A stretch of DNA of 64,000 bases, taken from Bacteroidota bacterium. GTDB taxonomy: Bacteria; Bacteroidota; Bacteroidia; B-17B0; Aurantibacillaceae. Both the position numbers and the translations under genes were made by a program. Location of the stretch: assembly GCA_030684395.1 (NCBI GenBank), contig JAUXTT010000017.1, forward strand, positions 124,001-188,000. The letters are read 5' to 3'. Shown here one piece after another: positions 1 through 64,000 of the stretch. Below the pieces are notes generated by a model. It was not told the origin of the DNA, made no database searches, and saw nothing but the letters and a program-made list of their open reading frames with translations. Each line of letters begins with the position of its first letter. The stretch's first letter is position 1.

Positions 1-1
1 G

Positions 2-394
2 TGGAAAAAAGAAGTATGGAATTTGTTTTTCGTTGGAGGAATTGCATTAGGAGGACTTTTAACGATGTTGCTCATTCCAAATACCGGCAACATTGAAGTA
101 CATCCTGATTTGGCAAATGATCTTACCAAATATGGAATAACCGATTACTCGGGACTTGTACCTTCTCAATTATTCAACTGGGAAAGCCTTTTTAGTTTAA
201 GAGGAATAATTCTGATAGTTGCGGGCGGGTTTCTTGTGGGCTTCGGATCAAGGTATGCGGGTGGATGTACCTCCGGTCATGCTATTTCGGGAATTGCCAA
301 CTTACAATGGCCTTCATTAGTTGCAACTTGTTGTTTTATGGTTGGCGGTATAGTTATGTCCAATTTTATCCTCCCTGTGTTATTAAACCTTTAA
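2..394 (+). CDS. YeeE/YedE-family sulfur-compound transporter, N-terminal half (5' end outside window)
   Basis: The reading frame is open from the first bases of the window (WKKEVWNLFF before the first listed TTG at 23), so the gene starts upstream and is partial here. The protein is an integral membrane protein with about three hydrophobic segments and the motif GGCTSGHAISG, whose Cys is the conserved transport cysteine of YeeE/YedE proteins. Members of this family import thiosulfate or related sulfur compounds; in Bacteroidota the transporter is commonly split into two half-length proteins. The second half follows 10 bases later. A tetrathionate-forming enzyme and a porin downstream support a role in sulfur-compound traffic. 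Confidence 0.9.
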   Translation, partial: WKKEVWNLFFVGGIALGGLLTMLLIPNTGNIEVHPDLANDLTKYGITDYSGLVPSQLFNWESLFSLRGIILIVAGGFLVGFGSRYAGGCTSGHAISGIANLQWPSLVATCCFMVGGIVMSNFILPVLLNL

Positions 395-404
395 AAAACG
401 AGTT

Positions 405-914
405 ATGTCAATTATAAAAAATGTTAGTGAAGAACCGATAGAATATCAGGAAAGAGCATTAGACGCGGTGTGTATAAATGAGTCGCATCTGTCGCATCCA
501 TGGTGGTACAATTTTAAATATGTGCTTGTTGGTGTTTTGTTCGGGCTTGTGTTTGTGAAAGCTGAAATAATTTCCTGGTTCCGGATTCAGGAGATGTTCC
601 GTTTCCAATCTTTTCATATGTATGGCGTAATCGGGTCTGCAATTATAATTGCGGCCGTCAGCATCATGCTCATTAAAAAGTTCAATGTAAAAACAATTCA
701 TGGCGAAGAAGTTGAGTTTCATCCCAAAACATTTAATAAAGGCCAGATAATTGGCGGTTTACTTTTTGGTTTAGGCTGGGCAATGACAGGAGCCTGTCCG
801 GGACCATTATTTGCACAGATAGGAACGGGTGCAACAGTAATTGCAATCAGCTTATTGAGTGCCATAGCAGGAACATGGGTTTACGGTTACTTCAGAGAAA
901 AATTACCTCATTAA
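405..914 (+). CDS. YeeE/YedE-family transporter, second half (DUF6691-like)
   Basis: This 169-residue membrane protein has about four hydrophobic segments and the conserved Cys motif TGACPGPLFAQIG near residues 127-139, the counterpart of GGCTSGHA in the preceding gene. The two halves probably form one permease for thiosulfate or a similar sulfur anion (known for the family; the substrate is inferred here). It begins 10 bases after the first half stops and 15 bases before the cytochrome gene, so the three are probably co-transcribed. Confidence 0.9.
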   Translation: MSIIKNVSEEPIEYQERALDAVCINESHLSHPWWYNFKYVLVGVLFGLVFVKAEIISWFRIQEMFRFQSFHMYGVIGSAIIIAAVSIMLIKKFNVKTIHGEEVEFHPKTFNKGQIIGGLLFGLGWAMTGACPGPLFAQIGTGATVIAISLLSAIAGTWVYGYFREKLPH

Positions 915-929
915 TCAAAAAATTAATTC

Positions 930-2033
930 ATGAATGAGCATTATCAAAAAGACCAGGGGCTTGTAAAAGTAATAAACCAGCTTTTAACTTTAGTTGTTGC
1001 ACTGGTTATGCTTGTTATTGGTTTAATCGCACTAGTAATGTACTACATGCCTGAGCCTTTGCCCGAAAAAAAAATTGCAACTATTGAGCCTGATGCTTTC
1101 GGAAATTTTACCGATGCCGGCAAGCAACTTGCACTTGAAAAATCTGCAGACACTATTGACTATTGGATTGCGCCAAATGAAAATTTATTAACAGGCGAAG
1201 TCAACAAAGATGTTATTCTGTATGGTAAAGACCTGATTATTCACACCTCCGATTATTTCGGGCCTGGAGGGAAAATCTTTAAATCGTATACTAATGGAAT
1301 GAATTGTCAGAATTGCCATTTAGATGGTGGAACAAAAATATATGGAAACAATTATGGAGCAGTTGCATCAACATACCCAAAGTACAGAGCAAGATCCGGG
1401 GCGATGGAAAACATTTACAAACGTGTTAATGATTGTTTCGAAAGAAGTTTAAATGGGAAAACTCTTGACACAAATTCAAAAGAAATGCAATCTATTGTAG
1501 CGTATATTAACTGGTTAGGCAAAGATGTGCAAAAGGGCAAAAAACCCGAAGGTTCAGGCTTCAAAGAAATCACCTATCTCGATAGGGCAGCAAATCCGGA
1601 TAACGGTAAACTAATCTACATTCAGAAATGTCAAAGCTGCCATCAAGCAAATGGTGAAGGAATTATGAATACTGATAAAACAGCATACAGTTATCCTCCG
1701 CTTTGGGGCAATCAAAGTTATAATAACGGAGCCGGACTTTATCGTATTTCCAATTTTGCAAAATTTGTAAAAAGTAATATGCCTTTGGGTGCTACCCATA
1801 CTAACACACAGTTAACTGATGAAGAAGCATGGGATGTTGCAGCGTTTGTAAATTCTCAACCCAGGCCCAAAAAAGATCTTAAAAATGATTGGCCAAGGAT
1901 TGAAGAGAAACCATTTGACCACCCTTTTGGACCATATGCAGATGGTTTTGATGAGAAGCAACATAAGTATGGTCCCTTCAAGCCAATACTGGAAAAAGCA
2001 GCTGAATTTAAAAAGAAAAAAACGAGGGCATGA
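930..2033 (+). CDS. tsdA: TsdA-like dihaem thiosulfate dehydrogenase (tetrathionate-forming)
   Basis: This 367-residue protein has one N-terminal membrane segment (about 14-37), which probably anchors it to the periplasmic face. Two c-type haem sites are visible: C126-QN-C129-H130 and C234-QS-C237-H238. The segment RVNDCFERSLNG places Cys169 where TsdA enzymes have the unusual axial Cys ligand of the active-site haem, and Met284 in NMPLG fits the ligand region of the second haem. TsdA oxidises two thiosulfates to tetrathionate, or runs in reverse. The YeeE/YedE pair upstream and porin downstream fit a sulfur-compound pathway. The family call is strong; the physiological direction is unknown. 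Confidence 0.85.
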   Translation: MNEHYQKDQGLVKVINQLLTLVVALVMLVIGLIALVMYYMPEPLPEKKIATIEPDAFGNFTDAGKQLALEKSADTIDYWIAPNENLLTGEVNKDVILYGKDLIIHTSDYFGPGGKIFKSYTNGMNCQNCHLDGGTKIYGNNYGAVASTYPKYRARSGAMENIYKRVNDCFERSLNGKTLDTNSKEMQSIVAYINWLGKDVQKGKKPEGSGFKEITYLDRAANPDNGKLIYIQKCQSCHQANGEGIMNTDKTAYSYPPLWGNQSYNNGAGLYRISNFAKFVKSNMPLGATHTNTQLTDEEAWDVAAFVNSQPRPKKDLKNDWPRIEEKPFDHPFGPYADGFDEKQHKYGPFKPILEKAAEFKKKKTRA

Positions 2034-3430
2034 GAAGCACAATTTTACTTTTTCTACTATTTATAATTTACGGAGTAACTTATAGCCAGGATCAAAACGA
2101 TCATCTTATAGCTATTAAGCCAAAGGATTCGCTCTGTTTGAAAGAATGTTTTTCCAAAGCTCATTGGGAAGCCCATACAAGAACTTTTTTGATGTCAACT
2201 ATTAACGAAGGAAATTTAAAAGATGATTATGCACTGGCTTCGGGTGCCGGAATTGGTGTTTTAACCAAACCTCTCTATGGATTTCAAATTGGGATCAGTG
2301 GTTTTTTTATGTACAACCTTGGTTCAAGTGATATAGATAAGCCTGATACATTAACGCTACAACCCAATAGGTATGAAGTTGGATTGTTTGATATAGAAAG
2401 TCATGCAAATAAAAATGATCTCGATAGGCTGGAAGAATTATACCTCAAATACAATTTCTCAAAGAGCTCCTTAACTGTGGGTAAAATAAATTTAAATACT
2501 CCGTTCCTAAACCCACAAGATGGAAGAATGCGACCAACAGTTGAAGAGGGAGCCTGGTTAAGTATTAAAGAGTCAAACAAAATTGGATTCAACGGTGGAT
2601 GGATTTGGGAAGTTTCACCACGTTCTACAGTTAACTGGTTCTCTATGGCAAACTCAATGGGAGTATATCCTATGGGGGTAAATGCAAATGGAAAAAAATC
2701 TGCTTACCGAGGTAATATTGATGGTAATTCAGGTATGGCTATTGCAAACGTTTATTTCAATCCAACCAGGCACTTTAAAATAAACTTTTGGGATGCCTAT
2801 TTAGAAAATGTAATGAATACAGGATTAATTGAAATAAATGCAGAACAGCCTAAAGAAAAAATGAAATTATATGAGGGCATCATTTTATTGCACCAGGATG
2901 CAATAAATAATGGCGGCAATTCGAATCAAGACTTAACTTACATGAATAGAAACGCGCAATCAAATGTTATAAGTGCGCAAGTAGGGGTTAAAAATAAAAA
3001 AATGAATATCTCATTAAATTATACACACATAACAGGTGACGGAAAATATCTCATGCCAAGAGAATGGGGACGTGAACAGTTTTACACCTTTTTGCCCCGC
3101 GAACGAAATGAAGGATTGGGAAATGTTCATGCGTTTATGACCAAAACAACTCTCCTATCAACTAATAACAAATTAAAAACATCGCTGGCGTATGGTTATT
3201 ATCAATTGCCCGATGTTAAAAATTACAGATTAAATAAATATGGCATGCCCTCCTATCACCAGATAAATTATGATATCTCCTACTCTTTTGGTAAATTTTT
3301 TAAGGGCTTAGACTTAAAATTACTTGCGGCATACAAATTAAGACAGGGCGAAACATATAATAATTTAAAATATGTCTATAATAAGGTTGATATGCTTAAC
3401 TTTAATCTGGTTTTAGATTTTAAACTGTAA
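2030..3430 (+). CDS. OprD-like outer-membrane porin
   Basis: This 466-residue protein has a signal peptide (about residues 1-19, ending TYS) followed by alternating aromatic and polar strands typical of an outer-membrane beta-barrel. A segment reading TPFLNPQDGRMRPTVEEGA resembles the OprD-family signature in which N-terminal strands precede a D-R-M-x-P element. The ATG overlaps the tsdA stop by four bases (ATGA), implying translational coupling. I infer that it lets thiosulfate, tetrathionate or another anion cross the outer membrane. The family assignment is moderate because barrels diverge quickly. Confidence 0.6.
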   Translation: MRSTILLFLLFIIYGVTYSQDQNDHLIAIKPKDSLCLKECFSKAHWEAHTRTFLMSTINEGNLKDDYALASGAGIGVLTKPLYGFQIGISGFFMYNLGSSDIDKPDTLTLQPNRYEVGLFDIESHANKNDLDRLEELYLKYNFSKSSLTVGKINLNTPFLNPQDGRMRPTVEEGAWLSIKESNKIGFNGGWIWEVSPRSTVNWFSMANSMGVYPMGVNANGKKSAYRGNIDGNSGMAIANVYFNPTRHFKINFWDAYLENVMNTGLIEINAEQPKEKMKLYEGIILLHQDAINNGGNSNQDLTYMNRNAQSNVISAQVGVKNKKMNISLNYTHITGDGKYLMPREWGREQFYTFLPRERNEGLGNVHAFMTKTTLLSTNNKLKTSLAYGYYQLPDVKNYRLNKYGMPSYHQINYDISYSFGKFFKGLDLKLLAAYKLRQGETYNNLKYVYNKVDMLNFNLVLDFKL

Positions 3431-3433
3431 TTT

Positions 3434-4066
3434 ATGGAAGAAATAAAAAAGAAGCTTTCTCACATTTTCGAAAAGGATCTTGTTGATGAAATTTTAGATT
3501 CATCAGAAGTAATGACAATCAAGGAAGGTGAAGTGATTATGGATTATGGAAAAAAAGTGTTGTTTTTACCCTTAGTACTTTCCGGAACAGTAAGGGTAAT
3601 GAAAAGGGACGAAGAAGACAGGGAAATATTACTTTATTATTTAAGCGACAATGAAAGTTGCGCAATGGCTTATGCGTGCTGCATGGAGGCAAAGAAAAGT
3701 GAAATAAAGGCAATTGCAGAAGATGATGTTAAGTTGTTGAAAATACCTCACGCTAAACTTGATGAGTGGTTGCTTAAGTATTCCAGTTGGAAAAGTTATA
3801 TTTTTAATAGTTTCTCGCATCGTTTTAATGAGCTTCTGAAATCCCTTGAAAGTATTGCTTTTCATAAGCTTGATCAGAGATTGGTAAAATATCTAAAAAA
3901 CAAAACAAAAGTTTCCGGAAAATCATCCGTTCAACTTTCACACAATCAAATTGCCGAAGAAATGGGAACGAGCAGGGTTGTAATCTCCAGATTGTTAAAA
4001 CAACTTGAAAATGAGAACAAGGTTGTTTTGTACCGAAACGAAATAAAACTCTTAAGTGGTTTTTAG
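3434..4066 (+). CDS. Crp/Fnr-family transcriptional regulator
   Basis: This 210-residue protein has an N-terminal cyclic-nucleotide-binding-type beta-barrel (about 15-130), a long dimerisation helix, and a C-terminal winged helix-turn-helix (about 165-205, with HNQIAEEMGTSRVVISRLLK). It lacks the N-terminal Cys cluster of Fnr. Three cysteines (Cys76, Cys82, Cys83 in SCAMAYACCM) lie in the sensory barrel. The start is three bases after the porin stop, so it is the last gene of the sulfur cluster and probably controls it. A palindromic Crp-like box lies 97 bases downstream of its stop, in front of the multicopper oxidase. Confidence 0.9.
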   Translation: MEEIKKKLSHIFEKDLVDEILDSSEVMTIKEGEVIMDYGKKVLFLPLVLSGTVRVMKRDEEDREILLYYLSDNESCAMAYACCMEAKKSEIKAIAEDDVKLLKIPHAKLDEWLLKYSSWKSYIFNSFSHRFNELLKSLESIAFHKLDQRLVKYLKNKTKVSGKSSVQLSHNQIAEEMGTSRVVISRLLKQLENENKVVLYRNEIKLLSGF

Positions 4067-4162
4067 TTTAAGTGACTAATTTAAACTATCGACTTCACCT
4101 GTTTTTTGATCTCTTTTTTCTATAATACACATTTATAAACTGATAAATAACAGTTTCATTTG

Positions 4163-4176
4163 GTAACATTTGTTAC
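4163..4176 (+). promoter_or_regulatory. Crp/Fnr-like palindromic operator
   Basis: GTAACA-TT-TGTTAC is a perfect 14-base inverted repeat. Its centre (4169.5) is about 41-42 bases upstream of the transcription start expected from the -7 box at 4199-4206, which is the class II activator position. The adjacent regulator at 3434-4066 is the obvious candidate to bind it (inference). Confidence 0.55.
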
Positions 4177-4198
4177 ATATCCATTTTAGGATTTAGGA

Positions 4199-4206
4199 TA
4201 TATTTG
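4199..4206 (+). promoter_or_regulatory. -7 promoter element of the multicopper oxidase gene
   Basis: TATATTTG fits the Bacteroidota -7 consensus TAnnTTTG. No TTTG lies 19-21 bases upstream, so the promoter lacks a good -33 element and may depend on the activator site at 4163-4176. The ATG is 40 bases downstream. Confidence 0.5.
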
Positions 4207-4246
4207 GCGGAAAGCCAACATAACTGGCTATTAATTAAATCGCAGC

Positions 4247-5965
4247 ATGAAAAAAATATACATTATTCTAATAACACTATCAGTATTTTCTCAAAATGTT
4301 AGTGGGCAAAATCTACTCGCAATACCCGATACCCTTTCAGGGACAAATTTCAGTTTAAACATTTATGATACTTCAAAAGTGTTTTACTCAGGGTTTACAA
4401 CCAATACCTATGGCGTTAACACTAATTATTTAGGGCCTACCCTGTTTTTAAATCAGGGTGATTCAATTAGTATTCAAGTAAATAATCAGTTAATGGATAC
4501 TACAACTATACATTGGCATGGGTTACACGTATCAGCTATGAATGATGGCGGACCACATACTACTATACCGCCAAATACAGTTTGGAACCCTACATTTAAA
4601 GTAAGAGATCATGCCTCCACATATTGGTATCATCCACATTTACATATGATGACGAATTTACATGCTTCATTAGGCGCAGCGGGTTTAATAATAGTGAGGG
4701 ATTCGATTGAAGGAGCCCTTAATTTACCAAGAAGATATGGTATCGATGATTTTCCTTTAGTACTTCAATCAAAGTGTTTTGATGCCGGAAAACAAATTGT
4801 TGTTGACAATGCTTATGATAGTGTTATGATGGTAAATGGAACAATTGATGCATATCTGCCAACTCCTGCACAAGTAGTTCGTTTCAGGATACTTAATGCG
4901 TCCTCTGAAAGAGTTTACAATATTGGGTTTCAGGGCAACTTACCATTTTATCAGATTGGAACAGATGGGGGTTTATTAAACGCACCGGTTTCCTTAACCC
5001 GACTTAGAATAGCTCCGGGCGAGCGCGCAGAAATAGTAGTAGACTTTTCAGGAAACTTTGGTCAAACAATTAATTTAGTAAGTTTTGCAAGTGAATTACC
5101 CAATGCTATATACGGAGCCACACAGCCGGGTATGGGCGCAGGTCAGGTTATTCCGGGCTATACATCCAATAATTTGAATGGAACAAATTTTAATATTATG
5201 ACCTTTAATATTGTAGGTCAAACTACCTCTCCGGTTACAACTATTCCAACAACACTTACAACAAATAATCCCTGGGCTATAGGTAGCGCTAATGCTTCTA
5301 AAACATTGACCTTTTCTCCTGTAACAATGGGACCTACTGCTATCCAGGGTCCATTTTTAATAAATAGTACAAGTTTTGATATGGGTGTTATTAACTATTC
5401 TATTCCATTTAATAATATCGAAATATGGACGCTCAATAATCAATCTCCGATAGCTCATCCTTTTCATATACACGATGTTCAGTTTTTTATTACAGAAATA
5501 AATGGCGTAGCCCCTCCGGCAAACATGGCCGGTAGAAAAGATGTTGTTTTGGTTCCTGCGGGGCAAACTGTAAAGTTTACCACAAAATTTGAAACATTCT
5601 GCGATTCCATGAGCATGTATATGTACCATTGTCATATGCTACCTCATGAAGATGACGGAATGATGGGGCAGTTTATTGTAACATGCCCGGCTAATGTTGG
5701 GATCAATTCTAATGTTCAGTTTGAAAAGGAACTACTAGTGTATCCAAACCCTGCGAACACAAACATTATCATAAAGCAACCCTCATCTGAAATGATATTC
5801 GAGATAATAGTGAAAGATTATTCAGGAAAGATTGTGATTTTCAAGGACAATATACATTCGGAGGAAGTTAACTTGGATTTGCTGAATCAGAGTACAGGAA
5901 TTTATTTTGTGGAGATAAAAACAAGCAAAGGGTTAATTCATAAAAAAATAAGTCTGGCCAAATAA
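4247..5965 (+). CDS. Secreted multicopper oxidase with T9SS sorting tail
   Basis: This 572-residue protein has a signal peptide (1-20, ending VSG). All four copper-ligand motifs of a three-domain multicopper oxidase are present: HWHGLH (89-94), HPHLH (129-133), HPFHIH (404-409) and HCHMLPHEDDGMM (461-473), giving the T1 ligands His404, Cys462, His467 and axial Met472 and a complete trinuclear set. Residues about 482-572 form a T9SS type A sorting domain (YPNPANT, GKIV, GIYFVEI, final KKISLAK), so it is exported and probably surface-attached. It may oxidise Cu(I), Mn(II), Fe(II) or phenolics; the sequence does not decide. It has its own promoter region with a Crp-like box. Confidence 0.92.
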   Translation: MKKIYIILITLSVFSQNVSGQNLLAIPDTLSGTNFSLNIYDTSKVFYSGFTTNTYGVNTNYLGPTLFLNQGDSISIQVNNQLMDTTTIHWHGLHVSAMNDGGPHTTIPPNTVWNPTFKVRDHASTYWYHPHLHMMTNLHASLGAAGLIIVRDSIEGALNLPRRYGIDDFPLVLQSKCFDAGKQIVVDNAYDSVMMVNGTIDAYLPTPAQVVRFRILNASSERVYNIGFQGNLPFYQIGTDGGLLNAPVSLTRLRIAPGERAEIVVDFSGNFGQTINLVSFASELPNAIYGATQPGMGAGQVIPGYTSNNLNGTNFNIMTFNIVGQTTSPVTTIPTTLTTNNPWAIGSANASKTLTFSPVTMGPTAIQGPFLINSTSFDMGVINYSIPFNNIEIWTLNNQSPIAHPFHIHDVQFFITEINGVAPPANMAGRKDVVLVPAGQTVKFTTKFETFCDSMSMYMYHCHMLPHEDDGMMGQFIVTCPANVGINSNVQFEKELLVYPNPANTNIIIKQPSSEMIFEIIVKDYSGKIVIFKDNIHSEEVNLDLLNQSTGIYFVEIKTSKGLIHKKISLAK

Positions 5966-6036
5966 GCGCTGTCACGGCCATTTAGGTGCTTGTTATCGCC
6001 TATTGAAGATCGATTAATTAAGCGTACCTTTACTGC

Positions 6037-7347
6037 ATGTCAAGTAACATCAAAGATCAAAAAGCCATTCTGAAGAAATTGGGTATTAAAGAACTTAATG
6101 CCATGCAGGAGGAAGCACAATCCACAATTCATTCGTATGCAGATACTGTTTTGCTTTCTCCAACAGGAACGGGGAAAACATTAGCATTCTTATTGCCTTT
6201 AATAACGGAGTTAGATGAAAACTGTAAAGAGGTTCAGGTATTGATCCTTGTTCCTTCAAGAGAATTGGCTATTCAAATAGGGCAGGTTACTCAGGAAATG
6301 GGAACAGGTTATAAAACACTCGCGGTTTATGGAGGGCAATCTTTTTCCACAGATCGAATGAATTTAAAACACCGTCCTGCCATTTTAATAGGCACACCCG
6401 GAAGAGTTGCAGATCATTTAAGAAGAGGAACTTTCTCTACTGAAAATATTACGACATTGGTGCTTGACGAATTTGATAAATCTTTACAAATAGGGTTTGA
6501 AGCGGAGATGCGCGAGATAGTTAATGCATTGGGGAACATAAAAAAGAAAGTACTTACCTCAGCTACACAAGCCGTAAGTATTCCAAAATTTGTCGGTCTG
6601 CATAATCCGAAATACATTAATTATCTGAATGAGAAAACTTCTCAGTTGACAATTAAAATAATTGATTCTCCTTCTAAGGATAAATTGGAAACATTGGTGA
6701 AAGCGCTGGCTCATATTGGTAATGAACCCGGCATCGTGTTTTGTAATTTCAAGGAGAGTATTGAACGTGTGAGTGATTACTTAAGTGAAAACAAGATCAG
6801 TCACGTTTGTTTTTATGGAGGAATGGAGCAGAGAGACAGAGAACAGGCATTAATCAAATTCCGGAATGGAACCCATCGATTGATCATTGCAACGGATCTT
6901 GCTGCAAGAGGAATTGATGTACCGGAAATAAAATTCATTATACATTATCAGCTTCCATTAAAAAGCGAAGAATTTACACATAGAAACGGTAGAACAGCAC
7001 GTATGTTCAATGACGGAACTGCATATGTTATTAAATGGGAAAAAGAAGGACTACCTGATTTTATACAAGGTGCGCAAACTGAGAAACTGAAAAAAGCCAA
7101 AGTTATTGCGACCGAAGATTGGAAAACATTGCGTATTTCCGGTGGTAGAAAAGACAAGATCTCGAAAGGAGATATTGCAGGGTTATTCTTTAAACAAGGC
7201 AAACTGGAAAAAGAGCAATTGGGAGCAATAGAATTAAAACAGGATTGCGCTTTTGTTGCGGTTCAGGCAGCTCAGGTAAACAACGTGATTAAATTACTTG
7301 ACAACTCAAAACTGAAAACCAAAAAAATAAAAGTGAGTTTGGTTTAA
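6037..7347 (+). CDS. dbpA: DbpA-like DEAD-box ATP-dependent RNA helicase
   Basis: This 436-residue protein has two RecA-like domains with a Q motif, SPTGTGKT (Lys47), PSRELA, GTPGR, SAT, ARGID and HRNGRTAR. Motif II reads DEFD (144-147) instead of DEAD. Residues about 365-436 (ISGGRKDKISKGDI onward) resemble the DbpA RNA-binding domain that recognises hairpin 92 of 23S rRNA, so a role in 50S subunit assembly is likely. A -7-like TACCTTTA (6025-6032) lies only four bases before the ATG. Confidence 0.9.
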   Translation: MSSNIKDQKAILKKLGIKELNAMQEEAQSTIHSYADTVLLSPTGTGKTLAFLLPLITELDENCKEVQVLILVPSRELAIQIGQVTQEMGTGYKTLAVYGGQSFSTDRMNLKHRPAILIGTPGRVADHLRRGTFSTENITTLVLDEFDKSLQIGFEAEMREIVNALGNIKKKVLTSATQAVSIPKFVGLHNPKYINYLNEKTSQLTIKIIDSPSKDKLETLVKALAHIGNEPGIVFCNFKESIERVSDYLSENKISHVCFYGGMEQRDREQALIKFRNGTHRLIIATDLAARGIDVPEIKFIIHYQLPLKSEEFTHRNGRTARMFNDGTAYVIKWEKEGLPDFIQGAQTEKLKKAKVIATEDWKTLRISGGRKDKISKGDIAGLFFKQGKLEKEQLGAIELKQDCAFVAVQAAQVNNVIKLLDNSKLKTKKIKVSLV

Positions 7348-7383
7348 AATTGTTAAACACCAGTTTCAGGTTCCTTTATTCAA

Positions 7384-7791
7384 CTATGGAATAGAAATGA
7401 AGTTAAATTTTATCCCCACCATTTTCTCTACTTCCTTTCCGGAGTCAAGAATATCTTCATCCTCTTCCTGATGGTACCAATTGATACTAAGGTGCAATTT
7501 ACCGGACGTATCCGATATCTTTTTCAAGCGGTCTATCACTTCCATAAAGATCTTAAGAGAGGAAGAATTAAAATATTCGAGCTTTAGATCCAAATTAATC
7601 ATTTTGCTGGTTTCCGCCGAAGATTGAGCTGCCATTTTATTTTCATACCCATCGATCCATGTAAACAAAGGTGCATAGAAAGCCCTTACATTTTCAGGCC
7701 TGGACTCTCCCTCTATTGTTATTTGATTAGATGAGAAGTCACATTCTATTCCGGGTGTATTAGTTGTTGATTTAATCGCTAAATTTTCCAT
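7384..7791 (-). CDS. siaC: SiaC-family regulatory phosphoprotein (DUF1987)
   Basis: This 135-residue single-domain protein fits the SiaC/DUF1987 family: an N-terminal TPGIECDFSSNQITIEGES element, PEN, and the core LDLKLEYFNSSSLK (67-80). In Pseudomonas SiaC, a threonine is phosphorylated by SiaB and dephosphorylated by the PP2C-like SiaA; the equivalent site here is probably Ser76 in FNSSS. The start overlaps the end of the upstream phosphatase-kinase gene by 20 bases, so the two are translationally linked. No SiaD diguanylate cyclase gene is adjacent, so the output is unknown. Confidence 0.88.
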   Translation of the reverse strand: MENLAIKSTTNTPGIECDFSSNQITIEGESRPENVRAFYAPLFTWIDGYENKMAAQSSAETSKMINLDLKLEYFNSSSLKIFMEVIDRLKKISDTSGKLHLSINWYHQEEDEDILDSGKEVEKMVGIKFNFISIP

Positions 7792-10588
7792 AATCCATTT
7801 TTATATGTGTAAAGTAATAAAATCTTGTATTAACCTTAAATATCTCATGTTTTATATTGCCTTTCGATTGAAGAGCCATATCAAACATTCCAACTCCTGC
7901 ACCACCTTTTTCTGAAAGTCCTGCTCCATCTGCAGCTTTAATAAACATTAGTTCTTTTATTTTTTCCTGATCCTCTTTTTCAATAATATCCATGTGCTTC
8001 TTTAAATTCGGAATATCTTTTTCAGATATAAAATTTCCGAAACTTAGTTCTATGGATTCATTTCCTATTTCAAATTTATGAAAAACTCTCCTGTAATTAT
8101 TCTCCAATGAAGCATGCCTGATCCCATTTTCCAAAGCCTCAACCATAATTGCATAACATTTTTTGCTCACAGCCTTGGCTATCTCAAATTTACTAAGAAT
8201 TTCCTTTGCTTCCGATAAATATGCAGTCAATTCGTTATGGTTAATAACAGTATTGAATTCCTTCACATAAATAGGTTTTCTGATAGTAGAATTTTTCTTT
8301 AGAAAATGTTCTACTTGAACTATTTCACTTAATTCCGGATGAATTTGAATTCCCAATAAGGTTATGTCATCCACCTGATTCCCGTCCTTCATCCACTCGT
8401 CCAATTCTTTATCCATTTTCTCCTTAGCCGTAACCGCATCTTTGGTGTTAAGGTTCATAATCATGTGCTTGAGCTTCTTCGTTCCAAATTTTTTTCCACT
8501 TGCCTTTCCTTTTTGATCAACGATGCCATCTGTATAAAGAAAAATAGATTGTACCTGATTTAGGTTATAGATAACTGTTGAGGGTTCATATACCGCCGGT
8601 GCACTTCCTCCTATGTTTATATTATCAAATTTATTAGTCTCCAGTTTATTGTTAATGTCCTTTACCAATACAGTTGATCCGGAACCTGATACATACAATT
8701 TTTCATGCGTCTTACTTATGCAAATAATACTATAATCGAGTCCAATACTCACATGATCCTTATCGTTATAATATGCGTTAAATTCATGTTTAATATATTC
8801 ATTCAGGCGATGAAGCACTCCGTTATTAGTAATATTATGAATGGTTTTTTCGAGTGATTGTATAGCTAAAACACTTATGATAGCACCCGGAACACCGTGC
8901 CCCGTTGAATCACCAACAGCTACATACATATCACCTCCAATTTCTTTGTACCAGTAAAAATCACCACTAACCACATCTTTTGGTCTATAAAGCAAAACCG
9001 TATCCTTAAAATAATTTTCCGAATTAGTTGGTGATTTCAAAAATGCATTCTGTATTTCTTTTGAATACAAAATACTTTCCCTTATTTCTCTGGATCTTTC
9101 TTCTAATTCATTATGAGTAGATTCAAGGTTTTTGCTTTGTGATTCAATTATAGATTTTTGTTTCTTAATTAACCTGAACCTATTAAAAATAAACAATGCT
9201 GAAAGTATCACTAAACCCAGAATAACAGACAAAGTGATCTGTTTGTTTTCTTCTATTTTAAGTTCTTCTTCATTTGATATATCTGTAATTTTCTTTTGAT
9301 TCTCATAATTCAAACTATCAGCAAGTGCCTTTTTTTCGTAGGCATATTTTAATTCTTGTTTGACCAACTCCTGAGAATTAGCCTTGCTAAGAATACTATC
9401 ATGAATGAGCAAACTAAGCGATTGCATTTCGAGTGCTTTTTTAAAATTCCCCTTCTTTCTATAACAATCAACCAACATCTTACTGGCCTCCTGAATTTGT
9501 TTGGCCGCTTCAATCTTTTCTGAAAGGGCTAAGGCCTTTTCACCATAACTAATTGCGCGGGTCACGTCTCCCATTTTAAAATAAATAGAGCTGACATCAA
9601 TTAAAAATGTGGACTCTCCCAGTTGGTCTCCTATTTCCTGTTTAATTTTTACCGCTTGAAACTCTTTTTCCAGTGCTTCCTTATACTTACCTTGTTTGCT
9701 ATATAATTCGCCAATATTGCCCAACGCATTAGAAATATTTTCCAGGTTATTTTCCTTTTTTGAAAGATCCAATGAAAGATCCAGGTACTTTAAAGAGAGG
9801 TCATACTTTTTTCGATCCATATAAATTGCTCCTATATTTACATAGCAGGTTGCAATTATATTGGTCAGCTTTTCCTCTTTGGCCAATTGAAGGGATTTAT
9901 CAAGGTATTCCAGAGCCTGCTCATCTTTCCCCTGATCTCTATATATGAGCCCAATATTATTGTATGAGATCGCCATCCCTCTCTTGTTCTTAAGCTGTTC
10001 CTTGATCTTTAAAGACGCAAAATGATTTTTAAGCGACTCGGAATAGTTACCCTGTAATGAAAAGATCAAAGCAATATTATTATATGAAGTAGCAATTCCG
10101 GCTTGATCATGAATTGATTTTCGGGCACTTAATGAATTTTGGTGGCAACTTAAGGAAAGTAAATATTCGCCTTTTGAATAATATACATTACCAAGTGTAG
10201 TATAAGTATCTCCGAGATTCTTCCGAATCCTTTTGAAGTTCGTTTTTCCTTCAGCATTTAATTTTTGAAACTCATTTAAAGTAAACACAAGCATCTTTTC
10301 TGCATCAGTAGAATTTCCCAGCGCAAATTGAGCCATTCCGGTAGCAAGATTTGATTCCGCTTCGCCTAAATCATATTGAATAGCTTCCGAAAACTGCAGT
10401 GCTAAAGAAGCGTAGTAAAGTGAGCTGTCAGGATTTTTGTTTTTAAATTCAAATGCCAAACCATTTAATGCATCAATACTCGCTTTCCCATTTCCTTTAC
10501 GTGCTACATTTAATAACGAGTCTTCCTTGCCCGCTTGAGCAAATACATTTACGGATAAAATGAGTAATATTAAGACAACACGCATCAT
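7772..10588 (-). CDS. TPR sensor with fused SpoIIE/PP2C phosphatase and SiaB-like kinase domains
   Basis: This 938-residue protein has a signal peptide (1-17), a periplasmic TPR array (about 30-430), one membrane helix (451-471), a coiled coil (about 472-520), and a PP2C/SpoIIE phosphatase domain (about 525-748) with metal ligands visible as GDSTGHG (Asp560), YTDG (Asp687) and VDD (Asp740-Asp741). The last about 185 residues are not phosphatase: ALENGIRHAS (Glu820, Asn821) and GGAGVG (895-900) resemble the GHKL-type N and G boxes of SiaB kinases. The downstream SiaC overlaps it. I infer one protein that both phosphorylates and dephosphorylates SiaC in response to a periplasmic signal. Phosphatase and TPR are firm; the kinase call is probable. 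Confidence 0.85.
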   Translation of the reverse strand: MMRVVLILLILSVNVFAQAGKEDSLLNVARKGNGKASIDALNGLAFEFKNKNPDSSLYYASLALQFSEAIQYDLGEAESNLATGMAQFALGNSTDAEKMLVFTLNEFQKLNAEGKTNFKRIRKNLGDTYTTLGNVYYSKGEYLLSLSCHQNSLSARKSIHDQAGIATSYNNIALIFSLQGNYSESLKNHFASLKIKEQLKNKRGMAISYNNIGLIYRDQGKDEQALEYLDKSLQLAKEEKLTNIIATCYVNIGAIYMDRKKYDLSLKYLDLSLDLSKKENNLENISNALGNIGELYSKQGKYKEALEKEFQAVKIKQEIGDQLGESTFLIDVSSIYFKMGDVTRAISYGEKALALSEKIEAAKQIQEASKMLVDCYRKKGNFKKALEMQSLSLLIHDSILSKANSQELVKQELKYAYEKKALADSLNYENQKKITDISNEEELKIEENKQITLSVILGLVILSALFIFNRFRLIKKQKSIIESQSKNLESTHNELEERSREIRESILYSKEIQNAFLKSPTNSENYFKDTVLLYRPKDVVSGDFYWYKEIGGDMYVAVGDSTGHGVPGAIISVLAIQSLEKTIHNITNNGVLHRLNEYIKHEFNAYYNDKDHVSIGLDYSIICISKTHEKLYVSGSGSTVLVKDINNKLETNKFDNINIGGSAPAVYEPSTVIYNLNQVQSIFLYTDGIVDQKGKASGKKFGTKKLKHMIMNLNTKDAVTAKEKMDKELDEWMKDGNQVDDITLLGIQIHPELSEIVQVEHFLKKNSTIRKPIYVKEFNTVINHNELTAYLSEAKEILSKFEIAKAVSKKCYAIMVEALENGIRHASLENNYRRVFHKFEIGNESIELSFGNFISEKDIPNLKKHMDIIEKEDQEKIKELMFIKAADGAGLSEKGGAGVGMFDMALQSKGNIKHEIFKVNTRFYYFTHIKMDYGKFSD

Positions 10589-10735
10589 AATCTAAATACA
10601 ATGTAAGAAAATATCAGGAGAATGCCAAGCTTCAATTGTTCTGAATTAAAAATGCCCTCCAGCCGAATAAGTGAGTGTTTCCATTTTAAAGTAACAATGC
10701 AAATAAGGTTAACTATGCTGATGAACTGCCTGAAT

Positions 10736-11743
10736 TTACATACCATGTTTTTTATCAGGAAGAACATTAGCCGCTGTCCACTCCACCCTGTGGTCAAATG
10801 CAGCTTTGCGGTGTTCACAAGTGCTTATTGGACATACGCTGCATGAATAAGGCGGAACACATGGATCTGCATGAATAAAAAATTCTATCTTTTCATGCAT
10901 TTCATTTTTTATCAATTTACCAATTGCATCTACTTCTTCATGTGAAACACTTAAGGGGTCGTACCAGGGTAAGGTAACATGACAATCAATGTGCAAATGG
11001 TCACCATATTTAAGTACACGTAAATTGTGAACGTCGATCCATTTATCCTGTTTATTCTTTTCCAATAAAGAAATCACTTCTTTGATATGTGCAACATCCG
11101 CTTTGTCCAATAAATTATCTATTGATTCTTTCACTAGCCTAAAGCCCGTATATGTTATCATTAACCCTATTACAATGGCAAGTACATAATCTATCCAAAC
11201 TATTTTAGTAAAATAAATGGCAACCAATCCAAACACAATAGCTACACTGGACCATGTGTCGCTGAGTAAATGTTTACCTTCTGCTACAAGCGTAACGGAG
11301 CCTTCTTTTTCTCCTCTTTTGATCAATACAAAACCCATCACGCCATTAACTGCTCCTGCAAACACGGTCAGATACAAACCCCAATCTAAGTTTTGTAGTT
11401 CGTCCTTATCAAAAAAGGAAGATGCCCCTTTAAAGATCATTCCTATTCCTGCTGTCAATATCATCGCTCCTTCAAAACCTGATGAAAGAAACTCTATTTT
11501 TCCGTGACCATAAGGATGATCTTCGTCTTTGGGTTTAGCGGCATAATAAATGCTATATAAAGCAAATGCACCTGTAAGAATGTTCACAATAGACTCAACG
11601 GCATCCGTTAGTATGGAGTTAGAGTTAGTAAGGAAATAAGCTGCAAATTTTACAACAAACAAACAAATACTGATGATCAAAACAATTTTCATCAATTGTT
11701 TTTTTCCGCCGTTAACTGCTTGATCCTTCAAATGTACATGCAT
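10736..11743 (-). CDS. Cation diffusion facilitator (CDF) metal transporter
   Basis: This 335-residue inner-membrane protein has six hydrophobic segments, the first metal-site region TDAVES, the cytoplasmic loop HPYGHGKIEF typical of CDF antiporters, and a C-terminal cytoplasmic metal-sensing domain (about 215-300). The tail after residue 295 holds a Cys-rich cluster (DPCVPPYSC, CPISTC) seen in a Bacteroidota subgroup. CDF proteins export Zn, Fe, Mn or Co in exchange for protons; the ion cannot be assigned. It is separated from the Sia-like pair by 147 bases with no recognisable feature. Confidence 0.9.
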   Translation of the reverse strand: MHVHLKDQAVNGGKKQLMKIVLIISICLFVVKFAAYFLTNSNSILTDAVESIVNILTGAFALYSIYYAAKPKDEDHPYGHGKIEFLSSGFEGAMILTAGIGMIFKGASSFFDKDELQNLDWGLYLTVFAGAVNGVMGFVLIKRGEKEGSVTLVAEGKHLLSDTWSSVAIVFGLVAIYFTKIVWIDYVLAIVIGLMITYTGFRLVKESIDNLLDKADVAHIKEVISLLEKNKQDKWIDVHNLRVLKYGDHLHIDCHVTLPWYDPLSVSHEEVDAIGKLIKNEMHEKIEFFIHADPCVPPYSCSVCPISTCEHRKAAFDHRVEWTAANVLPDKKHGM

Positions 11744-11822
11744 AGAAAAAAATTACCAAAGCTTTAAACCTTATCAGTCTAAAGTAAGAATAAAAAAAGA
11801 CATTCGAAAATGATTCCTGCCA

Positions 11823-12611
11823 TTACAAACTACCGGTTCTTCCTCCATCCACAGGAACATTGATCCCTGTTATGTATGAAGCTGCCGGCGAAGCTAAAAA
11901 CGCAACAGCATTAGCAATTTCGTATGCCTCGGCAAAACGCCCCGCAGGAATTTCGTGCAGCATTTCGCTTTTTACTTCCTCTAAGGCAATTCCTGTACGC
12001 GAAGATTTATTTTCCATGATTCCGCTTAAACGAACAGTATTGGTCGCTCCCGGTAATACATTATTTACAGTGATCCCGAATTGTGCTATTTCATTCGAAA
12101 GTGTTTTTGCCCAATTAGCAACCGCAGCTCTGATGGTATTTGAAACACCTAATCCTTTCAAAGGAATTTTAACTGAAGTAGAAATAATATTAATAATCCT
12201 TCCGTAAGCCGACTTTTTCATTCCATCCAAACATGCCTGTGCTAAAATATGATTACATATCAAATGATTATTAAATGCGCTCAGGAATTCATCCGTTTGA
12301 GCATTTGCAATTGGTCCGGCAGGCGGTCCGCCTGTATTGTTTACTAATATATTTACAGTTCCCTGACGCTCGATATAATGAGTAACAGCCTTTTTTAGTT
12401 CTTCCGGCTGAGAAAAATCAACTGCTATATAAGAATGTTGCTGACCTTTTTCCGTATTAAGTTCTGCTTTCGCCTTTTTTAATGCTTCTTCGTTACGAGC
12501 AACCAAAGTTACATTTGCTCCCATCAAAGCTAGTTCAAGGGCAATTGCCTTTCCTATTCCCTGGGTGCTTCCGCAAACCAATGCGCGTTTATTTTTTAGA
12601 TCTAAGTTCAT
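11823..12611 (-). CDS. SDR-family oxidoreductase with non-canonical active site
   Basis: This 262-residue Rossmann protein has the cofactor motif CGSTQGIG (13-20), NNTGG (91-95) and a C-terminal GINVPVDGG. Ser144/Ser146 are in the usual catalytic serine region, but the YxxxK pair is replaced: the aligned positions read S157-N-T-I-R161. A subgroup of divergent SDRs with SNTxR at this point exists, so this is probably a family trait rather than damage. It stops 79 bases before the 5' end of the CDF gene and starts at the last base of the HAD gene upstream. Substrate unknown. Confidence 0.85.
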   Translation of the reverse strand: MNLDLKNKRALVCGSTQGIGKAIALELALMGANVTLVARNEEALKKAKAELNTEKGQQHSYIAVDFSQPEELKKAVTHYIERQGTVNILVNNTGGPPAGPIANAQTDEFLSAFNNHLICNHILAQACLDGMKKSAYGRIINIISTSVKIPLKGLGVSNTIRAAVANWAKTLSNEIAQFGITVNNVLPGATNTVRLSGIMENKSSRTGIALEEVKSEMLHEIPAGRFAEAYEIANAVAFLASPAASYITGINVPVDGGRTGSL

Positions 12612-13276
12612 TACAATTTCAGTTTATAGGATATGTCAAAAAAATCAAGAATGGTTTTCGGCTTCTGCACAAATATAGATCTTAATCCAATACTCTCTGC
12701 ACCTTTAATATGTTGTAGCGAGTCGTCGAAAAAAATAGTTTCTTCTAAGTTTAAGGAGTTTTGTTGCATAACATATTCAAATGCTTCGCCATTTGGTTTT
12801 CTGATTTGAACCTGATTCGAAAAATACACACGCTCAAACAAAGGATCCAGATTATCAAGCCCATGTTGAATTTGAATGATGTTTTCAAATTCGTTTATAT
12901 GTGTTTCATTAGTGTTGCTAAATAAAAAAGTACGATAGTTTTTTCCAACACTTTTTAATAGATTTAATCTGTCAGTGGGAAAATCAAGCAGCATACTATT
13001 CCAGGCGGCTTTCATTTGCAAAGCACTTATTTCTTCCGGCACGTATTTTTTTAGCTCAGTAAAAAAATGATCCTCTGTTATTTTTCCCGTTTCGAAACGA
13101 TCAAAGAGATCGCTTTGTTGTGCCTGCGAATAAATTGCATCAAAGTTATTTATTCCCAACTCTTTAAACGCTTCCTCTGTTTTACTATAATCGATATTTA
13201 GTAAAACACCGCCAAGGTCAAATATGATATTTTTTATTTCGTTCAATGTGTTAGGCTCTTTCAATAACAACAGCAT
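12611..13276 (-). CDS. HAD-superfamily phosphatase (HAD-IA type)
   Basis: The haloacid dehalogenase fold is shown by FDLGGVLLNID (motif I, nucleophile Asp), LFSNT (motif II) and the later Lys and FFDDS acidic motif. Such enzymes hydrolyse small phosphoesters; the substrate is not predictable. The frame stays open to 13372, but that part is an out-of-frame reading of the thiolase end. Plausible starts are ATG at 13276 (26-base overlap, chosen here) or TTG at 13246, which gives LNEIKNIIFD and matches the usual N-terminus of the family. It is followed by the SDR with a one-base overlap. Confidence 0.82.
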   Translation of the reverse strand: MLLLLKEPNTLNEIKNIIFDLGGVLLNIDYSKTEEAFKELGINNFDAIYSQAQQSDLFDRFETGKITEDHFFTELKKYVPEEISALQMKAAWNSMLLDFPTDRLNLLKSVGKNYRTFLFSNTNETHINEFENIIQIQHGLDNLDPLFERVYFSNQVQIRKPNGEAFEYVMQQNSLNLEETIFFDDSLQHIKGAESIGLRSIFVQKPKTILDFFDISYKLKL

Positions 13277-14456
13277 AACCCTGACCAACACCAATACACA
13301 TGGTAACAACAGCATAACGCTTATTTGTTTCGTGCAATTGTAATGCAGCAGAATATAAAATTCGTGCGCCACTCATTCCTAATGGATGACCCAATGCAAT
13401 AGCGCCACCGTTAGGATTGATACGTTCATCATTATCTGCCAATCCCCAAGTGCGTGTACAAGCCAATGACTGAGCCGCAAATGCTTCGTTCAATTCCAAC
13501 AGGTCAACATCTTTCCATGTTAATCCTGCTTTTTTTAATGCCTTGTTAGCTGCTTCAACAGGGCCAATTCCCATAATTCGTGGCTCAACTCCCATAGCTG
13601 CACCTGAAACAATACGGGCAAGAGGTGTAAGATTATTTTTCTTTACTGCGTTTTCAGACGCCAACAACAATGCTGCTGCACCATCATTTAAACCCGAAGC
13701 ATTACCTGCAGTAACAGTTCCGTCTTTTCTAAAAGAAGGTTTTAATTTTGATAAACCTTCCAAATTGGTGTTTGGCTTTGCAAATTCATCCTTATCAAAA
13801 ATAATTGCATCTCCTTTTTTTTGTGGAATACTTATAGCGGCGATTTCTTTTGCCAGCCTTCCGCTTTGCATTGCTTTTGCTGCTTTCTGCTGACTCCACA
13901 ATGCAAATTTATCCTGATCTTCTTTATTGATCTTATACATTTCTGCAACGTTCTCTGCGGTTTCTCCCATTGCATCCGTTCCAAACATTTCTTTCATGAT
14001 CGGGTTAATAAATCTCCAACCAAAGCTGCTGTCGAATAGCTGCTGATCTCTTCCAAATGGAGTAGATGCTTTCGACATTACCCAGGGCCCACGAGTCATA
14101 TTCTCAACCCCACCTGCTATCATTAATTCTTCATCACCACACATAATGCTGCGCGATGCATCCATGGCTGCTGCCAAACCTGATGCGCACAAACGATTTA
14201 CTGTTTGCCCGGGAACAGAAACAGGCAAACCGGCCATTAATCCCGCCATGCGGGCAACATTACGATTGTCTTCTCCGGCTTGATTTGCACAACCCATAAT
14301 AAGATCGCCAACCTGAGCCCAATCCAAACTTGGACTTTTTTTAATCAACTCTTTCAGTACAAAAGCTGCCATGTCATCTGCTCTCACTGCTGCTAATGTT
14401 CCTCCGAAATTTCCTATTGCGGTACGAACTCCGCTTACTATATATGCCTGATTCAT
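13251..14456 (-). CDS. Thiolase (acetyl-CoA C-acyltransferase, PcaF/PaaJ-like)
   Basis: This 401-residue thiolase has all catalytic elements: VNRLCASG (Cys90), GGAIALGHPLG (His357) and MCIGVG (Cys387). The length, VRADD near residue 25 and the segment CANQAGEDNRNVARMAGLMAGLPVSVPG (about 56-83) match beta-ketoadipyl-CoA thiolases (PcaF/PaaJ) more closely than AtoB, but no aromatic-degradation genes are in the window, so a general beta-oxidation role is also possible. It is the first gene of a minus-strand run with the HAD and SDR genes. Confidence 0.9.
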   Translation of the reverse strand: MNQAYIVSGVRTAIGNFGGTLAAVRADDMAAFVLKELIKKSPSLDWAQVGDLIMGCANQAGEDNRNVARMAGLMAGLPVSVPGQTVNRLCASGLAAAMDASRSIMCGDEELMIAGGVENMTRGPWVMSKASTPFGRDQQLFDSSFGWRFINPIMKEMFGTDAMGETAENVAEMYKINKEDQDKFALWSQQKAAKAMQSGRLAKEIAAISIPQKKGDAIIFDKDEFAKPNTNLEGLSKLKPSFRKDGTVTAGNASGLNDGAAALLLASENAVKKNNLTPLARIVSGAAMGVEPRIMGIGPVEAANKALKKAGLTWKDVDLLELNEAFAAQSLACTRTWGLADNDERINPNGGAIALGHPLGMSGARILYSAALQLHETNKRYAVVTMCIGVGQGYAVVIERA

Positions 14457-14470
14457 GCTTGTTTGTTTTT

Positions 14471-14616
14471 AGACACAGATTCCACTGATTACGCTGATGA
14501 AATCTGGTCTTGTATTTAGTTAATTACACAGAAACAATTCCTATTATTATCCACGAAATTCAAATTCTTATTTTCATTATCACAAATAATCTGCGTTATC
14601 CGCGAAATCTGTGTCT
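14471..14616. repeat. Intergenic hyphenated inverted repeat, CAGATT type (copy 1)
   Basis: The arms 14471-14481 (AGACACAGATT) and 14606-14616 are perfect inverted repeats of 11 bases. They extend inward to about 28 bases with 23 matches, including C-x-C-x-GAT and ACGC-x-GAT. It fills the 174-base space between lepB and the thiolase, both on the minus strand. Related copies are at 21070-21134 and 51444-51622. Confidence 0.7.
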
Positions 14617-14630
14617 CTCTTTGTAGTTAT

Positions 14631-16418
14631 CTATTTTGTTATTGCTTTTTTAGCTTTACGTCTTTTTAAAAATTTTGCTGTTCCCCACCATACCGCTACA
14701 ATTACAAGGAAGTGAACGAAATATGATTTAGATAATCCTTTATCTCCTACAAAACAGAAGAATCGTTCCCAACGGAATTTTCCATCTTTAGAATTCTTAG
14801 TTAAAGAAGATATCCATCCTTTTCCTGATACGGGATTTTTAGCCGGGTCTTTCATACTGAACCAAACAAACACAGGCTTACCTACTACGTGATCAAATGG
14901 CACAACTCCCCAGCTTCTTGAATCGGCCGAATTGTGACGATTATCTCCCATCATGAAATAATAATCCTGTTTGAAGGTATAGGCTTTTGACTCTGTTCCA
15001 TTGATGAAAATTTTTCCACCTTTAATTTCCAGATCATTATTATCATATACATCAATTACCCTTTCGTATAAACAAATATTGGAAGTATCAATACTAATCG
15101 TTTCTCCGGTTTTTGGCAAAACAAATGGTCCAAAATTATCATTGTTCCATGGATAGCGAGGATTGTGCGGGAAGATAGAGGCTTCGTATTGTCCTTTTGG
15201 AGCTATATATCTCTCGATCCCCACACATTCAGGCATTGATTTTATCAGTGCGGCTTTAGCATCCGTTAAATTCAACCTGAATACCATGGTGTCTTGCCCG
15301 CCCTGATTGGCCAGTAATCCGACTGAATCAACACTTTCGACTTTTCTACCCGGAATATCTCCCATGTATCCTGCTTCATCAACATAAACATCCATTTTAT
15401 CCAACCATGCAGGATCAGAAAAATTAAATCCTAATGATTTTACAAAATAAATATGCTGTGCATTTTCGGGCGTTTCTGCGGGTTTATCATTTATATATAA
15501 AATACCGTCCTTTACTTCAAGCTTATCTCCTGCAATAGCTACACAACGTTTCACATAGTGCTCGCGTTTATCAGAAGGGCGTGCTACAACTTTTCCCAAG
15601 GGTTGATATACGGGCATTCCATTCTCATACCCTGAAACAATTTGAAAATTCGGTTGGTTGTATAAACTCTTTACATTATTATCTCTACAGATCTGATAAT
15701 AACTTCTATCCTGAAATCTTACAGCAACCGTATCACCATCAGGATAATTAAATACTACAATGTCTCCATTCTTAATTTTAGAATAACCCGGCAATCTCCA
15801 GTATGGAAGTTTGATCCATTCCAGATAAGATTTTGTTTCGGTTGTAAAAGGTAAAGTATGATGCGCAAAAGGAAATGCTAAAGGTGTTTGCGGAGTTTTT
15901 GCACCATAAGCAAACTTATTTACGAAAAGAAAATCCCCAACCATTAAGGATTTCTCCAAAGATGATGTTGGGATTGTAAATGCTTCTAAAAAAAATGAAC
16001 GAATTACGGTGGCCGCAATAACTGCAAAGATCAATGGATCCAACCATGTTTTAATAAAACCACCTTTACGGTTTTTAATATCTTCAATGCCTACAAATTT
16101 TTCTTCTTTTGAAAAGCCAAGGAAAACGAGATACAAATAAGAAAAGAATGCAGCTATGGTAAGATCAGTTCCCTTTCGTTTCCCAAAATACTGAGCCGTA
16201 ATAACAGTAAGTACAGCATACATCAATATATTTACTCCCGGAACTATCATTAAGAAAACCCACCACCATGGTCTTTCCAATAGTTTGATCCATTCATAAA
16301 AATTAAGAAAAGGCACAAATGCTTTCCAGGTTGTTCTTCCGGTTTTTTCAAATATTTTGTAAAGACCCACAAACGAAATGAGTACCAGTATTACAAAGAT
16401 CCAGTTTCCTATGTACAT
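14631..16418 (-). CDS. lepB: Signal peptidase I (Bacteroidota long form)
   Basis: This 595-residue S26 peptidase has several N-terminal membrane segments (about 5-100 and 125-145). The catalytic serine box reads IPTSSLEKSLMVGD (Ser153, with Leu154 where most enzymes have Met), the general-base box is YVKRCVAIAGD (Lys290), and MMGDNRHNSADSRSWG is the GDNR box near residue 520. The protein is longer than enterobacterial LepB because of an N-terminal extension and a large insertion between the Lys box and GDNR box, as usual in Bacteroidota. It removes signal peptides from exported proteins. Confidence 0.93.
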   Translation of the reverse strand: MYIGNWIFVILVLISFVGLYKIFEKTGRTTWKAFVPFLNFYEWIKLLERPWWWVFLMIVPGVNILMYAVLTVITAQYFGKRKGTDLTIAAFFSYLYLVFLGFSKEEKFVGIEDIKNRKGGFIKTWLDPLIFAVIAATVIRSFFLEAFTIPTSSLEKSLMVGDFLFVNKFAYGAKTPQTPLAFPFAHHTLPFTTETKSYLEWIKLPYWRLPGYSKIKNGDIVVFNYPDGDTVAVRFQDRSYYQICRDNNVKSLYNQPNFQIVSGYENGMPVYQPLGKVVARPSDKREHYVKRCVAIAGDKLEVKDGILYINDKPAETPENAQHIYFVKSLGFNFSDPAWLDKMDVYVDEAGYMGDIPGRKVESVDSVGLLANQGGQDTMVFRLNLTDAKAALIKSMPECVGIERYIAPKGQYEASIFPHNPRYPWNNDNFGPFVLPKTGETISIDTSNICLYERVIDVYDNNDLEIKGGKIFINGTESKAYTFKQDYYFMMGDNRHNSADSRSWGVVPFDHVVGKPVFVWFSMKDPAKNPVSGKGWISSLTKNSKDGKFRWERFFCFVGDKGLSKSYFVHFLVIVAVWWGTAKFLKRRKAKKAITK

Positions 16419-16593
16419 ATGTAAATTTTAAAGCCGCTAATTTAACGTTATTCATTGGTATAAGTACAATTTTATGATGGACGGAAAGCAGATTTTGTTA
16501 AGATTTGCTAACTTCAATATCATATGTTCTAATGATTTATATCAATCCGTCCGTTCAGAAATTTTCCTATCTTAGTTTTAAGATACTAGGTTT

Positions 16594-17010
16594 ATGTTGG
16601 AATATCCTCTCCCGTCCCATATTAATGCAGAAGTGAAACTCCCCCATTCTTTATTATTACAAAGAGCGGATGGGATTATTGAAATTCGCTGTGCCGATGA
16701 TTTCACCTATGAAACGGAGCATATTATAGAAAATCAACATTATTTGAAGCAATTTGCAGGAAAGGGGAAAGTTCGGGTACTGAATATTATAGGAAAATAT
16801 ACCTCAATTACTAATGAAGCCAGAGCACACATTGCAAAAGGCGGGCATAAAGACTTTATTGCAGCTGAAGCTTTTTTAATTCGATCGTTACCACACCGAT
16901 TACTTGCGCAGTTTTTCATAAAAGCAAACAAACCTTTAGTTCCGGCAAGGTATTTTGCATATGATCAAAAGGAAGAAGCGGAAAAATGGCTTTTTCAATT
17001 CGACATTTAG
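16594..17010 (+). CDS. STAS/SEC14-like small protein (DUF7793-like)
   Basis: This 138-residue soluble protein has no signal peptide. Its alternating strands and helices (LLLQRADGIIEIRC, VRVLNIIGKY, EAFLIRSLPHRLLAQFF, EKWLFQF) resemble small Bacteroidota proteins annotated as STAS/SEC14-like. Function unknown. It is followed after 13 bases by a TPM-domain protein gene on the same strand. A -7-like TATCTTAG lies about 25 bases upstream. Confidence 0.6.
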   Translation: MLEYPLPSHINAEVKLPHSLLLQRADGIIEIRCADDFTYETEHIIENQHYLKQFAGKGKVRVLNIIGKYTSITNEARAHIAKGGHKDFIAAEAFLIRSLPHRLLAQFFIKANKPLVPARYFAYDQKEEAEKWLFQFDI

Positions 17011-17023
17011 TTATATTTATGGC

Positions 17024-18505
17024 ATGAAATTGAAAATACTGCTCCTACTCATTATAAGTTTTTCATTACAAGTGTTTTCTCAGGAAATTCCACCCGTTCC
17101 AAAAACATTTATTCAGGATAACACAGGTATAGTTGAAAAAGTATATTGGGACTCCATTAATAACCTACTTGCCGACCTTGAAGAACAAACCGGAACACAA
17201 TTTATTGTTTATGTAGCCGACAGCCTGAACGGAGAAGTATTGGAGAACTACGTAAACAAAATGTATAACACATGGGCTCTAGGCTCAAAAGGAAATGATA
17301 ACGGAATTCTATTAGCGGTGTTTATTAAGGATAGAAGTTTTAGAATAGAAATTGGTTACGGTTTGGAAGGAAAAATACCGGACTTGCTTTCATACAAGTA
17401 TCAGGAAAGGTACATGGTTCCGCGATTTAAGGAAGGGAATTACGGACAGGGAATATTGGATTGTTCAAAAGCATTGGCAGACGCCGCTTCAGACTTTTTA
17501 TGGGATTTTTACGGGGAGAAAAAACAAAGAGAAATAGATAGCCTGATCATTAATGATGAAGCAAGATTGCTTAGTGATGATGAAAGGGCAAAAGTAATTT
17601 ATAGCCTGCACTCCGGATATGAATATACTGATTACACCGATTTTAAGGTCTACTTTTACACTACTAATTCAAAAGACGCTTCATTCTTACAAAGTAAACT
17701 GGAGAAAATTTGGGAAGAGATTCAGAAGAAACAGGAATTCGTTCCCAACAAGATTCTTGTAGGAATATCCGCCTCCAGACCTTTCTTCGGTTGTTTTGTA
17801 GATGACAACCTGAAAAAAGAGTTTTCACTACAAACAATAAACGCTATTCAGGAAATGGACTACGGTCAGTTTTTGATGGATGAATGGAACTCCAAAGAAC
17901 ATTATTATTTACTCTCCAATTTAAAAAACGAAGTAATTGGTAATATAGAATTTTATAAATTCAAACAAAAAAATCCTATTTATGTTTCCATATTTTCAAA
18001 TGTATATACCCGCCCGTCTGACCTCATGTGGAACCATAGTTCTATGCTTGCATTTTCCTGGATCTTTTTGGCTCTCGCTATTCCCATACTAATTATTGTA
18101 ACACTTGTGTTATTGAACAGAAGCCTGGAAACAAAGACAAAAAAAATCCTGATTGCCTGGTCCTTCCTTAACTATTTACTTCCTTTTTTAGGATACCTGG
18201 TTCAATTATTTTTAATTGCCAAAGTAATTAAGCTCCTAAGAAAAAAAGGAAACTATTTAGAGAAGATCAAGATCATAAATGAAAAAAGCTATTTCGGTTA
18301 CCTGAAGGATTTCTTTACCGCTAAGGGAGGAGGAGGATCTTATTCATATAGTTCATCCGGCTCTTCTTATAGTTCAGGATCGTCTTACAAATCAAGTTCC
18401 TCAAGTAGTAGTTACAGTAGTAGTTCCTCATCCAGTTCATCGCGCAGTTTTGGCGGTGGAGGTGGAGGTAGATCAGGTGGTGGTGGAAGCAGCGGAAAGT
18501 GGTAA
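17024..18505 (+). CDS. TPM-domain (YgcG-like) protein with low-complexity Ser/Gly tail
   Basis: The start is taken at ATG 17024, giving signal peptide MKLKILLLLIISFSLQVFS; an upstream in-frame ATG at 16955 would overlap the preceding gene and spoil the signal sequence. Residues about 30-165 form a TPM domain (DNTGIVEKVYWDSINN, GSKGNDNGILLAVF, IEIGYGLEGKIPD), found in YgcG-family and repair-associated phosphatase-like proteins. A second, unrecognised domain follows (about 175-310), then one or two membrane segments (about 335-400). The last about 65 residues are almost only Ser, Gly and Tyr, ending in Gly runs, as in many YgcG proteins. Role unknown. Confidence 0.8.
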   Translation: MKLKILLLLIISFSLQVFSQEIPPVPKTFIQDNTGIVEKVYWDSINNLLADLEEQTGTQFIVYVADSLNGEVLENYVNKMYNTWALGSKGNDNGILLAVFIKDRSFRIEIGYGLEGKIPDLLSYKYQERYMVPRFKEGNYGQGILDCSKALADAASDFLWDFYGEKKQREIDSLIINDEARLLSDDERAKVIYSLHSGYEYTDYTDFKVYFYTTNSKDASFLQSKLEKIWEEIQKKQEFVPNKILVGISASRPFFGCFVDDNLKKEFSLQTINAIQEMDYGQFLMDEWNSKEHYYLLSNLKNEVIGNIEFYKFKQKNPIYVSIFSNVYTRPSDLMWNHSSMLAFSWIFLALAIPILIIVTLVLLNRSLETKTKKILIAWSFLNYLLPFLGYLVQLFLIAKVIKLLRKKGNYLEKIKIINEKSYFGYLKDFFTAKGGGGSYSYSSSGSSYSSGSSYKSSSSSSSYSSSSSSSSSRSFGGGGGGRSGGGGSSGKW

Positions 18506-18516
18506 TTCTAATTTCC

Positions 18517-18657
18517 AACACAGAGGCCTCAGAGAAAGGTGAGAGGTCCACAGAGTTTTTTTCTGTTTACGGCAAATTATATTGCTTACTTTAACCAAAT
18601 AAACCATCTCTTTAAATTAACTCAGTGTAACTATGAAAACTCAGTGAACTCTGTGTT
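18517..18657. repeat. Intergenic inverted repeat, CTCTGTG type (copy 1)
   Basis: Arms AACACAGAG (18517-18525) and CTCTGTGTT (18649-18657) bracket a region rich in CACAGAG, CTCAG and GTGAACTC words. It begins 12 bases after the stop of the TPM-domain gene and ends close to the rsmA promoter. Confidence 0.6.
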
Positions 18658-18665
18658 AAAAACCG

Positions 18666-18673
18666 TACTTTTG
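18666..18673 (+). promoter_or_regulatory. -7 element of rsmA
   Basis: TACTTTTG matches TAnnTTTG and ends only four bases before the rsmA ATG at 18678, so the transcript may be leaderless or almost so. No -33 TTTG is visible at the right distance. Confidence 0.45.
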
Positions 18674-18677
18674 CCAC

Positions 18678-19454
18678 ATGCAACCGGTAAGAGCGAAAAA
18701 ACATTTAGGCCAACATTTTCTGGCAGATAGAAATATTGCAGAACGAATTGTAAATGGTTTACCTGAAGAAGCTTTTAAAGATGATCTTATTGAGATAGGG
18801 CCGGGAACAGGTGTTCTAACTCAATTCATTCTACCTAAAAAACCAAGTGGATTTTTTGGATTGGACCTCGATCAGGAATCGATTGATTATTTAAAACAAA
18901 CTTATCCGGATCGTGCAGAAAGTTTTATTTACTGCGACTTTCTAAAATACCCGATAGAAACTCTTGTAAAAGCTCCTTTCAGTATCATCGGAAATTTCCC
19001 TTACAACATTTCTTCGCAGATCATGTTTACCGTATTGGAACATAGAAACAGCGTGAACTATGTAGTTGGTATGTTTCAGAAAGAAGTTGCAAAACGTATC
19101 GCTGAAAAACCCGGAAGTAAAGAATACGGAATTTTAAGTGTATTACTTCAGGCTTATTTTGATATTAAGTATTTGTTTACGGTACAGGCAGGTTCTTTTA
19201 ATCCGCCGCCAAAAGTATTATCAGGTGTTATTCAGTTAAAAAGAAACAACGTTGAAAAACTGGATTGCGATGAGAAATTATTTTTTCTTGTTGTAAAAAC
19301 CGCATTCAATCAGCGCCGTAAAACAATGCGGAATGCTTTGAAAGTTATTCTTACACAACCTTTCGATCATCCTTTATTAGATAAACGTGCAGAACAAATC
19401 GGAGTAAGTGATTTTGTGTTTTTAACGCATGAAATCGGAAAACTATCCGTTTAA
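18678..19454 (+). CDS. rsmA: 16S rRNA dimethyladenosine transferase
   Basis: This 258-residue SAM-dependent methyltransferase (KsgA) dimethylates two adjacent adenines near the 3' end of 16S rRNA. KKHLGQHFLAD at the N-terminus, IGPGTGVLTQ (SAM-binding motif I) and NFPYNISS (the catalytic N-L/F-P-Y motif) are diagnostic. It is convergent with asnS; the 108 bases between them are almost filled by an inverted repeat. Confidence 0.96.
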   Translation: MQPVRAKKHLGQHFLADRNIAERIVNGLPEEAFKDDLIEIGPGTGVLTQFILPKKPSGFFGLDLDQESIDYLKQTYPDRAESFIYCDFLKYPIETLVKAPFSIIGNFPYNISSQIMFTVLEHRNSVNYVVGMFQKEVAKRIAEKPGSKEYGILSVLLQAYFDIKYLFTVQAGSFNPPPKVLSGVIQLKRNNVEKLDCDEKLFFLVVKTAFNQRRKTMRNALKVILTQPFDHPLLDKRAEQIGVSDFVFLTHEIGKLSV

Positions 19455-19456
19455 AT

Positions 19457-19552
19457 TTTCAACACAGAGTTTCTGAGGAACACAGAGTTACTCTGAGAAT
19501 ACTTCACTGATCTCTGTGCAACTCTCTATACTCTGCGGCCTCTGTGTTGAAA
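19457..19552. repeat. Intergenic inverted repeat, CTCTGTG type (copy 2), between convergent genes
   Basis: Perfect 13-base arms, TTTCAACACAGAG (19457-19469) and its complement (19540-19552), with shorter internal repeats (AACACAGAGTTACTCTGAG). It starts two bases after the rsmA stop and ends ten bases before the asnS stop. It could act as a two-way terminator or mRNA-end stabiliser, but it is not of the compact GC-stem/U-tract kind. Confidence 0.75.
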
Positions 19553-19562
19553 TTCGGTTAGA

Positions 19563-21014
19563 TTAAAACTCCGCACTCTTCGGAGTCCTTGGAAAAGCAA
19601 TTACATCACGGATGTTAGTCATACCCGTTACAAATAACACCAAACGCTCGAAACCAAGGCCAAATCCTGCATGTGGACAAGCGCCAAATCTTCTTGTATC
19701 TAAATACCAATACATTTCCTCAATTGGTAAGTGCATTTCTTTCATACGAGTTTCTAATAATTCCAAACGCTCTTCACGTTGAGAACCACCTACGATCTCT
19801 CCAATGCCAGGGAATAAAATGTCCATCGCTCTTACCGTTTTTCCATCATCGTTCTGACGCATGTAAAATGCTTTGATGTCTTTTGGATAATCAGTAAGAA
19901 TAACCGGTTTCTTAAAATGTTTTTCTACTAAATAACGTTCGTGCTCGCTTTGCAGATCAACTCCCCACTCGTTAACAAGGTATTGGAATTTTTTCTTTTT
20001 GTTATGATTGCTTTCACGTAAAATAGAAATAGCTTCCGTATAAGTAACACGTTCAAATTTATTATCAATACAGAATTGTAGTTTTTCCAACAAGCTCATT
20101 TCGCTACGTTCGATCTGAGGTTTGTTTTTTTCCTCGTCCAACAGACGTTGATTTAAGAATTCAATGTCTTCACGGTTATGCTCTAATGCATATTTAATAA
20201 CGTAATGCAATAACTCTTCTGCAAGATCCATGTTATCGTTCAGATCAAAGAAAGCCATCTCCGGCTCTATCATCCAAAACTCTGCTAAGTGACGAGTAGT
20301 ATTTGAGTTCTCAGCTCTGAAAGTTGGACCAAAAGTATACACTTCACCAAATGCCATTGCAGCTAACTCACCCTCTAACTGACCTGATACAGTAAGGTTT
20401 GTAGCCTTACCAAAAAAGTCTTGTTTAAAATCGATTTCACCCGCTTCGTTTAATGGAGCTTTATTAATGTCTAATGTTGTTACCTTAAACATCTCCCCTG
20501 CTCCTTCTGCATCACTTGCTGTAATGATGGGTGTGTGCATGTAAACAAATCCTTTGTCGTTGAAGAATTTATGTACTGCATAAGCCAATGAATGACGAAT
20601 ACGAAAAATTGCCCCGAATGTATTGGTACGGAAACGTAAATGCGCGATCTCTCTTAAAAACTCTAATGAGTGTGCTTTTGGTTGTAATGGATAAGAATTC
20701 GGTTTACTAATATCCGATTCCGCATCACCATATATTTCAATAGCAGTTACAGCAACTTCTACTTTTTGTCCCTTCCCTTGTGAAGCGATCAATGTACCTG
20801 TTACACCCACACAAGATCCCGGAGTAATGCGTTTCATAGTTGCATCATCAGTAACACCTGCATTTAAAACTGCCTGAATATTATTTATAGTTGAACCATC
20901 GTTGATGGCAATGAATTGAGTGTTTCTGAAAGTACGAACCCAACCTTTCACAGTTACTTGCTGTCCTGTTGGTTCAGTATTGATAAGCTCTTTAATTTTT
21001 GTACGCTTTTGCAT
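19563..21014 (-). CDS. asnS: Asparagine--tRNA ligase
   Basis: This 483-residue class IIb aminoacyl-tRNA synthetase has an N-terminal OB-fold ([15 protein letters not shown]), motif 2 ([25 protein letters not shown]) and motif 3 ([12 protein letters not shown]). Asn specificity rather than Asp is indicated by the length and [11 protein letters not shown]. It charges tRNA-Asn in the cytoplasm. A -7-like TAAATTTG lies on the minus strand at 21040-21047. Confidence 0.95.
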
Positions 21015-21069
21015 AATTATGTCTTTTAAAAAAGGATTACAAATTTAGGAGAATTTTTGGGTTATTTCC

Positions 21070-21134
21070 CGCAGATTTCGCAGATTTACGCGGATTAAAT
21101 TTTAATGTCAGCTTTTCTTATAAACTCAAATCTG
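21070..21134. repeat. Intergenic inverted repeat, CAGATT type (copy 2)
   Basis: CGCAGATTT-CGCAGATTT-ACGCGGATT stands as a short direct array (21070-21097), with a complementary AAATCTG at 21128-21134. It lies between asnS and the haem lipoprotein gene and shares words with the copies at 14471 and 51444. Confidence 0.55.
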
Positions 21135-21165
21135 TCTTAGCTCTCACATCTTGGCTATTGAATCC

Positions 21166-22572
21166 TTACTTCTTCTCCAACGAAATATTCTCATCTCCCG
21201 CCTGATAGGGCAGAAAAGAAAAAATGAATTGCAACATTTCCTCTGTGGTTTGCATGCTCTCGTTCCCTTCTCCTTCACTTATTTCACGAGGTGGGTGATA
21301 AGGGTTGTTTGGATTTTGAGCCGTGTTATCATAAGTAGCAAACACATGGATCATAGAACCCGCAGGAATCTTTTTCATTTTTTGGAAAGTGTAATAATAC
21401 TGCCATCTGAACTCCCACTTGTTTATTTTGATAATGCGAATTGTATCATTAGAAGGAGTCAATGCATAAGCCAACATACTTTTTCCAACCAAATGCATGT
21501 GCGGATTTACAGAGAGTAATGAAATATCCTCCGGCACCTGCCATTGTGTATGGAATGTTTTTATCTCATTTGGCGGAATAACCAATTTAGGTTCAATCGG
21601 AGCAATTCCAAAGGTTCCTAATTGTAGTTCTTTAATTGGACGTTTTGGAGAAACAGGGGAGAAAAAAACATTGATATAAGAAGAATCGAATTGTTCTTTA
21701 TTACTTGGGCCGTAATGAATGTTCGCTAACAAAATTGCCCCGTTCTTTTTCATCACGTAACCACCAATGTTATCAGGGTAAACGGGCGGTGTGTAACCGG
21801 GTAAATAATAAACCGTATTCGGACTCAGGTTCGGAAATTCAGGTTGCATTTTGTCCGTATAATTTAAATTCATTTTACTGAATTGCTCCTTAAAATTATT
21901 GCGAACATCGGGCAATATTGACGCTCCTTTGTATTGATCAAAAGCGCGAAGATGATTATAACCTATCAAATGCCCGTTAACGTGATGCACCAATTTTCGT
22001 TTGCCTGGAACAAATTCGAAGTGTCTTACAAAAGTATCTTTAGAAAGTGTGTAGGGTAGTTTAATAGTCAGAAAATTATCGGTTCCGTTGCCTTGCAATT
22101 TTACCGCTGTTTGCATTGGAATCACCATATCAGGCTTACCAAAAAAAGAGCCCACATAAAAATCCGGATCAGGAAGTGCTTTCGTACTATCTCCCCGGAG
22201 TTTTCCCTGATCCACCCATTTTTTAACAAGATCAATTTCTTTTTGTGAAAGTGTACGCTCGCCGATAAAATGGCTATACTCCAGATCAGCCGGCCAGGGT
22301 GGCATATAGCGCGTTTCGACAGCAAATTTTATTTTATTCGCAGCTAATTTTGCATCGTTGTATGTAAGCAAATTAAACGGGCCGGATTCTCCGGGGCGGT
22401 GACAATTGGTGCAATTCTTAAATAAAATGGGGGCAATGTGTTCCGAATATGTGACTAAAGTATCTGAAGGATCTTTTGTTGAACCTTCTTTTTCAGTACC
22501 CGATGAACAGGAAAAAAGTAACAATCCGAACAGCCCTGCAAATAAGGAATTCAGCTCGTTTTTAAGATTCAT
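21166..22572 (-). CDS. Lipoprotein with c-type haem site and copper-monooxygenase-like C-terminal region
   Basis: With the start at ATG 22572 the protein has a lipoprotein signal (LLLFSC, lipid Cys22); in-frame ATGs at 22602 and 22593 lie further upstream. A single haem site C54-TN-C57-H58 sits in a short cytochrome module (CTNCHRPGESGPF). The C-terminal two thirds contain HHVNGH and NPHMHLVG, reminiscent of the His-x-His copper sites of type II ascorbate-dependent monooxygenases, and end just after a low-complexity segment. An exported oxidase or monooxygenase fed by the haem is plausible. The substrate is unknown and the copper assignment tentative. Confidence 0.7.
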   Translation of the reverse strand: MNLKNELNSLFAGLFGLLLFSCSSGTEKEGSTKDPSDTLVTYSEHIAPILFKNCTNCHRPGESGPFNLLTYNDAKLAANKIKFAVETRYMPPWPADLEYSHFIGERTLSQKEIDLVKKWVDQGKLRGDSTKALPDPDFYVGSFFGKPDMVIPMQTAVKLQGNGTDNFLTIKLPYTLSKDTFVRHFEFVPGKRKLVHHVNGHLIGYNHLRAFDQYKGASILPDVRNNFKEQFSKMNLNYTDKMQPEFPNLSPNTVYYLPGYTPPVYPDNIGGYVMKKNGAILLANIHYGPSNKEQFDSSYINVFFSPVSPKRPIKELQLGTFGIAPIEPKLVIPPNEIKTFHTQWQVPEDISLLSVNPHMHLVGKSMLAYALTPSNDTIRIIKINKWEFRWQYYYTFQKMKKIPAGSMIHVFATYDNTAQNPNNPYHPPREISEGEGNESMQTTEEMLQFIFSFLPYQAGDENISLEKK

Positions 22573-22754
22573 TCGGGCAAAAAACAGTTTCATGAGCCAC
22601 AAAGATAGAAATTGCCTCAGATAAGCCGCTGATTCGCATCATTTTCCATTGGTTTTTCCCCAATTTTTACCTAAATTCGTGCCTCTTTTTTAGAACGCGT
22701 TCAAGTAAATAAATATTAAAACCATATAAGGCATTTAAGGTCATATAAGTTTTC

Positions 22755-22796
22755 TCTCTGTGAAACTCTTTAGCCTCTGTGTCCTCTGTGTTAAAA
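22755..22796. repeat. Half-copy of the CTCTGTG-type repeat abutting ileS
   Basis: CTCTCTGTG-AAACTCT, CCTCTGTGT and CCTCTGTGTT follow one another, matching the right arm of the copies at 18517 and 19457. No left arm is seen upstream. It ends eight bases before the proposed ileS start. Confidence 0.6.
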
Positions 22797-22804
22797 GAAA
22801 CGAT

Positions 22805-25800
22805 ATGAGTAAGTACCCTGAATACAAACAATTGAACCTTCCGAAGATAAGCGAAGACATGCTTAAATTTTGGGAAGAGAATAAGATCTTTGATAAATCG
22901 GTTTCTTCACGCGAAGGAAAAGAACCATGGGTTTTTTATGAAGGTCCTCCAAGTGCAAATGGAATGCCCGGGATCCATCACGTAATGGGAAGAACGATCA
23001 AAGATATTTTTTGTCGTTACAAAACCTTACAAGGCTTTCAGGTAAAACGTAAAGCAGGTTGGGATACTCACGGGTTACCAATTGAGTTAGGTGTAGAAAA
23101 AACTTTAGGGATTACAAAAGAAGATATCGGAAATAAAAAAAGTCCGAAATACATTTCTGTTGAAGACTACAACAAAGCTTGCCGTAAAGAGGTAATGAAG
23201 TACACCGACAAATGGGAAGACTTAACTGCGCGTATGGGTTATTGGGTTGATATGAAAAGCCCATACATCACTTACGATAATAAATACATTGAAAGTGTTT
23301 GGTGGTTATTACAAAATCTTTACAACAAAGATCTTTTATACAAAGGCTTCACCATTCAACCTTATTCACCCGCAGCAGGAACAGGCTTATCATCACACGA
23401 GATCAATCAACCGGGTTGTTACCGTGACGTGAAAGACAGAACTGCAACGGTGATGTTCAAAGTTGTTGATCCTTCTAAATTAAAAATAAATGGTCTTACA
23501 GGTGATGTTCATGTTTTAGCATGGACAACTACTCCATGGACTCTACCTTCAAACACAGCATTGGCAGTTGGAACATCTATTGAATATGTTTTAGTAAAAA
23601 CATTCAATCAATACGACGGTCATGAAATTAATGTGATCCTTGCAAAAGAACGTTTGGCTGCTTATTTAAATCCTAAAGGCTTAGATGCTGAATTTGTTTT
23701 CAAAGCAGGTGATAAGGTTATTCCATACAAAATACTTGCTGAGTTCAATGGTTTTGATCTGGAAGGTTTACGCTACGAACAACTACTTCCCTTCGTGAAA
23801 CCTGATGGTGATGCATTCAGAGTAATATTAGGTGATTTCGTCACTACCAGCGATGGTACAGGTATCGTACACATTGCCCCTACTTTTGGTGCGGATGATA
23901 TGCGTGTTGCACGTGAGGCAAATATTCCATTATTGCTTACTAAAAATGCGGATGGTAATGATGTTCCTTTGGTTGATTTGCAAGGAAAATTTGTTGCTGA
24001 AATAAACGACGGTATTTTCTTGTACGGAAAAGAATATGTAAAAGAAGCATATTTAACTGATACAGAAAAAGAAATTGAATTCAAACATCAGAAACAAGTT
24101 TTAGAAGCTGCAGGAAAAATAAAAGAACTGAAAGCGTACATCAGTGTTGATGAGCGTATCGTTCTAAAATTGCAGGAAGAAGGGAAATTATTCAAGAAAG
24201 AAACCTACGAACATAGTTATCCGCATTGCTGGAGAACTGATAAACCGGTATTGTATTATCCATTGGATAGCTGGTTCATTAAATCGACTGCGGCTAAACA
24301 ACGTATGATCGAATTAAACAAAACGATCAACTGGAAACCGGAAGCAACCGGTACAGGCCGCTTTGGTAACTGGTTAGAGAACCTCAACGATTGGAATTTA
24401 TCGCGTTCACGTTTCTGGGGAATTCCAATTCCTATCTGGACAAGCGAAGACAGATCGGAACAGATAATTATTGGTAGTGTAGAAGAATTAAAGGCACAGA
24501 TTGATAATGCAGTTGCAAAAAAGATGATGGATGCAAATCCGCTTGGCGAATACAAAGTGGGCGATATGAGTGATGCAAACTATCACACATTTGATCTTCA
24601 TAAACCTTATGCTGATACTATTATTTTAGAGAAGAACGGAAAAAAATTATTCCGCGAACCTGATCTTATTGATGTTTGGTTTGACAGTGGTGCTATGCCA
24701 TACGCGCAGGTACATTACCCGTTTGAGAACAAAGAATTAATTGATAATCACAAATACTTCCCAGCTGATTTCATTGCGGAGGGTGTAGATCAAACACGTG
24801 GATGGTTTTTTACTCTACATGCAATTGCTGTAATGTGTTTTGACAGCGTTGCTTATAAAAATGTTGTTTCTAACGGATTGGTGTTGGATAAGAACGGAAA
24901 CAAAATGAGTAAGCGTTTAGGAAATGGTATCGATCCTTTTGATACACTCCCAAAATACGGAGCCGATGCAACTCGTTGGTACATGATCGCAAACGCAGCT
25001 CCATGGGATAATTTAAAATTCGACCTGGATGGAATTACTGAAGTGCAACGTAAATTATTCGGAACACTTTACAATACTTACGGTTTCTTCTCGCTTTATT
25101 CTAATGTAGATAATTTTGTTGTAGATCACAGCAACGCAGTTCCGATGGCGGAACGTGGAGAATTAGATAAATGGATCATTTCGAAGTTGAACAGTTTAGT
25201 TAAAGATGTTACAAACGCATTTGATGAATACGAACCACATCGTGCAGCACGTTTCATTGAAGAGTTTGTAGATGAGCATTTGAGTAACTGGTACATCCGT
25301 TTATCTCGTCGTCGTTTCTGGAAAGGTGAAATGAGCACAGATAAAAAAGCTGCTTACGAAACGCTTCACGAATGTTTAACGGTTGTTGGACAATTAATGA
25401 GCCCGATAGCTCCTTTCTTTGCAGAATGGTTGCACAAAAATCTTACAGCAAACGATGCTAAGGCAGAAGAATCAGTTCATTTGACCTTATTCAAAAAAGC
25501 AGATGAGAAACTTATAGACAAAGGTTTGGAAGAGCGTATGGACATGGCTCAGCGTATTTCTTCCATGGTATTGTCTATCCGTAAAAAAGAGAATTTACGA
25601 GTTCGTCAGCCATTACAACGTATCCAGATCCCGATCCTGAATAAGGAAATGCAGGAGAAAATAGATGCTGTGAAAGAGCTGATATTATCAGAAGTAAATG
25701 TGAAAAGTATAGAGTTTGTGGATGAAAGCAAAACACAGATCGTAAAGGATCTGAAGTTAAATTTCAAAACCTTAGGTAAGACTTTGGGACAGCAAATGAA

Positions 25801-26260
25801 GGCGTTTCAGGCATTTGCCAATGAAAATGGGAAAGAGATCATCTCAGCAATCGAAAAAACAGGTAAATACAGCTGGAATGGTTTAGATATGAATTCTGAG
25901 GATTTTGAGATCATCCCGGTTGATATTCCGGGCTGGAAAGTAGCCAATAATGGGCCTTTGACCGTTGCTTTGGACGTTACTCTGAACGAAGCACTGATTC
26001 ATGAAGGAATTGCCCGGGAACTGGTAAATCGTATCCAAAACATCAGAAAAGACAAGGGTTTTGAGGTTACCGACAAAATAAACATCAAAATACAGAGAAA
26101 TAATTCCTTAGATACTGCTATAAAAAGCAATTTAACTTATATTTGTACTGAAACTTTAACTGATAATTTAGAAGTTGTAGAATCAGTGGCTCAGGCAGAA
26201 GGAATTTTGGTTGAGGTTGACGAGAACACAAGTACCCTTATTTCAGTTCAAAAAAATTAA
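22805..26260 (+). CDS. ileS: Isoleucine--tRNA ligase
   Basis: This class I synthetase of 1151 residues has a HIGH-type motif (GIHHVMGR, about 56-63) and KMSKR (700-704), an editing domain (WTTTPWTLPSN), and a C-terminal anticodon-binding region. The start is set at ATG 22805 (MSKYPEYKQL). An in-frame ATG 45 bases upstream would add residues read from a CTCTGTG-type repeat and is not credible. The H1-like/DksA-like gene follows seven bases after the stop. It charges tRNA-Ile. Confidence 0.96.
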   Translation: MSKYPEYKQLNLPKISEDMLKFWEENKIFDKSVSSREGKEPWVFYEGPPSANGMPGIHHVMGRTIKDIFCRYKTLQGFQVKRKAGWDTHGLPIELGVEKTLGITKEDIGNKKSPKYISVEDYNKACRKEVMKYTDKWEDLTARMGYWVDMKSPYITYDNKYIESVWWLLQNLYNKDLLYKGFTIQPYSPAAGTGLSSHEINQPGCYRDVKDRTATVMFKVVDPSKLKINGLTGDVHVLAWTTTPWTLPSNTALAVGTSIEYVLVKTFNQYDGHEINVILAKERLAAYLNPKGLDAEFVFKAGDKVIPYKILAEFNGFDLEGLRYEQLLPFVKPDGDAFRVILGDFVTTSDGTGIVHIAPTFGADDMRVAREANIPLLLTKNADGNDVPLVDLQGKFVAEINDGIFLYGKEYVKEAYLTDTEKEIEFKHQKQVLEAAGKIKELKAYISVDERIVLKLQEEGKLFKKETYEHSYPHCWRTDKPVLYYPLDSWFIKSTAAKQRMIELNKTINWKPEATGTGRFGNWLENLNDWNLSRSRFWGIPIPIWTSEDRSEQIIIGSVEELKAQIDNAVAKKMMDANPLGEYKVGDMSDANYHTFDLHKPYADTIILEKNGKKLFREPDLIDVWFDSGAMPYAQVHYPFENKELIDNHKYFPADFIAEGVDQTRGWFFTLHAIAVMCFDSVAYKNVVSNGLVLDKNGNKMSKRLGNGIDPFDTLPKYGADATRWYMIANAAPWDNLKFDLDGITEVQRKLFGTLYNTYGFFSLYSNVDNFVVDHSNAVPMAERGELDKWIISKLNSLVKDVTNAFDEYEPHRAARFIEEFVDEHLSNWYIRLSRRRFWKGEMSTDKKAAYETLHECLTVVGQLMSPIAPFFAEWLHKNLTANDAKAEESVHLTLFKKADEKLIDKGLEERMDMAQRISSMVLSIRKKENLRVRQPLQRIQIPILNKEMQEKIDAVKELILSEVNVKSIEFVDESKTQIVKDLKLNFKTLGKTLGQQMKAFQAFANENGKEIISAIEKTGKYSWNGLDMNSEDFEIIPVDIPGWKVANNGPLTVALDVTLNEALIHEGIARELVNRIQNIRKDKGFEVTDKINIKIQRNNSLDTAIKSNLTYICTETLTDNLEVVESVAQAEGILVEVDENTSTLISVQKN

Positions 26261-26267
26261 TAGGATT

Positions 26268-27368
26268 ATGGCTAAGAATAAAAAATCAGCGAAACCTGTT
26301 GCGAAAAAAGCAGCAAAACCGGCAGCAAAAAAGTCTGCTAAACCTGCTCCAAAAAAAGCTGCTAAACCCGTAGCTAAGAAACCCGCAAAACCTAGTAAAC
26401 CGGCTCCTAAAAAAGTCGTTAAACCTGTTGCTAAAAAAACAGCAAAGCCTGCTCCTAAAAAAGTAGTTAAACCTGTTGCTAAAAAGGCAGCGAAACCTGT
26501 TGCAAAGAAAGCAGCGAAACCTGCTCCTAAAAAAGTAGTGAAAGTTGTTGCGAAAAAAGCAGTTAAACCTGTAAAGGTAGCTCCTGCTCCAAAAAAAGAA
26601 GTTAAAGCCGTTTCTAAAAAAGAAAAGGAAATCAAGAAACCAATAAGCAAAGTTGAAAAGAAAGAAGAGAAGAGTATGAAGAAGAAAGGTAAAGAGGAAG
26701 GTAAAAAAGCTAAACCTGTTGATGACGAATTGGAGGCTGATGGTTTGGATATGGGCGATGGCTTGTTGGAAGGTGGATTAGACGGGGAGGCAGTGATTGA
26801 AGAAGAAGAAGAAGATGATTTTGTGGATGTTGAACCTAAGAAAAAAGGCAGAAAACCAAAAGCAAAAGAAGGCAAGAAAAAATATGACTCTGAAGATTTC
26901 GTAAGAAAACAAGTAGTTAAAATTGACCTTAGCAAATCTTTGCTTAAGAAAACATTAACTGAGCAACCGAAACCATTTGTAAACACAAGTGATAATCGTT
27001 CTCGTTATACTGATAAAGAATTAGCTGAATTCCGTGAATTAATTTTAAAGAAATTAGAAGAAGCTCAGATTGATTATGATTTGCTGAAACAAACGTTATC
27101 GCATGCTGATGATCATGGAACAGACGATACTTCTCCAACATTCAAATTATTGGAAGATGGAAGTGATGTGTTGTCTAAAGAAGAAACGGCTCAATTGGCT
27201 CAGCGTCAGGAAAAATACATTGTATCGCTTAAAAACGCTTTAGTACGTATCGAAAACAAATCGTACGGAATTTGCCGCGCTACAGGTAAATTGATCCCTA
27301 AAGAACGTTTACGCAGTGTGCCTCATGCCACTTTAAGCATCGATGCTAAATTGAATCAATATTCGTAA
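26268..27368 (+). CDS. Histone H1-like Lys/Ala/Pro repeat domain fused to a DksA/TraR-like domain
   Basis: Start ATG 26268 is seven bases after the ileS stop; the longer frame from 26211 lies inside ileS. Residues about 1-125 are tandem KPAPKK / KPVAKK / AAKP units as in histone H1-like and bacterial Hc1-type proteins, followed by a Lys-rich linker, an acidic stretch (about 160-190) and a C-terminal domain (about 240-366) like DksA/TraR proteins (YGICRATGKLIPKERL, PHATLSI). The zinc-finger cysteines are reduced to one, as is common in Bacteroidota. DNA binding by the basic tail and RNA polymerase binding by the C-terminal domain are inferred. A rho-independent terminator follows. Confidence 0.85.
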   Translation: MAKNKKSAKPVAKKAAKPAAKKSAKPAPKKAAKPVAKKPAKPSKPAPKKVVKPVAKKTAKPAPKKVVKPVAKKAAKPVAKKAAKPAPKKVVKVVAKKAVKPVKVAPAPKKEVKAVSKKEKEIKKPISKVEKKEEKSMKKKGKEEGKKAKPVDDELEADGLDMGDGLLEGGLDGEAVIEEEEEDDFVDVEPKKKGRKPKAKEGKKKYDSEDFVRKQVVKIDLSKSLLKKTLTEQPKPFVNTSDNRSRYTDKELAEFRELILKKLEEAQIDYDLLKQTLSHADDHGTDDTSPTFKLLEDGSDVLSKEETAQLAQRQEKYIVSLKNALVRIENKSYGICRATGKLIPKERLRSVPHATLSIDAKLNQYS

Positions 27369-27394
27369 TGCCAGATATCATCTGACATTACTAG

Positions 27395-27424
27395 AAAGGT
27401 TATCCAAAACGGATAACCTTTTTT
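27395..27424 (+). terminator. Rho-independent terminator
   Basis: AAAGGTTATCC, a five-base loop, its complement GGATAACCTTT and a T run. It ends transcription of the ileS/H1-DksA unit 27 bases after the stop. Confidence 0.9.
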
Positions 27425-27430
27425 GTTTGT

Positions 27431-27470
27431 CGTTTTGTAGGGGAGGGTCGCGACCCTCCCCTACAAAACG
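27431..27470. repeat. Perfect 40-base palindrome (REP-like element)
   Basis: Two 20-base arms with no loop, each reading TTTTGTAGGGGAGGG and TCG from the outside in, centred on TCG/CGA. It follows the terminator directly and is followed by a partial copy (CCTGACCCTACAAAA at 27474-27488). It is GC-rich against an AT-rich background and resembles mobile REP/BIME-type palindromes; no transposase is nearby. Confidence 0.8.
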
Positions 27471-27495
27471 CAACCTGACCCTACAAAAAAAACCT

Positions 27496-27503
27496 TATCT
27501 TTG
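27496..27503 (+). promoter_or_regulatory. -7 element of lspA
   Basis: TATCTTTG fits TAnnTTTG, 17 bases before the lspA ATG. No clear -33 element is present; the partial palindrome copy occupies that position. Confidence 0.45.
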
Positions 27504-27520
27504 CTCCCGTTTCAAACTAT

Positions 27521-28225
27521 ATGCAGCGTCTAACACAAATACTCAAAAAATACAAATACCCTATCATTGCAATTCTTTCGGTATTGCTAATTGATCAGGC
27601 AATAAAGCTGTATATAAAAACACATTACTTTTTAGGAGAAGAGTATAAAGTTACAGGCGACTGGTTCATCCTGCATTTTACGGAAAACCCGGGAATGGCG
27701 TTTGGTATGCAGTTAGGTGGAAACTTTGGTAAACTTGCATTAAGTGTATTAAGAATTTTCGCTGCCATTTTTGGTGTTTATTACATTATTAAGATCACTC
27801 GCAAAGGCGAACACATGGGATACATTATTTGTGTTTCTATGATATTAGCAGGTGCCGTTGGAAATATATTTGATAGTATGTTCTATGGATTGATCTTCGA
27901 TCAGGGAACAGTGCTGGATCCGCAAACACAGGAGTATGTTGGATATTACGGATTAGCTGAGTATTCTTCTCAGGGTTATTCTTCTTTTTTACACGGTTGT
28001 GTAGTAGATATGTTTTACTTTCCACTTGTAAGCGGAACCTTCCCGGAATGGGTTCCATTTTGGGGTGGAGAACCTTTCGAGTTTTTCAGGCCGGTATTTA
28101 ATTTCGCTGATGCATCCATTTCAATGGGTGTGTTTTTTATTCTGATTTTTCAGAAGCGTTTTTTTAAGCAGCACGCTAAGACAGAAGAAAAGAAAGTTGA
28201 GGAAAACTCCACCACTGAGGCTTAA
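27521..28225 (+). CDS. lspA: Lipoprotein signal peptidase (signal peptidase II)
   Basis: This 234-residue inner-membrane aspartyl protease cleaves prolipoproteins after lipidation. It has four hydrophobic segments and conserved blocks LIDQAIKLYI, HFTENPGMAFG, GAVGNIFDSMFYG and FNFADASIS; the Asp residues of the last two blocks are the catalytic pair. It is longer than proteobacterial LspA because of a periplasmic insertion (about 125-185), as in other Bacteroidota. Confidence 0.94.
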   Translation: MQRLTQILKKYKYPIIAILSVLLIDQAIKLYIKTHYFLGEEYKVTGDWFILHFTENPGMAFGMQLGGNFGKLALSVLRIFAAIFGVYYIIKITRKGEHMGYIICVSMILAGAVGNIFDSMFYGLIFDQGTVLDPQTQEYVGYYGLAEYSSQGYSSFLHGCVVDMFYFPLVSGTFPEWVPFWGGEPFEFFRPVFNFADASISMGVFFILIFQKRFFKQHAKTEEKKVEENSTTEA

Positions 28226-28232
28226 TAGAAAA

Positions 28233-28286
28233 TTTACCCTTAAACAAAAATCTACAAACTTTGTTTTATTGAACACCTGAAGGTCT
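28233..28286 (-). pseudogene. Truncated second copy of the ftsY 3' end
   Basis: About 54 bases align with the last 17 codons of ftsY (28809-28862), reading DLQVFNKTKFVD and then a one-base deletion. Four of the six substitutions before the deletion are synonymous. It lies on the far side of a broken toxin-antitoxin pair, so the pair is bracketed by intact ftsY and this remnant. Confidence 0.8.
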
Positions 28287-28559
28287 AATCGTAAATATCT
28301 TTCCTGTGGCCCAAAGTTATAACATCAACTATCAGTTTTGAGTCAATGATCTCATAAATTACGCGGTAATCTCCAATTCTGATTCGATACCCTTCACGTC
28401 CCTTTAGTTTTTTGCATCCAGTTGGCGTGGGTTTTGTTCCAAACCGCCTATGGCTTTAAGTATTGGGTTTGCAACCGTATCCGAAAGTTTATCTAATTGC
28501 TTTTGAGCCTCTTTAGACAATAAGATGCTATACTTAGGCTTTTTTCCTTTTTCTTTTCT
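28285..28559 (-). pseudogene. RelE/ParE-type toxin, frameshifted
   Basis: The minus strand reads KKPKYSILLSKEAQKQLDKL, then AIGGLEQNPR, then after a one-base deletion GREGYRIRIGDYRVIYEI and VDVITLGHRKDIYD. This is the typical RelE/ParE fold pattern (IGDYRVIYEI, LGHRKDIY). A base is missing near 28420, so the two parts are in different frames. No start codon is clear. The stop TAG at 28285-28287 is shared with the edge of the ftsY remnant. The gene is almost certainly inactive unless the frameshift is a sequencing error. Confidence 0.8.
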
Positions 28560-28737
28560 TCAGGTAATCAGAAAACAAAACGCGTTCACTACCATCATCA
28601 TTTTTCTTAGCAGCATCATACAGTCGAATATCCTCAAACTCTTCCAATTCTTCCATAATGGATTTTGAATTCCTTCATCGGAAGAACCACCATTTTTTTC
28701 CGACAGTATCAGTAATGTATTGTGGATGTAAGGTCAT
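28534..28737 (-). pseudogene. Antitoxin partner of the RelE-type toxin, frameshifted
   Basis: From ATG 28737 the frame reads MTLHPQYITD and then stops early. Continuing in shifted frames gives MVVLPMKEFK, then IMEELEEFEDIRLYDAAK, then ERVLFSDYLKKR, typical of the small antitoxins paired with RelE toxins in Bacteroidota. At least two frameshifts are needed, one in a run of seven A. The stop (28534) overlaps the toxin region, as expected of a coupled pair. Confidence 0.75.
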
Positions 28738-28808
28738 GCGAAAGGCTTTTTATAAAGTTAATCAATTCTTAAATATACTTAATTGAAACAAGGAAATTTA
28801 AAACTCAC

Positions 28809-29762
28809 TTACCCCTTAAACAAACTATCTACAAACTCGGTTCTATTGAACACTTGCAGATCTTCGAGTTTTTCTCCTACGCCAATGTAGCGAACAGGAA
28901 TTTTGAATTGGTCTGAGATACCAATAACAACGCCACCTTTGGCAGTGCCGTCTAATTTTGTTAATGCAAGTGCAGTTACTTCAGTAGCTGCGGTAAACTG
29001 TTTACATTGTTCAATTGCATTTTGCCCGGTAGATGCATCGAGTACTAATAATACTTCGTGTGGTGCATCCGGAACAACTTTCTTCATTACCATTTTTATT
29101 TTGGTAAGCTCGTTCATCAAATTTACTTTGTTGTGCAAACGACCGGCTGTATCAATGATCACCACATCCGAACCACGCGAAACTGCCGAGCTTAATGTGT
29201 CAAACGCAACAGAAGCAGGATCTGCACCCATGCCTTGCGAAATAATCGGAACACCAACACGTTCACTCCAGATGGTTAACTGATCAACAGCTGCAGCACG
29301 AAAGGTATCTGCTGCACCCAATATTACATTTTTACCTCTTTGTTTAAATGCATACGAAAGTTTCCCGATGGTAGTAGTTTTACCAACACCGTTAACTCCA
29401 ACAACCATTATCACATACGGTTTTTTATTTTCAGGAACTACAAAATCAATTTCATCCGTACTGTTATTTTCAGTAAGTAATGAAGCGATCTCTTCTTTTA
29501 AGATTCCGTTTAATTGAGCAGTACCAACGTACTTATCTTTTGAAACACGATCTTCAATACGTTTGATGATCTTAATTGTAGTTTCAACGCCTACATCTGA
29601 TGAGATGAGAATTTCTTCGAGGTTATCCAGTACTTCCGCATCAACTTCACTTTTTCCAACAACAGCCTTGGCAAGCTTAGAAAAAAAACCTTCTTTTGTT
29701 TTTTCTAAACCTTTATCTAAGGACTCTTTTTTGTCTTTACTGAAGAAACTGAAAATTCCCAT
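28809..29762 (-). CDS. ftsY: Signal recognition particle receptor FtsY
   Basis: This 317-residue SRP GTPase has GVNGVGKTT (P-loop, 122-130), DTFRAAAVDQL, DTAGRLHNK (G3) and TKLDGTAKGG (G4). The N-terminal A domain is very short, as usual in Bacteroidota. It docks SRP-ribosome complexes at the membrane. It lies downstream of the L33 and DUF4295 genes in the same orientation. Its 3' end is duplicated in part 520 bases downstream. Confidence 0.96.
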   Translation of the reverse strand: MGIFSFFSKDKKESLDKGLEKTKEGFFSKLAKAVVGKSEVDAEVLDNLEEILISSDVGVETTIKIIKRIEDRVSKDKYVGTAQLNGILKEEIASLLTENNSTDEIDFVVPENKKPYVIMVVGVNGVGKTTTIGKLSYAFKQRGKNVILGAADTFRAAAVDQLTIWSERVGVPIISQGMGADPASVAFDTLSSAVSRGSDVVIIDTAGRLHNKVNLMNELTKIKMVMKKVVPDAPHEVLLVLDASTGQNAIEQCKQFTAATEVTALALTKLDGTAKGGVVIGISDQFKIPVRYIGVGEKLEDLQVFNRTEFVDSLFKG

Positions 29763-29878
29763 TTTAATTTTGCTTTAAAGTACTTTCAAAGATACCGTAT
29801 TAAATCACAAAAGCTCCTGCCTTTTGGGAAGAAGCTTTTGGTCCCGATAAACTACCGGGAGAAATACATGAACGGATC

Positions 29879-30034
29879 TTACTTAGACTTTAAAAAGTCA
29901 GCAATATGATCGTTATGAACGATTTCTTCTTTAAAGGTATAAGCACCTGTTTTTGGTGACTTAACCATTTTAATAACCTTAGTAAAATCTTTACCTTTTC
30001 CGGTTTTTAATGTTGCAACAACCTTCTTAGCCAT
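29879..30034 (-). CDS. DUF4295 small basic protein
   Basis: This 51-residue protein (MAKKVVATLKTGKGKDFT, then VKSPKTGAYTF and a final FLKSK) matches the DUF4295 family found between rpmG and ftsY in Bacteroidota. Its constant linkage with ribosomal protein genes suggests a ribosome-associated role, unproven. The reading frame is intact with ATG at 30034 and TAA at 29879. Confidence 0.9.
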   Translation of the reverse strand: MAKKVVATLKTGKGKDFTKVIKMVKSPKTGAYTFKEEIVHNDHIADFLKSK

Positions 30035-30116
30035 TTCTATTTAATTTTAGATTTCAGATTTCGAATTTCGAATATATTTTAAATCATACATCAAAAATCT
30101 TATATCAGAAATATGA

Positions 30117-30299
30117 TTACTTAATTTCTTTATGTACAGTCATCTTTTTCAAGATCGGGTTGTACTTTTTAAGTTCGATACGCTCTGGCGTATTTTTCTT
30201 GTTTTTCTTAGTGATGTAACGGCTTGTTCCGTGCATGCCGCTATCTTTGTGCTCTGTGCACTCTAAGATCACTTGAATTCTGTTTTGCTTCTTTGCCAT
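30117..30299 (-). CDS. rpmG: 50S ribosomal protein L33
   Basis: This 60-residue protein has the L33 signature ([34 protein letters not shown]). Only one Cys remains of the zinc ribbon, so it is the zinc-free form. It is 82 bases upstream of DUF4295. A -7-like TACATTTG on the minus strand at 30328-30335 suggests its own promoter, since pepP separates it from rpmB. Confidence 0.96.
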
Positions 30300-30356
30300 T
30301 GTCTTTTGTTTTTAATAAACAGGGGTGCAAATGTATATCTTTTTTTCTGAACAACC

Positions 30357-31763
30357 CTACTTTTTTTTGAAAATTCCTTGTTCTGCCATCATTTTTTCGA
30401 TTTCTTCTGTTGTTTTAACAAGTTTCCCTGATAAAACATCAGGATCTCCCTCTGTAATCAGTACATCATCCTCTATCCGAATACCTATATTCCACCATTT
30501 TGGGTCACATGGAGAGCCTTCGGGGATATAAATACCCGGTTCCACCGTAATTACGCTGCCCGCCTTTAAACGTCCGTATGTACCTGCGTCGTGCACGTCC
30601 AATCCCAGATAATGTGAAGTTCCATGAAAAAAGTACTTCATAAACTCATTTGGTTCTTTTATAACTTCAAGTTCCATCAAGCCTTTTTTAATCACCTCAA
30701 CAGCCGCACTATGGGGATCCCTAAAATTATTGCCCTTTTTACAGGCTTTTATTCCGGCGTTTTGAGCTTTTAACACAATATCATAAATTGCTTTTTGATC
30801 TTTGGTGAATTTTCCGCTCAATGGCAAAGTACGTGTAACATCAGCAGTATAGCCATGATATTCTGCCCCTGCGTCTACTACCAAAAGTTCAGGGTTATGC
30901 AGTTTTTTTCTGTTGGTGATGTAGTGTAACACGCAGGAGTTTTCTCCACCGCCAACGATAGAAGGATAACCAACATACTCCGATCCATTAAATTTAAAAC
31001 CGAATTCTACCATAGCCTGAGCCTGGTACTCGGTAGTGTTTGAGTCCAGAGACCTCATCAAATCAGCATGTGCATCACAGGTAATATCAATGGCTTTTTT
31101 TAATAAGGTCATTTCTTCCGTTGACTTGATCTCTCTGAGGGCAGACATAGCAGTATTAAAAGAGAAAGCATTTTTTTTGTTCTTTACTTTCTCCGTTCTT
31201 TCGTTAAATGACTTGATCAACGAAAAAAGATCGCCTGCATCATTCGCATCATCCCTAACGTCATTATTAAAAGTAGAATGATAGATCTTATCAAACTGAC
31301 CGAAATCCAACTTTAGTTCATGAAAATCAGTATTGTTATAAACATTCACAATTCCCAGTTGTTTTTTTGCACCGTCGATACCCAATCTTCTTCCTGTCCA
31401 ACTCTCTGCCAAAGGATCACGTGGTTGAACGTAAAGGATTTCGCTGGTAGATATGCTATCGATAGTTTGTTTGTCTTTAAAAATAATCAGAACCGCGTTT
31501 GGCTCGGTATACCCACAGAGGTAATAGAAGTTCGGATCCTGACTATACTGGTAATCCACATCATTAGAACGGTTTCTTTCTGCATTTGCAAATACCACAG
31601 CTACTGAATTTGGGTCCATTTTATCACGTAATGCCTGGCGTTTCTCTGCATGAAAAGCCGCCGAAAGCATATCTGTATCATAATCGGATGGTTTTGATTG
31701 CGCTAGGTGGAGGAAACTAATTCCCAAAACAAAAACAACACTAAGAAAAATATTTTTGCTCAT
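30357..31763 (-). CDS. pepP: Exported Xaa-Pro aminopeptidase (M24B)
   Basis: This 468-residue protein has a probable signal peptide (1-23), an N-terminal creatinase-like domain and a C-terminal pita-bread peptidase domain. The metal-ligand motifs are visible: VDAGAEYHGYTADVTR, HGTSHYLGLDVHD, VEPGIYIP and IRIEDDVL. It removes N-terminal residues next to proline, probably in the periplasm. It sits between rpmB and rpmG, genes that are adjacent in many Bacteroidota, with a terminator in front of it. Confidence 0.92.
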   Translation of the reverse strand: MSKNIFLSVVFVLGISFLHLAQSKPSDYDTDMLSAAFHAEKRQALRDKMDPNSVAVVFANAERNRSNDVDYQYSQDPNFYYLCGYTEPNAVLIIFKDKQTIDSISTSEILYVQPRDPLAESWTGRRLGIDGAKKQLGIVNVYNNTDFHELKLDFGQFDKIYHSTFNNDVRDDANDAGDLFSLIKSFNERTEKVKNKKNAFSFNTAMSALREIKSTEEMTLLKKAIDITCDAHADLMRSLDSNTTEYQAQAMVEFGFKFNGSEYVGYPSIVGGGENSCVLHYITNRKKLHNPELLVVDAGAEYHGYTADVTRTLPLSGKFTKDQKAIYDIVLKAQNAGIKACKKGNNFRDPHSAAVEVIKKGLMELEVIKEPNEFMKYFFHGTSHYLGLDVHDAGTYGRLKAGSVITVEPGIYIPEGSPCDPKWWNIGIRIEDDVLITEGDPDVLSGKLVKTTEEIEKMMAEQGIFKKK

Positions 31764-31806
31764 TCTGAATGACTAAAAATTTATAGGAAACCGATGTTTA
31801 TAAACC

Positions 31807-31840
31807 AAAAAAACCTTGCCGAAGATACGACAAGGTTTTT
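31807..31840 (-). terminator. Rho-independent terminator of rpmB
   Basis: On the minus strand AAAACCTTG, a 12-base loop, CAAGGTTTT and a T run. It lies 26 bases after the rpmB stop and separates it from pepP. Confidence 0.85.
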
Positions 31841-31865
31841 ACATCAAAAACTGTGCTTAATTAAA

Positions 31866-32102
31866 TTAAGCCATAATTCCGTTCTCTTTTGCTTCTTTTA
31901 AGCAAGCGAAGATACCTTTTTTGTTGATATTTTTAATAGCAGATGTAGATACTCTAAGAGTAACCCATTCTCCGGTTTCAGGAACAAAAAACTTTTTACG
32001 TTTTAAATTCACTTTAAATTGACGTGGGGTTTTTGTGTTTGAGTGAGAAACATTGTTTCCACCCATCGCTGTTTTTCCGGTTAACTGACAAATACGTGAC
32101 AT
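31866..32102 (-). CDS. rpmB: 50S ribosomal protein L28
   Basis: This 78-residue protein has the L28 pattern (CQLTGKTAMGGNNVSHSN, RQFKVNLKRKKF, LRVSTSAIKNINKKG). It is translated from ATG 32102 behind a strong promoter and followed by a terminator, so it is monocistronic here. Confidence 0.96.
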   Translation of the reverse strand: MSRICQLTGKTAMGGNNVSHSNTKTPRQFKVNLKRKKFFVPETGEWVTLRVSTSAIKNINKKGIFACLKEAKENGIMA

Positions 32103-32140
32103 TATATTAAATTTTAAATCTGTTACTTAATTAAGGGCTG

Positions 32141-32173
32141 CAAATATACATACTTTTTTAATAATTGTGCAAA
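32141..32173 (-). promoter_or_regulatory. rpmB promoter
   Basis: On the minus strand TTTG (32173-32170), a 21-base spacer, and TATATTTG (32148-32141) match the Bacteroidota -33/-7 consensus. The leader is about 35 bases long. Confidence 0.7.
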
Positions 32174-32325
32174 TTTTTTGTTGATAAATATGTTTTGACA
32201 CATTACGATAAATGAATCAAATCGTAAATCACTGATTTAAAATCGATTAAACACAATTTTTGCAATTACTTTTCCGCTGATTTCTCAAATCGCACCGATC
32301 AGAGTCCATAAAATTCGTGAGAACC

Positions 32326-32355
32326 CCCGACTGAACGACTAATCGTTCAGTCGGG
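32326..32355. repeat. Perfect 13-base hairpin with CTAA loop
   Basis: CCCGACTGAACGA and its complement flank a four-base loop. It lies 17 bases downstream of the TPR-SpoIIE gene (minus strand). No T run follows on that strand, so it is not a classic terminator. The rest of the 269 bases between rpmB and this gene holds the rpmB promoter and nothing else recognised. Confidence 0.65.
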
Positions 32356-32371
32356 CAGGTGCGGCAAAATC

Positions 32372-34729
32372 CTAAAATCTTATCCCTGCTATCAACACAT
32401 CATCCACCTGTTCCAAATTTCCTCTCCAGCCTTCGATTTCATCATTCAACACTTTTGACTGTTCTGCCATTGATAAATGATTAACGGAAAGCAGGACTTC
32501 TTCCAGTTGCTTGTATTTGAATTTCTTTCCTTTTGGTCCGCCAAACTGATCTGCATACCCATCCGTAAAAACATACAAAGTGTCTCCTGTTTGAACATCA
32601 AATTCGTTTAAGCTGAACGGGTGCATTTTTTCTCCTTTCCCAACAGGCATTTTGTCGGCATTTAATGCAATAATTTTTTTGCCTCTAACTAATAAAGGAA
32701 CATTGTACGCAGCGGCATATTTTATTTTATTGACTTCATTAGCATTGTCAATACACAAAAGAATACCATCCATTCCATCTTGTCTTTCACTTCCGTGTGA
32801 TAGATTCTCAATCAATCTATCGCGCACATGATCAAATATTTTATTCGGCTCCATAATTCCCTTTTCGGTGATGGCCTCATTTAAATAGGAGATATTTAAT
32901 AAACTCATAAATGCCCCGGGAACTCCATGTCCTGTACAATCACAAGCTGCAAAATAAAATTTCCCGCCTTTTTTCGTTGCCCAATAAAAATCGCCACTCA
33001 CTATATCTTTAGGTTTAAAAAGCACAAAATATTCGGGCAGGTTTTCTTTCAATACATCGTCCTGTGCTAACAAAGCGTATTGAATTCGCTGCGCATAATT
33101 AATTGAATCCAGGATCTCTTTATTTTTCTCTTCAATCTCCTCATTTTTACGAGCGAGTTCTTTCCGTTGTTCCTCTACTTCTTCTTTTTGTTTGGATATT
33201 AACTCGTTCTTTTCCTGCAATAATCGGTTAGTTTTTTTTCGCTGAATATTGGAGCGTACTACAAAGCCAATTAACACTATTAGCAGTAATGCGCCTGCTA
33301 AAGCTGCATACAACTGGGTAGATTTTCTTTTAGAGGTTTCTTCCGAAGTTTTTAGTTGCAATGTTTTTTTCTCGTTTTCCGCATTGGCCAATTTAAGTTG
33401 TTGCTCTTTTTTCTGATTTTGATAGATTGCTTCTATTTCTTCCTGCTCTTTTGCATGCTTCTCGTTTCGTATAGAATCGCGGTATAAATTAAATTTTTGC
33501 AAATATTCATAAGCTTTCTCAAATTGTTTTTTTGATGAGGCAATATCCGCAGCTTGTCCATATAAATCAGCATACAAAGAAAAATTCATTTCCGGATTTA
33601 ATAAGCGTAATGCGTTTTGATTATAACTATCGGCTAAACCAATATTTCCCTGACTTTTTGCAAGGTTCGATAAATTAAAATAGTTTACACAAATTCCTGA
33701 AGTATCGCGCATGCTTTGGTTAATGCTCAGTGCTTTTTCATAAAAATTTTTAGCCAATGGTAGCTTTCGTTGTTTTTCATACAGAGAGGCAATGGAATTA
33801 TACACCGAAGAAAGTGCTCCCGAGTGATGAACACTTTCGTACAAGGCTACTGCATCTTTAAAATAAAATTCGCTCGAATCGTACTTACCGGTCTCCTCAT
33901 AAATTTTTCCTTTCAAAAAATAAACATTCCCCTTAATTATTACACTTGGGCTCTTTTCCAGATACTGCAAAGTTAGTGCAGCATACTCTTTTGATTTTTG
34001 ATAATTAGCTTTTTCAAAATATACCTCCGCAATATTATCTGTAGCCATCGCTGCTTTATCCCACAGTTGATACTTTTCGAATGTTTTTAGAGCAGAAAAA
34101 TAATATTGAGTTGCCAGATCAAACTTTCCCTCGGCAAAATATGCATTGGCTATATTGTTAGAAATATCGCCTATCCCAATCTCTGATTCCAATTTACTTG
34201 TTGTATCTTTTTTATAAGCCTCTATTCCTTTTTCAAAATACTCAACGGATTTTTTATTAATTCCGTAAGCCATATAAACAGTTCCCAGATTATTATAAGT
34301 GTCTGCTATTAATAAAGTAAGTTTGGCTTGTTCCGCTTTCTTGAGTGCTCTTTCATAATAGGAAACAGCCTCTTCCAGGGTACCATATCCATAATACAAT
34401 TGTCCAATGTTGTTCAGAATAAATATCTGTACAGAATCATTCTTACATTTTTCTGCATAAACCAATGCTTTTCTATAACACGAATCGGATTTTTCTGCTT
34501 CACCTCTTACATATTGCACATTACCATACATATTGTAGGTACGCGCCAGAAGATATTCATCCCTTTTTGGATTGAGCTTTGGAATAATTTCTTTAATCAG
34601 GAGTTCGGCCGAATCAGGGTTTGCGAAACGCAATGCTTTGGCTTTACTCATAAGTTGTTGTACTGATTGCGCTGATGCAAACAGTGATGCAAACAAAAGC
34701 AAAACGCTACAACTTATTTTGGCGAACAT
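32372..34729 (-). CDS. TPR protein with C-terminal SpoIIE/PP2C phosphatase domain
   Basis: Start ATG 34729 gives a signal peptide (MFAKISCSVLLLFASLFASAQ without a 14-residue leader that the ATG at 34771 would add). A periplasmic TPR array (about 25-400), a coiled coil, a membrane helix near 475-495, a second coiled coil and a PP2C domain follow. Phosphatase motifs: ACDCTGHGVPGAFMS, FTDGYADQFGGPKGKK, EQVDDVLIAG at the very end. It is closely similar in its phosphatase part to the protein at 56054-58417 and lacks the SiaB-like extension of the protein at 7772-10588. No anti-sigma or SiaC gene is adjacent, so the partner is unknown. Confidence 0.88.
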   Translation of the reverse strand: MFAKISCSVLLLFASLFASAQSVQQLMSKAKALRFANPDSAELLIKEIIPKLNPKRDEYLLARTYNMYGNVQYVRGEAEKSDSCYRKALVYAEKCKNDSVQIFILNNIGQLYYGYGTLEEAVSYYERALKKAEQAKLTLLIADTYNNLGTVYMAYGINKKSVEYFEKGIEAYKKDTTSKLESEIGIGDISNNIANAYFAEGKFDLATQYYFSALKTFEKYQLWDKAAMATDNIAEVYFEKANYQKSKEYAALTLQYLEKSPSVIIKGNVYFLKGKIYEETGKYDSSEFYFKDAVALYESVHHSGALSSVYNSIASLYEKQRKLPLAKNFYEKALSINQSMRDTSGICVNYFNLSNLAKSQGNIGLADSYNQNALRLLNPEMNFSLYADLYGQAADIASSKKQFEKAYEYLQKFNLYRDSIRNEKHAKEQEEIEAIYQNQKKEQQLKLANAENEKKTLQLKTSEETSKRKSTQLYAALAGALLLIVLIGFVVRSNIQRKKTNRLLQEKNELISKQKEEVEEQRKELARKNEEIEEKNKEILDSINYAQRIQYALLAQDDVLKENLPEYFVLFKPKDIVSGDFYWATKKGGKFYFAACDCTGHGVPGAFMSLLNISYLNEAITEKGIMEPNKIFDHVRDRLIENLSHGSERQDGMDGILLCIDNANEVNKIKYAAAYNVPLLVRGKKIIALNADKMPVGKGEKMHPFSLNEFDVQTGDTLYVFTDGYADQFGGPKGKKFKYKQLEEVLLSVNHLSMAEQSKVLNDEIEGWRGNLEQVDDVLIAGIRF

Positions 34730-34797
34730 TGAGTAAATGTACAGAAATTTATCTGAATTGATTTGAGGCAAATCATTACTTTTAAGGCAAAAACAAG

Positions 34798-35202
34798 ATG
34801 ATCAATAAAATAGAACATATAGGTATCGCAGTAAAAAACCTGGAGCAATCGAACGAACTTTTTTCAAAACTCTTTGGCAAAAATCATTATAAGGTGGAGA
34901 AAGTAGAAAGCGAAAATGTTTCTACTTCTTTTTTTATGCTGGGAGAAACAAAAATAGAATTATTGGAAGCAACCTCTCCTGATTCGGCCATTTCAAAATT
35001 CATTGAAAAAAAAGGTGAAGGGATTCATCACATTGCATATGATGTAGATGATGTATATGCAGAAATGAAACGGTTGCAGGATGAGGGTTTTGAACTGATT
35101 AATAAAGAACCCAAAAAAGGCGCCGACAATAAATTAATTTGTTTTCTCCATCCAAAAAGCACTAACGGAATACTGGTTGAGTTGTGTCAGGAAATTAAAT
35201 AA
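34798..35202 (+). CDS. mce: Methylmalonyl-CoA epimerase
   Basis: This 134-residue VOC-fold protein converts (S)- to (R)-methylmalonyl-CoA. EHIGIAVKNL supplies the first metal His, GIHHIAYDV the second, and the last strand (NGILVELCQ) the Glu. The GTPase MeaB (49005-49988) that protects methylmalonyl-CoA mutase is 14 kb away; the mutase itself is not in the window. It is divergent from the TPR-SpoIIE gene. Confidence 0.93.
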   Translation: MINKIEHIGIAVKNLEQSNELFSKLFGKNHYKVEKVESENVSTSFFMLGETKIELLEATSPDSAISKFIEKKGEGIHHIAYDVDDVYAEMKRLQDEGFELINKEPKKGADNKLICFLHPKSTNGILVELCQEIK

Positions 35203-35230
35203 GAATTAAAAAGTAATTTCTCCTAAAGCA

Positions 35231-35266
35231 AAAAGAGCCGTCGCGAGTACTCGCGACGGCTCTTTT
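35231..35266. terminator. Perfect 36-base palindrome, bidirectional terminator
   Basis: AAAAGAGCCGTCGCGAGT and its exact complement form a loopless palindrome with A/T tracts outside, 28 bases after mce and 19 bases before the stop of the convergent subtilase gene. It can end transcription from both sides. Confidence 0.93.
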
Positions 35267-35285
35267 ATTAAATGTATTTTAGTTT

Positions 35286-38200
35286 TTATTTATTGCTTTT
35301 TGTTACAATAAATTTACCAACGGTTTGTTTTCCTTTATCGTTGTATATTTTATAAAGGTATGCGCCTTCAGCAACATCGCTTAAATCCATAGTATACTTA
35401 CCTGAACCAACAGTGCTTGTAAACTCAACCGACTTAACTACTTGTCCCATCATATTTGATACAATTATAGATGTTTCTGCAGATTCTGTATTGGTTATTT
35501 GGAAACTAACCGAGTTGGAAGCCGGGTTCGGGAAAACATTTACTGCCAGGTTATGTGCATTATTATCCTTTATACCTACAGTAGGAAAATTATTGTATTG
35601 TACCTGAGAACTATCTGCCGACTGCTGAAGGTCTCCCAAATCATCTCCACAAATTAAAGCAAACGCTACTTTAATTGAGTCGCCTGCACTTATAGTGAAG
35701 GGACCGCTTGATACAACGTTTAATACATCTTCTCCATCTGCATCAGCCATACCTGCCTGTAAACGCGGTGTGGACAAAGCTGTATACTTATCAGCTGTAC
35801 TGTAATAGTTACCTGCATCATTAATATCTATACCACCATTACCGCCTGCCACGTTATCAATTCCATAGTGATTAGCTGCCTCCGGTGTAAGAACTTTAAT
35901 ACCTGCATACTTACCGTTTGTTCCACTAAACCATGCGTAACCCATTTTTCTGGTAGCATCGTAATCTGCTTTATTCATAGCGTAATCAGATGCTCCGTTT
36001 GATGGCCCCGGGATATCCCAGTCGGATGCTATTCCTGCATATAGGCTATTTAAGGCTGTACCACCGGTATTCTTAATATAATATTCAACAATTACATATT
36101 TTCTGTGTCCGGGCACACTCCATGCATAAGCGTTATGACTTACTCTAAGATTTTGAGTTGGTACTGCAGTAACGTCATTAAAAATTCCGTGACAATCAAA
36201 TTCAGATACTACATCCGGTATTACTCTATATACGCTTGCTATGGTAGCAAAATCAGCGTCAGCATTAGAACCATCTGCACCACGTACACAGTCGGACACT
36301 GCTGTTGCACTTGTTCCAATCGCTAAACCACCTTCATACATCATTTGAGTTCCTAAATAGGTGAAGCCTAAACCTTCTGATGGTGGAGGACCTGCTTGAT
36401 TCCAACCGATTCTACCCTTACTTGTGATAGTAGTTTGAAGATCATTGATACGAATATTAATATAATCCACATTCACTGTAACGTTCACAAAATAGCTATC
36501 ATAATAAGTACCGTCTTTTATTAAAACACGGAAAGTAATAACTGTATTTTGAGCTGTACCTGTATTGATCTTAAATTTGAATGGATCGGCAGAGTTATTG
36601 GTTTGCCCCATAGTTGCAATTGCACCTAAAGTAGTTGTGGTATCAATTACAGTAACATTTGTTGCGTTAGTAATAGCCTTGATTGAAGCTATTGTTGCAC
36701 CTGATGTTGGGTCAAGGTAATTGATAAAGTCTCCATTAATAAAAATAGTATCTCCAATAATAATGGCATTATCGTTATGATCATCAACCACATTGTTAGT
36801 ATAAACAACTGATGGAGCCGAAGGATCTGTTAATGCCCTGAAAGCATTTAAACGGCCTTTGCCCATTTTATTTTGTAAAGTAGCCTGCGAAACATAAGCA
36901 GTTCCTCCTCCCGGAAAAATATTGGGGTTAGTAGTAGCATTATATGGTTTATAGAAATTATCGGACGTTTGTTTTAAACGCTGACCGATCTGCATAGCCG
37001 TATAAGTTGGGAATTTGGATTTTACCAAACCCGCAGCACCCGCTACAATTGGAGAAGCCATTGAAGTACCATCTAATGTAGTGTAAGAGTTGTTATAAAT
37101 AGTTGCATCAATTGTTTGGCCCGGAGCACCTATATCTACTGAATAATCATAGTTTGAAAAAGAAGCTTTTGAATCGTTGGTTGATTTGGTAGCTCCTACT
37201 GAAAGTACATAATCATAAGAAGCAGGAAAATAAGCGGTGTTTGTTCCATCATTACCTGCAGCTGCAATAACCAATGCGTTTTTTGTTAAGGTAGCATAAG
37301 TGATAATATCCTGTCCGAAAGAACCTCCACCTGCTCCACCCCATGAACAATTAATAACACTAGCACCATGATCAGCTGCATAGGTAATTCCTTCGTAACC
37401 GGCAATAATATAACCTACTCCACCAGTACCTCTGGTATCATTATCAGCTGCACATTTTACAACTAATAACTTACAGTTAAAACCAATACCGGCACCACCT
37501 GTGGTACCGTTATCAGAAACCTGAGAAGCACAACCTGAAACGTGAGAACCATGATTGTTATTTGCTCCCATGCAATTAGCGTCATTATCTTCAACAATGG
37601 CGTTATAATCCGCTCCACCAAGATCCCATCCGTTGTAATTATCTATGTAACCATCTAAATCATCATCGGCACCATTAATTGGATCTGCCGTATTAAGATA
37701 AATGTTTGCAGCCAAATCCGGGTGATCCAAATCGCTTCCACTATCAACAATACCAATAACAGTATTCACATCACCCCGTGAACCTCCAATAGTAAGATCC
37801 CAGGCTTTATATGCACGAATACGAAGGAACTGATTACGTTGAGCACCCGAAACAGAATCCGCTCTGCTATCGGTAGGTTCGTAATCAAACATTTTAAAAA
37901 TATAATGTGGTTCAGCGTACTCCAAAGCACCCGAAGCCAATAACTGGTTCGCCGCTTTTTCAATATCCACACTATTGTTATAACTTAATTGATAAATCAA
38001 AGAAAGATCGGCATATTTTTGTCCCAATTCATTCACTGCCTTATCAGGGGCTTTATGATTAGGGAACTTACGTTCTAACTTATTAACTCCCAAATAATTT
38101 AATGCCAACTGCAATTGCGGATGCTGAACACCGTTCATTCCTGCAACAGCTCTGAATTGCGGGCTTACTTTAAAAACGATGGTTTTCGAGATGTAGTCAT

Positions 38201-38336
38201 CTTCAGTTACGCCTGCAGGCAATGAAAATTTTTTGGTCGCCTTTAATGGCACAGCATTCGTGTTTTGTGCATTTACTGTGGATGCAAACAACATTCCTGC
38301 TGCCAATCCAAATGCGTACAGAGTATTACTCTTCAT
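35286..38336 (-). CDS. Secreted subtilisin-like serine protease with T9SS sorting tail
   Basis: This 1016-residue S8 peptidase has a signal peptide (1-23), an inhibitor-like propeptide (about 45-150), and a catalytic domain with Asp198 (VDSGSDLDHPD), His262 (NNHGSHVSG), oxyanion Asn362 (AAGNDG) and Ser425 (DGTSMASP). A middle region of beta repeats (about 510-920) lacks a recognised domain. Residues about 935-1016 are a T9SS type A sorting tail (VFPNPASNSV, GQVVKSV, GAYLYKIY). It is exported by T9SS and probably degrades extracellular protein. Confidence 0.94.
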   Translation of the reverse strand: MKSNTLYAFGLAAGMLFASTVNAQNTNAVPLKATKKFSLPAGVTEDDYISKTIVFKVSPQFRAVAGMNGVQHPQLQLALNYLGVNKLERKFPNHKAPDKAVNELGQKYADLSLIYQLSYNNSVDIEKAANQLLASGALEYAEPHYIFKMFDYEPTDSRADSVSGAQRNQFLRIRAYKAWDLTIGGSRGDVNTVIGIVDSGSDLDHPDLAANIYLNTADPINGADDDLDGYIDNYNGWDLGGADYNAIVEDNDANCMGANNNHGSHVSGCASQVSDNGTTGGAGIGFNCKLLVVKCAADNDTRGTGGVGYIIAGYEGITYAADHGASVINCSWGGAGGGSFGQDIITYATLTKNALVIAAAGNDGTNTAYFPASYDYVLSVGATKSTNDSKASFSNYDYSVDIGAPGQTIDATIYNNSYTTLDGTSMASPIVAGAAGLVKSKFPTYTAMQIGQRLKQTSDNFYKPYNATTNPNIFPGGGTAYVSQATLQNKMGKGRLNAFRALTDPSAPSVVYTNNVVDDHNDNAIIIGDTIFINGDFINYLDPTSGATIASIKAITNATNVTVIDTTTTLGAIATMGQTNNSADPFKFKINTGTAQNTVITFRVLIKDGTYYDSYFVNVTVNVDYINIRINDLQTTITSKGRIGWNQAGPPPSEGLGFTYLGTQMMYEGGLAIGTSATAVSDCVRGADGSNADADFATIASVYRVIPDVVSEFDCHGIFNDVTAVPTQNLRVSHNAYAWSVPGHRKYVIVEYYIKNTGGTALNSLYAGIASDWDIPGPSNGASDYAMNKADYDATRKMGYAWFSGTNGKYAGIKVLTPEAANHYGIDNVAGGNGGIDINDAGNYYSTADKYTALSTPRLQAGMADADGEDVLNVVSSGPFTISAGDSIKVAFALICGDDLGDLQQSADSSQVQYNNFPTVGIKDNNAHNLAVNVFPNPASNSVSFQITNTESAETSIIVSNMMGQVVKSVEFTSTVGSGKYTMDLSDVAEGAYLYKIYNDKGKQTVGKFIVTKSNK

Positions 38337-38504
38337 GCTTTTATTGTTTTATTTGTTGGTTACTATTCTAATTCAGATACAATCCCGTACATCCTAGTAA
38401 AGGTAATTAATTTACTAGAAATAAACAAGGTGCCAATGATACAATCCTAAATTTTAATTTGCTAATAATTGGTATAAACGGATTCTCATTTACATGAGCG
38501 GTAA

Positions 38505-38963
38505 TTATTGAATATCGTGGTAGTTTGGGAAACGGGTCAAAATCCTCCCTTTTTGACCCTCTGTAATTTGAACTGAAAAATGTTGTAACCCATTGGAAAT
38601 TAAAACATAAGGTGCATTATGGGTTAAATTGTATCGCAGCGACTGCTGAATCACTTTTTCATCCAGCTCAACATTGGGTTCTTTACATTCTACCAAAACA
38701 AGTGCTTTACCGGTTTTAGCATAAATCACTATGTCTGTTCTTTTGAAAGTATTATTCAATTTCAGTCCTTTTTCAACCGAAAAAGCAGATAGCGGGAAAG
38801 AATGTTCTTCAGATAAAAATACGATCAGGTGTTGCCTTACCCATTCTTCAGGACTCAGGTCTACAAATTTTTTTCTCACCCTGTCGAATATTTGGTGCTT
38901 CCCCCTACTTGTTTTTCTCAGGCGGAAACTGTATTCGGGGAAATTTAATTTGGGAAGCAACAA
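38505..38963 (-). CDS. HsdR N-terminal-like (PD-(D/E)xK) protein
   Basis: This 152-residue protein resembles the N-terminal nuclease-like domain of type I restriction R subunits. KRTDIVIY and LVLVECKEP provide the Asp and the ExK of the PD-(D/E)xK core. It is not part of a restriction system here: no hsdM or hsdS gene is present, and single-domain proteins of this type are conserved next to holA in Bacteroidota. Role unknown. Divergent from the AMP nucleosidase gene. Confidence 0.82.
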   Translation of the reverse strand: MLLPKLNFPEYSFRLRKTSRGKHQIFDRVRKKFVDLSPEEWVRQHLIVFLSEEHSFPLSAFSVEKGLKLNNTFKRTDIVIYAKTGKALVLVECKEPNVELDEKVIQQSLRYNLTHNAPYVLISNGLQHFSVQITEGQKGRILTRFPNYHDIQ

Positions 38964-39047
38964 TTTTACGAGTATTTTTGATTTTAATTACAAAGAAACA
39001 AATTATTGATCTACTTCGGTTAATATGTATGTTTTTTCAATTATCGT

Positions 39048-39818
39048 ATGAAAACAAAAGAAGAAATTGTAGATAACTGGCTACCCCGTTATACTGGAAA
39101 AAAATTAGAAGATTTTGGAAAATATATTTTACTTACAAATTTTGGCGGCTACGTGAAAATGTTTGCCGAGTGGAACAAAGTAGAGGTGGAGGGTTTGGAT
39201 AGACCAATGCAATCTGCTACTCATGGAGGAATAACCATTATTAATTTCAGTATGGGAAGTGCCATGGCTGCAACAATTATGGACCTGTTAACGGCAATAA
39301 GCCCGAAAGCGGTTTTATTTTTAGGAAAATGCGGGGGATTAAAAAGAAAAAATCAAATTGGTGATTTAATTTTACCTATTGCAGCTATTAGAGGTGAAGG
39401 AACATCCAATGACTATTTGCCCTCAGAAGTTCCGGCATTACCGTCTTTTAATTTACAGAAAGCGATATCTTATACAATAAGGCTGGCAAACCGTGATTAT
39501 TGGACCGGTACTGTTTATACAACTAACAGAAGAGTTTGGGAACATGATGAGAAATTTAAAGAGTACTTAAGAAGTATTCGTGCGATGGCAATTGATATGG
39601 AAACAGCGACTATTTTCAGTGTTGGTTTTCACAATGAAATTCCGGTTGGCGCCTTATTATTGGTGAGTGATCAACCTATGATTCCCGAGGGTGTTAAAAC
39701 AGAAGAAAGTGACAAAAAAGTAACTACTGATTATGTTACCGATCATTTGAAAATTGGTATTAACTCATTGAAAGAGTTACAAAATACAGGTATCTCTGTT
39801 AAACACTTGAAATTCTAG
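39048..39818 (+). CDS. amn: AMP nucleosidase
   Basis: This 256-residue nucleoside-phosphorylase-like enzyme hydrolyses AMP to adenine and ribose 5-phosphate. GGITIINFSMGSAMAA, FLGKCGGLK and IDMETATIFSVGF (the Met-Glu pair that binds ribose) are visible. It is the short form without the N-terminal domain of the E. coli enzyme, as usual in Bacteroidota. It precedes holA by 54 bases. Confidence 0.9.
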   Translation: MKTKEEIVDNWLPRYTGKKLEDFGKYILLTNFGGYVKMFAEWNKVEVEGLDRPMQSATHGGITIINFSMGSAMAATIMDLLTAISPKAVLFLGKCGGLKRKNQIGDLILPIAAIRGEGTSNDYLPSEVPALPSFNLQKAISYTIRLANRDYWTGTVYTTNRRVWEHDEKFKEYLRSIRAMAIDMETATIFSVGFHNEIPVGALLLVSDQPMIPEGVKTEESDKKVTTDYVTDHLKIGINSLKELQNTGISVKHLKF

Positions 39819-39872
39819 TTCTCGACTTCGCTCGAACTGCCACTTGTTTTTATAATGACATTATTCTGATTG

Positions 39873-40925
39873 ATGAAAGAATACGAAGAGATACTTACCA
39901 ATTTAAAACGGAAGATCCTTAAACCTGTATATTTTTTATGTGGTGAAGAGCCTTATTTTATTGATAAGATTAGCGACTACATTGAGAATAATATTTTGGA
40001 TGAAAGCGAACGTGAATTCAACCAAAGTGTTTTGTATGGAAGAGAAATCGACATGGCAAGTATTATTGGAGCGGCTAAACGTTTTCCGATGATGAGTGAA
40101 TATCAGGTGGTGATCGTTAAAGAAGCTCAGAATTTAAAAGAATTTTCAAAAGGTGGCGGAGATGATGAAGGCGATACTAAAGCTGCTACAGGGAAAAATC
40201 CCTTTTTAGCTTACGTTGAAAATCCACAGCCATCAACGATCTTAGTTATCTGCCACAAATACAAATCGCTTGATAAACGTACGGCTCTTTATAAAACACT
40301 TCAGAAAAAAGCTGTATTTCTTGATTCCGGAAAATTATACGACAATCAGGTTCCGGGGTGGATCAATGAATACATCAAAGAAAAAGGCTACAAAATAAAT
40401 CCGCGTGCTTCACAAATGCTTGCTGATTACTTAGGAAACGACCTTTCTAAAATTTCGAATGAGCTCGATAAACTATTTATCAGCATCCCTGCAGGCAGTG
40501 AAATTACAGCCGAACAAATTCAGGATAATATTGGAATCAGTAAAGATTTTAACGTGTTTGAATTACAGGATGCCCTGGCAAAAAAAGATGTAATGAAAGC
40601 AAATCAGATTATCAATTATTTCGCTTCTAACCCCAAAGATAATCCAATGCCGGTAGTGATGAGTAATTTGTACAACTACTTCAACAAAGTATTACAATAT
40701 CATTTTGTGCCGGATAAAAACAAATTTAATGTTGCCAAAGAATTAGGAGTAAATCCTTTTTTTGTTGATGGATATCAACGTGCAGCAGCCAACTACCCAA
40801 GCTCTAAATTAAAAGCGATCTTTAGTTTTTTACGCGAGTGCGATACCAAATCAAAGGGCGTAGATAATGCAAGTAATAATGATGGTGAGTTAATGAAGGA
40901 ATTAGTGTTTAAGATTTTGCATTAG
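39873..40925 (+). CDS. holA: DNA polymerase III delta subunit
   Basis: This clamp-loader subunit opens the beta clamp. PVYFLCGEEPYFIDKI near the N-terminus, LDKRTALYKTL and NDLSKISNELDKL are typical of HolA; the Walker motif is degenerate, as in all delta subunits. ATG 39873 is preferred over an in-frame TTG at 39870. It lies between amn and the aldehyde dehydrogenase gene. Confidence 0.92.
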   Translation: MKEYEEILTNLKRKILKPVYFLCGEEPYFIDKISDYIENNILDESEREFNQSVLYGREIDMASIIGAAKRFPMMSEYQVVIVKEAQNLKEFSKGGGDDEGDTKAATGKNPFLAYVENPQPSTILVICHKYKSLDKRTALYKTLQKKAVFLDSGKLYDNQVPGWINEYIKEKGYKINPRASQMLADYLGNDLSKISNELDKLFISIPAGSEITAEQIQDNIGISKDFNVFELQDALAKKDVMKANQIINYFASNPKDNPMPVVMSNLYNYFNKVLQYHFVPDKNKFNVAKELGVNPFFVDGYQRAAANYPSSKLKAIFSFLRECDTKSKGVDNASNNDGELMKELVFKILH

Positions 40926-40945
40926 TTTTTTAAAAACAAATTTCC

Positions 40946-42361
40946 ATGCAACAATACAACATATACTGCGGAGGAGAATTCATTCAAAGTGCAAATACAC
41001 TTGAAATAAGAAACCCCTTTGATAATTCTATTGTAGCCTCTGTTTTTTTAGCAGACGAAAAAATTCTTGATACTGCCATTGAAAAAGCACTGATAGTTAG
41101 AGAAGAATTAAAAGTACTTCCATCTTATACACGTTACGAAGTTCTTTTATACATTTCAAACAAACTAAAAAGTAATCGTAAACATCACGCAGAGATCCTT
41201 TCTTTGGAAAGCGGAAAACCTATGCGTTATGCACTATCAGAGATCGATCGTTCGGTTCAAACTTTTTTAATTGCCGCAGAAGAAAGTAAACGAATTGCAA
41301 AAGAATATATATCACTCGACTGGACAGCTGCCGGAAAAGACAAAGAAGGTTTGGTAAAATATTTTCCGATTGGATTAGTTGCAGGAATTGCCCCATTTAA
41401 TTTTCCTTTGAATTTAGCTGTACATAAATTAGCTCCTGCCATTGCAACAGGCTGTCCTATCATTTTAAAACCTGCAAGTGCAACACCGTTATCAACTTTA
41501 GAGTTAGCAAAGATCATTGATGAAACCGAATTACCAAAAGGTGCTGTTTCTATTTTACCTATGAACAGAACAACAGGTAATTTAATGGTAACCGATGAGC
41601 GTTTTCAATTATTGAGTTTCACTGGATCACCCGTTGTGGGCTGGGAAATGAAAAAACACTGTGGTAAAAAGAAAATAGTATTGGAGTTGGGAGGTAATGC
41701 AGGCGTGATTATTTCTTCTATTCAAGATCTGCAGGATGTTGTAAAAAAATCAATAACAGGAGCTTTTGCTTACAGCGGACAAATTTGTATTCATGCTCAA
41801 CGTTTTATTGTGAAAGATGATAGTTATGATGTATTTATGAATGAATTCACCAAACAAACCAGAACACTACAAAATGGAGATCCTTTAGATGAAGCTACCG
41901 ATATAAGCAGTATGATAGATGAAGAAAATGCTATCCGCGTTGAACAATGGATCGCTGAAGCCATTCAACAAGGAGCTACACTTTTATGCGGGGGAAAAAG
42001 AAACGGAACTTTTGTGGAGCCGACCATTCTAACCAATTGCAACAATAGCATGAAAGTTTATGCAGAAGAAGTTTTTGGCCCGGTGGTTTGTATAGAAAAA
42101 TACAGCGGCAACATTTCCGAAGCAGTGAAAAAAATAAACGATACCAAATTCGGTTTACAATGCGGAGTTTTTACCGATTCACTTGCAGAACTCGACTATT
42201 GTTTTAATCACATTGAAGTTGGAGGAGTAATTCATAATAATGTTCCAACGGTGCGTTTCGATCACATGCCTTATGGTGGAATTAAAGAAAGTGGTTTAGG
42301 CAGAGAAGGGGTAAGATACGCGATGATGGATATGCTGGAGGCTAAGGTGCTGGTGAAGTAA
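40946..42361 (+). CDS. NAD(P)-dependent aldehyde dehydrogenase
   Basis: This 471-residue enzyme has the ALDH fold signatures IAPFNFPLNLA, SFTGSPVVG (cofactor binding), LELGGNAG (Glu general base) and SGQICIHAQR with catalytic Cys281. The C-terminal MPYGGIKESGLGREG is normal for the family. Substrate not predictable (lactaldehyde or semialdehyde type are possible). The last 14 codons plus stop are repeated at 43781-43826 beyond an ATPase gene. Confidence 0.92.
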   Translation: MQQYNIYCGGEFIQSANTLEIRNPFDNSIVASVFLADEKILDTAIEKALIVREELKVLPSYTRYEVLLYISNKLKSNRKHHAEILSLESGKPMRYALSEIDRSVQTFLIAAEESKRIAKEYISLDWTAAGKDKEGLVKYFPIGLVAGIAPFNFPLNLAVHKLAPAIATGCPIILKPASATPLSTLELAKIIDETELPKGAVSILPMNRTTGNLMVTDERFQLLSFTGSPVVGWEMKKHCGKKKIVLELGGNAGVIISSIQDLQDVVKKSITGAFAYSGQICIHAQRFIVKDDSYDVFMNEFTKQTRTLQNGDPLDEATDISSMIDEENAIRVEQWIAEAIQQGATLLCGGKRNGTFVEPTILTNCNNSMKVYAEEVFGPVVCIEKYSGNISEAVKKINDTKFGLQCGVFTDSLAELDYCFNHIEVGGVIHNNVPTVRFDHMPYGGIKESGLGREGVRYAMMDMLEAKVLVK

Positions 42362-42363
42362 GC

Positions 42364-42420
42364 TTTTCAACACAAACATGAAGAGGCAATGGATCCGCTA
42401 TCAGGATCACAGAGTAGATT
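42364..42420. repeat. Degenerate CTCTGTG-type repeat after ALDH
   Basis: TTTTCAACACA (42364-42374) matches the left arm of the copy at 19457, and ATCACAGAG follows at 42406-42414; a small GGATCCGCTATCAGGATC dyad lies between. The remaining bases to 42554 are AT-rich without recognised signals. Confidence 0.4.
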
Positions 42421-42554
42421 TTTATGGAAAAGTAATAATAGAATAATGAAAATTTAAACTGTTTGCTTTTTTATTCAGATTGAATTTCGGCTATATGCTA
42501 TAATTAACTGAATTACAGAAACATAATAACTATTTTTTTCAAATTTATTCAAAA

Positions 42555-42653
42555 TCACCAATTATATCATATTTTTAGATATTAAAATCACCAAATATAT
42601 ATAATTTTTATATAATTAAGTCTCCAATTATACTATATTTTTAGCTATTTGTT
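42555..42653 (+). repeat. Three direct repeats of 33 bases in the ATPase promoter
   Basis: TCaCCA starts at 42555, 42588 and 42621, exactly 33 bases apart (three helical turns), each followed by ATTATA-like and ATATTTTTA sequence. The array ends two bases before the -7 box. This looks like an operator array for a repressor or for the ATPase itself (inference). Confidence 0.7.
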
Positions 42654-42654
42654 G

Positions 42655-42662
42655 TATCTTTG
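42655..42662 (+). promoter_or_regulatory. -7 element of the DUF4143 ATPase gene
   Basis: TATCTTTG fits TAnnTTTG and ends nine bases before the ATG, so the leader is only a few bases long. Confidence 0.6.
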
Positions 42663-42671
42663 TAGGTAATT

Positions 42672-43790
42672 ATGATCGAAAGAGCTATACAACAGCGTAT
42701 TGAAAGTAAATTCTTTAAGGGCAAAGCCATTATATTACTTGGTCCGAGGCAGGTTGGGAAAACTACTCTGATTCAAAGCATTTTGAAAAACAAACCTCAT
42801 TTGTTTTTAGACGGTGATGATGCAAGCATAAGAATTTTATTGAGCGAACCAGATACGTTTAGTCTTAAACAATTAATTGGAAAACACACAATAGTTTTTA
42901 TTGATGAAGCACAAAGAATTCCCGGAATAGGGATCACATTAAAATTAATTACGGATCAAATTAAACAAGTACAGCTTTTTGTAAGTGGTTCATCTGCATT
43001 GGAAATAAATGATAAAACACAGGAATCCCTAACAGGTAGAAAATGGGAATACAATTTATATCCGATCAGTTGGGAAGAATTGGAACAAAGCATTGGTTTT
43101 TTTGCAGCAGAGCAACAATTAGAACACCGCTTGGTTTATGGAATGTACCCTGATGTAATTAATCATATTGAAGATGAGCACCAGGTATTACAACAACTAG
43201 CCAATAGCTATTTATATAAAGACATACTTACCTTAACCGGAATTAAAAAACCGGAAATGTTAGAGCGCTTACTTCAAGCCCTGGCTCTGCAATTGGGGAG
43301 TGAGGTTTCCTATAATGAACTGGCTAATTTATTAGGCATAGATAAGCTAACCGTGATGCGTTACATTAATGTATTGGAAAAATCATTTATTGTTTTTCAA
43401 CTCAATAGTTTTAGCAGAAACCAACGCAACGAAATAAAAAACAATCGCAAAATCTATTTCTATGACAATGGCATTCGAAATATGATCATTAATAATCTTA
43501 ACCCTTTGGATTTGAGAAGCGACAAAGGCGCGCTTTGGGAAAATTTCTTAATATCAGAACGAATAAAAAAACAAGCCTACCATCAGGAATATATAAACCA
43601 TTACTTCTGGCGAACAGTCCAAAAGCAGGAAATTGATTTTGTGGAAGAAGCGAACGGAGCTATAAATGCATTTGAATTTAAATGGAAAAGTGGCGGGCGC
43701 AAAAAAATACCCAATTCCTTTTTAGAAACATATTCCGCTACAGGGAAAATAATTGATAGAGGAAATTTCAGAGAGTTTGTTATGCAATGA
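42672..43790 (+). CDS. AAA-type ATPase with DUF4143 domain
   Basis: This 372-residue protein has a P-loop (GPRQVGKTT, about 25-33), a Walker B region (HTIVFIDEAQRIP), SGSSALE as sensor, and a C-terminal DUF4143 domain (about 190-345) containing a DUF4143-type YFWRTVQKQEIDFVEE nuclease-like block. Such proteins are scattered accessory genes in Bacteroidota; their function is unknown, with links to toxin-like and defence loci proposed. The stop TGA falls inside a second copy of the ALDH 3' end, out of frame with it. It has its own promoter with an operator-like array. Confidence 0.9.
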   Translation: MIERAIQQRIESKFFKGKAIILLGPRQVGKTTLIQSILKNKPHLFLDGDDASIRILLSEPDTFSLKQLIGKHTIVFIDEAQRIPGIGITLKLITDQIKQVQLFVSGSSALEINDKTQESLTGRKWEYNLYPISWEELEQSIGFFAAEQQLEHRLVYGMYPDVINHIEDEHQVLQQLANSYLYKDILTLTGIKKPEMLERLLQALALQLGSEVSYNELANLLGIDKLTVMRYINVLEKSFIVFQLNSFSRNQRNEIKNNRKIYFYDNGIRNMIINNLNPLDLRSDKGALWENFLISERIKKQAYHQEYINHYFWRTVQKQEIDFVEEANGAINAFEFKWKSGGRKKIPNSFLETYSATGKIIDRGNFREFVMQ

Positions 43791-43826
43791 TGGATATGTT
43801 GGAGGCGAGAGTTTTAGTTAAATAAG
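43781..43826 (+). pseudogene. Truncated second copy of the ALDH 3' end
   Basis: Forty-six bases match the end of the aldehyde dehydrogenase gene (42317-42362) at 35 positions and encode YAMMDMLEARVLVK and a stop; the original has Lys in place of Arg. All other differences are synonymous. It overlaps the last codons of the ATPase gene. Confidence 0.9.
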
Positions 43827-43844
43827 AAAAGCGTAACAATATCT

Positions 43845-44735
43845 ATGACAAAACCAATCGAATGCCCGGTATGTGAATGGCCGCCAGACGGTGAAGAGCA
43901 TTGGCAGTGCACATGTGGACACGCATGGAATACTTTTGATACAAAAGGAAAATGCCCGAGTTGTAATTTTCAGTGGGAAGAAACCTACTGTCCGGCTTGT
44001 GGGCAAACATCTCCACATAACGATTGGTATTCAGGTGCAATGAAACCTGGAACCGATGACGGTCCTGAAACTATTCACTTAAAAATCAAAAAGAAAAAAC
44101 TAGAAGCTCGACTCATATCTTTAGGGATAAAAAATTATAGAATCGGTCACTTACCTTACTTAGATCATACCAAAGAAGAATTTCAAAATCCGTATGATGT
44201 GGGTTGCAGATTGGTAATTTTATCTGCCATTTCATACTCCGTGCATAAATTAGAGAATAGGCTTAAAATAATTCATTGGCTTAAAATAGAAGAATTATGG
44301 GATAAAGTATCAGAAAAAGAAAAAGAATTTTTCACAGATCAACAGCCAACCGAAGAAACCAGAATTGCTTTATCATGGAGATTAGAATCGGCACTAGTAT
44401 TGGGCTGGGCATTAGACCTTATTGATAATATACACTCAATTGACAATGAAGGAACTGATGATGAAATAAATACTTTCATGAATTATGTTCCTGAACTTGG
44501 GGAATCCACAAAAGAATTTCTCAGCAATGTGAGTTATAGAAGCCTAGAAGAAATTTATGAAGAAAACTTATTGAATGAAATGGCGACAACCTATTTCAGA
44601 GATCTGTTATTTAATGGCAAAGAAGATGAAACACAAATTAACAGAGCGGTAAGTTTCGAAAGGCATTATTCGCTTAACTGGGTAAGAAAATTTTCAGGCA
44701 TTAGTGAATGGGACGAGACTGATACATCGACCTAA
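43845..44735 (+). CDS. DUF4272 protein with N-terminal zinc ribbons
   Basis: This 296-residue protein starts with Cys pairs (CPVC at 8-11, CTCG, CPSC, CPAC within the first about 55 residues), probably two zinc ribbons. The rest fits DUF4272 (RLVILSAISYSVHKLE, WLKIEELWDKVSEKE, LSWRLESALVLGWALDLI, RHYSLNWV). Function unknown. Before the neighbouring insertions it would have followed ALDH directly and faced dnaE; both neighbours now carry an inserted cassette. Confidence 0.8.
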   Translation: MTKPIECPVCEWPPDGEEHWQCTCGHAWNTFDTKGKCPSCNFQWEETYCPACGQTSPHNDWYSGAMKPGTDDGPETIHLKIKKKKLEARLISLGIKNYRIGHLPYLDHTKEEFQNPYDVGCRLVILSAISYSVHKLENRLKIIHWLKIEELWDKVSEKEKEFFTDQQPTEETRIALSWRLESALVLGWALDLIDNIHSIDNEGTDDEINTFMNYVPELGESTKEFLSNVSYRSLEEIYEENLLNEMATTYFRDLLFNGKEDETQINRAVSFERHYSLNWVRKFSGISEWDETDTST

Positions 44736-44761
44736 ACAATAAACTCATGCGGAAATTTTCG

Positions 44762-44916
44762 AATCAAACCTCCCTATCCACAACAGCCAATCTCTTCATG
44801 TGTTCTACCTCAACTAGTTGTAAATCCTATTCGGTTGCCACTTTTTCAGTAAACGTATAACAACCGGGATCAATAAAAGGAAATTACCTTACGCAAGGCA
44901 GAAAATGAAAGTTCTA
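44762..44916 (-). pseudogene. Truncated second copy of the dnaE 3' end
   Basis: About 150 bases align without indels to codons 936-983 of the dnaE gene (45906-46049 region), including an identical block of 28 bases at the end. Two codons have become stops (Gln to TAA, Tyr to TAG). The last 11 residues (MKRLAVVDREV) are unchanged. It directly follows the Fic gene, whose TAG stop (44914-44916) is formed by the first bases of the remnant. Confidence 0.93.
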
Positions 44917-45741
44917 AAAAAGCAAAGAAGATCCTAAACCTAAATTTGGTGGAGTTTTATTGATCTTTAATTTTTTATCCAGTTCCATTATTTCAGTGAG
45001 TTGCTGCTTTACTTCCGTTGATATTACATTTATCAAAGGCAATAAGGATTTTTCTTTATGGCTTCGCAACAAACCTTCGTTAAAGTGGTATCCCTCTGCC
45101 TTAAACGAAATAAGTGGCAATCCTTCTAACAATAAACTATAGGCAACAGATAATCTTGCTGTGCGTTTATTACCATCAGGAAAAGGTTGATTAAGCCAAA
45201 CCTGATAAGCCAAGTAAGCACTACGCTCCAACACATCAGAAATATTCTCCATTTCATTGAATACTTTCTTCATGTTTTCTTCCACAGTTACTGTATTCGA
45301 AACCGGCTCAATTATTCCTTCTTCCCCGCCCAAAATATACTTAATACTATTATTGATAATCTTATACGCTCCGAGTTCCTGTTTATTTTGTTTCCATGAA
45401 GAATAATATTCGTCAAACTTCCAAAGTGCGGAAAGCAGGTTTTCATTAAAGGATTTTAGAGTTTTATCAGTTAAGGGATACTTATTTCTCGCCATAAAAA
45501 TACAGGTATCTACTGCCTTAATATGCCCCTTTACTTCTAAAACATCTTTAAATCTAGCTTCAGAAGAAAAATTTAGTTTGTCATTGATGATACTGTACGT
45601 GTCGACCAATTGAAGCCTGTTGCCTTCCAGTTTGTTTGAGTTATAAATAAACTCTGCCTTCTTATCATCCCACCATTGGTCTGGCAAAGCGATACTCGCC
45701 TTTTTAAACTCGTTAACTATTTTATCAAACTCTTGATTCAT
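44914..45741 (-). CDS. Fic-domain protein with Gln at the catalytic His position
   Basis: This 275-residue Fic protein has an N-terminal helix with the inhibitory motif S35-NKL-E39-G40 and the core motif QPFPDGNKRTAR (185-196). The usual first residue of that motif is the catalytic His (HxFxDGN[G/K]R); here the codon is CAA for Gln185. Fic enzymes attach AMP to target proteins. This copy is probably catalytically impaired, or works differently. It is inserted between dnaE and a remnant of the dnaE 3' end. A -7 element TATATTTG (45755-45748, minus strand) ends six bases before the ATG. Confidence 0.9.
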   Translation of the reverse strand: MNQEFDKIVNEFKKASIALPDQWWDDKKAEFIYNSNKLEGNRLQLVDTYSIINDKLNFSSEARFKDVLEVKGHIKAVDTCIFMARNKYPLTDKTLKSFNENLLSALWKFDEYYSSWKQNKQELGAYKIINNSIKYILGGEEGIIEPVSNTVTVEENMKKVFNEMENISDVLERSAYLAYQVWLNQPFPDGNKRTARLSVAYSLLLEGLPLISFKAEGYHFNEGLLRSHKEKSLLPLINVISTEVKQQLTEIMELDKKLKINKTPPNLGLGSSLLF

Positions 45742-45747
45742 CTACTA

Positions 45748-45755
45748 CAAATATA
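45748..45755 (-). promoter_or_regulatory. -7 element of the Fic gene
   Basis: On the minus strand TATATTTG ends six bases before the start codon, which implies an almost leaderless transcript, as for the DUF4143 ATPase. Confidence 0.5.
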
Positions 45756-45905
45756 TTACTATTTTTTCTGTATTCTCTCTCAATTTTTTTCATTCTCCGC
45801 TATGAGTTTTTTCTTCCAATTATTTAAAAGTGAAAAATGATCGTTGAAAATTTTGGTCTGCTCTCTTTTTAAATTTTCTATTTTACTCGATCAATTTTCA
45901 ATTAA

Positions 45906-48857
45906 TCAAACCTCCCTATCCACAACAGCCAGTCTCTTCATACTTTCCACCTCAACAGTAGTAAAATCATATTCAGTAACTACTTTTCCTGTGAGTATAT
46001 AACAGCCAGGGCCAATAAACGGATATTGCCTTGCTGAAGGAGGAAAATGAACGGTGTCTATCCATCTCCCTTCAAGATCAATAAAAGTCCCAAAACACAT
46101 GCGGTCACCTTTGCCTGTTTGGGTGTTTTTTACATTAACCAGGTAACCAACAATGGTAATGGTTTGATTGCTGTGCCGGATCAGTTCTCTTGCTGTAAGG
46201 GTCGCCGGGATTTTATCGCGCAGTAATTCGAAAGGTGAGCACAAAGAGAATCCTAGCAATTCCATTTCATCAAAGGCTTCATCAAGTTTGTTGGTTGTTA
46301 AAACAGGCAACTTCCATTCTTTATGTGTTACTTCAAATAATTCGTTTTTAGATTCTTTTCTTTTTATGGGTGAAATGAGCGTATGAATTTCCCATAATAA
46401 TTCCTTTTTGTTTTTTCCGGTGAAACCGAATCCTCCTATTCTCACAAGGATCCGCATTTGTTCTATAGAAATGGGAACCCGCTTAATGAAATCTTTTGTG
46501 TCTTTAAACTTTCCATTCCGGTTTCTTTCCTCAATAACCAAGTAAACAGTTTCACGCTCCAGTTCATTGAGCATCGAAAGTCCAAGGTAAATTGTTTTAT
46601 CTTTTATCACACATAAGGCTTCACTGGTGTTTATACAAGGCGCTTCTATTTTTGCACCATTCATGCGTGCTTCGTGTATGTATAATTCTGTACGATAAAA
46701 ACCTCCGCCATTGTTGAGTGTGGCAGTCATGTATTCTAAAGGAAAATATGCTTTTAAATATAAAGCCTGGTAACTCTCCACTGCATAACTTGCCGAATGT
46801 CCTTTTGAAAAAGCGAAATTGGCAAAGCTTTCTATTTGATTCCAAATCCCTTCAATAAAATTTTTATCATGCCCTTTCTTCTCACAATTATCAAAAAAAT
46901 TCGTTCGCACTTTAAAGAATTCGTTCCGCTGTTTAAATTTCCATGACATGCCTCTTCTTAGATAATCAGCTTCGGCTAATGAAAGCCCTGCAAAAAAGTG
47001 TGCGACCTTAATTACATCTTCCTGATACACCATTACACCATAAGTTTCGTGCAACAGATCATAAAACTCAGGCAGCTGAGCTCTCGCTTTTTCCCTTAAT
47101 TCATTATTTCTGAAACGAACAATGTATTCGCGCATCATTCCGCTTTTAGAAACTCCCGGACGAATGATAGAACTCGCAGCAACCAGACGCAAGTAATCAT
47201 CCGCTTTTAATTTTGCCAATAACATTCGCATGGCAGGTGATTCCACATAAAAACAGCCAATGGTATTCCCGACGCGCAAAAGATCTTTTACTTTTTTATC
47301 TTCCTTAAATTGCCCTACCTGATGAATATCTATTTCAACTCCTCTATTTTCTTTAATCAATGCGAGCGAATCTTTTATCTTTCCTAAACCACGCTGGCTT
47401 AAAATATCGAACTTATACAAGCCAATATCCTCTGCTTCGAGCATACTGAATTGAGTTGTTGGATAACCTTTCGGAGGCATGTTAGTAGCACAATAGGTTG
47501 TAATAGGTTCTTGTGAAATTAAAATTCCACTTGCATGAATACTTACGTGACGCGGAAATCCTTTTATCAATTCACTATATCTCAACACTTGTTTTCCTAA
47601 CTCATCGATATCAGGATATTTATGCGGAGATTGCAGTTTATCAATTTCTCCCGGCGGTAAACCGAATACTTTACCGAGCTCGCGTACAACCGCATCATTC
47701 TGAAAAGTATTATATGCTCCAACCAATGCCGCTTTGCCATCTTTGCCGAATCTTTCAAAAATATAACGGGTGATATCATCCCTATCCGTCCACGAAAAAT
47801 CAATATCAAAATCGGGTGGATTGGCACGATGCGGATTAATAAAACGTTCAAAATACAGATCAAGTTCTATGGGATCAACATCTGTAATACGCAAGAGGTA
47901 AGCAAGAATACTATTGGAACCACTGCCCCGCCCTACATAATAATAATCTCTACTTTGTGCGTATTTTATAATATCCCAGTTGATAAGAAAGTATGAAGCA
48001 AAATTCATTTGTTCAATAATTTGCAATTCCTTTTCTATACGTTGCAATACTTCATCTCTTGGCTTGTTTCCATAACGATATTCAATTCCTTTTTCACATT
48101 CACTTCTCAACAAAGCCATGTCTTCCGCTAATGATGTAGTATAAAATTTCAGGTTTTTGTTGGCAAACTTTCCGTATTCGAAATGTATAGAGCAATTGCT
48201 TATAATTTTTTCGGTGTTTTTAATTATATGCGGATAAGATGAAAACGCCTCTTGCAGCTCTTTTTTACTGATCAATATTTCATTTAAAGTTGCTTGCTTA
48301 TCAGGAGGAAGCATGCTCAGTAATACATTTTCATCAATAGCACGAAGTAAGCGATGCGCATTGTGATGGCGTTTGTTTAAAAAACTTACCGATTGAAGGG
48401 TTACAAATTTCTGTTCGGAATATTTTGAAGATAAAAATTGATAAGTAGCGATGTCCTTTATGGAAACCCCTATGAATTCATTTTCACGTAATGCCCACCC
48501 TTTGTATGATGAAAAAGGATAAATGATATATGCGTTCTCGAATTCAGGGGCACTGGTTTCAAAAGCAATTTCATTATGCAAATGCTTTGTAAGGTGTTCG
48601 TTTAGCTCTTTAAAGCCATCATTATTTTTTGCAATCCCTACATACTGCTGTTGTACTCCGTTTCTAAAATCAATTCCAATAACAGGTCGAATTCCTTGCT
48701 CTGAGCATCGCCTGATTGTTTCCAAACATGCAGAAGTATTATTTATGTCACTTAAAACAAATTCAGTATAACCATTGCTTTTTACTTCACTCAACAATTC
48801 ATCTATCGAAAGTGTTCCGTAGCAAAAACTGTAATATGTATGGCAGTTAAGAAGCAT
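45906..48857 (-). CDS. dnaE2: DNA polymerase III alpha subunit, short DnaE2-like form
   Basis: This 983-residue C-family polymerase is much shorter than the replicative DnaE of Bacteroidota. The PHP domain at the N-terminus is degenerate (NCHTYYSFCYGT in place of HxHS, SDINNT in place of TDHGN). The palm Asp residues are in PDFDIDFSW (Asp349-Asp353), and finger and helix-hairpin-helix regions follow. The C-terminus has a short OB-fold (TITIVGYLVNVKNTQTGKG). Length and PHP loss fit the damage-tolerance polymerase (DnaE2/ImuC). The usual partners ImuA and ImuB are not adjacent. The 3' end is duplicated in part beyond the Fic gene. Confidence 0.88.
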   Translation of the reverse strand: MLLNCHTYYSFCYGTLSIDELLSEVKSNGYTEFVLSDINNTSACLETIRRCSEQGIRPVIGIDFRNGVQQQYVGIAKNNDGFKELNEHLTKHLHNEIAFETSAPEFENAYIIYPFSSYKGWALRENEFIGVSIKDIATYQFLSSKYSEQKFVTLQSVSFLNKRHHNAHRLLRAIDENVLLSMLPPDKQATLNEILISKKELQEAFSSYPHIIKNTEKIISNCSIHFEYGKFANKNLKFYTTSLAEDMALLRSECEKGIEYRYGNKPRDEVLQRIEKELQIIEQMNFASYFLINWDIIKYAQSRDYYYVGRGSGSNSILAYLLRITDVDPIELDLYFERFINPHRANPPDFDIDFSWTDRDDITRYIFERFGKDGKAALVGAYNTFQNDAVVRELGKVFGLPPGEIDKLQSPHKYPDIDELGKQVLRYSELIKGFPRHVSIHASGILISQEPITTYCATNMPPKGYPTTQFSMLEAEDIGLYKFDILSQRGLGKIKDSLALIKENRGVEIDIHQVGQFKEDKKVKDLLRVGNTIGCFYVESPAMRMLLAKLKADDYLRLVAASSIIRPGVSKSGMMREYIVRFRNNELREKARAQLPEFYDLLHETYGVMVYQEDVIKVAHFFAGLSLAEADYLRRGMSWKFKQRNEFFKVRTNFFDNCEKKGHDKNFIEGIWNQIESFANFAFSKGHSASYAVESYQALYLKAYFPLEYMTATLNNGGGFYRTELYIHEARMNGAKIEAPCINTSEALCVIKDKTIYLGLSMLNELERETVYLVIEERNRNGKFKDTKDFIKRVPISIEQMRILVRIGGFGFTGKNKKELLWEIHTLISPIKRKESKNELFEVTHKEWKLPVLTTNKLDEAFDEMELLGFSLCSPFELLRDKIPATLTARELIRHSNQTITIVGYLVNVKNTQTGKGDRMCFGTFIDLEGRWIDTVHFPPSARQYPFIGPGCYILTGKVVTEYDFTTVEVESMKRLAVVDREV

Positions 48858-48862
48858 TTTTT

Positions 48863-49003
48863 ATCACAGAGACCCGGGGTTCCACCGTGTTTCTATTATT
48901 AGAGGCTGTTCCGATTGTAAAAAAGTTACACAACACTTACACTTTTAGCAATTCCAAATTTTTCTCCGTAAAACTCTGTGCTCTCTGGTGAAAATTGTGA
49001 TCT
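48863..49003. repeat. Intergenic inverted repeat, CTCTGTG type, between meaB and dnaE
   Basis: ATCACAGAGAC (48863-48873) on the left and AACTCTGTGCTCTCTGG with TTGTGATC (48972-49003) on the right form imperfect arms. It fills most of the 147 bases between the two minus-strand genes and ends beside the meaB stop. Confidence 0.5.
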
Positions 49004-49004
49004 T

Positions 49005-49988
49005 CTAAAACTCCCAACCATCAAACAAATTTTTAACTGCAGAATACGGGCTCAATTCTCCCGCAGATACTTTCTTTTCCAATTGATCGATCTTGTTTGC
49101 CAATCCCGGTTTTGTAGAAAGTAATAATCTCAATTGTTCATCCAACAATCTTCTAAAGGCAAATGCATTTTGTTCGGTGCGTTTTTCTTCAAATGCTCCT
49201 TTCGCTTTTTGGTGCCGAACATATTTTTCAATCATCTTCCACACTTCTTCAATTCCGGTATTATTAATTGCAGAACAAGCTTTCACTTCAGGAACCCATC
49301 CGGAAGTGTGCGATGGTAAAAAATGTAATGCATTTGCAAATTCTGCTCTGGCTGTTTTTGCCTTAGTTTCATTGGCACCATCGGTTTTGGTAATAGCAAT
49401 ACCATCTGCCATTTCCATAATGCCGCGTTTGATCCCTTGCAATTCGTCACCTGCACCTGCAAGCATCAACAACAAAAAGAAATCACAAATAGTACTTACT
49501 TCTGTTTCGCTCTGCCCTACTCCAACCGTTTCTATAATAATGGTATCAAATCCTGCTGCTTCACACAATAAAGTTGCTTCGCGTGTTTTGTAGGTAAGTC
49601 CACCCAAACTTCCACTGGAAGCGGAAGGGCGAATAAATGCATTGGGGTGAACGGATAATTTTTCCATCCTTGTTTTATCTCCCAAAATGCTTCCCTTGCT
49701 GATATTACTACTTGGGTCGATTGCCAACACGGCCACTTTTTTCCCTTGCTCAATCAGTAACATTCCAAAAGATTCTATGAAGGTGCTTTTGCCTACGCCT
49801 GGAACCCCCGTAATACCAATACGTATCGAGTTTCCCGTAAAAGGAAGAATTTCATCGATTAATTGCTGTGCCAGTTTTTTGTGATCAACATTTGTTGATT
49901 CAATTAAGGTGATTGCTTTACTCAATACGGCAATGTTCCCGGTTCGCAAACCTGAAATGTAATCGTTTATGGAAAGTAATGTTGACAC
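49005..49988 (-). CDS. meaB: Methylmalonyl-CoA mutase-associated GTPase MeaB
   Basis: This 327-residue G3E GTPase has GITGVPGVGKSTF (P-loop), AIDPSS, ETVGVGQSE (G3) and TKTDGAN (G4). It loads and protects the cobalamin cofactor of methylmalonyl-CoA mutase. It belongs with the epimerase at 34798-35202. Three bases separate its start from the stop of the DMT protein gene upstream. Confidence 0.94.
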   Translation of the reverse strand: MSTLLSINDYISGLRTGNIAVLSKAITLIESTNVDHKKLAQQLIDEILPFTGNSIRIGITGVPGVGKSTFIESFGMLLIEQGKKVAVLAIDPSSNISKGSILGDKTRMEKLSVHPNAFIRPSASSGSLGGLTYKTREATLLCEAAGFDTIIIETVGVGQSETEVSTICDFFLLLMLAGAGDELQGIKRGIMEMADGIAITKTDGANETKAKTARAEFANALHFLPSHTSGWVPEVKACSAINNTGIEEVWKMIEKYVRHQKAKGAFEEKRTEQNAFAFRRLLDEQLRLLLSTKPGLANKIDQLEKKVSAGELSPYSAVKNLFDGWEF

Positions 49989-49991
49989 CTT

Positions 49992-50360
49992 TTATTTTTT
50001 AAACACAAAGTAAACCGCGGCAATGATACAGATAATTGCTGCAATATGATTCCATTTGATCGTTTCCTCTTTGAACATGATCATTGAAAAGACCACAAAC
50101 ACCAACAAAGAAATAACTTCCTGCATGATTTTAAGCTGCATCAAACTAAATGGCCCGCCCGAACTTTCATGTCCAATACGATTAGCAGGTACCTGCAAGC
50201 AATATTCAAAAAAAGCTATGAGCCAACTGATCATGATGAAGAACATCAAACCTTTGCTCTCAAAAATTTTATAGTCTCTGAATTTTAAATGCCCGTACCA
50301 GGCAAGTGTCATAAATGCGTTAGAACCAATCAAAAGAAGTATGGTGTATAATCCTCGCAT
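49992..50360 (-). CDS. DMT-family small membrane protein (DUF486)
   Basis: This 122-residue protein has four membrane segments and the DUF486 pattern (SNAFMTLAWYGHLKF, SWLIAFFEYCLQVPANRIG). It belongs to the drug/metabolite transporter superfamily; the substrate is unknown. It starts 18 bases downstream of the coiled-coil gene and ends three bases before meaB, so the three are probably co-transcribed. Confidence 0.92.
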   Translation of the reverse strand: MRGLYTILLLIGSNAFMTLAWYGHLKFRDYKIFESKGLMFFIMISWLIAFFEYCLQVPANRIGHESSGGPFSLMQLKIMQEVISLLVFVVFSMIMFKEETIKWNHIAAIICIIAAVYFVFKK

Positions 50361-50378
50361 GCTCCTTTCTGACTTTTT

Positions 50379-51311
50379 TTAGTCTAAGGTCAATGTTGTT
50401 TGTCCGATAACAGCGCCATCAGCAGTAACTTCTATCATGTATTTTCCCGGAAGCAAAGGGGCATTTCCCTCACACATAGTTGTTACACCAACCTCAGCAT
50501 TGTTATAGTTAATGTTTGTTTTACCTGCATAATATCCGGTAGAACTATTGAAAATAAAGCGGTAATTATCATCATAACTCTTTGCCATTTCCTTTCCGTC
50601 AGGGGTGATGATTCGCACATAAACATCTTTTGGCCCGTTCTTCGCAATTTTATTTTCACCCAAACTGAATGACACTTTTATCAGATCAGCACGTTTTGCT
50701 TTGTTCGTTGTTACTTGTTTTTTTCCGCCCGATTTTAAATTAACTCCTGTTGCAGTTACACCAAAACAAGATAACATAGAACCCTTGGTAATTGTCTTTT
50801 GAAGATCTTCTTTGTCTTTGTTTAATTGAGTTGTTTTATCTTTCTCCGTATTTAACTGGCTTGTGATCTGACCTTTCTCTACAATTAATTTTTGATTCAA
50901 AGTATTCAATGAATCGATCGTTCTCACATATCCTTTCATGATCTCACGCAAAGTATCAGCTTCCTTTTTTAGTTTAGAAATATAATAAGCATCCCCTTTA
51001 TGTTTCTCTGCGTCCTTAAGTAATTCTTCAATTCTTAATTTATTCGCTTCAATTTCCTGTTGTAATTTTACATCATTCGTTTGAAGAGTAGCATATTCAT
51101 CTTTCAACTTCAACAGATCACTTTTCACGTTATCGCGCTCAATGTAGATGGTCTTTACAATTTCAACCTGTTCGTTTGCACGTTTCTGTTCTTTATCGAA
51201 CATATAAAAAAGCCACCCGTTTACTCCAAGAGATAATACCAATAGTATCCAGGCAATAAGGCCCCCTCTTTTCTTTTTTTCTTCGGGTTGCGGTGTGTTT
51301 GTATTTTCCAT
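50379..51311 (-). CDS. Membrane-anchored coiled-coil protein, unknown function
   Basis: This 310-residue protein has a charged N-terminus, one membrane helix (about 18-38), a long coiled coil (about 40-175) and a C-terminal beta-rich domain (about 195-310, with KVSFSLGENKIAKNGPKDVYVR and PGKYMIEVTADG). The topology predicts the coiled coil and beta domain in the periplasm. I do not recognise a named family; similar architectures occur in Bacteroidota. Confidence 0.8.
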   Translation of the reverse strand: MENTNTPQPEEKKKRGGLIAWILLVLSLGVNGWLFYMFDKEQKRANEQVEIVKTIYIERDNVKSDLLKLKDEYATLQTNDVKLQQEIEANKLRIEELLKDAEKHKGDAYYISKLKKEADTLREIMKGYVRTIDSLNTLNQKLIVEKGQITSQLNTEKDKTTQLNKDKEDLQKTITKGSMLSCFGVTATGVNLKSGGKKQVTTNKAKRADLIKVSFSLGENKIAKNGPKDVYVRIITPDGKEMAKSYDDNYRFIFNSSTGYYAGKTNINYNNAEVGVTTMCEGNAPLLPGKYMIEVTADGAVIGQTTLTLD

Positions 51312-51443
51312 TTTTGATTAAATCCGTGTTATTCTACAAAAGTATAAAATTCGCCTCTCTAATTTATACAAATTTAGCGTAATAATAACACTACAATGTT
51401 TATAACGAGGCATTATGATTTTTTATGAAACTCTCGGTAAACA

Positions 51444-51622
51444 ATAATAGAACACGGATTAGGCAGATTGGCACTGATCTTAGTTTTAACTATTTTGATT
51501 CGCTTGGTTAGAGCCATCCGTGTTCCATTAACCATATAAGGTCTGATAACTCTCACAGAAATAAAATCCGTTTATTCCGATAGCTATCGGGACCGCCCAA
51601 TCAGCGTCATCCGTGTTCCATT
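51444..51622. repeat. Intergenic inverted repeat, CAGATT/ACACGGAT type (copy 3)
   Basis: Left arm AGAACACGGATTAGGCAGATTGG (about 51444-51470) is matched by the complement of CCCAATCAGCGTCATCCGTGTT (about 51596-51622) at 22 of 27 positions. A second right-arm-like copy (CATCCGTGTTCCATT) lies at about 51514-51529, and a perfect 14-base palindrome CCGATAGCTATCGG at 51577-51590. It fills the 383-base space between the divergent coiled-coil gene and porX. Confidence 0.7.
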
Positions 51623-51694
51623 GGCCGGCCAGCGAATTGTGCCATTTTTTTATTCAGTTTCAAAATAATACCGTAATAATTTCGTTTCTTTACC

Positions 51695-53263
51695 ATGACT
51701 AACGATACTATGGAAAAACTACACTTACTTTGGGCAGACGACGAGATAGAACTGCTAAAACCACATATTCTATTCTTAAATCAAAAAGGCTACGAAGTAA
51801 CTACTGCCAAAAGCGGTGACGAAGCTTTGGATATTTTGAAAGAGCATGATTTCGATGCTATTTTATTGGATGAGAATATGCCCGGTCTTTCAGGACTGGA
51901 AACCCTTACCCGTATTAAAAGCATGAAGACGGGTTTGCCTGTAATCATGATCACCAAAAGTGAAGAAGAATATATTATGGAAGATGCTATTGGTTCTAAA
52001 ATAGCCGATTACTTAATTAAGCCGGTTAACCCAAACCAGATTCTTCTTTCCTTAAAGAAAACACTGGACAATAAACGTTTGATCAGTGAAAAAACAAATA
52101 CCGAGTACCGCAAAGATTTTCAGCAGATAGGAATGACTATTGGCGATAATTTATCTTTTGCTGAATGGAGCGAGCTATATAAAAAGATCGTTTACTGGGA
52201 TCTGGAGATCGATAAGTCGAATGACAAAAGTATGTTGGATGTATTAAAGATGCAGAAGACGGATGCGAATACTCAGTTCTGTAAGTTTATTGAGAAGAAC
52301 TACATTGGATGGTTAAACGGAAAAGGAACTGCGGCACCTAATATGTCGCATACCTTATTCAAAAATCGTATTGCACCTGAAATAGATAAATCAACGTCTA
52401 CTTTTGTGTTGATGATAGATAATTTGCGTTACGATCAATGGAAAGTTTTGGAACCGGTGATTACACAATATTTTAAAGTAGACAGTGAGGAAATTTATTG
52501 CAGTATTTTACCCACTGCCACACAATATGCGCGTAATGCGTTCTTTGCAGGTTTATTGCCAAGTGAAATTGAAAAACGTTACCCCAATCTTTGGTTGAAT
52601 GATGAAGACGAAGGTTTAAAGAACCAACACGAAGAGGAATTTTTGAACGAACAAATGAAACGTTTGGGCAAAAATGTAAAAACGAGTTATAATAAGATCA
52701 CCAATATTGCTGCAGGAAAAAAACTGGCAGACAATATTTCTAATTTGATGCAAAACAAATTGAATGTGATCGTTTACAATTTTGTGGACATGCTTTCTCA
52801 CGCACGCACCGATATGGAAGTGATTCGCGAGCTGGCAGATGATGAACCTGCTTACCGCTCAATTACGCTATCATGGTTTGAACATTCGCCTTTGTTTGAT
52901 ATGGTGAAACAAATTGCAGAGAAAAAAGCGCGACTGATCATTACAACTGATCACGGAACAGTACACGTAAAAGAACCTTCAAAAGTAGTAGGAGATAAAA
53001 ATGTGAATTCGAACCTTCGTTACAAAACCGGAAAAACTTTAGACTACAATAAGAAAGAAGTATTCGAGATCCGTAATCCACACGATGCATTTTTACCGAA
53101 ACAACATGTTAGTTCTGCCTACATATTTGCAAAAGAGAATATGTTTTTCGCTTACCCTAATAATTTCAACTATTACGTGAACTATTATAAAAACACTTTC
53201 CAGCATGGAGGGGTGAGTTTGGAGGAGATGTTGATTCCTTATATAGCTTTGAGTGCTAAATAA
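51695..53263 (+). CDS. porX: PorX: response regulator with PglZ phosphodiesterase domain
   Basis: This 522-residue protein has a receiver domain (about 8-125, phospho-acceptor Asp59 in LLDENMPG, Asp54 if the second ATG at 51710 is the start, conserved Lys in LIKP) joined to a PglZ/alkaline-phosphatase-superfamily domain (about 235-520, with MIDNLRYDQW, ILPTATQYARN, TDHGT). PorX regulates type IX secretion in Bacteroidota and hydrolyses oligonucleotides. The window encodes two T9SS substrates (4247-5965, 35286-38336). Its partner PorY is not adjacent. Confidence 0.94.
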   Translation: MTNDTMEKLHLLWADDEIELLKPHILFLNQKGYEVTTAKSGDEALDILKEHDFDAILLDENMPGLSGLETLTRIKSMKTGLPVIMITKSEEEYIMEDAIGSKIADYLIKPVNPNQILLSLKKTLDNKRLISEKTNTEYRKDFQQIGMTIGDNLSFAEWSELYKKIVYWDLEIDKSNDKSMLDVLKMQKTDANTQFCKFIEKNYIGWLNGKGTAAPNMSHTLFKNRIAPEIDKSTSTFVLMIDNLRYDQWKVLEPVITQYFKVDSEEIYCSILPTATQYARNAFFAGLLPSEIEKRYPNLWLNDEDEGLKNQHEEEFLNEQMKRLGKNVKTSYNKITNIAAGKKLADNISNLMQNKLNVIVYNFVDMLSHARTDMEVIRELADDEPAYRSITLSWFEHSPLFDMVKQIAEKKARLIITTDHGTVHVKEPSKVVGDKNVNSNLRYKTGKTLDYNKKEVFEIRNPHDAFLPKQHVSSAYIFAKENMFFAYPNNFNYYVNYYKNTFQHGGVSLEEMLIPYIALSAK

Positions 53264-53278
53264 TCGTCCTCCGATTTT

Positions 53279-53388
53279 TTCACCACAGAGACCGCTGAGG
53301 TTTTAGAGTTTCACAGAGTTTTTAGCTAATATGGATTTACTCTGTGAAACTCATTTGACTTTGTGAGCCTCTTTGTTGAGCATTTTTA
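53279..53388. repeat. Intergenic inverted repeat, CTCTGTG type, after porX
   Basis: A 14-base perfect stem GAGTTTCACAGAGT (53306-53319) and its complement (53339-53352) enclose a 19-base loop; looser arms extend on both sides (CACCACAGAGACC, CCTCTTTGTTGAG). It may act as a terminator or 3' stabiliser of porX. Confidence 0.75.
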
Positions 53389-53462
53389 TTCCTTATTTTG
53401 CTTAAATATTTGATTTTCAGATATTTAATTTAAACTCAATTTATTAATAACCATGCCATTAG

Positions 53463-53493
53463 TTTGGTAATCAACAATTTCTTCGTATCTTCG
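53463..53493 (+). promoter_or_regulatory. Promoter of the rpsF-rpsR-rplI operon
   Basis: TTTG (53463-53466), a 19-base spacer, and TATCTTCG (53486-53493, one mismatch to TAnnTTTG). The leader to ATG 53515 is about 17 bases. Confidence 0.7.
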
Positions 53494-53514
53494 CCGTCCA
53501 AAATTTTTTATACA

Positions 53515-53904
53515 ATGAGTAAACATTATGAGACGGTCTTCATTTTAACTCCCGTTTTGTCTGATGATCAGGCAAAGGAGGCCGCAAAAAAATTCAAAAA
53601 ATCGTTATCCGATGGTGGAGCAAAAATCGTTAACGAAGAGAACTGGGGATTGAAAAAATTGGCTTATCCAATTCAAAAGAAATCTACCGGATTCTATCAC
53701 TTACTTGAGTACACTGTTGATGAATCGAACATCACAGCAGTTGCTGATCTTGAGTTAATCTTTAAGCGTGACGAGCGTATTTTACGTTTCTTAACTGTGT
53801 CGCTTGACAAACATGCAATTGCATACAGCGAAAAACGCAGAACCAAACTTAAAGGTGGTGAAACAAGCGATAAAAGGACTAAAAAAGAAAAAGCCGACGC
53901 TTAA
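53515..53904 (+). CDS. rpsF: 30S ribosomal protein S6
   Basis: Start ATG 53515 gives [15 protein letters not shown], the normal S6 N-terminus; an in-frame ATG at 53464 lies over the promoter. The 129-residue protein has the S6 fold ([34 protein letters not shown]) with a basic tail. First gene of a three-gene ribosomal operon. Confidence 0.95.
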
Positions 53905-53932
53905 TTGTTTAACGAATTAAATTGAATTTAAA

Positions 53933-54199
53933 ATGGCAGCAAACGCAGAAATAAGATACTTAAATCCGCCGACAGTAGATACTAAAAAGAAAAAATACTG
54001 TCGTTTCAAAAAAAGCGGTATCAAATACATCGATTATAAGGACGCAGATTTCTTATTGAAATTCGTGAACGAACAAGGTAAAATTTTACCTCGCCGTTTA
54101 ACAGGAACTTCATTGAAGTTTCAACGTAAAGTGTCTCAATCAGTAAAAAGAGCTCGTCACCTGGCTTTAATGCCTTACGTAGCTGATGGTTTAAAATAA
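53933..54199 (+). CDS. rpsR: 30S ribosomal protein S18
   Basis: This 88-residue protein has the S18 core ([34 protein letters not shown]). It binds S6 in the small-subunit platform. It is 28 bases downstream of rpsF. Confidence 0.96.
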
Positions 54200-54218
54200 T
54201 TAAAACACGGTATTTAAA

Positions 54219-54665
54219 ATGGAAGTTATATTAAAACAAGACATCAAAGGCCTAGGGTTCAGAGATGACGTAGTGAGTGTAAGACCGGGTTACGGAAGAA
54301 ATTTCCTAATTCCTCAAGGTGTTGCAACTTTAGCAACTGAGACTAACAAAAAGATCTTAGCTGAGGTTGTTAAACAACGCTCTTTCAAAGAAGAAAAAAT
54401 TCGTAAAGAAGCTACTTCTAACGCGGAAAAACTTGCAGGAGTTTCTATTTCTGTAGGTGCAAAAGCAGGTGAATCAGGAAAGATCTTCGGATCTGTTACC
54501 AACATTCAAATTGCTGAAGCGTTGAAAAAAGCAGGTTACGATGTAGAAAGAAAAAACATCGAAATGAAAGAAGACAGTATCAAAGCTTTAGGTACTTACA
54601 CTGCAAAAGTTCGTCTTTACAAAGACATCGTTGCGGAAGTAAAATTTGAAGTAGTATCTGAATAA
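54219..54665 (+). CDS. rplI: 50S ribosomal protein L9
   Basis: This 148-residue protein starts MEVILKQDIKGLGFRDDVV, then RPGYGRNFLIPQG (the N-domain loop), a long helix and a C-terminal domain with KIFGSVTNIQIAEAL. Last gene of the operon, followed by a terminator. Confidence 0.96.
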   Translation: MEVILKQDIKGLGFRDDVVSVRPGYGRNFLIPQGVATLATETNKKILAEVVKQRSFKEEKIRKEATSNAEKLAGVSISVGAKAGESGKIFGSVTNIQIAEALKKAGYDVERKNIEMKEDSIKALGTYTAKVRLYKDIVAEVKFEVVSE

Positions 54666-54688
54666 TTTTATTCTTTAATACATTTAAG

Positions 54689-54716
54689 AAACCCCGTTCG
54701 AAAGTTCGGGGTTTTT
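54689..54716 (+). terminator. Rho-independent terminator of the rpsF operon
   Basis: AAACCCCG, a ten-base loop, CGGGGTTT and a T run, 24 bases after rplI. Confidence 0.9.
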
Positions 54717-54738
54717 GTTGTTTAACTGCGAAGGTTTA

Positions 54739-54778
54739 ATACAGAGGGCCCGGAGGGGTGTAGAGTTACACAGAGATA
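54739..54778. repeat. Half-copy of the CTCTGTG-type repeat after rplI
   Basis: ATACAGAGG and GAGTTACACAGAG match left-arm words of the copy at 19457. No right arm is visible before the PstS-like gene. Confidence 0.4.
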
Positions 54779-54813
54779 TTTACCATTTTTTACTCTAAAT
54801 AGTATCAGTCGGT

Positions 54814-55710
54814 TTACATTTTTACTTTGTTGATCTGCTTGTGAAAATCATTAATTGGGTAATAGCCAATTTTCTGCAGTAACCTTTGTCCTTCATCCGA
54901 CAATTCAAATTGTATAAATTTTTCAATGTATTCATTCTGACCGGGGTGGTAGTATTGAAACAATGGGCGAATGAGCGGGTAATCTCCATAAGAAATAGCT
55001 TCTTTATCATAAGGGAACTTTGCCTCCACACCATCAATACTTACGGGCATTATGTAAGTACTCGCATTTGGCCTTCCATCAATACTTAATGCATGCTCTA
55101 AACTTACATAGCCAATTGCATTTTTGTTTTTGGCAACTTGCGCAATTATTTCTTCATATCGCTTAAATTCCGGCAGCATCGGAGAAAATTCTTCGATATT
55201 TAATCTGTGTTGCATATAAAGCCGCGTGCCAGATCCCGTTTTTCTTCCAATAGGCAAGATATCAAGGTCTGGTCCTCCAATTTCTTTCCAGTTCTTAATT
55301 CTTCCTGCATAAATACCCGAAAGTTGTTCCAGGCTTAGTTTATCCATTCCCAGGGAAGGATGTGTTACAATTGCAATTGCGTCAACCGCTATAATTGCCT
55401 GCTTAACATTATTCTTTTTAAATTCAGCATAATCCGCATCATCAAAAACGCGGGAACTGTTGGCAATATCGCAATCACCATCCTTTAATTTTATGATCCC
55501 ATATTCGGATCCCCCACCTTTTACAATTATGTTTACACCCTTGTTTAATTGCGCAAACTGATTAGCCAAATATTGTACTACCAATTTCTCAGACTCTGAG
55601 CCGGTAATAGTAATTTCTTTTTTCAGATCAACAGGCTTTTCTTTACATGAAGTAAAGTAAAACAATGTTATAAAGATTAATCCCGCTTTTATTATATTCA
55701 ATGTATTCAT
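54814..55710 (-). CDS. PstS-like phosphate-binding lipoprotein
   Basis: This 298-residue protein has a lipoprotein signal (FYFTSC, lipid Cys22) and a periplasmic binding fold with the PstS pattern: ITGSESEKLV near the N-terminus, KGGGSEYGI, DIANSSR and GRKTGSGTR. Phosphate binding is likely but not certain. No pstC, pstA, pstB or phoU gene is nearby, so it may be a solitary or sensory binding protein. The 343 bases upstream hold two GTTACTTTTTT copies (from 55879 and 55910) and small hairpins but no clear gene. Confidence 0.82.
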   Translation of the reverse strand: MNTLNIIKAGLIFITLFYFTSCKEKPVDLKKEITITGSESEKLVVQYLANQFAQLNKGVNIIVKGGGSEYGIIKLKDGDCDIANSSRVFDDADYAEFKKNNVKQAIIAVDAIAIVTHPSLGMDKLSLEQLSGIYAGRIKNWKEIGGPDLDILPIGRKTGSGTRLYMQHRLNIEEFSPMLPEFKRYEEIIAQVAKNKNAIGYVSLEHALSIDGRPNASTYIMPVSIDGVEAKFPYDKEAISYGDYPLIRPLFQYYHPGQNEYIEKFIQFELSDEGQRLLQKIGYYPINDFHKQINKVKM

Positions 55711-56003
55711 ATAGCCACAAAGTAACGTTAGCTATATTTCTATTAGATTAAGGCAGTAATAAGTATTTTGTATGATTTTTGCAGCGATCTTACTCTTTAT
55801 AAATGAAATAATACTTAATTAAGTTCATTCATCCAATACATAAAGAAACTTATACATATAAAGCATAAATTCGTCTATGTTACTTTTTTGTTAGCGGCAC
55901 TTAACGTCGGTTACTTTTTTAAGGTGTTCTCAAACCTTGATGGGTCTCTTTAAGAAAATATACTATCAGGAAATGGGCCTCCGGGGATTTTAAGCGCATA
56001 AAT

Positions 56004-56020
56004 TGAGCTTCAAAAGCTCA
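56004..56020 (-). terminator. Short hairpin after the TPR-SpoIIE gene
   Basis: TGAGCTT, a three-base loop and AAGCTCA, 34 bases downstream of the stop on the minus strand. The tail is AT-rich rather than a T run, so a terminator role is uncertain. Confidence 0.4.
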
Positions 56021-56053
56021 TTCCATCTTTATTAATTTAATCTACAACCAAAG

Positions 56054-58417
56054 CTACACCCTCACTCCTATCACTAAAATATCATCCACTTGTTCCTGTT
56101 CGCCTTTCCATTGATTGATGCTGGCCAATAAAGCATCTTTTTGTTCCTGCATCGGTTTGTTTGTATTAGCAAGAATAACTTCTTCCAATTGTTTGTACTT
56201 AAATTTTTTGCCCTTAGGTCCGCCAAACTGATCTGCATACCCATCAGTAAACGTATAAATAATATCCCCCTTTTCTAGTTGAATGTTTTGATTCCTGAAA
56301 TCCATGGCGTTATCTTCTCCTTTTCCAACAGGCATCTTATCTGCTTTGAATTCGGTTAGCTCATTATTTCTCACAAGCCATAAAGGATTATTAGCCGCTG
56401 CAAAATCAAGTTGGTTGTTTTTCAGATCAAAAGCACAAAGCACGCAATCCATTCCGTCTTTTGAGTTCTCATCACCCTTAGGATTTAAAGCCTTTATTAT
56501 TTCTTTGCGTTGCTCCGTTAATATGTTCCCCGGAAGTTCAATACCCCGTTCAATCACATTCTCGTTTAAAAAATTAATATTCAATAAACTCATGAAAGCT
56601 CCCGGAACACCATGACCTGTGCAATCTGCCGTTGCAATGTAAAATTTATTATGTTGAGCTGCCGCCCAATAAAAATCACCACTCACAATATCTTTAGGTT
56701 GATACAAAATAAAACACTCCGCGCCAAAATATTCGCTTATATAACTTTCACCCGTCAATAAAGCTTGTTGTATCCTCTTGGCATAATGTATACTATCAAG
56801 AATCTCCTTTTGTTTCTCCTCAATAATGTGGTGCTGTTCTTCTGCAATGATCCTTCTGCTATCAGCAAGTTCCCGCTGTTTATCGACTTCCACTTTTTGA
56901 TCTTCAATAATGAATTTTTGTTTGCGCGTTACCCGAAACCGATTATACATAAATGCCGAGAATATCGTTATCAGGGCAATCCCTGCATACAAAGCAAATC
57001 GCTGTGTTTTTTCTTGTTTTAGTTGTGCAGTAACAACCTTTCTTTCCTCTTCCACTCTAACACTATCAGCAGCTGCCTTCTTATCGTATTCATATTGAAA
57101 ACTCTTTTGAAGCGATGCCCGTTTTGTGTTTTCATTGCTTATACTGTCAGACATTAACTTGTGCAACAGAACCATTTCAAAAGCCTCCTTATAGTTTCCT
57201 TTCTTTTCATATATTCTGCTCAAAACAGCACTTGCATGTCTGATATTATCAGGAAAGCCTATCTCCTGTGAAAGCTTGAGCCCCTTTAATCCGTTTTCTT
57301 CAGCCAACTTAAATTCTCCCTGCGCGAATAAAATTTCCGCCATATTGATCATAGAAACGGAGGCTCCCTTTTTATCTTCCGAAATTTGCTGAATAGCTAA
57401 TGCATCTTTAAAATAGTCAAGTGCTTTATTATTGAGAGAGTCCTGCGCCTTTTTATTATTCTTCCATTCTTTTTGTTCAGTGATTTTTTGATAAAGACCT
57501 CCTATATTGATCATAGTTTCTGCAATACCCTGTTTATCTTGCAAAAGTTGTCGTTGTGTCAAACTCTTTTCATAATACTCCAACGCCAGCTTTAAATTTC
57601 CCTCGTTAAAGTATAAATAGCCAATATTATTTAATGTTTGAGCGGCGCCATTTTTATTATTCACTTCCACCTGCAAAGCATAAGCTTTATTAAAGTAGTC
57701 AAGCGCCTTTTTGTAATCGTTTTGTAAAAGGTAAATGGTACCCATATTATTAAACGAATAAGCAATTCCATCTTTGTCACCAATAGCTTCCTTGATCTTT
57801 AAACTCTTGTGATTGTACTCAAGTGATTTTGGAATATCTCCTTGCTGGTCGTATATATAAGCCAAATTACTTAGTGAGCGGGCTTCTCCTTCTTTATCAT
57901 CTACTTCGTGTTGAAGCTCAAGACTCTTTGTTAAACACTCAATCGTTTTTGCTACATCACCTTTTAGTTTGTATGCACTTGCAATATTATTGAGGGAAGT
58001 GGCGAGGTCTCTTTTAATCTCCTTTTGCAGAGCAAGTGATTTAGTACTCTTAAGAAGTTTCTGAAGAATATCGACGCTCTTTTGATTATACTCTATACTT
58101 TGCTTCGGCTCTCCCATAGCGCCCGTCAAATAACCTTTGTTGTTAAAAACGGAGGCAAGATGTTTAGTGTAAAAAAAATATAAAGGATCAGAAGTTTTTA
58201 TAGTCTTCAAATTCTTTTCACAAATAAGTTGTAGCTGATCGTTATAAGCAGGCCATATCAGATCATCGTTTTCGTTTTCAATAATTTGAATAAGTGTTTC
58301 GCAACGAACTGTATCATGCTTAGCTGATTTTAAAACCAACTTTAAACTATCCATAACCTGAGCACGGAAAGGACTGTAAAGAACACTTAAAATGACAATT
58401 AAAATTACTTTCCTCAT
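56054..58417 (-). CDS. TPR protein with C-terminal SpoIIE/PP2C phosphatase domain
   Basis: This 787-residue protein has a signal peptide (1-19), a periplasmic TPR array (about 85-430), a membrane helix near residue 475, a coiled coil, and a PP2C/SpoIIE domain with ATADCTGHGVPGAFMS, FTDGYADQFGGPKGKK and a terminal EQVDDILVIG. It is a close relative of the protein at 32372-34729. No partner gene adjoins it. A broken 3' end of a further SpoIIE gene lies on the opposite strand upstream (58505-58635). Confidence 0.88.
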   Translation of the reverse strand: MRKVILIVILSVLYSPFRAQVMDSLKLVLKSAKHDTVRCETLIQIIENENDDLIWPAYNDQLQLICEKNLKTIKTSDPLYFFYTKHLASVFNNKGYLTGAMGEPKQSIEYNQKSVDILQKLLKSTKSLALQKEIKRDLATSLNNIASAYKLKGDVAKTIECLTKSLELQHEVDDKEGEARSLSNLAYIYDQQGDIPKSLEYNHKSLKIKEAIGDKDGIAYSFNNMGTIYLLQNDYKKALDYFNKAYALQVEVNNKNGAAQTLNNIGYLYFNEGNLKLALEYYEKSLTQRQLLQDKQGIAETMINIGGLYQKITEQKEWKNNKKAQDSLNNKALDYFKDALAIQQISEDKKGASVSMINMAEILFAQGEFKLAEENGLKGLKLSQEIGFPDNIRHASAVLSRIYEKKGNYKEAFEMVLLHKLMSDSISNENTKRASLQKSFQYEYDKKAAADSVRVEEERKVVTAQLKQEKTQRFALYAGIALITIFSAFMYNRFRVTRKQKFIIEDQKVEVDKQRELADSRRIIAEEQHHIIEEKQKEILDSIHYAKRIQQALLTGESYISEYFGAECFILYQPKDIVSGDFYWAAAQHNKFYIATADCTGHGVPGAFMSLLNINFLNENVIERGIELPGNILTEQRKEIIKALNPKGDENSKDGMDCVLCAFDLKNNQLDFAAANNPLWLVRNNELTEFKADKMPVGKGEDNAMDFRNQNIQLEKGDIIYTFTDGYADQFGGPKGKKFKYKQLEEVILANTNKPMQEQKDALLASINQWKGEQEQVDDILVIGVRV

Positions 58418-58504
58418 AATTAGTAAGTGTAGTCAACCAGTATAACAGGTCAACTAATTTAATGACATTTTTTGAAATGAAAGCATTTAAAGCGTTTTTT
58501 AAAT

Positions 58505-58635
58505 CATGATAGAGCTACTTGCCAATCACATGAAAACCCTACAGGAACAAAACAAACTTTAGTTGTAACATTAAACGCCTGGAAAAACACGAAGAGCAGG
58601 TGGATGATGTTTGTGTTGTGGGGTTGTGTTTTTAG
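58505..58635 (+). pseudogene. Fragment of the 3' end of a SpoIIE/PP2C gene
   Basis: The plus strand reads IELLANHMKTLQEQNKL, then LNAWKNT, then after a shift EEQVDDVCVVGLCF and a stop. This matches the C-terminus of the two TPR-SpoIIE proteins (LANTNKPMQEQKDAL, INQWKGEQ, EQVDDILVIGVRV) with in-frame stops and a frameshift. The rest of that gene is gone. The other bases between 58418 and 58735 hold only the ORF6N promoter region. Confidence 0.75.
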
Positions 58636-58702
58636 AAGCTATCTTTTTAATTACTACAAATCATTGCACTATTTCTTAAGGATTGCTTTAGTTTTGTATT
58701 AA

Positions 58703-58723
58703 GGTATCACAAAATGTGGCACC
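58703..58723 (+). promoter_or_regulatory. Possible operator upstream of the ORF6N gene
   Basis: GGTATCACAAAATGTGGCACC is a near-palindrome 12 bases before the ATG. The same motif, perfected to 11-base arms, occurs inside the coding region at 58946-58970. Binding by the ORF6N protein is an inference. Confidence 0.4.
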
Positions 58724-58735
58724 ACAAACTGAAAA

Positions 58736-59209
58736 ATGGAAACAAAAAAGACTACAACTTTGCTGCCTCAGGAAAAAATAATTGGAAAAATTATTTTCCT
58801 ACGCGATGAGAAAATAATGCTGGACATCCATCTTGCAGAGATTTATGGGGTAGAAACCAGAGCATTAAAACAGGCTGTTAAACGAAACATAGACCTATTC
58901 CCTAATGATTTTTTATTCGTTTTAACCGAACAGGAAATAGAACTTATGGTATCACAAAATGTGATACCATCTAAAAAGCACTTCGGGGGCTCTTCACTCT
59001 TTGCATTTACGGAAACAGGCGTATCAATGCTTTCCAGTGTATTAAAAAGCAAAAGAGCAAGAGAAATGAATATTACCATTATGAGAGCCTTTGTAGCACT
59101 TCGAAAAATGCTAATCAACAACACAGAACTGAAATTAGAAATTGAACAAATCAAAAAGAAAATTGATAACCACAGAAAAAAACATAGAGTTGGTTTTCCA
59201 ATACCTTGA
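58736..59209 (+). CDS. ORF6N-domain DNA-binding protein, frameshifted near the end
   Basis: Residues about 10-120 fit the ORF6N domain of phage and mobile-element proteins (IIFLRDEKIMLDIHLAEIYG, ALKQAVKRNIDLFPNDF, FAFTETGVSMLSSVL). After Asn-His-Arg a run of seven A (59176-59182) shifts the frame; with one A fewer it continues NIELVFQYLDELLEKTT to a TGA at 59291, the usual C-terminal coiled coil of the family. So the intact gene would be 58736-59291. It may be a broken gene, a slippage-expressed gene or an assembly error. Confidence 0.85.
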   Translation: METKKTTTLLPQEKIIGKIIFLRDEKIMLDIHLAEIYGVETRALKQAVKRNIDLFPNDFLFVLTEQEIELMVSQNVIPSKKHFGGSSLFAFTETGVSMLSSVLKSKRAREMNITIMRAFVALRKMLINNTELKLEIEQIKKKIDNHRKKHRVGFPIP

Positions 59210-59326
59210 CGAATTATTGGAAAAAACAACAAAGCCTAATCCACGAAAACAAATAGGCTATAAATTACCCCCAAAATCGAAACTGAAATGATCTATTAAC
59301 CAAAAACTTTATAGGATATTTCCTGC

Positions 59327-59991
59327 TTAAAAGCCATAATCTAATAAGTTACGTCCGCTAGCTGTTAAGACATATTTTGCATCTGACTTTCTAGACATTG
59401 ACGTTGTAATTGGGTCTCTTATTTGAGTTATTGGCAAAATATATAAAAGACCAAGCCCATAAAGACTTTCTGATACATTTTATATGTAATCTCCAGAAAT
59501 TCTAACAAAAGAATTCAATTTTTTTAAATCTCCAATATATGCCTTATCAACAATTGTAGCTAACCTCAAAAATTCATTGATTTTAATTTGATTCTTAACT
59601 TTTGCCTTTAAAAGATTAGCAATGATTTTAGGTTTATTCATGTTATCTAACCTATCTAGCAACATCATCCATACTTCCCCTGCTTTTTGACCAGTTTTTT
59701 CTTCTAGCTCCTTTAGGAATTTTTGCCTTTCTTTATGTTTAATCTTCTTTATTTCAAACAAGAACCTCACAACTTTTTTTTCAAATAATAAATCACGAAT
59801 GGACAATGGGGCCTTTCCTATTTTCTACAAAACATCAAAAATGGGGATATTTTGCATTAAACCGTCAGGGATGTCAGAAACTAATAATGATTCTGATAAT
59901 GCCCCAAAAATGAAACAAGATTTTCACTAGCAATTGAGGCATCCAATGAACTCTCAAGATTGTTTAATGCCTTACTTTTATTCATTAACAT
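59327..59991 (-). pseudogene. Decayed gene of unknown family, about 215 codons
   Basis: The longest intact piece (59480-59806) reads SIRDLLFEKKVVRFLF to FVRISGDYI. Upstream, MNKSKALNNLESSLDAS, a frameshift, SLLVSDIPDGLMQNIPIFDVL and a TAG lead into it; downstream of its TAA comes NVSESLYGLG, a frameshift, ITQIRDPITTSMSRK and SGRNLLDYGF before the TAA at 59327. Two stops and two frameshifts mean it is dead. I do not recognise the family. It lies beside the fumC 3' end in the same orientation. Confidence 0.75.
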
Positions 59992-60074
59992 TATTATATT
60001 AAAATAGTTTTTATTGATTTCTTAAACCTTATAGTAACAATGAGAAATTATCCATTAGACCAAATATAACAAAA

Positions 60075-60102
60075 AACCGCTACCTCTTTCGAGATAACGG
60101 TT
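60075..60102 (-). terminator. Rho-independent terminator of fumC
   Basis: On the minus strand AACCGTTATCTC, a four-base loop, GAGGTAGCGGTT (two G-U pairs) and a T run, 55 bases after the fumC stop. Confidence 0.85.
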
Positions 60103-60156
60103 CTATTAAATAACACTTGTAAAAATCAGAAATCTGACATCAACAATCTAAAATAT

Positions 60157-61581
60157 TTACTTCAAACTTCCAGTCATATCTTCAGGCTTCACCCAAAGAT
60201 CGAACTGTTCGTTGGTTACGTATCCTAATTCGATAGATGCTTCGCGAAGGGTTTTATTTCCTTTGTGTGCTGTCTTCGCGATCTTAGCTGCTTTTTCGTA
60301 ACCTATGTGTGTATTTAATGCAGTAACTAACATCAATGAATTTTCCATATGTTGTTTGATCACCGGCAAGTTTGGTTCAATACCATCAGAACATTTTTCA
60401 GTAAAAGAAACGCAAGCGTCACCGATCAAACGAGCTGATTGCAATACGTTAGCTGCTATCAATGGTTTAAATACGTTCAACTCAAAATGGCCCATGCTGC
60501 CTCCTATAGAAACTGCAACATCGTTACCCATTACCTGAGCACACACCATTGTTAATGCTTCCGGTTGTGTAGGGTTTACTTTACCCGGCATAATAGAAGA
60601 ACCCGGCTCATTATCAGGGATAACAATCTCACCGATTCCACAACGAGGTCCTGATGATAATATACGAATATCATTTGCAACTTTCATTAAAGAAACTGCT
60701 GAACGTTTTAATGCTCCTGATAATTCTACCATTGCATCGTGAGCTGCCAATGCTTCAAATTTATTTGGTGCCGTAACAAAAGGTAATCCTGTTAAGTCAG
60801 CAATTTTTTTAGCAACCAATACATCGTATCCTTTTGGTGTGTTTAACCCTGTTCCAACTGCTGTTCCCCCCAATGCCAGTTCTCTCACCATTTCCAATGC
60901 GTTTTTAATTGCACGGATACTGTTAGTGATCTGTTGCGCATAACCACTGAACTCTTGTCCAAGTGTTAACGGCGTTGCATCCATAAAATGGGTACGGCCT
61001 GTTTTTACAATGCCCTTCCATGCTTCTGCTTTTTTGTGTAAGCTATCGCGTAATTTTTCCATTCCCGGAATGGTGATCTCCACCACTTGTTTGTATGCAG
61101 CAATGTGCATAGCAGTTGGGTAAGTATCGTTAGACGATTGTGATTTGTTTACGTCATCATTCGGGTGTAGTGCTTTTGGCTCGTCAGTTAATTTTCCACC
61201 TGTTAGTACATGTCCACGATATGCAATAACTTCATTCGCGTTCATGTTACTTTGTGTACCTGAACCTGTTTGCCAGATCACTAAAGGAAATTGATCGTCT
61301 AATTTATGTGCTAATATTTCGTCACACACTTTACCAATAAGGTCACATTTTTCTTTAGAAAGAACACCCAGTTCATTATTAGCTTGTGCTGCTGCTTTCT
61401 TTAAATAAGCAAATGCATAAATAATTTCCTTCGGCATACTCGCTTCAGGCCCTATCTTAAAATTGTTACGGCTACGTTCTGTTTGCGCGCCCCAATATAC
61501 GTGAGCAGGTACTTTTACCTCTCCCATTGTGTCATGTTCAGTTCTGAATTCCATGTTTGTTTTGTTTAAAGTTGCTTCCAT
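60157..61581 (-). CDS. fumC: Fumarate hydratase, class II
   Basis: This enzyme converts fumarate to L-malate in the TCA cycle. [24 protein letters not shown] (His region), the signature [11 protein letters not shown] (catalytic Ser loop) and NKTLREAS are diagnostic; about 465 residues is normal. The first ATG at 61581 adds MEATLNKTN before [16 protein letters not shown] 61554 matches the family N-terminus better, so the true start is open. Confidence 0.95.
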
Positions 61582-61708
61582 GATATTTACTATTTCTGGT
61601 TTCTTGTTTCTCGTTAGATTACGTTTTCTATTTTCGTCCTACAAGAGATAAACAGTTTTTTGTTTTGCACTAAAACTGTCTTGAATCTTGTGTCTTATAA
61701 TATTGTGT

Positions 61709-63766
61709 CTACTTAATTATACTTCCATTTCCAGTCACTTCCTTCTCGGAAAGCACAAAACTCAATTCTCCTTGAGGATTTTCTGCCATAAGGATCATTC
61801 CTTTACTTTCTATGCCTTTAATTTTGCGTGGAGCTAAGTTAACCAAAATACTTACTTTTTTACCAATGGCTGTTTCGGGTGTATACCACTCCGCAATTCC
61901 TGATACCACAGTGCGTTGATCCAATCCCGTATCAATTTTCAGCTTCATCAGCTTATCTGTTTTAGGCACGCGTTCCGCTTCTAGGATAGTTCCAACACGG
62001 ATATCCATCTTCGCGAAATCATCGTAGGAGATTTCATCTTTTGCAGGTTCTAATGTTATATTTTCTGCAGCGTTTAATTTCTTCGATTCTTCCAGTTTAT
62101 TTATTTGAGCTTGTACTTCTGCATCTTCAATTTTAGAAAAAAGAATTTCAGGATGCTCGCTTATTTTATGGCCGGTTGAAATATTATTAGTGTTTTTTGC
62201 ATGCGACCATTTCAATGGTGACATGTTCAGCATCTTGAATAATTTCTCACTTGTTTTAGGCAAAAATGGTTCACATACAATTGCAAGGTTCGCTGCGATC
62301 TGAATTGAAATATTCATGATGGTGCGTACACGTTTCTCATCCGTTTTGATCAATTTCCAGGGCTCCTGCTCTGCAAGGTATTTGTTACCAATACGCGCAA
62401 GGTTCATCATCTCAGCTAATGCCTCACGGAAACGGAATTTATCTAATGATGCAGCAATAGCATCAGGAATCTTTGCGATCTCTTCCAATACAAGCAAATC
62501 AGTTTTTGTGTACTCGTTTGCTTCGGGAACTTTTCCTTCATGATTTTTATTCGTTAGCACAACTACACGGTTAATGAAATTACCGTAGATATCAGCTAAC
62601 TCACTATTATTCTTTGTTTGAAAATCTTTCCAGGTGAAATCGTTATCCTTTGTTTCCGGCATGTTCGCTGTTAAAGTATAACGCAATACATCCTGTTTAT
62701 CTTTAAACTCCAATAAATACTCATGCAACCAAACTGCCCAATTACGTGAAGTGGAAATTTTATCTCCTTCTAAATTTAAAAATTCGTTTGCAGGCACATT
62801 ATCAGGTAACACAAATTCACCGTGTTCCATCAACATCGCCGGGAAAATAATACAATGAAAAACAATATTATCTTTTCCAATGAAATGTAATAAACGTGAT
62901 TCTTTATCTTTCCAATACAATTCCCATTTTTCAGGGTTTGGAGTATTGGCAAACAATTCCTTAGTTGCAGAAATATATCCAATCGGAGCATCAAACCACA
63001 CATACAACACTTTCCCTTCTGCACCTTCAATCGGAACCGGAACGCCCCAGTCCAGATCACGGGTCATAGCACGTGGCTGTAAACCATCACCACTATCCAA
63101 CCAGCTCTTGCACTGGCCATAAACATTCGTTTTCCAGTCAGTATGTTTTTCAATAAAAGATTTTATTTGTGGAGAAAGTTTATCCAATGGTAAGAACCAA
63201 TTCTTTGTTTGTTTTAAAACAGGCTTGGAACCTGATAACATCGAATGTGGATTGATCAGTTCTGTTGGGCTTAATGAAGAGCCGCATTTTTCGCACTGAT
63301 CACCATAAGCTTTATCATTTGCACATTTGGGACAAGTACCAACAATATAACGATCTGCTAAAAACTGTTTTGCTTCTTCATCATAATATTGCTCGGTTAC
63401 CTGTTCTGTAAAACCATTGGTGTCATATAATTTTCTAAAAAAAGCAGAAGCTGTTTCGTGATGAATTTTACTTGAAGTACGAGAATACACATCGAAGGAA
63501 ATTCCAAATTCTTTAAAAGAATCTCCCATAATTTTGTGGTATTTATCTACCACTTGCTGAGGGGTTATACCTTCTTTTTTTGCTTTGATTGTGATAGGAA
63601 CACCGTGTTCGTCGCTACCACAAATAAACACAACGTCTTCACCTTTACTTCTTAAATACCGAACGTATATATCTGCCGGGATGTAACAACCTGCCAAATG
63701 CCCGATATGAACGGGTCCGTTTGCGTACGGAAGTGCTGCTGTTACAGTATGTCGTTTAAATGCCAT
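61709..63766 (-). CDS. metG: Methionine--tRNA ligase
   Basis: This 685-residue class I synthetase has [13 protein letters not shown] (HIGH), a zinc knuckle (CPKCAND, CEKCGSS), KISTSRN as the KMSKS variant, and a C-terminal tRNA-binding OB domain ([14 protein letters not shown]). The C-terminal domain is typical of the dimeric form. A -7-like TATATTTG lies on the minus strand at 63790-63783, 16 bases before the ATG. Confidence 0.95.
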
Positions 63767-63860
63767 AAATGAAATTGAGGTACAAATATAGCAAATAGTT
63801 GGGGGGAATAAGGGTAAATATTGCGGTAAAATGGGCGGAATTTGGTAAATTTACTTAGCC

Positions 63861-64000
63861 ATGAATATCAATTACAAAGAATCATTAAACGAAAAACCCA
63901 ATAAGTATTTATTGGAAATGATCCTCATTAAACAAGAGCAATACGAGCCTGCCGCTTTAAAAATTGCTGAAGAAATATTGTTAGAAAGAAAAGTAAACAT
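63861..64000 (+). CDS. Unknown protein, 3' end outside window
   Basis: An open frame from ATG 63861 (MNINYKESLNEKPNKYLLE, then KQEQYEPAALKIAEEIL) runs off the end of the window. The sequence is helical and charged; only 46 residues are visible, so no family can be named. It is divergent from metG. Confidence 0.55.
   Translation, partial: MNINYKESLNEKPNKYLLEMILIKQEQYEPAALKIAEEILLERKVN

Follow-up and report, generated by a model that had tools for sequence, protein, structure and literature searches.

The function known for SiaC is to activate a diguanylate cyclase, and c-di-GMP is the messenger controlled by the known switch. In the SiaABC(D) system of Pseudomonas aeruginosa (PMC7647112, PMC8457831), a PP2C membrane sensor, a kinase of the SiaB fold and a SiaC protein with a Ser/Thr site are encoded by genes lying together. 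The locus described here, found in the window (the whole stretch of 64,000 nucleotides that was analyzed), resembles the Pseudomonas system in these features, but its kinase is fused to the phosphatase, its sensor is of the TPR type, Ser stands in the place of Thr, and neither SiaD nor any GGDEF match was found in the genome to which the window belongs. Rv1364c of Mycobacterium tuberculosis (3ke6), as summarized in PMC9138534, also joins a PP2C domain to a GHKL kinase behind it in a single chain, and has a substrate domain of the antagonist type; it differs in its RsbW-type kinase, PAS sensor, STAS substrate within the same chain and link to a sigma factor (PMC9138534), whereas the window's protein possesses a SiaB-type kinase, a TPR/membrane sensor and a separate SiaC. 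HsbR and CrsR (REC-PP2C-kinase), acting with HsbA and CrsA, are alike in that one protein sets the phosphorylation of a separate small protein, and they differ in the response-regulator input, the kinase of the anti-sigma/RsbW type and the anti-sigma-antagonist substrate, i.e., kinase and substrate belong to other families (PMC6482189).

As in Rv1364c and HsbR, a PP2C and a GHKL-fold domain are joined in one chain in the window's protein, while the combination of an RsbW (HATPase_c_2) kinase with a STAS substrate was not found in it. Considering the precedents of Rv1364c and HsbR, the PP2C-GHKL fusion alone is no new principle: one-chain phosphatase-kinase switches are known with RsbW-type kinases and STAS-type substrates, while a SiaB-type one was not found in print. 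In the open-access literature, as judged by titles and abstract openings, neither SpoIIE-SiaB fusions nor SiaC switches of Bacteroidota were found to be the subject of a paper. The larger question exposed by the locus is the role of SiaC in bacteria without c-di-GMP, and the fused sensor with its adjacent SiaC makes the simplest system both for studying the balance of kinase and phosphatase and for the hunt for SiaC partners.

Architecture of the fused protein and its SiaC

The fused siaA-siaB gene (7772..10588, minus strand, as are all features below) encodes a protein of 938 amino acids, in which the ORF, Pfam and NCBIfam analyses recognized TPR, transmembrane, SpoIIE (PP2C) and SiaB-family kinase regions. 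Its last 20 bases (7772..7791) overlap siaC (7384..7791, also on the minus strand). Both the overlap, evident from the coordinates of the two ORFs, and the TPR-membrane-PP2C architecture with an extra C-terminal domain, supported by Pfam and hydropathy, had been described in an earlier note made from the sequence. A hydrophobic start resembling a signal peptide (residues 1-19, 10532..10588, hydropathy 2.05) precedes the TPR region (residues about 20-449, 9242..10531), which matched Pfam TPR families and, according to hydropathy, is probably periplasmic; the sole transmembrane segment (residues about 450-470, 9179..9241) coincides with the hydropathy maximum of 2.45. The SpoIIE/PP2C domain was recognized by Pfam at residues 551-749 (8342..8938, E 8e-17) and is related to the crystallized SiaA domain 6k4e (E 8e-20). 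The motifs of the metal site, the roles of whose residues were taken from PMC7647112, were located at positions 542 (GDFYW, just before the Pfam span), 559 (GDSTGHG), 685 (YTDG) and 739 (VDDITL). The NCBIfam SiaA model matched residues 481-749 with E 2.7e-34, which is under NCBI's curated cut-off.

The C-terminal domain (residues 749-938 as modelled, 7775..8344) was analyzed by Pfam, structure modelling, and fold and profile searches. DUF6272 (PF19788, the SiaB family) matched residues 803-926 with E 6e-16 and 58.7 bits, well over the cut-off of 26.6, while the NCBIfam model SiaB_fam_kinase (NF038262) matched residues 778-927 with E 6e-12 and 45.4 bits against a cut-off of 85, so by its score the domain is not assignable to this narrower model. 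Plain phmmer of the domain against PDB sequences gave no meaningful match, and profile and fold searches were needed. The structural model, built on two sequences only (that of the window and one close orthologue), had a mean pLDDT of 76 and a pTM of 0.75; the pLDDT falls below 50 at model residues 137-148. The top Foldseek match of the modelled domain in the PDB was the SiaB chain of 6kko, a SiaB-SiaC complex (E 3.6e-8), and in a VIA-align comparison with 1000 chains 6kko_A (Pseudomonas SiaB) ranked first, with Z 17.1 and 2.4 Å over 154 residues. A profile of 16 SiaB domains, the window's included, found 6kko_A as the sole PDB match at E <=0.1 (E 4.6e-26). By the model and these searches, the C-terminal domain belongs with SiaB.

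The chains ranked next by VIA-align were SigF-anti-sigma, RsbW and SpoIIAB (Z 11.8 and below, about 10.5-11.8), and the RsbW domain of Rv1364c (3ke6) gave Z 10.8. These second-best folds, and the way in which HsbR and CrsR are described to work (PMC6482189), would be in line with a partner switch of the RsbU/RsbW type acting on a sigma factor, in which the C-terminal domain would also serve as an anti-sigma factor. We regard such a switch as highly improbable, because SiaB is clearly the best fold match, HATPase_c_2 scored 11.8 bits on the domain against a cut-off of 27.4, and the partner gene belongs to the SiaC family rather than to STAS.

Residue conservation was counted over 34 SiaB domains, with one sequence entered twice (as L104 and L112). 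The N box spans Glu817-His825 (8114..8140), and Glu817 and Asn821 are each kept in 33 of the 34 domains; the earlier note had placed the box at Glu820/Asn821, of which Asn821 holds, but position 820, Glu in the window's protein, is Gln in 26/34, the conserved Glu being 817. The G box GGAGVG was correctly located at residues 895-900 (7889..7906), and its Gly900 is invariant (34/34). The ATP-site residues Glu817, Asn821, Asn852 and Gly900 are thus all present in the fused domain according to the alignment, as would be expected of a domain that binds ATP; a loss of ATP binding was one of the two refutations named in advance. The other was a fold unlike SiaB in a structure prediction; with 6kko_A being the best match in the PDB for the modelled domain (Z 17.1, the second-ranked chain reaching 11.8), the proposal came through this test.

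The siaC gene encodes 135 amino acids and was assigned to the SiaC-family regulatory phosphoproteins by Pfam (PF09345, E 1e-30, 106 bits over a cut-off of 24.5) and by its relation to the crystallized Pseudomonas SiaC (6kko/6k4f/7e6g, E 1.7e-12); its NCBIfam SiaC match (E 1e-20) is under the curated cut-off. Since the NCBIfam cut-offs were missed for SiaA, SiaB and SiaC alike, these models do not certify functional equivalence. In P. aeruginosa, Thr68 of SiaC is reported to be phosphorylated by SiaB and dephosphorylated by SiaA (PMC7647112). In the alignment, this column is occupied in the window's SiaC by Ser76 (codon 7564..7566), i.e., by a phosphorylatable residue of the Ser/Thr kind, as in 25 of the 28 SiaC rows (L104 and L112 again being one sequence twice); the remaining three rows are L016, with Asn, L017, with Ile, and one poorly aligned domain of L153.

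Taken together, these data make it probable that the protein unites in one piece the sensor of a phospho-switch of the SiaABC type, in which a TPR sensor, a PP2C phosphatase and a SiaB-type kinase act on the adjacent SiaC. The periplasmic TPR region would read a signal and relay it via the single membrane helix to the cytoplasmic PP2C and SiaB domains, and these, if their activities and substrate are as predicted from sequence, would act oppositely on Ser76 of the SiaC whose gene overlaps their own; through such opposite actions of one protein the signal would set how much of the SiaC is phosphorylated. The fused SiaB domain has diverged, however (its identity to 14 of the 15 other aligned SiaB domains is 18-25%), the genome contains six more DUF6272 matches, and one SiaB of the genome is degenerate (L015:6619-7191, with the N-box Glu and Asn lost; it adjoins an intact SiaB and is possibly its pseudokinase partner). 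These facts would suit a domain which is no longer a kinase and only docks SiaC by the phosphatase, SiaC being phosphorylated by another SiaB. We consider this unlikely, given that the four ATP-site residues are kept and that the fused domain sits in its own complete siaA-siaB-siaC set. The preferred reading is that both activities would reside in the fused protein and would be directed to the window's SiaC.

Origin and distribution of the fusion

Among the matches listed, the one closest to the C-terminal domain, with 53% identity, comes from SYEI01000235.1 (G069; Bacteroidota MAG F1-60-MAGs036, loci L104/L112). The operon of this contig is orthologous to that of the window and encodes a SiaC of equal length with the same YFNSSS site, but siaA and siaB are separate in it: the end of siaA overlaps by 4 bases with siaB, a gene of its own for 180 amino acids, and siaC follows, giving three unfused genes.

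All three frames were read at the fusion junction of the window (residues about 745-760, 8309..8356). The frame of the fused gene is open throughout, with neither a stop nor an ATG, GTG or TTG for a separate siaB, and it agrees with the unfused orthologue on either side up to the junction, while stops abound in the two remaining frames. The fused and unfused junctions differ in length by one base, which could be imitated by a single indel error; a sequencing or assembly error joining two genes is nevertheless scarcely credible, considering the agreement of the frame on both sides, the lack of a siaB start at the junction, the stops in the other frames and the uninterrupted fusions in two other genomes. 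An assembly or frame error was hence rejected on the reading of the junction. As far as the compared sequences tell, the fusion is genuine and a derived state; it would have arisen in the window's lineage from an operon in which siaA and siaB overlapped.

In the SiaB tree, the domains of the window and of G069 form a pair with the support of 100/100. They belong to a group of four siaA-siaB-siaC loci; the genes are fused only in that of the window and separate in the three others (L104, L107, L152). All four have Ser at the SiaC phosphosite. The base of this group is less sure because of a long branch in it, on which the program issued a warning.

The class was surveyed in 395 genomes with a profile from two fused proteins (those of the window and G005) and up to 4 candidates scored per genome. 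Uninterrupted SpoIIE-SiaB fusions were found in at least three of these genomes, namely the window's genome, G005 (1060 aa) and G122 (1540 aa, SpoIIE with two SiaB domains), and as the three lie in separate branches of the tree, the fusion arose more than once. Ten further top-scoring matches among those listed span both domains with internal stop codons, and in all nine of these loci that were annotated (all but G240) adjacent separate genes were recognized. A full-protein scan of the named genomes gave one close relative (L112) and four relatives on the phosphatase side with neither SiaB nor SiaC in the fetched stretch.

Sia proteins without GGDEF and candidate outputs

The earlier note had remarked that no diguanylate cyclase is adjacent to the locus and that the output has to be a different one or lie elsewhere. 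The first remark was confirmed and extended: GGDEF gave no match adjacent to the locus or anywhere in the window's genome (98.9% complete), while the control search found it in 8 of 14 known genomes; SiaD, the partner of SiaC in the Pseudomonas-type system, is accordingly missing, and the second remark gains strength. In the order, a single genome of 87 (G071) gave a GGDEF match, in a frame of 118 aa interrupted by a stop, and this was taken as doubtful. SiaB domains (DUF6272) and SiaC were each found in at least 85 of the same 87 genomes. Thus virtually no GGDEF proteins are present, yet the kinase-phosphatase-SiaC set is kept, and consequently SiaC must have other partners. The unphosphorylated (or phosphorylated) SiaC of the window may then bind a partner encoded elsewhere and other than a GGDEF diguanylate cyclase.

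The window's genome contains 6 SiaC and 7 SiaB-domain matches (the fused protein included), 5 STAS matches at E <=0.01, two of them in frames as short as 129 and 116 aa, and, among 19 HATPase_c_2 matches, one RsbW-like protein in a short frame (141 aa). STAS and RsbW-type partners were absent at the window locus. The 4.9-Mb genome also has 63 SpoIIE matches, which far outnumber the SiaC and STAS candidate substrates; three SpoIIE ORFs, all on the minus strand, lie within the window (7772-10588, 32372-34771 and 56054-58417).

When the window locus was searched for a partner, none was found: its neighbours, read by eye, are genes resembling a DEAD-box helicase and a cation-efflux protein, and they are absent at L104, L107 and L152. 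A paralogous Sia locus of the same genome (L015) consists of a SpoIIE gene, two siaB and two siaC genes, followed by a 995-aa ABC transporter, with an apparent chemotaxis operon (read by eye) upstream of the Sia genes. The gene order is equal in G295, G434 and G101, ending in similar transporters; TerB was matched in the G295 transporter, and that of G434 fell just below the TerB cut-off. A profile of the first 260 aa of four transporters matched in 196 of 395 genomes, and among the 30 best transporter loci fetched, 17 had siaC on the same strand in the 1.5-kb upstream flank (13/26 without the four query loci, all of them positive). DUF1987 proteins were suggested to modulate adjacent proteins in the eLife paper on SiaD (PMC8457831). 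Judged by this gene arrangement, the TerB-ABC transporter is a candidate for a c-di-GMP-free output of SiaC. The window locus has no transporter neighbour, so the transporter does not qualify as the output for the window's own SiaC.

It is conceivable, and we put it forward tentatively at somewhat less than even chances, that SiaABC in this order, and probably more widely in the class, forms a self-standing phospho-switch network without c-di-GMP, in which dozens of SpoIIE sensors would converge on a handful of SiaC proteins whose partners would be other machines, including the TerB-ABC transporter whose gene comes after siaC in several families; the protein of the window would be the tightest form of the input stage, one chain, reached several times independently.

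Several further arrangements of Sia genes were observed. At L015:5303-11505 (G000 C41), siaC lies just upstream of the TerB-like/ABC-2 transporter of about 1000 aa, and siaC directly precedes such transporters in several Bacteroidia families (L148, L150, L151, among L172-L201). The SiaC paralogues L016:8244-8636 and L017:8780-9172, with Asn and Ile at the phosphosite, respectively, are for this reason apparently not switchable; after the L017 siaC come a gene resembling an aminotransferase and two TPR-SpoIIE genes. Tandem double-SiaB proteins are encoded at L018:8056-9183, L106:5235-6356 and L151:6715-7857, the copy in the window's own genome having no adjacent siaC. Finally, a lone SiaB gene stands beside a deoxynucleoside-kinase-like gene in several genera of the order (L019:7975-8556, L108, L110, L111).

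What the first reader, a model, noticed from the sequence alone, without database searches (positions are those of the whole stretch)
44762..46059. Fic cassette bracketed by intact dnaE and a decayed copy of its 3' end
44762-44916 aligns to the last about 48 codons of dnaE at constant offset (1142 bases) with no indels, two in-frame stops and an identical final 28 bases. The Fic TAG stop is formed by the first bases of the remnant. The architecture (intact core gene, accessory gene in the same orientation, truncated copy of the core 3' end) is the same as in the ALDH and ftsY cases.
Basis: seen in the sequence. Interest (0 to 1): 0.85.

Follow-up and report, generated by a model that had tools for sequence, protein, structure and literature searches.

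The report
Guest genes that displace core-gene tails
In this Bacteroidota genome small accessory genes (mostly toxin-like) sit just after the stop codon of core genes and are followed by a short second copy of that gene's tail, and the silent differences between the two copies suggest each insertion brought in a relative's version of the tail, so these footprints record foreign genes entering beside core genes without visible mobility enzymes.

Summary
Window 44762-44916 matches the dnaE 3' end at 116/155 bases, with two in-frame stops and an identical last 28 bases; the best match elsewhere in the window is 64/155. dnaE is a DnaE2-like polymerase. The Fic stop is not made by the remnant: a 62% Fic ortholog ends at the same residue. 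This is one case of a recurrent pattern. A scan of 1.6 Mb of this genome gave eight: ftsY, ALDH, dnaE2, atpG, a helicase gene, mutS, pyrB, rnhA. In each, a same-strand partial copy of the gene's 3' end lies downstream of an accessory unit, and homology ends within 4 nt of the stop codon. Guests are RelE/ParE and PIN toxin modules, two Fic, AAA/DUF4143, Bro-N and one secreted protein. Differences between copies concentrate at third codon positions (63/95; mutS 6/6, rnhA 23/29), so much of the divergence arose while both were functional orthologs. A sister MAG shows the pattern independently at dnaE2 with different guests. Best explanation: DNA of a related lineage (core-gene tail plus guest) integrated by one-sided homologous plus illegitimate recombination, displacing one tail. 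It resembles 'insertion with long target duplication' and Rhs/T6SS tail displacement, extended to housekeeping genes. The stop-codon-sharp boundary is not fully explained.

The parts
45906..48857 (-). Intact dnaE2-like gene (983 aa): PHP, DNA_pol3_alpha, finger and HHH_6 domains; host ('core') gene of the insertion
   Evidence: a separate replicative-type DnaE of about 1490 aa is at G000:C29
45904..46053 (-). Intact copy of the duplicated dnaE 3' tail (last 48-49 codons plus 2 nt after the stop)
45742..45905 (-). Unique segment between dnaE stop and Fic start; 45822-45919 recurs (86%) at G000:C42:8490-8587
44914..45741 (-). Guest gene: Fic/DOC-family protein, 275 aa, motif 184-195 NQPFPDGNKRTA with Gln in place of the motif His; native stop
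44762..44911 (-). Displaced, decayed copy of the dnaE 3' tail: 114/150 identical, 2 in-frame stops, 16 non-synonymous and 8 synonymous changed codons, last 28 bases identical
43845..44735 (+). Neighbour beyond the remnant: DUF4272 protein, convergent; found in 2 of 60 relatives searched plus own genome counted, so itself accessory
40946..42361 (+). Second case, core gene: aldehyde dehydrogenase
42672..43790 (+). Second case, guest: AAA_14/DUF4143 ATPase; its last codons ATG CAA TGA lie inside the ALDH remnant
43781..43826 (+). Second case, remnant of the ALDH 3' end, 35/46 identical, 8 of 11 differences at third codon positions
28809..29762 (-). Third case, core gene: ftsY
28299..28668 (-). 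Third case, guest: degraded toxin-antitoxin-like pair (RelE-like fragment 28299-28540, short antitoxin-like ORF 28534-28656); assignment by eye, no Pfam hit for the 40-aa ORF
   Evidence: inference
28237..28286 (-). Third case, remnant of the ftsY 3' end, 43/51 identical with a 1-bp deletion

Best explanation
The locus is the footprint of an integrase-free insertion. DNA of a related lineage carrying the 3' part of dnaE2, its downstream spacer and the Fic gene paired with the resident dnaE2; one end was exchanged by homologous recombination inside dnaE2, and the other end, just past the Fic gene, was joined illegitimately into the resident dnaE2 about 150 bp before its stop. dnaE2 stayed complete and one tail was displaced downstream of the guest, where it decayed. 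The same happened at seven or more other core genes of this genome, mostly with toxin-like or addictive guests that would be retained once they had entered. Shown: the architecture, its recurrence, the stop-codon boundary, and the third-codon-position signature. Inferred: one-sided homologous recombination with illegitimate joining, uptake by transformation (ComEC and DprA are present, Ku is not), retention of guests by addiction, and which of the two copies is the resident one.
For: Eight same-strand downstream 3'-tail copies in 1.6 Mb of the genome (1260 ORFs); apart from tandem paralogs or repeats and the reciprocal hit of the rnhA remnant, none lie upstream and none are inverted with homology ending at the stop. 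Homology ends -4 to +2 nt from the stop in seven cases by BLAST, and at +1 for ALDH by eye. Third codon positions hold 63 of 95 differences (mutS 6/6, rnhA 23/29, ALDH 8/11); binomial P 5e-11 against 1/3, and 2e-4 against 0.48, my estimate for decay after an exact duplication; for mutS plus rnhA alone 29/35, P 2e-5 against 0.48. Inactivating lesions in older remnants (two stops in dnaE, 1-bp deletions in ftsY and pyrB, lost stop in atpG) argue against assembly chimeras. A sister MAG contig (L242) has the pattern at its own dnaE2: 63 bp 100% identical, then a divergent last six codons, as expected if the exchange point lies inside the tail; the guest block is different. The same contig shows it at an XRE-type regulator gene, 148 bp 97%. 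G027 has one frameshifted case and G038 a partial atpG copy 0.6 kb downstream of atpG. ComEC and DprA above cut-off, no Ku.
Against: No donor or empty-site genome close enough was found; for rnhA, G001 is about equally far from both copies (71% and 69%), so neither is shown to be the import. Loss of homology exactly at the stop, even where the coding copies are 91-98% identical (atpG, helicase, mutS), is sharper than ordinary divergence of orthologous spacers would give. The right junctions lie close to the guest gene's end, whereas random illegitimate joins should often carry pieces of a donor's next gene. No clear microhomology at the right junctions. In dnaE itself only 18 of 36 differences are at third positions, and most amino acid changes in the remnant are unique to it, so that case alone cannot tell decay from imported divergence.
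Confidence: 0.55

Rival explanations
1. [quoted passage not shown] the copies then diverge, the intact one under selection, and its silent changes accumulate or are imported by later recombination with other alleles.
For: Same anatomy and size range as the roughly 100-bp variable target duplications described for restriction-modification systems (PMC3874152; PMC1643837); guests are of the same selfish or addictive kind. A sharp end at the stop would follow if something set the duplication boundary there.
Against: With no import of alleles the remnant should show many replacement and frame changes by the time silent sites differ; mutS (6 silent, 0 replacement) and rnhA (19 silent, 6 replacement codons) do not. 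No known reason for duplications to end at stop codons.
Confidence: 0.2
2. Campbell-type integration of a small circle carrying core-gene tail plus guest (homologous recombination alone), the model proposed for displaced Rhs tips; the repeat pair would allow excision and re-entry.
For: Direct repeats flank every guest; matches the circular-intermediate model for rhs C-terminal displacement (PMC2935791). Gives the third-position signature equally well.
Against: No circle, replicon or recombinase seen; L242 dnaE2 has 63 bp of perfect identity followed by divergence, which fits a displaced resident tail better than a single crossover between two divergent copies.
Confidence: 0.15
3. Assembly chimera: contigs of guest-bearing and guest-free strains of the metagenome were joined at core-gene ends.
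For: Would give silent-only differences and homology ending at the stop; the named relatives that show the pattern are MAGs.
Against: At least four of eight remnants carry lesions that a functional strain copy could not have (dnaE, ftsY, pyrB, atpG); remnants occur inside a 666-kb contig of a 98.9% complete, 0.66% contaminated assembly.
Confidence: 0.07
4. Remains of integrase elements that used gene 3' ends as attachment sites and restored the tail (as known for element e14 and phage 21 in icd), later reduced to one gene.
For: Tail restoration with silent differences and a displaced native tail is the known outcome for such elements (own knowledge).
Against: Eight different target genes would need eight specificities, no integrase was recognised in any cassette, and all cassettes would have to be trimmed to one functional unit.
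Confidence: 0.03

Closest known systems
Insertion with long target duplication of restriction-modification genes (Nobusato et al. 2000; Furuta et al. 2010; read through PMC3874152 and PMC1643837)
   Same: Short accessory, addictive gene unit flanked by direct repeats on the order of 100 bp, no recombinase of its own
   Different: Here the repeats are tails of protein-coding core genes ending at the stop codon, guests are toxin modules, Fic, AAA/DUF4143 and Bro-N, and the copies differ mainly by silent changes, which points to orthologous tails rather than exact duplications. I could not read the original papers (not held) and do not know whether their repeats show the same codon bias.
Rhs C-terminal displacement (Jackson et al. 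2009, PMC2935791)
   Same: New 3' end arrives by homology in the conserved part, and the old 3' end with a piece of core survives downstream as a fragment
   Different: In Rhs the tail itself is the variable cargo; here the tail is conserved and only carries a separate guest gene next to it
Sequential displacement of T6SS effector genes (Kirchberger et al. 2017, PMC5361080)
   Different: Effector and immunity loci only; not housekeeping genes
Element e14 or phage 21 in icd (own knowledge)
   Same: Intact gene carries an element-supplied 3' end with silent differences, displaced native end on the far side
   Different: Site-specific integrase and a whole prophage; none here

Membership tests
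Insertion with long target duplication | Insert flanked by direct repeats of tens to a few hundred bp | tested here: met
   Repeats of 43-252 bp, 75-98% identical, in 8 cases
Insertion with long target duplication | Repeats arise by duplication of one target sequence | tested here: inconclusive
   63/95 differences at third codon positions argues for two orthologous sources; later allele import not excluded
Insertion with long target duplication | Empty site with one copy in a related strain | not testable with these tools
   One genome per species; dnaE2 context not conserved in any of 19 relatives
Homology-facilitated illegitimate recombination | One homologous anchor | tested here: met
   Core-gene 3' tail continuous with the intact gene in all cases
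Homology-facilitated illegitimate recombination | Other end joined at a few bases of microhomology | tested here: inconclusive
   Right junctions show no clear shared bases beyond chance, but old junctions are eroded
Homology-facilitated illegitimate recombination | Uptake route (competence genes) | tested here: met
   ComEC 206 bits and DprA 248 bits, both above cut-off; presence is not proof of competence
Rhs/T6SS C-terminal displacement | Displaced tail encodes a toxin or immunity tip | tested here: not met
   Displaced tails are ends of dnaE2, atpG, mutS, rnhA and the like
Integrase element using a gene 3' end as attachment site | Integrase gene in the inserted segment | tested here: not met
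   Inserts hold one functional unit each, and none of the guest ORFs scanned matched an integrase family
Fic/DOC family (guest) | Fic domain | tested here: met
   PF02661, E 7e-10
Fic/DOC family (guest) | Catalytic His of the HPFx(D/E)GNxxR motif | tested here: not met
   QPFPDGNKR at residue 185; the G027 ortholog also reads QPFPDGNKR

The most novel reading that the evidence does not exclude
A general integrase-free mobility route in Bacteroidota: small addictive gene units travel attached to the last 50-250 bp of a core gene, using that tail as a homology handle, and enter precisely at stop codons while restoring the host gene; the displaced tails are dateable scars of each event. The stop-codon-sharp boundary and the trimming to one guest unit would then reflect a process that acts at gene boundaries, not just chance recombination.
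Probability: 0.2. Interest if true: 0.85.

Novelty: new variant of a known kind. Interest (0 to 1): 0.6.

Why it matters
How lone toxin-antitoxin, Fic and similar genes without recombinases enter chromosomes is poorly understood. The displaced tails give a searchable scar (core gene, guest, truncated tail ending at the stop) that records target, direction, age and source lineage of each entry. If general, it makes the contribution of one-sided recombination to accessory gene gain countable from single genomes, and it shows how core genes serve as safe harbours because the incoming DNA restores their ends.

Tried and rejected
Synteny of dnaE2 with Fic or DUF4272 in relatives: none. Recombination breakpoint in dnaE by sliding nearest relative: no clear switch. 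Which rnhA copy is resident: not resolved, G001 71% and 69%. Microhomology at right junctions: nothing clear. Orthologous empty site of ftsY: lspA is not next to ftsY in any of 19 relatives. Native neighbour of atpG: OmpH-like genes not found in the 1.5 kb next to atpG in 19 relatives. Source of Fic: only weak hits in plasmids and phages and none in viral contigs. Apparent cases dismissed as tandem paralogs or repeats: C31:240415, C16:313637, C19:571 and 1063, C42:58181, G001 C16:24650/28506, L277 and L288. Trend of higher identity toward the stop: seen in dnaE and rnhA, not in the others.
Full report
What is there. On the minus strand, a DnaE2-like polymerase gene (45906-48857, 983 aa) is followed by a 164-bp spacer, a 275-aa Fic-family gene (44914-45741) and then 44762-44911, a truncated copy of the dnaE 3' tail. 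Over 155 bp the copies share 116 bases without a gap, the last 28 are identical and the remnant has two in-frame stops. Nothing else in the window comes near this (best 64/155). In the ALDH case, by contrast, the last codons of the AAA/DUF4143 guest do lie in the remnant.

It is a recurrent pattern. I compared the last 180 bases of every ORF of at least 90 aa with the surrounding kilobases on both sides and both strands, in 1.6 Mb (1260 ORFs) of the genome. Eight genes have a same-strand partial copy of their own 3' end downstream of an accessory unit: ftsY, ALDH, dnaE2, atpG (contig C31:333092-333976), a helicase gene (C31:445748-447394), mutS (C31:530612-533248), pyrB (C41:15696-16622) and rnhA (C42:81309-81767). 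In every case homology stops at the stop codon: -4 to +2 nt by BLAST for seven, and at +1 for ALDH, where BLAST stopped earlier but the similarity continues by eye. Comparable hits upstream belong to tandem paralogs, repeats or the reciprocal hit of the rnhA remnant, and no inverted hit ends at a stop. Guests are a degraded RelE-like pair (ftsY; by eye), AAA_14/DUF4143 (ALDH), Fic (dnaE2), Bro-N (atpG), a 671-aa predicted secreted protein (helicase), a ParE/RelE toxin with a RelB-like ORF (mutS), a PIN-domain protein with a small partner ORF (pyrB) and a second Fic (rnhA). Orientation is not fixed: the guests at mutS, pyrB, rnhA and the helicase gene run opposite to the core gene.

Relatives. 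In 80 named Bacteroidota loci around dnaE2 (1.5 Mb, 1149 ORFs) I accept one clear case at other genes by DNA, an XRE-type regulator in L242 (148 bp, 97%), plus a dnaE2 case in the same contig found by tblastn: the tail of L242's own dnaE2 recurs 3.2 kb downstream, 63 bp perfectly identical and then a divergent last six codons, with a different guest block between (metallo-hydrolase-like, TetR-like and XRE-type ORFs). G027 shows a frameshifted 34-bp case and G038 a partial atpG copy downstream of atpG. G001 gave none in 0.4 Mb. The window genome thus looks enriched (8 of 1260 against 1 of 1449, Fisher P 0.015), but this comparison is rough, since ORF sets differ, it counts ALDH, which misses the E-value cut, and it leaves out the tblastn-only case.

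Two orthologs, not one duplicated piece. Differences between intact and displaced tails fall mainly on third codon positions: 63 of 95 overall, 6/6 in mutS, 23/29 in rnhA, 8/11 in ALDH, 18/36 in dnaE. A free remnant should change evenly; with silent change in the intact copy added I expect at most about 0.48. The pooled figure exceeds both (P 5e-11 and 2e-4), and mutS plus rnhA alone give P 2e-5 against 0.48. So the two tails had already diverged as working genes in different lineages, or the intact copy later received another allele. The dnaE remnant itself is old: 16 of its 24 changed codons are non-synonymous and most of these residues occur in no relative. Lesions in dnaE, ftsY, pyrB and atpG remnants argue against strain chimeras in the assembly.

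Mechanism. I favour homology-facilitated illegitimate recombination: an incoming fragment is anchored in the core gene, and its other end is joined to the resident gene before its stop. The L242 dnaE2 case fits this best, because both copies are identical up to a point and then differ, as if the exchange point lay inside the tail. ComEC and DprA are present and Ku is absent, compatible with transformation but not proof. Guests that are addictive would be kept. Open points: no donor or empty site is held; rnhA comparisons with G001 do not say which copy is resident; microhomology is not evident; and the sharp boundary at the stop, together with right-hand junctions close to the guest's own end, is neater than chance recombination predicts. 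In G009 and G015, whose atpG tails are nearly identical, the spacer after the stop is nearly identical too, so at 91-98% tail identity some spacer similarity would be expected.

Known relatives of the idea. Long target duplications of restriction-modification genes (PMC3874152, PMC1643837), displaced Rhs tips (PMC2935791) and displaced T6SS effector tails explained by the same recombination (PMC5361080) are the closest. What I have not found described is the use of housekeeping-gene tails, the stop-codon boundary, and the codon-position evidence; my literature search was limited to open papers, and the two key papers on restriction-modification insertions were not available.

Noticed in passing
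window 44914-45741, residue 185; G027 L111:12822-13649: This Fic protein has Gln where the Fic motif has its catalytic His (NQPFPDGNKRTAR); the 62% ortholog has Gln too, so the subfamily probably lacks canonical AMP transfer.
   Followed up: partly
window 45822-45919 and G000:C42:8490-8587 (L002:1501-1598): A 98-bp stretch spanning the dnaE stop and the spacer before Fic recurs at 86% downstream of rplT near a histidine-kinase gene; a dispersed intergenic repeat, or a trace of where the spacer came from.
   Followed up: partly
G000:C38:814-3741: A second complete dnaE2 paralog (58% identical) in the same genome, besides the replicative-type DnaE at C29.
   Followed up: no
window 43845-44735: DUF4272 protein with a zinc-ribbon-like N-terminus (several CxxC pairs) sits between the ALDH remnant and the dnaE remnant and is very rare among 60 relatives, so the whole 42362-45905 stretch is accessory.
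   Followed up: partly
L242:12944-16250: Guest block behind dnaE2 in the sister MAG holds metallo-hydrolase-like, TetR-like and XRE-type (possibly Panacea-type antitoxin) ORFs with a broken small ORF, different from the window's Fic.
   Followed up: partly
window 26279-26621: Tandem repeat region of about 75-130-bp units at the 5' part of the ORF at 26211-27368 (Lys/Ala/Pro-rich repeat protein).
   Followed up: no
window 27431-27470 and 35231-35266: Perfect palindromes of 40 and 36 bp in intergenic DNA.
   Followed up: no
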